Source: a virus. From it: 26,156 nucleotides of DNA. The DNA is taken from positions 1 to 26,156 of IMG/VR virus record IMGVR_UViG_3300005529_000089; one strand, given 5' to 3'. Below the pieces are notes generated by a model. It was not told the origin of the DNA and ran no database searches. It saw nothing but the letters and a program-made list of their open reading frames with translations. Positions 1-26,156 of the stretch are shown piece after piece. Positions within the stretch are counted from its first letter, which is position 1. Every line of letters begins with the position of its first letter. The position numbers were made by a program, and so were the translations under genes.

Positions 1-1081
1 CGCTCGCGATGTTGGCCGCGTTCGAGGCGTTGAAATTCGCGTTGTACATTGACATGATCGCCGGGTCGAAGGGATTGAACATCTGCGGCCCCACCGGCTG
101 CTGCTGCCCCTGCCCGACGGCCGACATCGCCATGCTCGGCGCGCCGCTCCGCCCCAGCACGAGCTGGAAGGGGTCCTGCGACTGGCTCTGGTACACCGAG
201 GCCAGCTGGAACTGGTTCCCCAGGTTCTGCTGCTGCTGCTGCATCAGGAGCCCCGCGTTCGACAGTCCGGAGGTGAAGGCCTGTTGGTTCGCCCCCAGCG
301 CGAAATACCGGCTGGCGTCCTGCGCCTGCTGCAGCTGCTGGTTCGCTCCCTCCGCCATGCCCATCCGGTTTGCCAGCATCTGCTGCTGCGCCGCCTGCGT
401 GTTCATGATCTCGCTGCCGATCGACATGTTGCTCGCGTCCAGGCCCCGCGCCGCGTAGGCCGATCGCGTCTGCTGCTCCACCTGCCGCTGCTGGTCCGGG
501 CTCAGGCTGCCGCCCAGCGCGAGCTGGCCGCTGGCCGTGTCCTGCAGCTGCTGCTGCAGCGGCGTCAGCTTCTGGTAGTTGCTGGCATCGCTCATCAGCG
601 GCGTCGTCACCGAGGACGGTCCCACCTGCAACGGCGTGGCGTTGGCCCGGGTATTCACCGCGCCCTGCAGCGCCTGCATCTGCTGCTGCAGCTGTGGATT
701 CGCCGCCAGGAAAGCCGCCACCGCCTGCGGGCCTAGGTTCTGCACGTCGGCGATGTCCGCCTGGCGCTGGCCTGTGTTGGCCTGCGATTGCAGCGCCTGC
801 AGCTGCGGCGAGGCCTGCTGGTAGATGCCCAGCAGCCCCGGCGATCCGTTGCCGCCAAAAAGCGAGGTCGAGAGATTCTGCGCATTCAACTGCGCGTAGA
901 GCGGGTCATACTGCTGGTTGGCCGCGTACACCTGCGGCGCCAGGTCTAGCTGGGTCTGCAGCGAGTCCTGCCCCAGTTGCGTCGGATCCATCGGCTGCGG
1001 CTGTGGCACGTTGCCGCCACCGCTCATCATGCCGCCGAGGAGCATCCCGCCGCCGACTGCCGCTCCGGTCACGACACTCAT
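1..1081 (-). CDS. Q-rich virion/ejection-type protein, 3' end outside window
   Basis: The frame is open for all 360 visible codons from ATG at 1081 and runs off the left edge, so the C-terminus is missing. The start overlaps the stop of the upstream gene in an ATGA junction. The N-terminus (about residues 4-23) is a Gly/Ala/Met-rich hydrophobic stretch. The rest is very rich in Gln, Ala, Asn and Leu with short Q runs and no Cys, and the last visible part has an F-N-P-F-D-P motif followed by Asn/Ala repeats. This composition and the position at the end of the structural genes resemble internal virion or DNA-ejection proteins of short-tailed phages. No enzymatic motif is visible. The function is inferred from composition and position, not from a recognised domain. 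Confidence 0.8.
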   Translation of the reverse strand, partial: MSVVTGAAVGGGMLLGGMMSGGGNVPQPQPMDPTQLGQDSLQTQLDLAPQVYAANQQYDPLYAQLNAQNLSTSLFGGNGSPGLLGIYQQASPQLQALQSQANTGQRQADIADVQNLGPQAVAAFLAANPQLQQQMQALQGAVNTRANATPLQVGPSSVTTPLMSDASNYQKLTPLQQQLQDTASGQLALGGSLSPDQQRQVEQQTRSAYAARGLDASNMSIGSEIMNTQAAQQQMLANRMGMAEGANQQLQQAQDASRYFALGANQQAFTSGLSNAGLLMQQQQQNLGNQFQLASVYQSQSQDPFQLVLGRSGAPSMAMSAVGQGQQQPVGPQMFNPFDPAIMSMYNANFNASNAANIAS

Positions 1082-2052
1082 TTGATTGCCTCCAGGTTGC
1101 GGACCACTTTTGCCGGCAGCGCCGTCACCTTCAATTCGTCAAACAGCCGCCACCGCGCCTCGTCGAAAGCCATCCCCGTGCAGTGCTCCGTGAGCTCGCG
1201 CATCGTTTCCATGTCGTCCAGGTCCTCGTAATCGTAGCGGCGCGCATCCGGGCAGAGTTCCTTCATGCGCCGGAAGGCCTGCACCACTCGCGGCCAGCCC
1301 AGCTGTAGCTGCTCCGCCTCCTGTCCCACGTCCTGCAGCATCTTCAGGTGCGCCGCCTCCGCGGCCTTCTCCTCGCGTTCGATGAAGACCACCTTGTGCG
1401 GACCGATCTGCTCGCGCAGCCCTTCGTAGAAGAGCGGCAGCGTCGGGTCCGCATCGCCCACGATCGGCGCCGGCGTCGCCAGCAGCTTCTGCGGATAGTC
1501 GATCCATTGCTTGCACTGCCGCAAAAGTTCATGGTGGCAGTGCACCTCGCCGCCGGTCAGGAAGGCCGCCAGCCAGGCCGTCCGGCTCCGCGGCAGGCCC
1601 ACGATCAAAAATGGCGGATGGTCGCGCCGCAGGTCCTCCCGGCGCTCGCGCTCCATCATCGCCCGGATCTGCGGCATGTATTTCTCCACGCCGGCCTGCC
1701 CGCGGCAAAGCAGCGTCATCGTGCAGGCCAGCTCCGTGTAAAGATCATACGACTTCGCCGCCGTCGGCGTGGTCGCGTTGGCATACTTCCAGGCCGAGAG
1801 GCAGTTCACCAGCACCGGTGTCAGGCTGTTCCGGTTCCGGTAATACCAGTCATTATGGATCCATTCCGTCGTCAGCGCCGTCAGCGTCACCTCGGCCGCG
1901 GCGATGTCCATGTGGTCCTCGTCCACCAGGTGGTCCCACAGCAGCGCCGCCTCCAGCACCTGCTGGAACCAGCGGAAGGCCGTCTCCTCCTTCCCGCAGA
2001 TCTCGCGGATCAGATCAAGGTATTCATGATGCAGTGGTGTCTTCAGGTTCAT
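1078..2052 (-). CDS. Fusion of a helical phage domain with a sulfotransferase-like P-loop domain
   Basis: The protein has 324 residues. Residues 1-140 are helical and Trp-rich, with W-D-H-L-V-D-E-D-H at 39-47, H-N-D-W-Y-Y-R-N near 66-73 and a later S-A-W-K-Y. From memory this pattern matches a widespread phage protein of unknown function found beside ejection proteins. Residues 147-320 look like a sulfotransferase fold: strand F-L-I-V then G-L-P-R-S-R-T-A-W-L at 152-161, a 5'-phosphosulfate-type P-loop, a strand V-V-F-I-E-R at 221-226, and a C-terminal Y-E-D-L followed by helices. The R-D-P usually near the second nucleotide motif is absent, so activity is uncertain. ATG at 2052 overlaps the upstream stop by 4 bases, and the next gene overlaps its own stop the same way. 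It may modify a virion or cell-surface molecule, or be only structural. Confidence 0.85.
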   Translation of the reverse strand: MNLKTPLHHEYLDLIREICGKEETAFRWFQQVLEAALLWDHLVDEDHMDIAAAEVTLTALTTEWIHNDWYYRNRNSLTPVLVNCLSAWKYANATTPTAAKSYDLYTELACTMTLLCRGQAGVEKYMPQIRAMMERERREDLRRDHPPFLIVGLPRSRTAWLAAFLTGGEVHCHHELLRQCKQWIDYPQKLLATPAPIVGDADPTLPLFYEGLREQIGPHKVVFIEREEKAAEAAHLKMLQDVGQEAEQLQLGWPRVVQAFRRMKELCPDARRYDYEDLDDMETMRELTEHCTGMAFDEARWRLFDELKVTALPAKVVRNLEAIK

Positions 2053-2258
2053 TTTCCACCCTCCTTGTTCTCGGCCGGCGCGGGCGGCGGCGGCGGCAGC
2101 CTCACCATCAGGCCGATCGGCACCTCCTGATCCAGCTTGTCACCCGCCGCCACTTTTAGCGTTTCGAGCGCGTCCAGGATCGTTCCGTGGTCAGCCCGCG
2201 TGCCGGACTGGTCCCTCGTCCCTATGCTCAAAACCTGCAATGCCGCGTTCGGTGTCAT
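2049..2258 (-). CDS. Hypothetical small protein, proline-rich C-terminus
   Basis: This is a 69-residue protein. ATG at 2258 forms a TGATG junction with the upstream stop, and its stop overlaps the next start by 4 bases, so it is held inside a coupled block. The first five residues (M-T-P-N-A) match those of the upstream gene. The C-terminus has a run of five prolines and a charged E-N-K-E-G-G-K tail. No family is recognised. The position between fibre and ejection-type genes suggests a minor virion or assembly protein. Confidence 0.7.
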   Translation of the reverse strand: MTPNAALQVLSIGTRDQSGTRADHGTILDALETLKVAAGDKLDQEVPIGLMVRLPPPPPAPAENKEGGK

Positions 2259-2530
2259 CACTGCCCTCCTTGTTGTTGCGCCGCGATCTTCGCGGCGATC
2301 AGCGGGGTCACTTTGCCCTGCAGGCAGATATTGCGCAGCCGGGGATCCAGATTTGCCAGATTGCTTGCCGTCTGAAGGAAGAAAGCCTCGCAGCCATCCG
2401 AGACGACCAGCTTGGACCCGAGTGGCGTGGTGGTCACCACGCTGTCGTATCCGGCAGCCTTCAGCCATGCGACCGCCAGGTCTGCTCCGGCCGGGTCATT
2501 GAAAACGATCATCTGTGCGTTCGGCGTCAT
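2258..2530 (-). CDS. Hypothetical small structural-region protein
   Basis: This is a 90-residue protein starting at an ATG that overlaps the upstream fibre stop by 4 bases (2527-2530). It has an alpha/beta look: M-I-V-F-N-D-P early, A-V-A-W-L-K-A-A-G-Y-D near residue 20, then a strand-rich part and a Gln-rich C-terminus (A-A-Q-Q-Q-G-G-Q). It shares its M-T-P-N-A start with the next gene downstream. I do not recognise the family. Because the stop of the fibre gene is shared with its start, its expression is probably tied to fibre production, as for a fibre-assembly partner, but this is speculation. Confidence 0.7.
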   Translation of the reverse strand: MTPNAQMIVFNDPAGADLAVAWLKAAGYDSVVTTTPLGSKLVVSDGCEAFFLQTASNLANLDPRLRNICLQGKVTPLIAAKIAAQQQGGQ

Positions 2531-3417
2531 TGTAGATAAAGCGTGCCGCGATACGTCCCGGTTGCGTCGCTCACCAGGTCCATCTTGGAAAAGTTCACCC
2601 GCGCCAGGCCGGAGCTGCTGTTGTCGTAATCGTACTGCCCGCACACGGTCCATTCGGAGTTGCAGTTCGCCACCCCGAGCGGCGTGGAGCCCAATCCCAA
2701 GGAAGAAATATCAACCGCCGTATATTGCCTCGGTCCCGCCAGGCCGCCGAAGCCTGCACCCATGCTCGCGATGAACATGAAATTCCGCACCCGGTTGCTC
2801 AGATCGCTATAGTTCCCGCTCGTCGCCACCGCCGCCAACGCCGGCCGGCCGGCCAGGTCATTATATTGTCCGCTTGTCGCCACCGTCGCCAGGCCCGTCA
2901 CCCGAGCCACCGGCACGATCCCCGCCACCACCGTGCCGTCCTTCTGCACGGCAAACTTGCTTGCGCCGCCCACCTGCAGGTCCAGCAGCTTCGAGGCAGC
3001 GTTGCTCGCGGTATCCGTCACGTTGAACTTCAGCAGCGTCGGCGTGTTTCCGCCATTGTTCCACGTAGTCGCCACGTCCACCAGGTTCGCTCCGCTCGTC
3101 TCGCCCGCACCCTGGCTCGCCGTCAGCAGCTGCTGGTTGGCCTGCAGCAGCCCCTTGAAAAGAATCGTCCCCGCCGCCGCCACGCCGGCGCCGATGTTCG
3201 CGAACTGCGGCTGCGCCGTCGTTCCGTTCGCCAGCAGCGCGAATCCCTGCGCCACGCATGCGATCTCCTCCCAGTCGCCGGCGCCGGCCGTCTGCCGGCC
3301 GATCAGCACGTTGTTCCCGGCAAAGGTGATCTTTCCTCCGCTCCATTCGCTGTTCAGCCGTGAGGGCGTCATCAGTCCCGCGCTCGTCCATACGAATCCT
3401 GAAATAAGTGTCGGCAT
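2527..3417 (-). CDS. Tail fibre-like structural protein
   Basis: The protein has 296 residues and starts 2 bases after the upstream stop. It is rich in Ala, Gly, Thr, Ser and Asn with few charged residues, typical of trimeric phage appendages. Residues about 145-162 contain L-D-L-Q-V-G-G-A-S-K-F-A-V-Q-K-D-G-T-V, a motif common in tail-fibre and endosialidase-type shafts. This is followed by two copies of A-T-S-G-x-Y-x-D-L, near 174-180 and 197-203. The C-terminus has a compact strand-rich domain ending in G-T-L-Y-L-Q, which could be the tip. The N-terminus (S-G-F-V-W-T-S-A-G) may attach to the tail. It is probably a receptor-binding appendage. The target cannot be read from sequence. Confidence 0.8.
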   Translation of the reverse strand: MPTLISGFVWTSAGLMTPSRLNSEWSGGKITFAGNNVLIGRQTAGAGDWEEIACVAQGFALLANGTTAQPQFANIGAGVAAAGTILFKGLLQANQQLLTASQGAGETSGANLVDVATTWNNGGNTPTLLKFNVTDTASNAASKLLDLQVGGASKFAVQKDGTVVAGIVPVARVTGLATVATSGQYNDLAGRPALAAVATSGNYSDLSNRVRNFMFIASMGAGFGGLAGPRQYTAVDISSLGLGSTPLGVANCNSEWTVCGQYDYDNSSSGLARVNFSKMDLVSDATGTYRGTLYLQ

Positions 3418-3419
3418 GG

Positions 3420-5489
3420 TTATTCCCTCGTGATTGGTGCCCGGTCGCTGGTGAATCCGCCGATCGTCACGCTCTTGAATTCAGGGCGCCCTGCGCTCGT
3501 CGTGATCGCCACGCTGCCCGCCACGCCGCGCTGCCGCAGCCGCTGCCGGTAGCTCACGTCCGTCATCTTGTCGGCGGTGAACCCCGCCAGCGGCGTCACC
3601 AGGTCCGGGTTCCGCGTCGTGAAGCTCACCGCCAGGGCGTCCGCCATCGTGTTCGCCACCAGCTCGATTTGCGTGCCGGTGAACCGCTTGATGCTCTTCG
3701 TCCCGCAAAGATAGTCGCGCGTCACCAGCGTGCCGATGATCGGATACGCCGCCACGTTTCCCGGCGTGCCGAATTCGTCCTGGTCATCCTCTTCGAGCAG
3801 GACCACGAATCCGAAGGTCGTCACCGCGTGCAGTCGTTTCTGGCCGTTGTAGTTCAGCACGCAGAAGCTCTGCACGTCGAAGTCGCCCGGGTACGTGTCC
3901 GCGCTCTCCCACTCCTGGTTCAGGAAGTTGTACACCAGCACCAGATTGTTCTGCGTGCTCGTCCCGATCGGCACCGCCAGGTAATACCGGTTGTTCCAGT
4001 ATTTCGCGCAGGCGCCGGCGATTGCCGCCCAGTTCACCTCCTCGTCGAAAATATCCTGGATTCCGTCCGACAACGGCAGCTGCGGCATCGTCAGGTTCAG
4101 CTCGAGGCCGATCATCAGCCGCGCCACACCCTGGTCCGATAGCCACAGGATCTGGTCGCCGCAAAGCGTGATCGTCCGCCGCGCCGCGCAGCCCACCGAG
4201 CGGGTGATCTCCGTCACGTTCACCGGCGCCGCGGCCGTCGCGTCCAGCTGCAGCAGGTGCACCGAGTACCGCCACAGGATCAGTACCTTCAGGTCCTGGT
4301 AGGGCTGCGCGCCCACCAGGTGGTCCTGCGCCGCCGGCACCTGGCGCAGCTCCTCAAATCCCGTGTCGTAGCTCGTCATGTCGTCGAAGTCGGAAAGGAT
4401 TTCCTCGTCCCGGCTATAGGCCAGCATCAGCCGGCGCGTGAAATACACCCCCCACGACGTCGGCGGCATGCGGATGATCGTCCCTCCCGTCGGGTTCGGC
4501 CCCACCGGCACGGTCACGAAATTGTGCGTGAGGTTCCGGTCCCACTGCAGCGCCGGCTTGCATGGCGTGGCCGTGATCGCCGCCCCCGTCGCCGGCGTCG
4601 CCGGCGCGCCCGCCACCTGGTAGGTGAAGGTGCTCGCTCCGGTGCTGGTGATCTGGGCGATCCCCCGGTATTCGTTCTGGTCCGTGCCCACGATGTTCAC
4701 CCACTGCCCGGTGCTCAGCCCGTGCGGTGTCGCCGTCGTCACCGTCGCCGTCGTTGCGGCGCGCGTGATCGAGCTCACCGTCAGCGCCGCGGCCGTCGGC
4801 AGCCCGCGGAAAAGGTACACCTGGCCCTCGAAGGCCAGCATGCTCGCGTCGTCCGTATCCTGCACCGTCTCCCCGCCGGGATAGGTCAGCAGCACCGAGG
4901 CCAGCCCCGGCAGGTACACGTAGGCCCGGTTCGTCAGCGCCAGCACGATGCCCTCGCCGTTGCTGTCGTCGGCGTATTCGATCGCGCACCGCACGCTCTC
5001 GCTGTAGTCCTCGAGCAGCAGCGGGCCCGCGTTGCAGGTGATCGCGCCCGTCGCCGGCGTCGCCGGCGCGCCCGCCACCGTGTAGGTGAAGGTGCTCGCC
5101 CCCGTCACCGTGATGATGAAGTCGCCGTTGTACGCCCCCTGGTTGGCGTGCTCGATCGCGATCGTCTGCCCGTTGCTGAAACCGTGCGGTGTTGCCGTCG
5201 TCACCGTCGCCGTCGTTCCCACCCGCGTGATCGAGGTCACGGCGATGTCCGCCCCCAGCATCACGTCCAGCACCAGCGGCGGGGTGTCCAGCGCGATGTC
5301 GGTCGAGACCGCCTTGCTTCCCGGCCGCACCGCGGCCGTCCCGCGGTTGCAGCGCATGTTCCCCAGGTAGGACGCTATCCCCGGCGGCAGCGAGGCCGGC
5401 TGCATCCGCGACCGGAAGCCGCGGAAGAACAGGTCCTGGTCCTCCACCTCCTGGTCGTCGCGCGGTCCGTAGCTGCGGTATCGGCTCAT
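3420..5489 (-). CDS. Tail stopper/hub-like (DNA-stabilisation type) protein, beta-propeller-like
   Basis: The protein has 689 residues. After a charged N-terminus (D-D-Q-E-V-E-D-Q-D-L-F-F) it has S-L-P-P-G-I-A-S-Y-L-G-N-M-R and T-A-A-V-R-P-G, resembling the opening of P22 gp10-like or nozzle proteins, in which receptor-free beta-propellers close the tail channel. The body from about residue 310 shows repeated strand blocks (L-I-L-W-R-Y-S-V-H-L-L-Q-L, Q-I-L-W-L-S-D-Q-G-V, Y-Y-L-A-V-P, L-V-L-V-Y-N-F-L-N-Q-E-W), consistent with propeller blades. Two homologous inserts of about 71 residues lie at 82-152 and 236-307. The start is the ATG at 5489, 18 bases after the upstream stop. The assignment rests on pattern and position. 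A different tail-wall protein is possible. Confidence 0.8.
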   Translation of the reverse strand: MSRYRSYGPRDDQEVEDQDLFFRGFRSRMQPASLPPGIASYLGNMRCNRGTAAVRPGSKAVSTDIALDTPPLVLDVMLGADIAVTSITRVGTTATVTTATPHGFSNGQTIAIEHANQGAYNGDFIITVTGASTFTYTVAGAPATPATGAITCNAGPLLLEDYSESVRCAIEYADDSNGEGIVLALTNRAYVYLPGLASVLLTYPGGETVQDTDDASMLAFEGQVYLFRGLPTAAALTVSSITRAATTATVTTATPHGLSTGQWVNIVGTDQNEYRGIAQITSTGASTFTYQVAGAPATPATGAAITATPCKPALQWDRNLTHNFVTVPVGPNPTGGTIIRMPPTSWGVYFTRRLMLAYSRDEEILSDFDDMTSYDTGFEELRQVPAAQDHLVGAQPYQDLKVLILWRYSVHLLQLDATAAAPVNVTEITRSVGCAARRTITLCGDQILWLSDQGVARLMIGLELNLTMPQLPLSDGIQDIFDEEVNWAAIAGACAKYWNNRYYLAVPIGTSTQNNLVLVYNFLNQEWESADTYPGDFDVQSFCVLNYNGQKRLHAVTTFGFVVLLEEDDQDEFGTPGNVAAYPIIGTLVTRDYLCGTKSIKRFTGTQIELVANTMADALAVSFTTRNPDLVTPLAGFTADKMTDVSYRQRLRQRGVAGSVAITTSAGRPEFKSVTIGGFTSDRAPITRE
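4569..4784 (-). repeat. Second copy of a duplicated beta domain in the stopper-like gene
   Basis: This encodes residues 236-307. It has the same order of motifs as the copy at 5034-5246: S-S-I-T-R, T-T-A-T-V-T-T-A-T-P-H-G, then G-A-S-T-F-T-Y and A-G-A-P-A-T-P-A-T-G. At DNA level the ends of the two copies are nearly identical over tens of bases, while the middle has diverged, which suggests either recent gene conversion at the edges or strong constraint there. Confidence 0.85.
5034..5246 (-). repeat. First copy of a duplicated beta domain in the stopper-like gene
   Basis: This encodes residues 82-152, matching the copy at 4569-4784. The variable middle reads H-A-N-Q-G-A-Y-N-G-D-F here and G-T-D-Q-N-E-Y-R-G-I in the other copy. 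The motif order is familiar from add-on domains in many phage tail proteins, which I infer to be surface-exposed beta sandwiches. Confidence 0.85.
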
Positions 5490-5507
5490 GGTTTATTCGG
5501 CGCTGAA

Positions 5508-5747
5508 TTATTTCCGGGTGATCCACTCCCAGATCCCGATGCACACCGTGGCGATCGCCGCCGTGATCCCCCGCTGGTACCACCGCTCCCGCTCTAGAGC
5601 GCCCACCCGGTTGCCCAGCGATCCCAGGCCGGAGGACGTGTTCTGCTCGATCCGCTGCAACGTCTCGTCCTGCGTGTCCAGGCGCTGCAGCACCTTCGCG
5701 AACATCGCGTCCGACGAATTCGGGTTGAAAGTGTTTTCCATGCTCAT
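5508..5747 (-). CDS. Small membrane protein with C-terminal transmembrane helix
   Basis: This is a 79-residue protein. ATG at 5747 overlaps the upstream stop (ATGA). Residues 14-45 form an amphipathic, probably coiled-coil segment (V-L-Q-R-L-D-T-Q-D-E-T-L-Q-R-I-E-Q). A basic/Trp patch (R-E-R-W-Y-Q-R) and a hydrophobic helix near 59-76 (G-I-T-A-A-I-A-T-V-C-I-G-I-W) follow, ending I-T-R-K. The topology is C-tail anchored. It is the last of five consecutive membrane genes, and a role as a lysis accessory (spanin-like or antiholin-like) is plausible but not shown by any signature. Confidence 0.75.
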   Translation of the reverse strand: MSMENTFNPNSSDAMFAKVLQRLDTQDETLQRIEQNTSSGLGSLGNRVGALERERWYQRGITAAIATVCIGIWEWITRK

Positions 5748-6253
5748 GACGTCCCGGCCGCCGGGGCCGCTCCCGTGTTCTTCGCCGGCACGAATTGCAG
5801 CATCTGCCGGCTCCCAAACCACCACATGATCGCCGCCGACCACGACTGCACCGCCACCTGCGTGATGAAAATCTGCGTCGGCCCGTCTGAATGCGGGTAC
5901 AGGCAGCCGGCGAAAACCGTCAGCGCCGCCGTCAGGATCGGCCGCCACAGCGCCAGCAACCCCGCGATCACCGGCGGCACGTTATTGATCGCCGACGCCG
6001 CCAGCTGCGAGGCCTGGAACGATTTGTCCGCCCCCTCCTCCAGCTCCAGCTTCAGCTGGTCCGCGCTCTTCTTCGCATCCGCGTCCGACTGCGCGCCGAT
6101 CCGCTGCATCTCCAGCGCCGCCATCCTCTCGTCGTGGGCATACTGGTTCTTCGCCTGGAAGATCGACACGATCCCCGTCCCGATCGAGCCCACCAGGCCC
6201 AGGATTCCCCCGCTCGCCACGTTCCCGATGATTGCTCCCAGGTCCAGGCTCAC
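5744..6253 (-). CDS. Holin-like membrane protein (3TM/GTA-holin-like)
   Basis: The protein has 169 residues, with a GTG start at 6253 chosen because it overlaps the upstream stop as GTGA. The N-terminal hydrophobic segment (about 5-32, A-I-I-G-N-V-A-S-G-G-I-L-G-L-V-G) is followed by a charged helical stretch (A-H-D-E-R-M-A-A-L-E-M-Q-R, then A-K-K-S-A-D-Q-L-K-L-E-L-E-E). Two more hydrophobic segments follow near 104-127 and 135-155, ending in M-W-W-F-G-S-R. The order TM, helix, TM, TM and the W-W-F-G-S-R end resemble the holin family used for gene-transfer-agent release (three TMs, Y-F-G-S motif). It would permeabilise the inner membrane at the end of infection. The family link is from memory of the pattern. 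Confidence 0.75.
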   Translation of the reverse strand: MSLDLGAIIGNVASGGILGLVGSIGTGIVSIFQAKNQYAHDERMAALEMQRIGAQSDADAKKSADQLKLELEEGADKSFQASQLAASAINNVPPVIAGLLALWRPILTAALTVFAGCLYPHSDGPTQIFITQVAVQSWSAAIMWWFGSRQMLQFVPAKNTGAAPAAGTS

Positions 6254-6447
6254 GGGTTTTTGGCCTCCACCGTTTTCACCGCGCCTCCCAGGCGCTTTTC
6301 CAGGTCCGCGAACCTCTCCTCGATCCGCGCCTCGGCGGCTTTGAACCGCCCCTCGATCAGCGCCAGGATGCCCTCGTGCACGAGAAAAATCCCGGCCACC
6401 AGGCCTAGGATGAAACCAGCAAGCAAACCGATGAATAACCAGCTCAT
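6250..6447 (-). CDS. Small membrane protein, N-terminal TM plus coiled coil
   Basis: This 65-residue protein starts at an ATG overlapping the upstream stop. Residues 2-28 are a strong hydrophobic helix (W-L-F-I-G-L-L-A-G-F-I-L-G-L-V-A-G-I-F-L), and the rest is a charged helix with heptad-like spacing (A-L-I-E-G-R-F-K-A-A-E-A-R-I-E-E-R-F). Short N-in anchored coiled coils of this kind are seen in i-spanins and lysis accessory proteins. No lipoprotein box is present and no partner o-spanin is evident, so the role is open. Confidence 0.75.
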   Translation of the reverse strand: MSWLFIGLLAGFILGLVAGIFLVHEGILALIEGRFKAAEARIEERFADLEKRLGGAVKTVEAKNP

Positions 6448-6680
6448 GATGTCGTTGGGTTGATGTTGCCGCCGGCGTTGGTGCCGGCCTTGGCGGAAAA
6501 TTCGTGCTCCTTGTTATAACCCCACACCAGCGCCGCCACGCCCGACGCCAGGCCGCCCAGCGCCACGCCAAACCCCGTCCAGTCGGCCTTCCCCTGCGAA
6601 GCCTCGATCTCCTTCCAGAACAGGAACGTCGCTGCCGCCAGGTAAAGGACGCCGAGGATGAATTTGCGGTAGTTCTTCAT
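6444..6680 (-). CDS. Small two-TM membrane protein, possible holin or antiholin
   Basis: The protein has 78 residues, with ATG at 6680 overlapping the upstream stop. There are two hydrophobic segments, about 6-23 (F-I-L-G-V-L-Y-L-A-A-A-T-F-L-F-W) and 36-54 (G-F-G-V-A-L-G-G-L-A-S-G-V-A-A-L-V-W). They are separated by a short polar loop (K-E-I-E-A-S-Q-G-K-A-D-W), and a polar C-terminus of about 24 residues follows. Size and topology fit class II holins. No specific family is recognised. Confidence 0.75.
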   Translation of the reverse strand: MKNYRKFILGVLYLAAATFLFWKEIEASQGKADWTGFGVALGGLASGVAALVWGYNKEHEFSAKAGTNAGGNINPTTS

Positions 6681-6883
6681 GGCTGCCTTTCGTGGGCGAA
6701 GAAGTGCGCCAGATCCTTCGATGCCGATAGCATCATGAAGACGATGATCCCGATCGCCGGCCCCAGAATCTTTGGATCCGCGATAAACCGGGCGACGGTG
6801 AAATGATATTCGCCGTACAGCGTCCACACGATGCACGCCGTTTTGATGATGAATGATAGCAGGTGGGTGATCTTGGTTTTCAT
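6677..6883 (-). CDS. Small membrane protein, first of five
   Basis: This 68-residue protein starts at ATG 6883, 6 bases after the fibre-like gene stops. A basic N-terminus (M-K-T-K) leads into a hydrophobic segment around 8-23, an amphipathic middle with Y-G-E-Y-H-F, and a second hydrophobic helix at about 40-54 (L-G-P-A-I-G-I-I-V-F-M-M-L-S). The C-terminus is polar and His-rich (H-F-F-A-H-E-R-Q-P). It resembles a two-TM holin-type protein. It opens the membrane-gene block and overlaps the next gene by 4 bases. Confidence 0.7.
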   Translation of the reverse strand: MKTKITHLLSFIIKTACIVWTLYGEYHFTVARFIADPKILGPAIGIIVFMMLSASKDLAHFFAHERQP

Positions 6884-6889
6884 GTCAGG

Positions 6890-8398
6890 TTAGGGCATCT
6901 GTTCGCAGACGAGGTACCAGGTCGCGCTGCCCTGGGTCAGCGAGCTGGTGTTGTTTGTGGTGGTCGTGAGCCTTACCGATACCGGCGTGGTGGCGCTCCA
7001 GCTCCCGACGTAGCCGCCCAGCACCGCGTTCGCCCGGTTGATGTCAGAGCCGAGGTCCGCGTCAGCCAGCCCTTTGGTTGTGGTAGCAGTGAAGCAGCTA
7101 AAGCTGGCTAGCAAGGTCGCGCCGCCGGCCGCGTGCCCGGCCGTGAACGTAGCAGCAGTCTCCCCGCCGCCGGAAAATGTCTGAGTCACGTCGCAAATAA
7201 TCGAGCATAGCCGCATCTTCGCCGGCAATGTGGCAATGGTCAGGTCAGCCGTCTTAGCCGCAGCAGAAAACGCCGCAAACGTGGTCGTCACCTTGTAAAC
7301 CGTGCGCGTGACGAGTGCGGTCTGGTTCACCGTCACACCGGTTCCGCTTCCAGCCGTGACGATGTTTGTCGTCAATGTCGCGGTCTGGAATGTTCCGACC
7401 CAGCAGTTATTAGGCGCAAGCCCGAGCGCCTGACCTATGGAGTTAGACGCAGGAACAAGACCTGATCCATTCTGGAGTGTAAATCCTCCCGCTGGCTTTA
7501 ATTGAAGATTACCGGAACTAGTTCCTAGTTCTCCATCGGTATTATTAAAATTTGTATAGCAATAATTTGTTCCTGGAGCGCCATCTGGATATCCGCCGCC
7601 GGATGCTCCCAGCGTATCATACGCCCGGATCGGGCCTGCGTTGTAGATGGCAAAATTTGCGTCTCCCCAAAAGCCAACAAACTTAGTGCTGTCTCCCCCC
7701 TCCAACGGAGTTTGCGCGTGATAGGATACAACGCCCCCCGTGGCAATTGGCGTGCTGGGCGTGCCGTTAAAAAGTTCGAATGTCTGCGTTATTCCCGGCG
7801 CACGATGGCCCGTTGCACTCGCCATGTTATACTGTGTATCTGCCCACAACGATTGTCCGGCATCGTTGGCGGTGGATTTATTTGTATATTTCGCCTCCAT
7901 GCCCCAACCCTGCATTCCGGAAGACGATTCACGCGTAAATACGCCGACCATGTTGGCCCAGTGACCCGCGCCAATAGCCAACGATGATGCATCGTCGCTA
8001 TCGACTAGAATCCCGGCCATAACCTGTGTGTTGGCCACCGGCGTTGTTTTGTAGAAAATATGCTGAATCAGGCTGACTGTTCCAGCGCCGTTGTTGGTCG
8101 TGCGTGTAATATAAAACGGCTCGTTGGTATCAGTCGCAACCGTAGATAAATTGTCTCCAGACGGAAGAGAGGTAACGCCGAGTTGGCTATTTATCAGACT
8201 ATTCCCGGCGAACGTCCACAATCCCGTCAGCGTCGGCGCGCTGCCCACCAGCGCCCGCGGCGTCAGGTAGTATGGCGCGCCAGCCGTCCCGGCCGAGGTC
8301 TGCGCCGCCGTCGCCTCGTGCGCCCCGCCCGGGGTTATCGTTTGCCCGCTCGCCACCGCCGCGGCCAGAAGCGCGAAAAATAAGATCAGGCGTTTCAT
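6890..8398 (-). CDS. Fibre-like surface protein with N-terminal signal peptide
   Basis: The protein has 502 residues. The start has all parts of a Sec signal: basic M-K-R, hydrophobic L-I-L-F-F-A-L-L-A-A-A-V, and a likely cut after A-S-G-Q or just before it (about residue 18-19). The mature part is Thr/Ala/Gly/Ser-rich, with fibre-like blocks near the start (L-T-P-R-A-L-V-G-S) and a C-terminal beta domain (D-L-T-I-A-T-L-P-A-K-M-R-L, then W-Y-L-V-C-E-Q-M-P). The central part, about residues 70-320, is clearly more AT-rich than the flanks: bases 7501-7560 are 20/60 GC against 38/60 at 8461-8520. I infer a receptor- or surface-facing protein whose middle came from elsewhere. The signal peptide is unusual for a virion fibre, so an exported infected-cell surface protein is the alternative. 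Confidence 0.8.
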   Translation of the reverse strand: MKRLILFFALLAAAVASGQTITPGGAHEATAAQTSAGTAGAPYYLTPRALVGSAPTLTGLWTFAGNSLINSQLGVTSLPSGDNLSTVATDTNEPFYITRTTNNGAGTVSLIQHIFYKTTPVANTQVMAGILVDSDDASSLAIGAGHWANMVGVFTRESSSGMQGWGMEAKYTNKSTANDAGQSLWADTQYNMASATGHRAPGITQTFELFNGTPSTPIATGGVVSYHAQTPLEGGDSTKFVGFWGDANFAIYNAGPIRAYDTLGASGGGYPDGAPGTNYCYTNFNNTDGELGTSSGNLQLKPAGGFTLQNGSGLVPASNSIGQALGLAPNNCWVGTFQTATLTTNIVTAGSGTGVTVNQTALVTRTVYKVTTTFAAFSAAAKTADLTIATLPAKMRLCSIICDVTQTFSGGGETAATFTAGHAAGGATLLASFSCFTATTTKGLADADLGSDINRANAVLGGYVGSWSATTPVSVRLTTTTNNTSSLTQGSATWYLVCEQMP

Positions 8399-8399
8399 C

Positions 8400-8756
8400 T
8401 TAGTAGGTCACCTGGCTCACGTGCAGGTCCGCCGGGGCGCCCAGGGTTTTGCTGATCACCGTCATCGCCTTTGCCATTTTGGCCGATAGGCGGATCGACG
8501 ACGTGGCGTAGCCCGGCCTGCCCACCGCCTGCGTCAGGTTCGCCGATCCCGTCGGCTCCCACCGCATGTCGTTCGTTTCGATGTCGATGTTCACCCACCT
8601 CGTGTTTGGGTCGATCGTCACCGCCGGCACCAGCGCCGCCAGCAGGTCCACCAGCTTTGCCGCCGCGTCGCCCGTCTGCACCTTCACAGTGCCGGTGCCC
8701 GGCGTGCCCACCGAGTTGCTCGGCTCGCTTGTTGAGTTAACATTGGGTCTGCTCAT
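8400..8756 (-). CDS. Hypothetical structural-region protein
   Basis: This is a 118-residue protein. ATG at 8756 lies 3 bases after the upstream stop, and its own stop is 1 base before the fibre-like start. The N-terminus is Ser/Thr/Asn/Gly-rich and flexible (about 1-25). The middle is mixed helix and strand (L-V-D-L-L-A-A-L-V-P, then W-V-N-I-D-I-E-T-N-D-M-R-W-E-P-T-G-S). No family is recognised. Position between the adaptor-like gene and the fibre suggests a minor tail or connector protein. Confidence 0.75.
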   Translation of the reverse strand: MSRPNVNSTSEPSNSVGTPGTGTVKVQTGDAAAKLVDLLAALVPAVTIDPNTRWVNIDIETNDMRWEPTGSANLTQAVGRPGYATSSIRLSAKMAKAMTVISKTLGAPADLHVSQVTY

Positions 8757-8759
8757 GAT

Positions 8760-9818
8760 TCAATACACCTGCGCCGCCGCGCGTTCGTATTGCCCCTGGC
8801 TCGCGAGCGCGACGTCGCTGGCCCGGTAAAGTTGTGCATAGGCGTTCTGCTCCTCCGCCATCGCCTTGTCCGTCTGGCCGTCCTCCCGCAGCGAGTCCGC
8901 ATAGGCCGCCCGCTTGATGAAGCGCTCCAGCACGGCCGGCATGTCGATCTTCTGCCAGTACGCCGGCGAGCTCTCCGGCACCAGGTTCGTCCCCGCCAGC
9001 AGCGCCAGGTAGCATTCCCCCGTCGTGTCCGGCCGGTAGCGGATCTGCCCGGGCGTGTTCGCCTCCGTGCTGCTCCACACCGTCGAGTCGAAGACCGGGC
9101 ACCGCAGGCGGAATTCCACCCACACCTTCGTCCCGCACAGCGGCGCCGGCAGGATCCCCTTGTTGTTCACCAGAAACGTCAGCGGCCCGGGGAACCTCGG
9201 GTTCGTCCGCGGGTTCGTCCGCGTCAGTTGGTGCACCGTCCCGATCGGCGTCTGCCCCGTCTGGTCCAGGCTGATGTAGCGCTCGAACGGCGTCAAAATC
9301 GCGAATTTCGTCGGGTCGAAGGCCGGCCCGCTCAGGTGCGTGCTCAGGCACATGTAGAACCGCCCGTCCGCCGGGTTCTGCACGATCGTCCCCGGCGTGC
9401 CCACCACCCCGCCCACGTACTGCGTGTTCGCCGCCCACGGCGCCCCGCTGTAGCTGTCCATGCTCAACGCCCAGTGCGCGTAGTCCACTTGGTAGAGCCC
9501 GGCCACCAGCACCGCCGGGTCGTTCCCCGTCGTCGCCTGCAGGGCCTGGAAATACTGGTCCGTCGCCGGGAAATACACCTCGCTCGCCCCCGCCGCCGTC
9601 GGCGCCGCGTAGGTATTCTCCGCCGAATACGTGTCCCGGAAAAGCCGCTGCTCCAGCACCGTCGCCTCCGGCCAGAACTCGTGCTCCCAGCCCTCCGCCA
9701 CCCGCTGGTTGATGAACTCCGTCCAGACCAGCTTGTCCGTCGCGTTCATCGTCGCCGGATCGACGCCCTTCAGCTTCGCCACCCCCTCCAGCACCGATTT
9801 GAAAGTCACCGTCCTCAT
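8760..9818 (-). CDS. Head-tail adaptor/neck-like protein with possible carbohydrate-binding insert
   Basis: The protein has 352 residues, with ATG at 9818 overlapping the upstream stop (ATGA). The first 65 residues are helical with F-I-N-Q-R-V-A-E-G-W-E-H-E-F-W-P, a pattern of phage connector or adaptor proteins that I know from similar neck genes. Residues about 128-176 look like a small CBM5/12-type module: P-W-A-A-N-T-Q-Y-V-G-G-V-V, then F-Y-M-C-L-S-T-H, S-G-P-A-F-D and K-F. Strand-rich sequence follows (T-K-V-W-V-E-F-R-L-R), and the C-terminal 50 residues are helical and Gln/Ala-rich. It probably attaches below the portal. The glycan-binding role of the insert is inference. Confidence 0.8.
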   Translation of the reverse strand: MRTVTFKSVLEGVAKLKGVDPATMNATDKLVWTEFINQRVAEGWEHEFWPEATVLEQRLFRDTYSAENTYAAPTAAGASEVYFPATDQYFQALQATTGNDPAVLVAGLYQVDYAHWALSMDSYSGAPWAANTQYVGGVVGTPGTIVQNPADGRFYMCLSTHLSGPAFDPTKFAILTPFERYISLDQTGQTPIGTVHQLTRTNPRTNPRFPGPLTFLVNNKGILPAPLCGTKVWVEFRLRCPVFDSTVWSSTEANTPGQIRYRPDTTGECYLALLAGTNLVPESSPAYWQKIDMPAVLERFIKRAAYADSLREDGQTDKAMAEEQNAYAQLYRASDVALASQGQYERAAAQVY

Positions 9819-10264
9819 GCCGCCCACCTCCCGCGCCGGCCGTGCACTCCCGGCCGCGCCGCCTTCCGGCCCTTCAGGCCGTCCACCACCACCGTCTTGT
9901 TCGCGTCCGCGTTGCGGATCCGTATCTCCGGGTTGTCCCGCAGCATCTCGCGCACGAACGTGTCGTCCCGCCAGCACTCGTAGCCCAGCCGCTGGCCCCA
10001 GTAGTGGTAGAACACCGGGTGGATCTGGAACTTGATTTCCCCGCCGCCCTCCGGCGTGCGCAGGATCCTCCGCTCCCCGTTCTGCTTCGCCGCCCGCCGC
10101 TGCGTCTGGTAGGCCCTGGCGATCCGCTGCTGCCGCCGGAATTCCAGCTCGTGCAGCACGTCCTTCAGGTTCACGCCCAGCACCGCCATCGCGTCCTCCG
10201 CGCTCTGCTCCGGGTCCAGGCTCAGGCTGTTGTCAGCCAGGATGTCTTTCAGATTGGGCGTCAT
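9815..10264 (-). CDS. Hypothetical neck-region protein, strongly basic C-terminus
   Basis: This 149-residue protein follows a 122-base gap. The N-terminal third is acidic (D-N-S-L-S-L-D-P-E-Q-S-A-E-D), the middle is a helical R/Q-rich stretch (E-F-R-R-Q-Q-R-I-A-R-A-Y), then comes an aromatic patch (V-F-Y-H-Y-W-G-Q-R-L-G-Y-E-C-W). The end is basic (G-R-K-A-A-R-P-G-V-H-G-R-R-G-R). Its stop overlaps the adaptor-like start. It may be a head-completion or DNA-contacting neck protein. No family is recognised. Confidence 0.75.
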   Translation of the reverse strand: MTPNLKDILADNSLSLDPEQSAEDAMAVLGVNLKDVLHELEFRRQQRIARAYQTQRRAAKQNGERRILRTPEGGGEIKFQIHPVFYHYWGQRLGYECWRDDTFVREMLRDNPEIRIRNADANKTVVVDGLKGRKAARPGVHGRRGRWAA

Positions 10265-10280
10265 TTTTCAGTTTGCCCTT

Positions 10281-10311
10281 GGGGCGCCGGCCGGTCGAAG
10301 ACCGGCGCCCC
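10281..10311. repeat. Large GC hairpin, REP-like
   Basis: Perfect 10-bp arms GGGGCGCCGG and CCGGCGCCCC enclose 11 bases that can themselves form a second stem (CCGGTC, GAA, GACCGG). It sits 16 bases upstream of the start of the neck gene at 10264. On the transcribed strand no U-run follows, so a simple intrinsic terminator is unlikely. A REP-like element or RNA-stability/translation element is a better guess. Confidence 0.7.
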
Positions 10312-10348
10312 TCGGACCTAACACCAAGCAAACCGTAGAACTACAAAC

Positions 10349-10374
10349 TCCGGTCCGGAATTCTCCGCACCGGA
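10349..10374 (-). terminator. Hairpin just after the decoration-like gene, weak terminator candidate
   Basis: Eleven-base arms with one mismatch flank an ATTC loop (TCCGGTCCGGA and TCCGCACCGGA), 12 bases past the stop of the gene at 10387-10842. The transcript continues GUUUGUAGUUC, a weak U-rich tract. It could partly end or process the highly expressed capsid transcript. Confidence 0.4.
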
Positions 10375-10386
10375 ATGGATTGGCCG

Positions 10387-10842
10387 TTACGGCCTCGGCC
10401 GCGCGTCGATCACGCGGAAGTAAGCCCTCAGCTTCCCCTTGTTCAGGTTGGCCAGGTTCTTGCCCGCGGTGGGCGTGAAGGTGAACGTCGTCGGCGTGTC
10501 CGCGCCGGGCACGTACTTCGTCCCCGTGCCGGCTTTCACCGTCACGTAGGCGCCGTTCGCGTTCAGCTCCGTCGCCGTCAGGTGGCGGTTCGCGCTGCCG
10601 CCGTCGCCGATCGTGAGCGAGGTCGAGTTCTGCGCCGCGTCGGTCGTGTCCTGGAAGGGCTCCAGGAGCTCGACGTGCGAGAGCTCGATCATCATCACGT
10701 TCGCCAGGGTCGTCAGGCAGCTGAGCACCAGCGCGGTGTTGTTCACCGCCGCCGATAAGTCGCCGCCGTCCGCGGTGATGTCCACCACGAAGTCGGAGCG
10801 TTTCACGACGCCGTTTTCGAGAGTTGTCGGTACAATGGTCAT
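10387..10842 (-). CDS. Probable head decoration or minor capsid protein
   Basis: The protein has 151 residues and lies directly downstream of the major capsid gene. It has the strongest Shine-Dalgarno in the window (AAAGGAGG, 8 bases before ATG), so high expression is likely. The sequence is rich in Thr, Ala, Asn and Val with alternating strands (F-V-V-D-I-T-A-D-G-G-D, then A-Y-V-T-V-K-A-G-T-G-T-K-Y and T-T-F-T-F-T-P) and ends in a basic R-V-I-D-A-R-P-R-P. There is one hydrophobic helical patch (T-L-A-N-V-M-M-I-E-L). Position, expression and beta-rich composition suggest a capsid-decorating protein. The family is not recognised. Confidence 0.8.
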   Translation of the reverse strand: MTIVPTTLENGVVKRSDFVVDITADGGDLSAAVNNTALVLSCLTTLANVMMIELSHVELLEPFQDTTDAAQNSTSLTIGDGGSANRHLTATELNANGAYVTVKAGTGTKYVPGADTPTTFTFTPTAGKNLANLNKGKLRAYFRVIDARPRP

Positions 10843-10850
10843 GATAAAAT

Positions 10851-10860
10851 TTCCTCCTTT
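10851..10860 (-). promoter_or_regulatory. Strong ribosome binding site before the decoration-like gene
   Basis: On the minus strand this reads AAAGGAGGAA, 8 bases before ATG at 10842. It is unusually close to consensus for this window, where most starts depend on stop-start overlap. Confidence 0.8.
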
Positions 10861-10866
10861 CCCGGG

Positions 10867-11871
10867 TTAGGCGTTGATGGTTGCCGAGAACATGCCCAGC
10901 GGGTTGTCGATCACATGGAGCGCCATCGCGTCCACGATCGCCTTGTATCCGCTGCCGTCATACGGCAGGGGCTTGGTCCGGGGCAGGCGCATGTAGTGCA
11001 GGGCCGCCATGTCCATGTCGAGGAACACCCCCGACTTGTCCGTGTAGGCGCTCGCCGTGCCGTCGGCCGCGTTCGTGTACAGGAAGCTCGAGATCATCAG
11101 GTCGATCTCGCAGGTGTCCAGCACCACGCGGTCGATCACGCTGATCAGCGCCTGGTCGTCGCCGCTCTGGTTGAAGCGGCGGATCGCTGTCGTCCCGCCC
11201 GGCGCCGTGTCGTACTTCGAGAACGTGGTCACCTGGTTCTTCAGGTCCACGCCCAGGATGCCGGCCATCTTGATCTTCTTCTTCCTGTTCTTGTAGGCCG
11301 CGGCCGCCAGCGTGATCAGCTGCGCCTCGGTGAAGTTTGCCAGCGTGCCGCTGTACAGCTGCGCCGCGCTCGGCCGGAAGCCGGCCGGAACCGGGTACTG
11401 GCCTTGCGCCGTCGGCGAGAGCCAGGTGAAGACGCCGCGCGTCTCGTTCGCCGTGCCCGGCTGCGATTCCAGCGCGCAGTCATTGGCCGAGAGGAAGCGC
11501 TTTTCCATCTTGCGCGCCAGCAGCACGATGGCGTCCGCCACCTGCTCCTCCATCTCGCCCTGGGGCGCGCCCGCCACCTCGACTTCTTCCGAGAAGTCGG
11601 AGACTGCCGGCAGCTCCCAGAACTTTTGCACCACGCCGTGCAGGCGCTGGCGCGGGTTGTAGGCGAAGTCCGTCGCGGGCTTGCCGTCCGGTACGCCCGA
11701 GTGGCCGCGGTCCGGATAGGACTTCACCTGCCAGTCGTGGATCACGTTGATCGGCTTCTTCCGCTTTTCCAACATGCTCGTGTACGGGGTCGCGTCGGAC
11801 TCCGCCACGGCGATAAGGTCGGCGAGGCTTTCGCGCACGCCCACCTGGTTGCTTTCGAGTAACTGTGCCAT
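10867..11871 (-). CDS. Major capsid protein, SU10/DUF5309-like
   Basis: The protein has 334 residues. The opening matches the SU10-type capsid family as I know it: S-L-A-D-L-I-A-V-A-E-S-D-A-T-P-Y-T-S-M-L near 15-34, then K-K-P-I-N-V-I-H-D-W-Q-V-K-S-Y. Further on are E-E-V-E-V-A-G-A near 95, a central helix A-D-A-I-V-L-L-A-R-K-M-E-K-R-F, and near the C-terminus a strand-rich part (F-L-D-M-D-M-A-A-L-H-Y-M-R-L-P). It forms the HK97-fold shell. It follows the scaffolding gene by 36 bases and precedes the decoration-like gene by 24. Length is normal for the family, and no protease is encoded nearby. Confidence 0.9.
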   Translation of the reverse strand: MAQLLESNQVGVRESLADLIAVAESDATPYTSMLEKRKKPINVIHDWQVKSYPDRGHSGVPDGKPATDFAYNPRQRLHGVVQKFWELPAVSDFSEEVEVAGAPQGEMEEQVADAIVLLARKMEKRFLSANDCALESQPGTANETRGVFTWLSPTAQGQYPVPAGFRPSAAQLYSGTLANFTEAQLITLAAAAYKNRKKKIKMAGILGVDLKNQVTTFSKYDTAPGGTTAIRRFNQSGDDQALISVIDRVVLDTCEIDLMISSFLYTNAADGTASAYTDKSGVFLDMDMAALHYMRLPRTKPLPYDGSGYKAIVDAMALHVIDNPLGMFSATINA

Positions 11872-11907
11872 TGTCGCTTTCTTTTTCCGGCTGCTCCGAT
11901 CCGCCGG

Positions 11908-13188
11908 TTATCCGGTGAAGACGAGTGCCCGTACCGCCTTTTTCAGGTCGGTCTTGCTCTTCGACTTCGTGAAGGTGCTGATTTCCGCGGTAGCGTCGGA
12001 GCGTTGGTTTCCTGGTTGGTCCAGGACACTCCCGCGTGAAGGGCTTCCGCTGCCGGGCGCTCGCGGCGCTTTCTTCGCCGGCGTGACGGGTGCCTTCGTT
12101 GATTTATTCTGCTGTTGCTGCTGCTGCCCTCCGGCCTGCGAAACGCCGAATCCGGCCTTCACCAGGACCTCGTTGAGTGCCTTTCGTCCCAGGATCTGCT
12201 GGGCGATCAGCACCGGGCTGTCCGCGAATTTGCGCAGCTCCGGGAATGTTTTCAGGATGTTCTGCGCCGCCGCGTATTCCTCCGTTGCCGGGTTGTACAT
12301 GGCGGGGAATGCCTTCTTCAGGTTCGCGTCCATCTGGGCGCGCGCCTGCAGGTTGGCTCGGGCCTGCGGGATCACCTTGGTCATCTCGCGACGCACCTCG
12401 CGCAGCCGCGTGCGGATCTGGTCCGCCGTGTAGCTTTGCTCGTTCTTGCTCGCGTCGCCCTCGTAGCCCGTGTCCTGGTGGTCTTCCGCCCAGGCGATGA
12501 AGGATTCGAGCGCCGCCTCGTGCTGGTCGATTTGCGCCGGCGTCTCCGCCAGCATCGTCGGATGGATTCCCGGCACCTGCACGGGGATGGCCCCGTTCTT
12601 GCGCACGTTCTCCAGTTCCGTCGTCACCTCGACCACCCGCGCGGCCAGCCGGTCGTTCTCCGAGTTCGACTTTTTCACGATCTCGGCGATCCGCCCGTTG
12701 ATCACGCCTTGCACGCGGTCGCGCAGCTCGGGCGGCAGGTCCTTCAGTTTCGAGGCGACGATCTTATTCGTCTCCTTCGCCACGTCGGACTCTTCCCCCC
12801 TGGCTTCGCCTTCGCCCTCGCCGCCGCCTTCTCCGGCCGCGGCTCCTTCACCTTCGCCCTCACCTTCGCCCTTGCCGCCCTCTTCCCCTCCGGCGGCTTC
12901 GGCTGCCTCGGCGCCGTTGGCGCCCTCGGCGTGCTTTTCCCCGGCTGCGGCGGCCGCATGGGCCTCGCCTCCGGCGGCTGCTTCGCCTTCACCTTCGCCC
13001 CCGCCGTTGGCGGCGGCTGCGTCGGTCTTCTTGGTCTCGGGCTTCTTTTCCTCCGGCTTCGTCAGCTTCACTCCGAAGCGTCCGAAGACTCCGGCCATCA
13101 TGTCGTGGGTAAACTCCCCGTTGTTCTGCGCGGGTTGGTCGTGGCCGTTGGCCACCGGCGCCGCTTCGCCGTTGTTTTCAGCACCCAT
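11908..13188 (-). CDS. Head scaffolding protein with low-complexity Gly/Glu/Ala region
   Basis: The protein has 426 residues. Residues 1-30 are polar and Asn-rich, and about 55-135 is an extreme Gly/Glu/Ala/Lys tract of G-E-G-E repeats. A long predicted helical rod follows from about 135 to 345 (A-S-K-L-K-D-L-P-P-E-L-R-D-R-V, then R-T-R-L-R-E-V-R-R-E-M). Next come a run of six Gln and a basic C-terminus (K-S-K-S-K-T-D-L-K-K-A-V-R-A-L). A basic helical end that binds coat protein is typical of P22- and phi29-type scaffolds, and the place just before the capsid gene agrees. The start is ATG at 13188, after a 211-base gap with control signals. Confidence 0.85.
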   Translation of the reverse strand: MGAENNGEAAPVANGHDQPAQNNGEFTHDMMAGVFGRFGVKLTKPEEKKPETKKTDAAAANGGGEGEGEAAAGGEAHAAAAAGEKHAEGANGAEAAEAAGGEEGGKGEGEGEGEGAAAGEGGGEGEGEARGEESDVAKETNKIVASKLKDLPPELRDRVQGVINGRIAEIVKKSNSENDRLAARVVEVTTELENVRKNGAIPVQVPGIHPTMLAETPAQIDQHEAALESFIAWAEDHQDTGYEGDASKNEQSYTADQIRTRLREVRREMTKVIPQARANLQARAQMDANLKKAFPAMYNPATEEYAAAQNILKTFPELRKFADSPVLIAQQILGRKALNEVLVKAGFGVSQAGGQQQQQQNKSTKAPVTPAKKAPRAPGSGSPSRGSVLDQPGNQRSDATAEISTFTKSKSKTDLKKAVRALVFTG

Positions 13189-13225
13189 GATTTGCGTCCC
13201 TCATGTTGGGATGACAATGGCTTTG

Positions 13226-13248
13226 GCGGCGGCCTCGACGGCCGCCGC
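13226..13248. repeat. Perfect 9-bp stem hairpin in the scaffold leader
   Basis: GCGGCGGCC and GGCCGCCGC flank a 5-base loop, ending about 38 bases upstream of the scaffolding start. There is no U-run after it on the minus strand. It could be a leader-stabilising element, an RNA processing site or a protein target. Confidence 0.6.
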
Positions 13249-13338
13249 ACGGCTCCCAAAGATTAAGCCATGCACTTACGCGCATGCCGCCTCCGTTCGG
13301 AGCGCTGCCACCGCCGCGCAAAACAATAATCCCGGTTC

Positions 13339-13388
13339 CCGGGCGTTTACGGGCTTTCCCGGGCGTTTCCGGGCGTTTCCGGGTTATT
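13339..13388. repeat. Five tandem 10-bp repeats upstream of the scaffolding gene
   Basis: The units are CCGGGCGTTT, ACGGGCTTTC, CCGGGCGTTT, CCGGGCGTTT and CCGGGTTATT, in exact 10-bp register. Three are identical. They lie in the only long gap between late genes and run into the candidate -10 element, so an operator, activator site or leader element is plausible. Confidence 0.85.
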
Positions 13389-13411
13389 TTTCCACCGTTT
13401 CAGGCCGTCAA
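13383..13411 (-). promoter_or_regulatory. Candidate sigma70-type promoter for the head genes
   Basis: The minus strand has TTGACG (5/6 of consensus, 13406-13411), a 17-base spacer and AATAAC (4/6, 13383-13388). It overlaps the end of the small upstream gene and would start transcription inside the 10-bp repeat array, about 190 bases before the scaffolding start. It is the best promoter-like pair I found, but a single match in a GC-rich genome is weak evidence. Confidence 0.4.
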
Positions 13412-13618
13412 ATGGAGCTGGCTTGAGTCTTCCACCGCTTCCTTTTTGCCGCCTCGCTTCAGCTCCTCGATCCGCTTGTGGAACTCCTCCGCGCTCGCGC
13501 CCGGGTCCAGCCCGAGCAGCCCGGCCACGAAGCTCAGCTTGTAGAGGTTGGCCGCCTGGCGCTGGTCAAACGCCGCGCGCTCCGCGTCTGCCGATGGGTG
13601 GGTGCCGGGTTCGCTCAT
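13400..13618 (-). CDS. Hypothetical small helical protein
   Basis: This is a 72-residue protein with a TGATG junction to the upstream stop. It is charged and helical: A-D-A-E-R-A-A-F-D-Q-R-Q-A-A-N-L-Y-K-L, a short turn L-L-G-L-D-P-G-A-S, then E-E-F-H-K-R-I-E-E-L-K-R-G-G-K-K-E-A. No family is recognised. It is the last gene of the block between portal and scaffold, and its 3' end holds the candidate -35 element. Confidence 0.75.
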   Translation of the reverse strand: MSEPGTHPSADAERAAFDQRQAANLYKLSFVAGLLGLDPGASAEEFHKRIEELKRGGKKEAVEDSSQLHLTA

Positions 13619-13845
13619 CAGTCGGCCCTTTCTTGAAATTCGATTCCGTCGTCGGCCACCTTTTCCACGCGCCTCACCGCCAGGTGCGCCATGCCCACCA
13701 CGCTGCTTATCTCGCCGTGCCAGTCATTGTTGATCTCGCTGCGGCCATTCTCGGGCACGGCGCGCGTGGTGATGAGGAAGGAATCGAATTCCCGGTTCAG
13801 GATCGCCCGCGCATCCTGGATGGCCTGCTCGTGCGACGCGGTCAT
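13618..13845 (-). CDS. Hypothetical small protein
   Basis: The protein has 75 residues, and its start overlaps the upstream stop by 4 bases. It opens with a helix (H-E-Q-A-I-Q-D-A-R-A-I-L-N-R-E-F-D-S-F-L-I-T-T-R), then E-I-N-N-D-W-H-G-E-I-S and a short basic helix (M-A-H-L-A-V-R-R-V-E-K-V). No family is recognised. The even spacing of charged helices suggests a small head-assembly or accessory protein. Confidence 0.75.
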   Translation of the reverse strand: MTASHEQAIQDARAILNREFDSFLITTRAVPENGRSEINNDWHGEISSVVGMAHLAVRRVEKVADDGIEFQERAD

Positions 13846-14333
13846 TCCTTCCCCCTTTCCGTGTAGGCCTGCAGGTCGGCCTTCAGCTGCGCCAGCCAGT
13901 CCGCCCCGCCCAGGCCGAATTTCATCTCCCCTTCAGTCAGCTTCGGGCCTATCGACGAATCGCTCGCCGCCATGAACTTTTCGTCCAGCAGCTGCATCAC
14001 CGCCTTCATTATCGGCGCCGTTGCTGTCCCTGCCAGGACTTCACCCAGCGCCTGCTCATCCATCTCCACCGGCCGGTCGAAGCGCGGCCGACGCGGCGTC
14101 AGCTTCTGCACCTGCGTGCGCAGCGCCTCCTCCAGCTCGAGCTGCTCACGCAGCCTTGCGTTCTGCCGGCTCACCGTCGCGAGGATCTCCTTCTCGTTTT
14201 CCTCCAGCTTGGCGATCTCCTCCCGCAGGATTTTCTTCTCTTCCGCCAGCTCCTTGATCCTGGCCGTCTGCGCCGCCAGCGCGGCATATTCGGCGCCGAA
14301 TAACAGTCTGAACAGTCGTTCTCGTAGTTTCAT
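13842..14333 (-). CDS. Coiled-coil protein of unknown function
   Basis: The protein has 163 residues. ATG at 14333 was chosen because it overlaps the upstream stop by 4 bases. A basic, hydrophobic start (M-K-L-R-E-R-L-F-R-L-L-F-G) is followed by a long coiled coil over about 18-80 (A-R-I-K-E-L-A-E-E-K-K-I-L-R-E-E-I-A-K-L). A basic link (P-R-R-P-R-F-D-R-P) and a helical C-terminus with F-G-L-G-G-A-D-W-L-A-Q-L come next. It lies in the block between portal and scaffold. A head-assembly or ejection partner is possible. No domain is recognised. Confidence 0.75.
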   Translation of the reverse strand: MKLRERLFRLLFGAEYAALAAQTARIKELAEEKKILREEIAKLEENEKEILATVSRQNARLREQLELEEALRTQVQKLTPRRPRFDRPVEMDEQALGEVLAGTATAPIMKAVMQLLDEKFMAASDSSIGPKLTEGEMKFGLGGADWLAQLKADLQAYTERGKE

Positions 14334-14680
14334 GTGTTTTTGGGTTTGGTTTTGAAAACAAGGTGGCGCAGGTCCTGCAGGTGCGCCTGCGTCGCCGCCA
14401 GCGCCCCGGCCGATCCTGTGCCCTCCGTCGGCCGCAGTCCCGCCGTCCACAAGGCGTCCATCAGCTGCTGCGCCTCCTCCGGATTGAGCATGCAGAAAGG
14501 CCGGATCTCATGTCCGCCATCCTCATCACGCAGTTGTCGAAGCTCCATCGGCAGGACGATCGAGCGCCGGGCGCCCTGCGGCGTCCATTCGTCGAGCACT
14601 GCCCGGAGTGCCAGGCTTCCGAGGTTGGCGAAATCGTGCGCCACGTGGAACCGCATCTGTTTTCCGAATGTGTTCATCAT
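14330..14680 (-). CDS. Hypothetical protein downstream of portal
   Basis: The protein has 116 residues. There is a GAGGAG ribosome site before ATG 14680, with a second ATG one codon on. Two short blocks stand out: R-S-I-V-L-P-M-E-L-R-Q-L-R-D-E-D-G-G-H-E-I-R-P-F-C (split by charged residues), and a helix L-N-P-E-E-A-Q-Q-L-M-D-A-L-W. From memory small phage proteins of this form occur beside portal genes, with unknown function. The C-terminus is basic. Confidence 0.75.
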   Translation of the reverse strand: MMNTFGKQMRFHVAHDFANLGSLALRAVLDEWTPQGARRSIVLPMELRQLRDEDGGHEIRPFCMLNPEEAQQLMDALWTAGLRPTEGTGSAGALAATQAHLQDLRHLVFKTKPKNT

Positions 14681-14686
14681 GTCTCC

Positions 14687-16948
14687 TCAGTTGAATCCCG
14701 CGGCCGCCAGGCCGCCCTGTTCCTTCGACGCCGCGGCCAGCTGGTCCGCCACGTCTCCCCCTGGCACGTTTCCGCCCGGCATGTTCGCCGCCAGGCCCGG
14801 CTTCGCCATCGTCTTTCCGATGAAGGCGTTTTGCTGCTCGATCACCAGGCCGCGCAGGTGCTTGATCCGCGCCGCCAGGATGTTCTTGCTCACCGGCGTC
14901 AGCTTCTGGAAGGCCTCCGGGTTCTTCTGCCCGATCCCCAGCAGCGTGTTCAGCCGCAATTGGAAGTTCTGTCCGGCGTTGATCATCGGCGGCTCGACGC
15001 CCGCGCTGATCTGCGAGAAGTTGTTCTGCTCGTCCTTGATCTCATTTTGCTGCGCCGCCTGCACCGGCATAATCAGGTCCTTCGCCAGGGTCGGCGAGAG
15101 CGCGCCGAAGAACCACCGCACCAGCTTGTCCCGCTGCACCGTGTTCAGCGTGTCCCAGCTCAGCACGTAGGTGCTGATGATTTCTGCGATCATCTTCAGG
15201 TACTCCATGTTCAGCATCCCCGCCTCGAACGTGATTTCCACGTCGAACTGCCCCTGGATCTCCTCGACCGAGCGCGCGATCGGCAGGCCCTGCTCGCCCG
15301 TCACCCGCGCGATCGTGGCGTCGTCCATGTACTGCTGGCACAGCTGCAGCGCCATCTTCATCACCTTCGCCACGTCGATCAGGAAGAATTCGATCAGCGA
15401 TTGCTGGTAGGTCCTCACCCGGTCCGGCGGGTTCGCCGCCGAGATCCGCCCGAAGTAGCGGTCCAGCCGCGCCTCGATCGCCTGCTGCACGTTAGCGTTC
15501 GTGCTCGGGTACGCCGGCGGGTTCATGAACGAGATCTCGCCCGGCCGGTTTTCCTTGATCAGTTTCAGCGGCCCCAGCACCAGCGCCATCTTCGGGCGCG
15601 ATGCCGGCACCTTCACCGGCGGCACCGTGCTCAGCTGGGCGTGGTCCATGAACGAGTCGTGCAGCAGCTTCAGGCTCTGCTGCTCCGTCATCGAAAGTTC
15701 CGCGATCCCGCGCGTGTCCCACAATTTCCCGGTCAGGATCTCGCGCAGCGATGCCACGAAGTTGTACTGCCCGTGCTTCTCGTCCACCAACTCCATGTCC
15801 GAGCCCGGCTTCTCCACCGCGTGGTGGTACTGCACCAGGTAGATGCCCGGCACGCCGTCAGCGTTGCTCGCCTTGAAATACGCCGTCATGATTTCGTACT
15901 CGCCGCGGTGGCGGCTCTTGTCCCACGTCCGCTCGATGATGCGGTTGCTGTAGTCGCCGTTCACGTGGTAGTGCGTGTAGTGCCGCCAGCAGGTTTCGCC
16001 CTCGTGCTTCAGCACCTCGTCCACGAAACCCGGCTTGAATTCCTCCAGCCGCTCCTTCTCCCGCAGCTCCGAGGCGGAGAACCATTCCCGCACCCAGATC
16101 ACCCGGGCGCGCTGCATCTCCGTCGTGTTCTCCGGGATGAAGATGTCCTCCATCAGCCTCCGCGCGCGTATCGCCAGGCGGTTTTCCTTCAGGTACGGGC
16201 AGGGGAAGCTCGCCTTCCCCTCGCTCTGCAGTTCCTCCGCCGCCGTCGAGGCCGTGCCGGCCCGCAGGTCCGGCCACAGGGCCTGCATCAGTTCCGTCAG
16301 CTCTTCCTGCCGGGCCGGATCGGTCAGCAGTTCCTGCAGCTGGTCCATCGGCAGCTGGCCGCCCTGGGCCGCCTGCTGCGCCTTCGCCAGCACGTCCTGG
16401 GCCGTCACCGTCAGTTGCTGCAGCGCCCATTCCTGCTTCCACCACACCTGCATGAAGCCCACCCCCGGCGAGTCGCCCTGGCGGAACTGCGCCAGCTTGG
16501 TCCACTCTGTGATCCATTCCGATCCCAGCTGGTTGCGGATCACCCATTGCAGCAGCACGTTCAGGTTGGCCGCCAGCTGGTCGTTGTTCGACTGCGTTCC
16601 CTTCACCCCCACCTGCATCCGCATCAGCGCCGCCATCAGGATCATCACCTGCTCGTTGATGATGTCGTCGGCCGTCCGCATCCGCACGTCGCTCGCACCC
16701 TCGAAGGGGAACGCCGGCTTGCCCGCGTCCGCGTCCGCGTGCTTCTTCCCGTCCGTGCTCTGCCCGGGCCAGCGGCAGTAGCGCGTGTCCTCCGCCAGCA
16801 GCCGGCGGTCGTTCACGCTCCAGCCGCCATGCAGCGTCATGTGGCGGAACTCCTCCTTCAGCCAGGTCAGCCGCGCCGGCTGGCAGGTCATCGTGCCGCC
16901 CTCGCCTGGCACCGTGTATTGTTTCAGATCTTCCCGGTTGGTTTCCAT
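14687..16948 (-). CDS. Portal protein
   Basis: The protein has 753 residues, long for a portal and in the range of large short-tailed phage portals. It lies after the terminase with two small genes between. The N-terminus includes F-P-F-E-G-A-S-D-V-R near 80-89, a motif shared by portals of this group, then a long helical body. R-Y-F-G-R-I-S-A-A-N-P-P near 510 and the wing/crown region (K-N-I-L-A-A-R-I-K-H-L-R) follow, and the C-terminus is Gly/Ala-rich and flexible. It forms the dodecameric DNA gate at the capsid vertex and docks the terminase. ATG at 16948 is preceded by a 33-base gap. Confidence 0.85.
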   Translation of the reverse strand: METNREDLKQYTVPGEGGTMTCQPARLTWLKEEFRHMTLHGGWSVNDRRLLAEDTRYCRWPGQSTDGKKHADADAGKPAFPFEGASDVRMRTADDIINEQVMILMAALMRMQVGVKGTQSNNDQLAANLNVLLQWVIRNQLGSEWITEWTKLAQFRQGDSPGVGFMQVWWKQEWALQQLTVTAQDVLAKAQQAAQGGQLPMDQLQELLTDPARQEELTELMQALWPDLRAGTASTAAEELQSEGKASFPCPYLKENRLAIRARRLMEDIFIPENTTEMQRARVIWVREWFSASELREKERLEEFKPGFVDEVLKHEGETCWRHYTHYHVNGDYSNRIIERTWDKSRHRGEYEIMTAYFKASNADGVPGIYLVQYHHAVEKPGSDMELVDEKHGQYNFVASLREILTGKLWDTRGIAELSMTEQQSLKLLHDSFMDHAQLSTVPPVKVPASRPKMALVLGPLKLIKENRPGEISFMNPPAYPSTNANVQQAIEARLDRYFGRISAANPPDRVRTYQQSLIEFFLIDVAKVMKMALQLCQQYMDDATIARVTGEQGLPIARSVEEIQGQFDVEITFEAGMLNMEYLKMIAEIISTYVLSWDTLNTVQRDKLVRWFFGALSPTLAKDLIMPVQAAQQNEIKDEQNNFSQISAGVEPPMINAGQNFQLRLNTLLGIGQKNPEAFQKLTPVSKNILAARIKHLRGLVIEQQNAFIGKTMAKPGLAANMPGGNVPGGDVADQLAAASKEQGGLAAAGFN

Positions 16949-16981
16949 GTCGTCGTCATTTGTGGTTTTTCTTTGGAAAAA

Positions 16982-17263
16982 TCATTCGCCCGGCGCCGCC
17001 GGCGGCGGCTGCATCGGCATCACGATCACGCGCGCGTCCATCCGGATCCGCTCCTCCATCTTCAGCACGAATTCCTTCGTCTGGCCGTAGATCGCGTAGT
17101 TGTTTCCGCTCTGGCCCTCCATCCGGATCGTGCCGCCCAGCTCCGCCGGCATGTGCCGCGAGACGAAGACCTTCACCGTGTCGAAATGCTCGCCCAGCGC
17201 GTCCACCGTTGCCTGCACCCGCTTCATGTCCTCCATCCAGCGCTGCTGTTCGTCGGTGCTCAT
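16982..17263 (-). CDS. Hypothetical small helical protein
   Basis: This is a 93-residue protein. ATG at 17263 overlaps the upstream stop by 4 bases. The first 40 residues are a charged helix (D-E-Q-Q-R-W-M-E-D-M-K-R-V-Q-A-T-V-D-A-L), the middle holds G-G-T-I-R-M-E-G-Q-S-G-N-N-Y-A-I-Y, and the C-terminus is hydrophobic then proline-rich (M-P-M-Q-P-P-P-A-A-P). No family is recognised. It sits between the terminase-linked gene and the portal. Confidence 0.75.
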   Translation of the reverse strand: MSTDEQQRWMEDMKRVQATVDALGEHFDTVKVFVSRHMPAELGGTIRMEGQSGNNYAIYGQTKEFVLKMEERIRMDARVIVMPMQPPPAAPGE

Positions 17264-17547
17264 CGCCGGCCCTCCCATGCCCAGGCCGCCGTCACCACCA
17301 GGCTGCGCACGAATTTCGCCTGCTTGCCCGTCGGATATTCGGCGACAAATTTTCCCTGGCGCGCCAGGGCCGCCTTCGCCTCCGCCGCCAGGTCCTCCGT
17401 CTCCATCACGGTCAGCGACTTCATCTGCTCGTCGTTCAGCCCGAAGGCCCGCATCACGTCCCCCCGCCGCACGAAGAACATGCGGGGCAGCCGCTGGTCC
17501 ACCTGCTCCGCGGTCACGGCCGCCTCTGCTTTTGTTTTGGTGTTCAT
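17260..17547 (-). CDS. Hypothetical small protein after terminase
   Basis: The protein has 95 residues, starting 20 bases after the terminase stop without a clear ribosome site. It has a helical look with an F-V-R-R-G-D-V-M-R-A-F-G-L-N-D-E-Q-M-K-S-L patch that resembles a small HTH-like motif, then A-E-A-K-A-A-L-A-R-Q-G and a C-terminal A-A-W-A-W-E-G-R-R. It may bind DNA or the terminase, but this is weak. No family is recognised. Confidence 0.75.
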   Translation of the reverse strand: MNTKTKAEAAVTAEQVDQRLPRMFFVRRGDVMRAFGLNDEQMKSLTVMETEDLAAEAKAALARQGKFVAEYPTGKQAKFVRSLVVTAAWAWEGRR

Positions 17548-17567
17548 GGTCTTTGAAATTCGCCGCC

Positions 17568-19499
17568 TCAGTAGTGCCCCCCGCCATCGCTCTCGTAATC
17601 CTCGTCCCGCACCGCCATCAGTTTCGAGAGCAGGAAATACCGGATGTTGTCGATCGGGTCCTTCGTCGCCCCCTTGCTCCCCTCCTTGTTCCGCCAGGTC
17701 TCCATCGCGAAGATCGTGTTTTTGCAGTCCGCCGAGATGAAAAGCTTCGGGCAGTTCAGCGCATCCACCGGCTTCAGCGTGTCGTAGTCCAGCGCGTCGT
17801 TGATGAAGCCTATCCCCTCCGCCACGTCGTCGCCCGGCGTCGGCTCGAAGAACATCCCGATCTCCGCGAAGTTCTCCAGCATCGTCACCGGCCGGTCGTC
17901 CTGCAGGTGCGGCGTGCTCGCGTAGCGCGAGTCCAGGAATCGCCGCGCCACCACCTCGCGCGCGCCGTTCTCCGCGAACCATCCGCTCACGATCTCCCTT
18001 TCCGTTTTTCCCTCCGGCCACTTTGCGCCGGCCTCGTCCTTCCAGCCTTCCAGCCGCGCGATCTCGCGCTTGTAACGCACCAGCCCGAAGCCGAAGCCGT
18101 CCTGCGCCGGTCCCTGCCGGCCGTCGCCCAGCTTCCCGTCCGGCAGCGCCCAGGGTCCGGGCAGCCCGATGTCCGTGATCTCGTAATTTCCCGGCCATTC
18201 CCGGTAGAGGTAGGCCCGCGTCGGCGTCACCACCCGGAACCAGCTCATGAAGAAATTCCTTCCGCCGCACGGGTCGATGAATAGATAATTCGTCCCCTGC
18301 AGCGGGATCGCCTCCGCTGGTATCACGTGCACGTGCCGGCTGAACTTCGGGAACTTCCGCGCCATCCCCTTTTTCGCCACCCCGTAGAAATAGCGGTTGC
18401 CCAGCTCCTCGCCCGCCGCCGCGTTCAGCAGGTACACGCTCAGCGGCTCGCCAAACGGGTTGTCGCTGCCGTGGAAGCACACGATCGCGCTCTTTTCCTC
18501 CGGGTCCGCCGGCTTCAGCACCCGCGGCACTTTTTTGAATTTGCGTCCCTCCGGCACCGCCGGCTGGCTCGGCTCGCCCGTCAGCCACTTCGCGCAATCC
18601 TCCGGCCGCGACCACGGCACGTTCGGCGGCGCGCCTTTCTTCCTTCCGTTCAGCCACTCCTTCAGCAGGCCGCACTCGTCCTCGCTCAGGCCCAGGTAGC
18701 GCGCCACGTCGCGCGGCCCGTTGTCGTCCGGGTTCAGGAACGCCGTGCTCTCGCGCACCACTTCCGCCCCGTCCCAGAATTCCTGCACCGTGTTCGTGTA
18801 CCCCTCGATCGGCGCGAAGGTGATAAAGAACCACCCGTTCGAGCGCGACACGCGCGAGCGTATCGCTTGCACAAAATCCGGCGTGATCAATTCGTCGGCC
18901 CAGGCCGCGTTCACCGTCGGCCCCTGCAGCTTGTCGATTCCGCCGTCATAGGTCCAGCAGCGGCCTCGGTGCAGGTTCGGCAGTACGAAATTTTCATCGG
19001 AGAACCCCGTCTTCACCTTGTAGGCCACGTAGGTCCCGGCCGTCAGGATCGGGCGCGATCCGCGCAGGCCCGGCGGCAGGTACTTCCAGATCAGCGGCTG
19101 CTGCTGGTCGCGCGACGAATTCAGCGTCTGGTGGAAGAACCAGGTCAGCCCGTTCGGCGTCCGCTGCATCAGCCGGCTCGTTCGGTTCGCCGCGTATTCA
19201 GTTTTTGACGACGCCCATCCGCCGTTGATCAGGATCACGTTCACCGGCTGCTTGAATTTCAGGTTGAGCCGGATCCTCTCCGCCTCCTTCTCGTCCATCC
19301 ACGGCACGCCCAGCAGCGCGTCGCACACCCGCCAGATCGGCGATTCCCAGCAGCCGTAGAGCGGGTTCTCCACCTCATGGCGGATGATTTCCTCGCGCTT
19401 CAGCAGCGCCTGGCGCCAGCCTTCGGCGCCCAACGCCGCCGCCTCGTCGGCCGTCGGCATCGTCAGCACCGGGTGGATCGTGGGCCGGAATTCGCTCAT
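17568..19499 (-). CDS. Terminase large subunit (packaging ATPase and nuclease)
   Basis: The protein has 643 residues, and the start was set at 19499 by the ATGA overlap with the upstream gene. The ATPase part has a variant Walker A, G-G-W-A-S-S-K-T at 93-100, after strand V-N-V-I-L-I. A Walker B-like V-N-A-A-W-A-D-E at 196-203 and strand F-F-I-T-F-A-P at 224-230 (coupling motif) follow. The nuclease part has acidic candidates in F-I-D-P (D409), F-L-D-S (D523) and D-N-I-R-Y-F-L (D617), matching the usual RNase H-like triad pattern. It pumps and cuts concatemeric DNA at the portal. No obvious small subunit lies directly upstream. Confidence 0.9.
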   Translation of the reverse strand: MSEFRPTIHPVLTMPTADEAAALGAEGWRQALLKREEIIRHEVENPLYGCWESPIWRVCDALLGVPWMDEKEAERIRLNLKFKQPVNVILINGGWASSKTEYAANRTSRLMQRTPNGLTWFFHQTLNSSRDQQQPLIWKYLPPGLRGSRPILTAGTYVAYKVKTGFSDENFVLPNLHRGRCWTYDGGIDKLQGPTVNAAWADELITPDFVQAIRSRVSRSNGWFFITFAPIEGYTNTVQEFWDGAEVVRESTAFLNPDDNGPRDVARYLGLSEDECGLLKEWLNGRKKGAPPNVPWSRPEDCAKWLTGEPSQPAVPEGRKFKKVPRVLKPADPEEKSAIVCFHGSDNPFGEPLSVYLLNAAAGEELGNRYFYGVAKKGMARKFPKFSRHVHVIPAEAIPLQGTNYLFIDPCGGRNFFMSWFRVVTPTRAYLYREWPGNYEITDIGLPGPWALPDGKLGDGRQGPAQDGFGFGLVRYKREIARLEGWKDEAGAKWPEGKTEREIVSGWFAENGAREVVARRFLDSRYASTPHLQDDRPVTMLENFAEIGMFFEPTPGDDVAEGIGFINDALDYDTLKPVDALNCPKLFISADCKNTIFAMETWRNKEGSKGATKDPIDNIRYFLLSKLMAVRDEDYESDGGGHY

Positions 19500-19717
19500 A
19501 CCGTCAACAGCCTCCCCTTCGATTTCCGGTTCGGCGTCGCCTGCCACACCGTGATCTCCCACTGCGGCCCGTAATCCGCGCACAACGCGCAAAATTCGGC
19601 CGAGGTCATGCTTCCGCGGTGGATTTCCACGAAGACCTCGCCACGGAAACGCCCCACGATCCGGGGCCACACCCCGGCCGTGCCGGCCCGTTCGATCCTA
19701 AGACCGCCCTGCGTCAT
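19496..19717 (-). CDS. Hypothetical small protein between HTH regulator and terminase
   Basis: The protein has 73 residues, with 4-base overlaps at both ends. It has alternating basic strands (G-G-L-R-I-E-R-A-G, R-I-V-G-R-F-R-G-E-V-F-V-E-I-H-R-G) and a short helix S-A-E-F-C-A-L-C-A-D-Y with two Cys four residues apart. Next come Q-W-E-I-T-V-W and a basic end. No family is recognised. It could be a small beta-rich nucleic-acid binding protein, but no signature confirms this. Confidence 0.75.
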   Translation of the reverse strand: MTQGGLRIERAGTAGVWPRIVGRFRGEVFVEIHRGSMTSAEFCALCADYGPQWEITVWQATPNRKSKGRLLTV

Positions 19718-20007
19718 GGCACAGCCCCCAGTTCCATCGCCTTTTCCGGCGTCCATTTCGGCCGCTTTTCCAGCCGCCTTTTGTTCCACGGCGAGCTATG
19801 TGCCACGTCCAAAAGCGCGATCTCTTCCGGCTGCAGATGCCGCTTGATTTTCTCCCACAACGCCCCGCGCCGGCGCGAGCCGTTCAGCACCCGCGAAACG
19901 CTCGCGTGGTTCCGCCCCACCATCGCCGCCAGGGTCTTCGTGTCCAGACCCCGCGCGTGCAGCCGGCGGTAAAAATAATCCATTTCGATAGGGCGGAACC
20001 CGCTCAT
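19714..20007 (-). CDS. Small helix-turn-helix DNA-binding protein (XRE/Cro-like)
   Basis: The protein has 97 residues, starting 2 bases after the anti-defence-like gene. Residues about 11-60 carry an HTH pattern: F-Y-R-R-L-H-A-R-G-L-D-T-K-T-L-A-A-M-V-G, then N-H-A-S-V-S-R-V-L-N-G (recognition helix) and W-E-K-I-K-R-H-L. This matches Cro/CI-type small regulators. The rest is short, basic and Pro/Trp-containing. As the last gene before the packaging block, it may control the switch to late transcription. No cognate repressor gene in the opposite direction is visible. Confidence 0.8.
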   Translation of the reverse strand: MSGFRPIEMDYFYRRLHARGLDTKTLAAMVGRNHASVSRVLNGSRRRGALWEKIKRHLQPEEIALLDVAHSSPWNKRRLEKRPKWTPEKAMELGAVP

Positions 20008-20009
20008 CG

Positions 20010-20435
20010 TCAGGCCTGCCTCCTTCCTTCGACGCCGCGCGCCAGCCGGTCCTTCGATCGCTTTTGCAGCCAGAGCAGCGCCTGCTCCAGATTGGTGAGC
20101 GCGAGCGCATTTTCCCGACATCCGAAAGGTCCGCGACGTTGCGCCGGAACACCTGGCATGGGATCGGTGTGCACTGGCGCCATGCCCTGGAACCCGCGCA
20201 AGCGGTCAATCACGATTGCGAGAAGTGATTCGTGGCTGATGCCATTGATCCCGTTCTCTGCGATCGGCCCTTTCTGGAGCTCGATCTTGATCTCTTTTTT
20301 GATCTGCTTGTCGGGTCCCAAATTCACTGTGATCTGGTACTCGTGGTTGGCGCCCCCGTAGGCCGGCTCGTCGGCCGCGATTACTTTGATCTCTTCATTG
20401 AAGCGGTTGATGTGATGATCGGTGATATTTCTCAT
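20010..20435 (-). CDS. Putative Acb2/Tad1-like anti-defence protein (cyclic nucleotide sponge)
   Basis: The protein has 141 residues. The N-terminus (N-I-T-D-H-H-I-N-R-F-N-E-E-I, A-D-E-P-A-Y-G-G-A-N-H-E-Y) is beta-rich, followed by K-G-P-I-A-E-N-G-I-N-G-I and a helix S-L-L-A-I-V-I-D-R-L near 70-79. The C-terminus has C-R-E-N-A-L-A-L-T-N-L-E-Q-A-L-L-W-L-Q-K-R over 106-126, the hallmark pattern of the Acb2/Tad1 helical hairpin as I remember it, and R-G-V-E-G near 133. Tad1 and Acb2 proteins bind signalling nucleotides of Thoeris or CBASS defence. About 20 residues, Pro-rich, lie between helix and hairpin as an insertion. Similarity is from memory of motifs, so ligand and activity are unknown. 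ATG 20435 is 20 bases after the helicase stop. Confidence 0.65.
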   Translation of the reverse strand: MRNITDHHINRFNEEIKVIAADEPAYGGANHEYQITVNLGPDKQIKKEIKIELQKGPIAENGINGISHESLLAIVIDRLRGFQGMAPVHTDPMPGVPAQRRGPFGCRENALALTNLEQALLWLQKRSKDRLARGVEGRRQA

Positions 20436-20455
20436 GATACGTAGTTGTTTTTTGG

Positions 20456-21946
20456 TTACTGTCTCTGCTTGAAATCCTTCTTTGATAGGCCGCCGCTCGG
20501 CACGTGCTTGCCCGTCGGCGCCTCCACCAGGGCGTCGGCCGCGATGTCGAAGAATCGCGTCTGCGGCCGCCAGAACCACACCGCCGGCCACGCCGTCGGT
20601 CCGTTGCGGTCCTTGTCCTGCACCAGCTCGACCATCACCTGGGATTGCTCCGCCGTCTGCTCCATCCCGCGCATGTCCGTGTCCGGCGTGTAGAGCATCA
20701 CGATCCGGTCGGCCGCCTGCTCCACCGCGCTCGAGTCGCGGATGTCGTGGGCCTTCGGCCGGCGGTTGCCCTCCTTCCGGCTCTCCCGGTTCAGCTGCGC
20801 CGCCACCCAGCCGGTCGTGTTTACCCGCTTGAAGCACCGCTTCAATTCGTTCGCGATGTGCGCCACTTCCTGTTCCCGCACGTGGATCTTCTGCCGGCAC
20901 TTCAGCAGGTGCATGTGGTCCACCACCACGAAGTCCGGCGTCCCGTGCCGGCGCGCGTGCTCCTCCACCCGCGCCACCAGCGTCTCCACCGGGATCACGT
21001 CGTCGCAGATCCACAGCCGCTCGTTGCGCCAGCTGTGCCGCAGCCGCAGCTCCTGCTCGAACCGCTCGCGCATGTCCTTCGGCAGGTCGTGCAGCAGCCG
21101 CGCGTTCACCTTCGCCGCCGTCGCCGCCGCCAGCTCGAGCCACTTCCCCATGCTCGTCTCCAGCAGGAAGACCAGCCCCTTCTTTCCCTGCTGCAGGTTG
21201 TGGTCCGCGATCTGCCGGGTCAGGGCGCTTTTTCCGCTGGATTGGATTCCGGCGAAGATGCACAGCCAGTGCTCGTTCAGCACGTCGAAGGGTCCGCATT
21301 TCTGGTCAAAATTTTTCAGCCCCGTGTAAAGCCACCGGCTCCGGTCCACCTTCCCGTCCGCCCGGGCCAGGCTGCGCTGCAAGGCCATCGCCGCGCGCTC
21401 GTCCTCCGTTTCCCGGTCGCCGCGCACCCGCTCCACCGCCCGCCCCATTTCCGCGGCGTGGGCCTCCACCAGGTCGCGCAGGCCGCCCTGGTAGTTGAAG
21501 CACTGCTCCACCACCCCGGTGCAGCGCAGGATCAGTTCCCGCAGCGTCCACAGCTCCTTTAGCTTGTCGATGAAGTAGGCCGCCTGGGCCGTCGTCGGGA
21601 TCGTCGCGCTGATCTGCGTCAGGTAGGCGTAGCCGCCCACCGCCTCGAGTTGGCCCGCCGTCTTCAGCTCCTCCGCCAGCATCGCCAGCTCCACTGGCGG
21701 CCGCGCCGCGTATAGCTCCAGGATCTTCTCGTACACGATCCGGTGGGCCGGATTGTAGAACGCCCGCGGCCCCAGCTTCGCCTTCAGGCACAGGCCGATC
21801 GTCGCGCTGCCGTCCAGCAGGCAGCAGGCCAGCAGGTACTGCTCCGCCTCGAGCGAGTGCGGGGGCGCCCGGCCGGCGATCTTGCCGCCCTCGATCACCC
21901 GCAGGCCGGACCGGCCGTTATTTGCCGCCGAATTTTCCGCGTTCAT
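20456..21946 (-). CDS. Replicative DNA helicase, DnaB-type
   Basis: The protein has 496 residues, and the ATG at 21946 overlaps the stop of the initiator gene. The N-terminal DnaB domain (about 28-175) starts P-P-H-S-L-E-A-E-Q-Y-L-L-A. The RecA-like core has Walker A G-I-Q-S-S-G-K-S at 233-240, a Glu after it (L-L-E-T-S-M, 261-266), and Walker B F-V-V-V-D-H at 339-344. Motif Q-L-N-R-E-S (384-389), D-I-R-D-S-S-A-V-E-Q (401-410) and K-D-R-N-G-P-T (445-451) complete the DnaB signature. Length is normal. It unwinds the replication fork and is probably loaded by the upstream initiator protein, whose gene ends on its start codon. Confidence 0.92.
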   Translation of the reverse strand: MNAENSAANNGRSGLRVIEGGKIAGRAPPHSLEAEQYLLACCLLDGSATIGLCLKAKLGPRAFYNPAHRIVYEKILELYAARPPVELAMLAEELKTAGQLEAVGGYAYLTQISATIPTTAQAAYFIDKLKELWTLRELILRCTGVVEQCFNYQGGLRDLVEAHAAEMGRAVERVRGDRETEDERAAMALQRSLARADGKVDRSRWLYTGLKNFDQKCGPFDVLNEHWLCIFAGIQSSGKSALTRQIADHNLQQGKKGLVFLLETSMGKWLELAAATAAKVNARLLHDLPKDMRERFEQELRLRHSWRNERLWICDDVIPVETLVARVEEHARRHGTPDFVVVDHMHLLKCRQKIHVREQEVAHIANELKRCFKRVNTTGWVAAQLNRESRKEGNRRPKAHDIRDSSAVEQAADRIVMLYTPDTDMRGMEQTAEQSQVMVELVQDKDRNGPTAWPAVWFWRPQTRFFDIAADALVEAPTGKHVPSGGLSKKDFKQRQ

Positions 21947-22794
21947 GCGAACCTCCCCTCGTTTTCCTTCTCCCGCTCCCGCTGCCAGGCCCGCGCCTTG
22001 TCCAGCTCGCTCGGCCAGTTCGCTAGCAGGAAGGGCAGCGTCGTCCGCTTCCAGTACCGCCGGCGCGCCTCCTCGCCCGTGATCTTCGCCGCGTAGAACT
22101 GCCGCACCGTCTCCACGCACTCCGCGAAGTCCGCCTCCGCCAGGTCGAGCAGCCCGGCTTCCCGCGCCACTTCGACCTCCCGCGCCAGCCACGGCGTTTT
22201 TTCCTGGCGGCAGTACGGCACCGGGATCCGGTTCAGGCAGAGCAACCGGCTGCGTAAGGGTTCAGGCTGTTCTCCTGGAACTATCGCTCCCTTGCCCCTC
22301 CTCACCCCCTTGGGGGTTGGGGGTATTCCCTGTTCCTTTCCCTGTTCCCTGTTCCCTGTTCCCTGTTCCCTGTTCCCACCGGTAGCCTTACTGGAGTCTT
22401 CCGGTAGCGTTACTGTAGTCTTACTGGAGTGTTCTGAACCGTTTTTAGAATCGTTACTTACACCGTTGAAGGCGTCCTTAAGCTTGCTCCGTTGCGCCTT
22501 CGGCACCGATTGGTGCTTGTCGAAGTTGCAAACCCGCCCAATTTGGCGTCCGTCGGAAAGGTTCCGTACCTCTACGTAACCGATACTGGAAAGCTCCTGT
22601 ACCATTACGGTAATGGTTCGGGAAAGCTCCCGTAGTGGGAAAAGTGCCGCCTGGATCAGCCGCGGGTTGGCGTTGAAGAAGCCCTCGTCGTCCGAGTAGG
22701 TCAGCAGCGCCAGCGCCAGCAGGGCCGTCTCGGCCGGCAGCGTTGACATCGCTTCGTGGCTCCAGAATTCCGGTTTAACCGTTCGTATTCTCAT
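21943..22794 (-). CDS. Replication initiator/organizer-like protein with origin repeats inside the gene
   Basis: The protein has 283 residues, with ATG at 22794 in a TGATG junction. Residues 1-110 are a winged-helix replisome-organizer-type domain (R-I-R-T-V-K-P-E-F-W, A-L-L-A-L-A-L-L-T-Y-S-D-D-E-G, I-G-Y-V-E-V-R). Residues 111-180 form a low-complexity linker with G-N-R-E-Q-G repeats. Residues 200-275 are helical and charged, perhaps a helicase-loading part. The linker DNA carries 7-bp and 11-bp tandem repeats in changing reading frames, as in lambda O where the origin lies within the gene. It ends overlapping the DnaB start. The exact family name (DnaD-like or other) is uncertain. Confidence 0.85.
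   Translation of the reverse strand: MRIRTVKPEFWSHEAMSTLPAETALLALALLTYSDDEGFFNANPRLIQAALFPLRELSRTITVMVQELSSIGYVEVRNLSDGRQIGRVCNFDKHQSVPKAQRSKLKDAFNGVSNDSKNGSEHSSKTTVTLPEDSSKATGGNREQGTGNREQGKEQGIPPTPKGVRRGKGAIVPGEQPEPLRSRLLCLNRIPVPYCRQEKTPWLAREVEVAREAGLLDLAEADFAECVETVRQFYAAKITGEEARRRYWKRTTLPFLLANWPSELDKARAWQREREKENEGRFA
22339..22377. repeat. 7-bp tandem repeat, about 5.6 units
   Basis: The plus-strand unit is TCCCTGT, five exact copies in register plus TCCC, with one more copy 12 bases to the left (22327-22333). Because 7 is not a multiple of 3, each unit gained or lost would shift the initiator reading frame, and three units restore it. Confidence 0.9.
22379..22433. other. Candidate replication origin: five 11-bp iteron-like repeats
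   Basis: Five contiguous units read CCGGTAGCCTT, ACTGGAGTCTT, CCGGTAGCGTT, ACTGTAGTCTT and ACTGGAGTGTT. Six of eleven positions are invariant and the rest are two-way choices. The spacing is one helical turn. Since 11 is not a multiple of 3 the repeat falls in all three codon phases, so it is not explained by a protein repeat. An AT-richer stretch (TTTTTAGAATCG) follows within about 15 bases. The site lies in the initiator gene, upstream of DnaB. Confidence 0.6.
22601..22617. repeat. Perfect 17-bp palindrome inside the initiator gene
   Basis: ACCATTAC, a central G, then GTAATGGT. It lies between two near-identical 14-bp direct repeats (22588-22601 and 22621-22634, 13 of 14 matching, 33 bases apart). 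The direct repeats encode E-L-S twice, so part of this may be coding, but the palindrome is not explained by that. It could be an initiator or operator site. Confidence 0.7.
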
Positions 22795-23084
22795 CAGAAA
22801 AAGTCCTCTGTTTTGGTTGCCTTCTCTCCCTCGCTCAATTGGCGCGCCAGCTCGTCGGCCGACGGTAGTGGATCCACCCGCACCAGGATCCGGTGCACCT
22901 CCTCGAACAGCCCGGGATGGTACGGCGTCGTGCGCAGCCAGAAACCGTAGCCCTTCTTCAGCGTGCGGTGCTGCGGCGCCACGATCCGTCCCCGCCAGCG
23001 GAAATCGGGCGGCAGCGGATTGGCCGACAGGTACTGCTCCGTGTCGTCCTTCGTCCAATCCACGTTGTCGATCAGCTCCGTCAC
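22794..23084 (-). CDS. Hypothetical protein, early region
   Basis: The protein has 96 residues. The GTG start at 23084 was chosen because it overlaps the upstream stop as GTGA, and a G-rich site lies just before. It reads T-E-L-I-D-N-V-D-W-T-K-D-D-T-E-Q-Y-L, then R-W-R-G-R-I-V-A and K-K-G-Y-G-F-W-L-R-T-T-P-Y-H-P-G-L-F. The end is acidic with two Phe (T-E-D-F-F). No family is recognised. Immediately upstream of the initiator, it probably serves replication or its control. Confidence 0.75.
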   Translation of the reverse strand: MTELIDNVDWTKDDTEQYLSANPLPPDFRWRGRIVAPQHRTLKKGYGFWLRTTPYHPGLFEEVHRILVRVDPLPSADELARQLSEGEKATKTEDFF

Positions 23085-23548
23085 CACTTCCCCCTTTTCC
23101 TTGGAAGCCGCTGCGCCAGCTCCCACATCCGGCCCTCCCCGCTGTAGCGGCACTTCATCGTCATCCCCGGCAGCAGGTTCACGCTATCGCGCACCCGCAC
23201 CAGCACGGTCTCCTCGCCCAGCTTCGCCTCCACCACGCGGCGGTTCACCGAATATTTTTTTTCGCACACCAGGTCCCGCATCTCGCCCTGCAGCGGGGCG
23301 CCGCACACCGCGGCGGGGGCGCCAGCGGGCGCGGGCGGCGGGAGGGGGAGAGGAGGGCCGTCCGAAATTTTTAGAACCGCCAGCGCCTTCCTGCGGCCCT
23401 CGTCCGAGTAGCACACGCGATTATCGATGAGGTTCCAGTCGGTTCCTCGCTCGAGCGAGTCGCGGCGCAGCGCGCGCAGGGTCGAGTGCCCGAGCCCGAG
23501 CGTCTGCGCCAGGTCCCGCTCCGCGTGCGCGAAAACCGGTTCGCTCAT
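23081..23548 (-). CDS. Hypothetical protein with possible N-terminal HTH
   Basis: The protein has 155 residues. Residues about 8-60 have a winged-helix look: R-D-L-A-Q-T-L-G-L-G-H-S-T-L-R-A-L-R-R-D-S-L, split by the turn G-L-G-H, then N-R-V-C-Y-S-D-E-G-R-R-K-A-L. A proline-rich link (66-75) and a basic strand-rich C-terminal domain follow (V-C-E-K-K-Y-S-V-N-R-R, then V-L-V-R-V-R-D-S). It may bind DNA. ATG overlaps the stop of the doubtful upstream gene by 4 bases. No family is recognised. Confidence 0.75.
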   Translation of the reverse strand: MSEPVFAHAERDLAQTLGLGHSTLRALRRDSLERGTDWNLIDNRVCYSDEGRRKALAVLKISDGPPLPLPPPAPAGAPAAVCGAPLQGEMRDLVCEKKYSVNRRVVEAKLGEETVLVRVRDSVNLLPGMTMKCRYSGEGRMWELAQRLPRKRGKW

Positions 23549-23811
23549 GGAGACCCCCTTTTGTCAAAAAGATTCCTCGATCCAACTGATTGAGGCGACG
23601 GCCCCCGGGGGTCCCCGCCTAGACCCCCCTCCCCCCGGAAGTCCCTTTTTAAGCTCAAAAGCCGTGCACGCGCAACCGCCCTGATCCGTCTCCGCTCAGG
23701 ATCGAGCGTGCTTGCCTGCCTCAACTTCTGCCACGTCCTGCTCAGAGTTGTCATCACTTTTGTCAACAGTCTTGGGTTTTTCATAGGTGAAAGCATGTGA
23801 CTATTACTCAC
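23545..23811 (-). CDS. Doubtful small basic ORF
   Basis: Read from GTG 23811 it would give 88 residues, with an 8-base overlap to the upstream gene. Its stop forms the usual ATGA junction with the next gene, which favours a real gene. Inner ATGs at 23796 and 23781 are alternatives. The first half is a basic helix (W-Q-K-L-R-Q-A-S-T-L), and the second half is Gly/Pro-rich and reads through the G-run element, which looks non-coding. No good ribosome site is seen. It may instead be a regulatory spacer. Confidence 0.35.
   Translation of the reverse strand: MSNSHMLSPMKNPRLLTKVMTTLSRTWQKLRQASTLDPERRRIRAVARARLLSLKRDFRGEGGLGGDPRGPSPQSVGSRNLFDKRGSP
23602..23636 (-). other. Candidate G-quadruplex / GC hairpin element
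   Basis: The minus (transcribed) strand has four G-runs of 6, 6, 4 and 5 separated by 1, 7 and 6 bases, a strong quadruplex pattern. The last run can instead pair with an adjacent C-run as the palindrome CCCCCGGGGG. It lies in the only long poorly coding stretch of the early block and could pause transcription or translation. Confidence 0.55.
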
Positions 23812-24529
23812 CGATTAGCTTCGGCGGAGGCTTGACCTCGGCGGCCGGCACCGGCGTCACGACGTCGATTGCGCTGCCCTCGCGCGGCGTAGCCAGGGCC
23901 GGCTGCGCGGCCTCCGGTGTGGCCTGTAGCGCCGCGTTGCCCTCCGCAGCCGCCCCTTTTGCCTCAATAATTTCCCCCGCAGAACCAGTTGGCGTGACAT
24001 TCTTCAGTTCACGTGCCTTGGCGATCAGGGCGAAGTAGTCGGCATGGCTTGGACCGCTGCCGTCGATCGTCTCCAGCCGCGCGGTGACGCCGCCCAGGAG
24101 CAGTTCCGACTTCTCGGTGCCGATGCCGCCGATGATAGCTTTGTCGCGCGCCGGTATCTTCGCCCGCTTGACCGGATCAGCCAGGTCTTCCGCCAACCCT
24201 TCGATTGCCAGCTCAGAGACGAACCGCCAGCGCTTCCCCAGTCTTTCTTTTTCCCTCTCTACAGGGATTGACTCGCGATCACGCACCGCCTGCACCGTGT
24301 TCGGGCTGATGGACAGCACGTCAGCGATCAGCTGGATCGGCATGCTGGCGGCGATCAGCTTCACCACGGCACCGTAGAGTCTCGGGTTCTGCTGGTGCAG
24401 GCGCTCGCCCGTGAACTCTCCATGCAGGTCATGCTTTTCAAACATCGCGTTCGGTAGTTCGGTTTCGCTTGTCAAAAAATCGACTTGGCGGCCGTCTCCG
24501 AGCAGCAGGGATTCACGTGTTTCGCTCAT
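23804..24529 (-). CDS. Helix-turn-helix phage protein, possible terminase-small-subunit-like
   Basis: The protein has 241 residues, starting 3 bases after the upstream stop. Residues 50-84 contain an HTH: L-I-A-A-S-M-P-I-Q-L-I-A-D-V-L, then S-I-S-P-N-T-V-Q-A-V-R. Next comes a charged helix (E-R-E-K-E-R-L-G-K-R-W-R-F) and A-R-D-K-A-I-I-G-G-I-G-T-E-K-S-E-L-L-L-G, a pattern seen in phage HTH proteins related to small terminases. The tail from about 185 is Ala/Pro/Glu-rich and flexible. It is far from the large terminase, so a transcription or replication regulator is equally possible. Confidence 0.8.
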   Translation of the reverse strand: MSETRESLLLGDGRQVDFLTSETELPNAMFEKHDLHGEFTGERLHQQNPRLYGAVVKLIAASMPIQLIADVLSISPNTVQAVRDRESIPVEREKERLGKRWRFVSELAIEGLAEDLADPVKRAKIPARDKAIIGGIGTEKSELLLGGVTARLETIDGSGPSHADYFALIAKARELKNVTPTGSAGEIIEAKGAAAEGNAALQATPEAAQPALATPREGSAIDVVTPVPAAEVKPPPKLIGE

Positions 24530-24532
24530 GGC

Positions 24533-24811
24533 TTAACGCGAGAGAACTCGCAGAAAAAACGCCGGTTTCGGCCGTGGCCGCGGATACGCGCGCCAGGCAT
24601 CCGAAATCTCGGGTGTGACCAGCAAGTGGCAGCGCCAAATCCGGCCTAATTCGGCGTCAAATAATCCACCAGGTAGCAGCCTGCGGCCGACGCGCTGCAG
24701 CGCCTTCAGCCCTGCTTTCGTCCTGGGCGCACCTAGGCCTTGAAGGGCGTCGGTCCCGCACTCGGTGCCATGGCGCAGGATTGTCAGCTGTGCATAGACG
24801 GCGAGCTTCAT
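24533..24811 (-). CDS. Hypothetical small basic protein
   Basis: The protein has 92 residues. ATG at 24811 was chosen over longer reads because it has AAGGAGG in front and overlaps the upstream stop by 4 bases. It is basic, with L-T-I-L-R-H-G-T-E-C-G-T-D-A-L-Q-G-L and a turn-rich middle. I-W-R-C-H-L-L-V-T-P-E-I follows, and the end is R/P-rich (Y-P-R-P-R-P-K-P). No family is recognised. Confidence 0.75.
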   Translation of the reverse strand: MKLAVYAQLTILRHGTECGTDALQGLGAPRTKAGLKALQRVGRRLLPGGLFDAELGRIWRCHLLVTPEISDAWRAYPRPRPKPAFFLRVLSR

Positions 24812-25101
24812 GCCACAGCCTCCTTGCCAGGTTGAACGCGATGGCTTTCCAGCAGCCGGTTGACCGAGCTGGCTGGTATGCGCACCACCTTGTGCGACAG
24901 CTTCACGATCGGGCCGAGGCCTTCCTTGCCGCCCGACCGCTCGAATTGCGCGATCCGCTCCCACACTGTGCGCTCGCTAACCTCGAGCATCTTCGCCACC
25001 GATTCCACGCTGTAGTGGTTCTCCACGACCTGTCCGCGCAAAGCCGAGTCCACCACGCGCACCAGGCGCGTCTGCAGTCGTTGGATTTCATCCTCCTTCA
25101 C
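24808..25101 (-). CDS. Excisionase/MerR-type HTH protein
   Basis: The protein has 97 residues. The GTG start at 25101 overlaps the upstream stop (GTGA) and follows GGGAGG, which is preferred to longer reads that shadow the neighbour. Residues 30-85 show an HTH_17-like layout: Y-S-V-E-S-V-A-K-M-L-E-V-S-E-R-T-V-W-E-R-I, then P-I-V-K-L-S-H-K-V-V-R-I-P-A-S-S-V-N-R-L-L, as in small excisionase-like regulators. It probably binds DNA to regulate early genes. No integrase is present to support true excisionase function. Confidence 0.8.
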   Translation of the reverse strand: MKEDEIQRLQTRLVRVVDSALRGQVVENHYSVESVAKMLEVSERTVWERIAQFERSGGKEGLGPIVKLSHKVVRIPASSVNRLLESHRVQPGKEAVA

Positions 25102-25331
25102 TGCGGATTTCCTCCCAAAAATCTCGTGGCTGCGGCCGCGATCTCCTCCGATACGCATACGCCGCAGCTCTGGCCATTCTCCGCGTGCACCAGCTCGACC
25201 TCGCCAGTCACGCGCGGTCGCTTCAACAACGGGACCTGGACAGGGCAATTCTCGGCTTTACCCATCGCGCCGCCGGCGCGCTCGAGCGCCTCGCGCGAAA
25301 GTTGCCCTGGATCTGGCGCTGACTCTCTCAT
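25098..25331 (-). CDS. Hypothetical small protein
   Basis: The protein has 77 residues and overlaps both neighbours by 4 bases. The N-terminus is polar and helical (G-Q-L-S-R-E-A-L-E-R-A-G-G), the middle is basic with V-P-L-L-K-R-P-R-V-T-G-E-V-E-L-V-H, and then come two Cys two residues apart (S-C-G-V-C-V) and an Ala-rich helix. Too short for a clear family. Confidence 0.7.
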   Translation of the reverse strand: MRESAPDPGQLSREALERAGGAMGKAENCPVQVPLLKRPRVTGEVELVHAENGQSCGVCVSEEIAAAATRFLGGNPQ

Positions 25332-25756
25332 GATCCGATTCCGAACAACGGTTCGTCCTCCATATGTTCGCCGGCGGCCGCCATCTTGCCCGTCAACCGG
25401 TGCCGCTTATGCGGATGCACCGGCTGGACCTGGGCGCCGTCAAAGGCGCACTCCTCCGCCACGAAGATCACGCCCGGCGACTTCTCGTTAGGCTGGACAT
25501 CCACCGTGCGCGCCTCGGCCGTCAGCGTAACCCGTCTGGCCGGCCGCAGCTGCTCCTCGTAATGCCGGATCTCCTGCTCGGTCCTGGGTTCGATCGCGCA
25601 TAAAAAAATGTCGACGCCCATCCCTGCGATCGCGCGCGACACGGCCAGCCAGAACCGCACCTGGCCGCGTCCACCAGGCTTGTAGCGTGTCCAGCTGGGC
25701 TGCTGGCTCACGACAGCCACGCAGCCGTCGAGGTGAACGATGTTATCCGTATTCAT
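25328..25756 (-). CDS. SSB-like single-stranded DNA-binding protein
   Basis: The protein has 142 residues. The OB-fold-like part runs over about 5-107: N-I-V-H-L-D-G-C-V-A, V-R-F-W-L-A-V-S-R, V-D-I-F-L-C-A-I, R-V-T-L-T-A-E-A-R-T-V-D and V-I-F-V-A-E-E-C-A-F, the strand order of bacterial SSB. The linker is short and basic, and an acidic tip E-D-E-P-L-F lies at 133-138, resembling the D-D-D-I-P-F partner-binding tip of SSBs, but four residues follow it. Both ends overlap neighbours by 4 bases. It would protect ssDNA during phage replication. Homology to SSB is moderate by eye. Confidence 0.7.
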   Translation of the reverse strand: MNTDNIVHLDGCVAVVSQQPSWTRYKPGGRGQVRFWLAVSRAIAGMGVDIFLCAIEPRTEQEIRHYEEQLRPARRVTLTAEARTVDVQPNEKSPGVIFVAEECAFDGAQVQPVHPHKRHRLTGKMAAAGEHMEDEPLFGIGS

Positions 25757-26156
25757 TCGTTCACACCCTTCTTCTTCGCCTTCGCGGCCGCCAACCCATC
25801 CGCGGCCTTTGCCTTGAGCGCCGCGGCCTTCTTTGCGCCGAGGAAATGCACGACTTCATCCGGTATCGCGAAGGCGTTCTGGATCGCGCACTCGGCCTCG
25901 TAATCGAGAATGCAGCCTGTCACCAGGCGCAGCGCGTCGTGCGGCTTCAGCTTCGCCAGATGGACAAGCTTATCTTCGTCAAATCCCTTTGGCAGGACGA
26001 GCCCCAGCTGCTTTGCCACCTCCTCAATTCGGCCGCCGACCTTCCAGTGATGACAGAAAGCCGACTTCAGCACCACCACCAGGGCGGCCTCGTCGATCGT
26101 CTTCACCTGCCGCAGCTGCTCGATCATCGCCTCGCGCGCCAGTTGGCTTTCAGCGC
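25753..26156 (-). CDS. Hypothetical protein, possibly open at the 5' end
   Basis: The frame stays open past the ATG at 26127 to the window edge and reads A-E-S-Q-L-A-R-E-A in front of it. Only a poorly spaced GAGG precedes that ATG, so the true start is probably outside. From ATG the product has 124 residues: helical, with A-L-V-V-V-L-K-S-A-F-C-H-H-W-K, then R-I-E-E-V-A-K-Q-L-G-L-V-L-P and a Lys/Ala-rich end (K-A-K-K-K-G-V-N-E). No family is recognised. Confidence 0.7.
   Translation of the reverse strand, partial: AESQLAREAMIEQLRQVKTIDEAALVVVLKSAFCHHWKVGGRIEEVAKQLGLVLPKGFDEDKLVHLAKLKPHDALRLVTGCILDYEAECAIQNAFAIPDEVVHFLGAKKAAALKAKAADGLAAAKAKKKGVNE

Follow-up and report, generated by a model that had tools for sequence, protein, structure and literature searches.

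A phage-encoded Tad1 homologue with an enlarged turn between its two helices, a probable sponge for nucleotide defence signals

The locus examined here raises the question of whether a short gene in a viral genome, placed between a helicase and a regulator, encodes a sponge for bacterial nucleotide signals, and to which sponge family such a protein would belong. The window, i.e. the whole stretch of DNA analysed, is an IMG/VR virus record of 26,156 bases. The tad1-like gene occupies positions 20010..20435 on the minus strand and encodes a protein of 141 residues, with an ATG start and a TGA stop, as delimited by translation, homology and predicted fold; the start is supported by its agreement with homologues beginning MRxITDH in the alignment. 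The translation includes ...CRENALALTNLEQALLWLQKRSKDRLARGVEG..., and the C-terminal pattern that the original prediction had likened to the Acb2/Tad1 hairpin reads as it was described.

The surroundings of the gene agree with the placement originally proposed. Its upstream neighbour on the same strand (20456..22192) encodes a DnaB-like replicative helicase (PHROG 19, E 5.6e-65; Pfam DnaB and DnaB_C), delimited as a mechanical open reading frame whose true start is probably further in, and the tad1-like gene begins about 20 bases past the DnaB stop. On the other side, a small HTH protein (19714..20007, minus) has its ATG two bases after the tad1 stop, the regulator being recognized from a weak HTH_31 match below the cut-off (E 0.0025). 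Beyond the helicase, a replication-initiation-like protein is encoded (PHROG 1408, E 1.3e-27). The assignment to an early replication block is consistent with this arrangement, from which the timing of expression is inferred.

Judged from sequence and model, the gene product is a Tad1 homologue. In a phmmer comparison with solved structures, the only matches are Tad1 proteins, with E values from 1.4e-16 to 7e-13, and gp184, at E 1.6e-5. The best match is 8kbb (CmTad1, E 1.4e-16), covering residues 18-139 of the window protein, and the CbTad1 entries follow at about 5e-13. The orf184 of a CBASS-resistant phage encodes Tad1 (review, PMC12043709). Furthermore, the window protein scores 162.5 bits against a profile of 99 relatives from which it had been left out, and this lies far above chance, the best of 1000 shuffles reaching 5.5 bits. 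A tblastn search matches 101 phage records; one of them is SBSphiJ7, the record of which labels the gene Tad1.

The profile search proposed as a check on the assignment gives a divided result: the family profile matches the solved Tad1 chains at E 7.6e-37, whereas the Pfam hairpin entry PF24729 (Acb2_Tad1_hairpin) gives the window protein 22.5 bits (E 0.00013) against a cut-off of 27 bits, probably because the hairpin is interrupted. This entry is matched at E <= 1 by eight of nine relatives in one alignment, and the long-turn relative L343 (see below) scores 26.5. The window protein also matches PHROG 2428 (E 6.7e-27), which is labelled as of unknown function, and gives no match in PADLOC or NCBIfam. 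Queried one sequence at a time, the Tad1, DnaB and major head protein of the window retrieved no relatives from IMG/VR, and a mixed-alignment query was required to find them.

The predicted fold leads to the same family. The AlphaFold2 monomer model, computed from an alignment of 100 homologues with the phage-collection rows left out, has a mean pLDDT of 90.7 and a pTM of 0.80, with strands at residues 2-4, 16-20, 32-39 and 45-53 and helices at 68-83 and 107-133. The four strands ahead of the hairpin bear out the expected beta-rich N-terminus, and the model reproduces the Tad1 architecture, with an antiparallel beta-sheet at the N-terminus and then two long helices. All parts of the protein map to the minus strand: the beta-sheet region, defined by the modelled strands and conserved columns, spans residues 1-67 (20235..20435) and carries the motifs GGANHEY and QKGPIAENGING; helix alpha1, with F82, spans residues 68-83 (20187..20234); helix alpha2, with N109, R126 and R130, spans residues 107-133 (20037..20117); and the family-conserved C-terminal tail GVEG..., seen in the alignments, comprises residues 134-141 (20013..20036). 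Among the Foldseek matches in the PDB, the top 20 are all Tad1 chains, with E values from 2.8e-9 to 6.3e-7, the next match being at E 0.49. A second structural aligner superimposes the model on CbTad1 in complex with 1''-2' gcADPR (7uaw) with Z 13.7 and an rmsd of 2.0 over 122 residues at 36% identity; its first row other than Tad1 has Z 5.4. A missing profile match together with a fold unlike Tad1 or Acb2, named beforehand as grounds for abandoning the original prediction, did not occur. Sequence, profile and fold all point to Tad1 and not to Acb2, with Pfam alone below threshold.

The putative ligand pocket appears to be preserved. The contacts of CbTad1, which we take to be F82, N92, R109 and R113, align by phmmer with F82, N109, R126 and R130 of the window protein, so that all four presumed pocket residues are kept. 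In 105 homologues these columns are occupied by the same residues in 102 (F82), 105 (N109), 105 (R126) and 104 (R130) cases. Conservation extends to D22, A29, H31, Y33, Q54, G56, E60, N64 and G65, each found in 97-105 of the 105, and to G137 of the C-terminal tail (103/105). All the near-invariant columns tallied, including the GVEG tail, are retained in the window protein.

The most distinctive feature of the protein is the turn between its helices. A Pro-rich stretch, GMAPVHTDPMPGVPAQRR (residues 84-101; 20133..20186, minus), delimited by the alignments, contains four prolines and consists of 18 residues replacing one, giving a net insertion of 17. The insertion noticed originally is thus real, but alignments and model locate it in the turn of the hairpin, leading from helix 1 to helix 2, and not ahead of the hairpin; it falls between the presumed pocket residues F82 and N109. 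Between Q83 and C106 the turn measures 22 residues in the window protein and exactly 5 in 100 of the 105 homologues, a proportion that is not an unbiased frequency, given that L275 was retrieved by a DNA pattern scan for long turns and L343 by a search of Verrucomicrobiota genomes. The yield of the pattern scan is moreover a lower bound, since two of the four FQ codings were covered. Turns of 18-25 residues occur in five proteins: the window protein (22), L010 (18), L275 (22), L343 (23) and L091 (25). L091 belongs to Cerasicoccus frondis, L343 to a Verrucomicrobiota genome (G234), and L010 and L275 to viral contigs. Short turns, although frequent in Tad1, are not among the published traits that define it.

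The inserts themselves differ in character. In the AlphaFold2 models, that of the window protein is a coil with a pLDDT of about 70-80, whereas that of L091 forms a beta-hairpin (residues 102-109 and 112-122) with a pLDDT of about 97. The inserts of L010, L275, L343 and L091 have the ending RG.[FY]AC in common (e.g., FNFNSRGKYAC, FDFSSRGRFAC, HDFTQRGTYAC), while the window insert ends PAQRRGPFGC and has only RG in common with them. A frameshift or assembly error as the source of the insertion is disfavoured, because the insertion is in frame, the composition by codon position is coding-like and the same site is affected in independent contigs. The best tree, inferred with the insert columns removed, places all five long-turn proteins together, with weak support (43/82). 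A second quick tree needs three changes to account for the long turn, and one clade for all of them is not rejected by an AU test (p 0.98). The insertion may have arisen once, an origin with which these trees are compatible.

Several relatives merit separate mention. In G234, the long-turn Tad1 of L343 (1492-2229, minus) is joined to a preceding N-terminal domain, about 100 residues long, with matches to PHROG 419 (E 3.5e-24) as well as PHROGs 4502 and 1810, none of which has a known function. Two Tad1-like open reading frames occur in the viral contig L050, nearly back to back (6001-6381 and 6397-6738), and two in the viral contig L056 (4051-4410 and 5995-6378). Archaea-binned contigs L113, L115, L122 and L153 (Thermoplasmatales, Heimdallarchaeota, Pacearchaeota and Lokiarchaeota) also carry Tad1-like genes, which may reflect binning errors or archaeal viruses. 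In the relatives L154 and L155, from Poribacteria contigs, the CREN start of the helix is replaced by ...ATEIYDGWNDRTLGLIESAL... and the second half is divergent.

Regarding the host, the large-terminase-like protein of the window (17568-19493, minus; function inferred from motifs) was compared with bacterial genomes. It has no match in Pfam or PHROG and only one, distant, among phage records (Phage C75C1, 23.5% identity). Of 387 Verrucomicrobiota genomes, 13 contain a match to it, with E < 1e-40 in eleven; among 388 genomes from the same phylum as a Rhizobium there are 3 (E about 3e-4), and among 382 from the phylum of a Planctomycetaceae genome there are none. Since the matches are concentrated in Verrucomicrobiota relative to the two comparison phyla, a host in this phylum is likely. 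CD-NTase genes (SMODS) exceed the cut-off in 9 of 194 Verrucomicrobiota genomes, and the ThsA-type STALD domain is found in 2 of 194, a context that supports a sponge function.

Taken with the sequence and the model, this makes it very probable that the window gene encodes a Tad1-family sponge for nucleotide signals made by TIR proteins and/or CD-NTases, with a rare structural variation. In Tad1, the pockets between protomers take up gcADPR or cyclic dinucleotides, the trimer interfaces take up cyclic trinucleotides, and neither kind of ligand is degraded (review, PMC12043709). The window protein would accordingly be expected early, from the replication block, and may assemble into a dimer and probably, in the Tad1 arrangement, a hexamer of three dimers. 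It would bind, without hydrolysis, the gcADPR made by host TIR proteins (Thoeris) and/or the cyclic di- and trinucleotides made by CD-NTases (CBASS); with the signal sequestered upon infection, the defence effector would never be switched on. The insert might, as a guess, alter the rim of the pocket or the packing of the dimer while leaving the sponge mechanism intact. Against such a role, the insert lies between two of the presumed pocket residues, where it could impair binding or prevent it entirely.

The principal alternative is that the long turn has changed the specificity of the protein, extending across the pocket or the trimer axis to select a non-classical signal matched to Verrucomicrobiota defence. 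The sharp divide in turn length, the position of the insert between F82 and N109, the origin of two of the four long-turn relatives in Verrucomicrobiota genomes, the ordered hairpin of L091 and the RG.[FY]AC ending common to the four all favour it. However, with no change among the presumed pocket residues, the classical ligand should still be accommodated, and the window insert is a predicted coil with little resemblance to the others; changed specificity is consequently possible but doubtful. A broader form of this proposal, in which phages and prophages of Verrucomicrobiota carry a Tad1 subclass whose turn at the signal pocket is enlarged, sometimes as a beta-hairpin, confers a different ligand range or assembly and answers an undescribed defence signal, appears unlikely.

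Two further readings depart from a Tad1 sponge altogether. The protein may be a decayed or repurposed Tad1 that no longer sequesters signals and fulfils another role, e.g., a structural or regulatory one, beside the HTH gene. Its end branch is long (about 1.3 changes per column), so that it may have drifted in function, and the sub-threshold Pfam score points the same way; but the retention of N109, R126, R130 and the other tallied columns, the open frame, whose codon positions show a coding-like base composition, and the confident fold prediction render such decay improbable. It is even harder to credit that the protein is a sponge of the Acb2 type, a hairpin alone that binds cyclic di- and trinucleotides. 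The PF24729 hairpin is indeed in common, but the protein aligns with Tad1 over its whole length, and the strong matches among solved structures are all Tad1, apart from gp184. Acb2 as the family is rejected on account of the modelled N-terminal beta-sheet, with which the protomer is more than a hairpin.

Under the Tad1 sponge reading, an anti-defence family already characterised would reach into the phages of a phylum that has received little study, with a concrete structural difference beside the presumed signal pocket that is open to testing. If the enlarged turn changes specificity, such proteins could help to probe the nucleotide signals on which Verrucomicrobiota defence systems rely. If it does not, the protein is one more Tad1, useful mainly as one missed by the Pfam cut-off, PADLOC and NCBIfam.

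Among known systems, CbTad1 from a Clostridium botulinum prophage (PDB 7uaw, 8smd, 8kbf) is like the window protein in fold, as given by the structural alignment above, but lacks the 17 extra residues of the alpha1-alpha2 turn and has GPIAENGINGI where the window protein has GARKEEKSQHGV. CmTad1 (PDB 8kbb-8kbd), presumably from Clostridioides mangenotii, is the best single-sequence match, with the GPI.E.GING motif and the CRENA.A.T helix in common, and differs in its short turn (FQDSPYKCREN). The Tad1 of Bacillus phage SBSphiJ7 (UPI13470.1), described as an anti-Thoeris protein (review, PMC12043709), aligns along its whole length at 38-39% identity; its turn is short, its N-terminal loop longer and its host a Bacillus. 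Acb2 has the two-helix hairpin (Pfam PF24729) in common, yet is without the N-terminal beta-sheet (PMC12043709). Its length is about 94 residues, compared with 141. The long-turn relatives L091, L343, L010 and L275 carry the insert at the same place and are 46-53% identical to the window protein. They differ from its Pro-rich coil in their RG.[FY]AC endings and, in the one modelled, in an ordered beta-hairpin, and L343 also in its N-terminal fusion domain. The family is thus a known one, Tad1, and what appears unusual from the sequences compared is the net insertion of 17 residues in the turn, seen in few relatives, some of them from Verrucomicrobiota.

Follow-up and report, generated by a model that had tools for sequence, protein, structure and literature searches.

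Intragenic iteron origins are known from phage lambda, and the locus described here raises the question whether repeats inside a predicted replication initiator gene of another virus form such an origin. The window, i.e. the whole stretch of DNA analysed, is the 26,156-base virus record IMGVR_UViG_3300005529_000089 (IMG/VR). Very probably these repeats are a phage replication origin of the lambda O type, located within its own initiator gene; binding and the start of replication are inferred in this reading and no replication data are available.

Judged from its sequence, the protein encoded by the repeat-bearing gene is a member of the phrog_1408 group of phage replication initiation proteins. 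The phrog_1408 profile match covers aa 1-161, and four more PHROGs labelled 'replication initiation protein' also match. Directly downstream, with overlapping ends (Table 1), lies a helicase gene, and its assignment to the DnaB type in an earlier note on this DNA was supported by Pfam (DnaB_C, 2e-33; DnaB N, 7e-22) and by phrog_19 (8e-65). AlphaFold predicts a winged-helix domain with pLDDT >90 for most of its residues, containing a helix at aa 61-70 and strands at aa 74-78 and 84-88, followed by a mostly disordered linker (pLDDT <50 for most of aa 119-203). Foldseek returned only generic winged-helix matches, the top one being an entry titled 'Structure of initiator' (E 0.005), and a PDB sequence search with the N-terminal domain gave nothing meaningful. 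The initiator had been described as unrelated-looking to lambda O; indeed, blastp of the two proteins gave no significant match (best E 3.2), and an O-type C-terminal domain is absent from the window protein. No DNA similarity of the initiator region to known phages was found, and an Rfam search gave no match. Near the initiator gene no sigma-70 promoters were found, and terminator-like sites were not clearly above chance. The GC skew of the window is negative almost throughout, without a clear switch, and cannot place an origin. Separate from the origin-like region, a 10-bp tandem repeat (GTTTCCGGGC, 4.9 copies, score 70) is present at 13335-13383.

Table 1 Features of the initiator region (positions in the window)
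Feature	Position	Strand	Remarks
DnaB-like replicative helicase	20456..21946	-	start overlaps initiator stop
Initiator gene	21943..22794	-	283 aa; phrog_1408, E 8.9e-28
Initiator protein parts (predicted)			winged helix aa 1-111; disordered linker ~aa 119-205; helical C-terminal part
Purine array	22326..22377	-	coding strand GGGAACA x5, GGGAAA, GGAACA, GGGAA; score 90
Iteron cluster 2	22379..22433	-	five 11-bp units ACTCCAGTAAG / ACTACAGTAAC / GCTACCGGAAG / ACTCCAGTAAG / GCTACCGGTGG, in linker codons
Moderately AT-richer stretch	~22434..22472	.	between clusters 1 and 2; ~44% GC (counted) vs ~62-65% around
Iteron cluster 1	22560..22638	-	11-bp-period dyad sites CTACGGGAG, TTACCGTAA, GTACAGGAG and weaker ones
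17-bp palindrome ACCATTACGGTAATGGT	22601..22617	.	extended TTACCGTAA unit of cluster 1

The gene contains three DNA elements, two iteron clusters and a purine array, of which the earlier note had caught only cluster 2, the array and the palindrome. Cluster 2 was found as described there, with five 11-bp repeats in exact register whose units fall in all three codon phases (1, 0, 2, 1, 0), and one base away lies the 7-bp array, TTCCCTG (reported as GGGAACA of the coding strand) in 7.7 copies. The palindrome exists as well, but it does not stand alone: it forms one unit of cluster 1, in 11-bp register with its neighbours. The AT-richer stretch is likewise present, its enrichment being moderate. 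Cluster 2 and the array lie in the least constrained part of the protein, because this segment is predicted to be mostly disordered, and cluster 1 overlaps the codons of the predicted recognition helix. Chance was assessed by permuting codons among synonyms within the same gene. Of 1000 such permutations, 1 equalled the highest tandem score of the 11-bp block in cluster 2. Matches summed over lags 11, 22 and 33 amounted to 71 in cluster 2 (null 46.2, sd 3.9) and 92 in cluster 1 (null 61.3, sd 5.0), values reached in 0 of 500 permutations in both cases. A dyad pattern (CTACCGGAA, CTCCAGTAA, TTACCGTAA and similar) occurs 18 times in the gene, counting both strands, versus 5.1 expected (0/500), and 7 of its 9 coding-strand positions belong to cluster 1 or cluster 2, where, inside either cluster, they are multiples of 11 bp apart; as the pattern was composed after the units had been seen, its test is illustrative only.

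Relatives of the window protein were initially searched with the array peptide, and a whole-protein phage search extended through the array, so that neither search was free of bias. A new search used only the N-terminal domain; a few members of the pooled set still stem from the first searches. The domain search yielded at least 568 relatives in IMG/VR, of which the best 80 were used, and 265 in bacterial genomes, of which again the best 80 were used. Hosts among the relatives include gamma-, alpha- and betaproteobacteria, Verrucomicrobia, planctomycetes, actinobacteria, Bacteroidales and Gemmatimonadales. A GGRA-dense array (at least five GGRA motifs within 40 nt) is located in the linker of 107 of the 118 non-redundant relatives. 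In most cases it comes after 11-bp dyad iterons, which vary in sequence from lineage to lineage; the units ahead of the array include CTCACTGAG, CTCGCGAG, TACCGTA/TACGGTA, GAACGTTC, TCGACGA, TCCGGA and CACGCGTG, often short dyads. In the 62 nt before the array the pooled lag-11 identity is 0.448, compared to 0.335 (sd 0.006) for the synonymous null and values near 0.23 for neighbouring lags, and AT content is 6-7 percentage points higher ~60-120 nt before the array. Tested gene by gene (P ≤ 0.05), 69 of the 118 passed the iteron test and 69 the array test, 44 passing both; the per-gene null is conservative, since the permuted codons include those of the repeats themselves, but the signal remains weak in many single genes. 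Loss of the repeats in relatives that keep the protein had been named as an observation that would refute the origin. Most relatives have iterons and array, and a clear array is absent only from distant subfamilies keeping the domain (e.g. L260, L276, L279, L281, L284, L294, L305 and L306); the relative in phage Mx8 (p19, L375) is also without array. The linker of the Mx8 protein after aa 120 resembles, by eye, a GIY-YIG or T5orf172 domain. The layout of iterons and array was also found in phage Nazo and in two circular phage-plasmid records (L372, L373), for which no other initiator is annotated in the stretch seen.

Sites over the recognition-helix codons are not confined to the window gene. 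In 101 relatives, 8-mers shared with the gene's own linker iterons concentrate at gene nt 150-225, where 62 genes have at least one; at nt 165-180 they cover 24% of bases versus 6.5% after synonymous permutation, and no comparable enrichment was seen elsewhere in the N-terminal domain of these genes. Family-wide, identity at lags 11/22/33 is 0.350 versus 0.287 (sd 0.0024) at nt 150-228, and 0.255 versus 0.250 in a control stretch (nt 20-130). A clear example of cluster 1 is found in Phrann, with CGCGAGACCCTCGCGAGACCCTCGCGAGAGTGTCGCGAGGGT at nt 176-217. The distance between clusters 1 and 2, taken from the shared 8-mers of the 101 relatives, peaks at 6 modulo 11 (46/114); the two clusters may lie at a fixed mutual offset, but phylogenetic inertia is also possible. 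Nearest-neighbour agreement between helix residues and iteron class is 60%, compared with 56% for the remainder of the domain and 25% by chance. This link is no evidence for coevolution of a recognition code, since sites are present in the helix codons themselves.

The purine array is built of G runs split by AAA, AACA, AA, AAT or ATCA, mostly with 5-7 nt per unit, and is near-invariant in relatives, whereas the iteron sequence and the C-terminal domain vary. Its AT excess is merely 0.02-0.04 above the gene mean. Arginine is encoded in the arrays by AGG in 91% of cases versus 12% outside, and by AGA in 3% versus 13%; because purine content served to define the array boundaries, the purine codon bias is circular in part, and only the purine-versus-purine contrasts AGG/AGA and GAA/GAG were used. 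In a blind scan of all IMG/VR contigs with the exact 18-mer GGAACAGGGAACAGGGAA, 84 of 120 matching stretches lay in an ORF for the winged-helix domain, all on the coding strand; most of the remaining matches seem to be GGGAACA minisatellites without relation to the family, and a few are family members that are split or truncated. A similar blind scan of IMG/VR with the 19-mer GGAAAGGAACAGGGAAAGG placed 49 of 53 matches within ORFs of this family. In family ORFs the array was always on the coding strand, with none opposite among the 173 pattern loci. A control heptamer scan (27 stretches) did not provide a clean background, as 5 of the stretches are in family ORFs, apparently as arrays of GGAGACA units. 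GGGAACA minisatellites unrelated to the initiator were seen in L028, L050, L094, L120 and others, often in the opposite frame (SLFPVPC peptides).

Selection on the DNA itself was examined in 141 gene pairs with 50-97% protein identity, which are not phylogenetically independent, by counting synonymous changes in codons of conserved amino acids. The change per conserved codon is 0.416 in the rest of the domain (first 150 nt), 0.300 between the clusters and 0.311 in the C-terminal part, but 0.200 in cluster 1, 0.166 in cluster 2 and only 0.053 in the array. Values below the domain rate were obtained for the array in 137 of the 141 pairs, for cluster 2 in 134 and for cluster 1 in 123. Selection thus acts on the DNA of the iterons and the array. 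The reduced synonymous change and the blind DNA pattern scans show constraint at the DNA level, in support of the earlier contention that protein constraint does not explain the repeats.

The C-terminal parts of the relatives are interchangeable, and three kinds are recognizable as replication modules: a DnaT domain in Tyrion, Phg_2220_C in L142 and a lambda-O-like domain in L007, L008, L013 and L015 (E 2e-8 to 1e-10, the latter for L013). By sequence comparison, the lambda-O-like C-terminus of these four, carried on an unrelated-looking N-terminal domain, is a clear domain swap. The four are the Streptomyces phages Austintatious and Alderaan and two IMG/VR contigs. Genes following the initiator code for a DnaB-type helicase in the window and in L014, L177, L192, L196, L212 and L309, a primase/helicase in L185, a DnaC-like protein in L142 and L309 and a P-like loader in L136, the lambda P homologue being found at this place in Tyrion as well as in L136.

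As in ori-lambda, the iterons are situated in the initiator gene, in codons between the N- and C-terminal domains, and are followed immediately by a purine-asymmetric tract on the coding strand (by comparison with the lambda O sequence); a helicase-loading gene adjoins, and some relatives share the O C-terminal domain. Unlike lambda, with four 18-bp iterons spaced 20-24 bp, the window has 8-9-bp dyads 11 bp apart and a second cluster over the recognition-helix codons, and the tract of the window and its family is G-rich (GGGAACA/GGAAA) while that of lambda is AT-rich. The lambda-O-like layout proposed earlier is retained for the intragenic iterons, the adjacent strand-asymmetric purine tract and the neighbouring helicase gene, though not for an AT-rich element. 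Iterons, purine tract, helicase-recruiting C-terminus and helicase or loader gene follow one another as they do in ori-lambda, and a lambda-like mode of working was inferred. The winged-helix domain (aa 1-111) would bind the dyad sites, spaced by about one helical turn, in two clusters, the first over the recognition-helix codons, the second where the disordered linker is encoded. The resulting nucleoprotein complex may destabilise or remodel the purine array, which lies directly downstream, and the C-terminal part, alone or via a loader, would deliver the neighbouring DnaB-type helicase. Binding by the initiator, opening of the strands at the array, loading of the helicase and a replication start at this site all remain inferences: there are no binding, footprint or marker-frequency data, and the array, unlike a standard unwinding element, is not AT-rich.

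The array is constant while iterons and C-termini change, and its partner is therefore probably either some conserved factor or else the structure of the DNA. Single-strand capture, an R-loop or quadruplex and simple melting are all open as modes of action, none being singled out. Within the origin reading, a confidence just short of even is attached to the array being a single-strand recognition element of the DnaA-trio or iteron-plasmid strand-capture type, held by the initiator or by a widely conserved host factor and serving as helicase entry site. Its near-constancy fits a conserved partner, and in lambda the purines of the AT-rich region are almost all on one strand (PMC5043065), with the purine run in lambda O following the iterons. 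However, the unit length varies, mostly between 5, 6 and 7 nt, and there are no single-strand binding data.

In ColE1-type origins a G-rich stretch is thought to open the origin or prime synthesis via an R-loop or quadruplex. That transcription of the array likewise gives rise to a stable R-loop or quadruplex, by which the origin is opened or synthesis primed, is a tentative and rather unlikely variant of the origin reading. The transcript is rich in purines, and GG/GGG runs recur at regular intervals on the displaced coding strand, with loops of mostly AA, AAA, AAT or AACA; a two-tetrad motif fits 100 of 101 arrays, and firing of the lambda origin requires transcription (PMC5043065). The three-G motifs, however, fit just 26 of the 101, and the two-G motif is weak evidence since any GGAAA array meets it. 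The invariable coding-strand position of the array also agrees with a role of the transcript, but orientation is equally fixed by the place of the array beside the iterons, so that the strand bias does not discriminate between the models.

Plasmid iterons also serve copy control, and intragenic repeat elements with other roles are known. The elements could accordingly be a control site (an autoregulation operator, a partition or incompatibility site or a cis immunity site) and not an origin, but this is improbable in view of the helicase and loader neighbours, the lambda O and DnaT C-termini and the lambda-like order of iterons and purine tract. Slippage in a disordered Gly/Lys/Glu-rich linker, leaving repeats without DNA function, is scarcely credible: both linker elements do lie in the predicted disordered segment and GGGAACA minisatellites are found elsewhere, but the array shows the least synonymous change and both clusters show less than the domain, arginine in the arrays is almost solely AGG, the placement is identical across phyla and cluster 1 is in the folded domain.

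The origin reading was also compared with other known systems. Iteron plasmid origins (RK2, F and P1 type) have initiator-specific direct repeats in helical phase (PMC5043065), as does the window gene, whose sites by contrast lie within coding sequence, have dyad-symmetric cores and are accompanied neither by AT-rich 13-mers nor by a DnaA-like box (TTATNCACA, at most one mismatch) within ~1.9 kb of the gene, the nearest being at 24789. For the extrachromosomal mycobacteriophages Miko and Jeeves, repA was found to be sufficient for replication, and the origin was suspected within or beside repA; the region searched, outside repA, was without repeats (PMC7157519). The suspected location in or by the initiator gene is shared with the window, although kinship of Miko RepA to the window family is not established. 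No intragenic origin of the present type was found in the open literature (subscription papers were not covered), and a literature search for the exact array sequence gave one unrelated paper only. As far as searched, the wide occurrence of the family signature, the presence of sites in recognition-helix codons and the G-rich array are new.

It is an evenly balanced question whether these genes represent a widespread class of phage origins, with binding sites partly in the codons of their own recognition helix and a near-invariant G-rich array, its partner conserved across phyla, in place of an AT-rich unwinding element. If so, one sequence would constrain both the specificity of the protein and its DNA target. 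The signature of 11-bp dyad iterons and a GGAAA/GGGAACA array marks probable origins in temperate phages and phage-plasmids of many phyla, and a readable signature is useful because origins are almost never annotated in them. It also raises the questions by what means a purine array that is not AT-rich can serve an origin, and how the evolution of an initiator proceeds when recognition helix and target share codons. A different protein (L325, L349) has repeated CPEGQPLHVPEMSLGTTTT units followed by a GKGKEQGKEQ array with the same purine grammar, and is possibly encoded by another origin-bearing gene.
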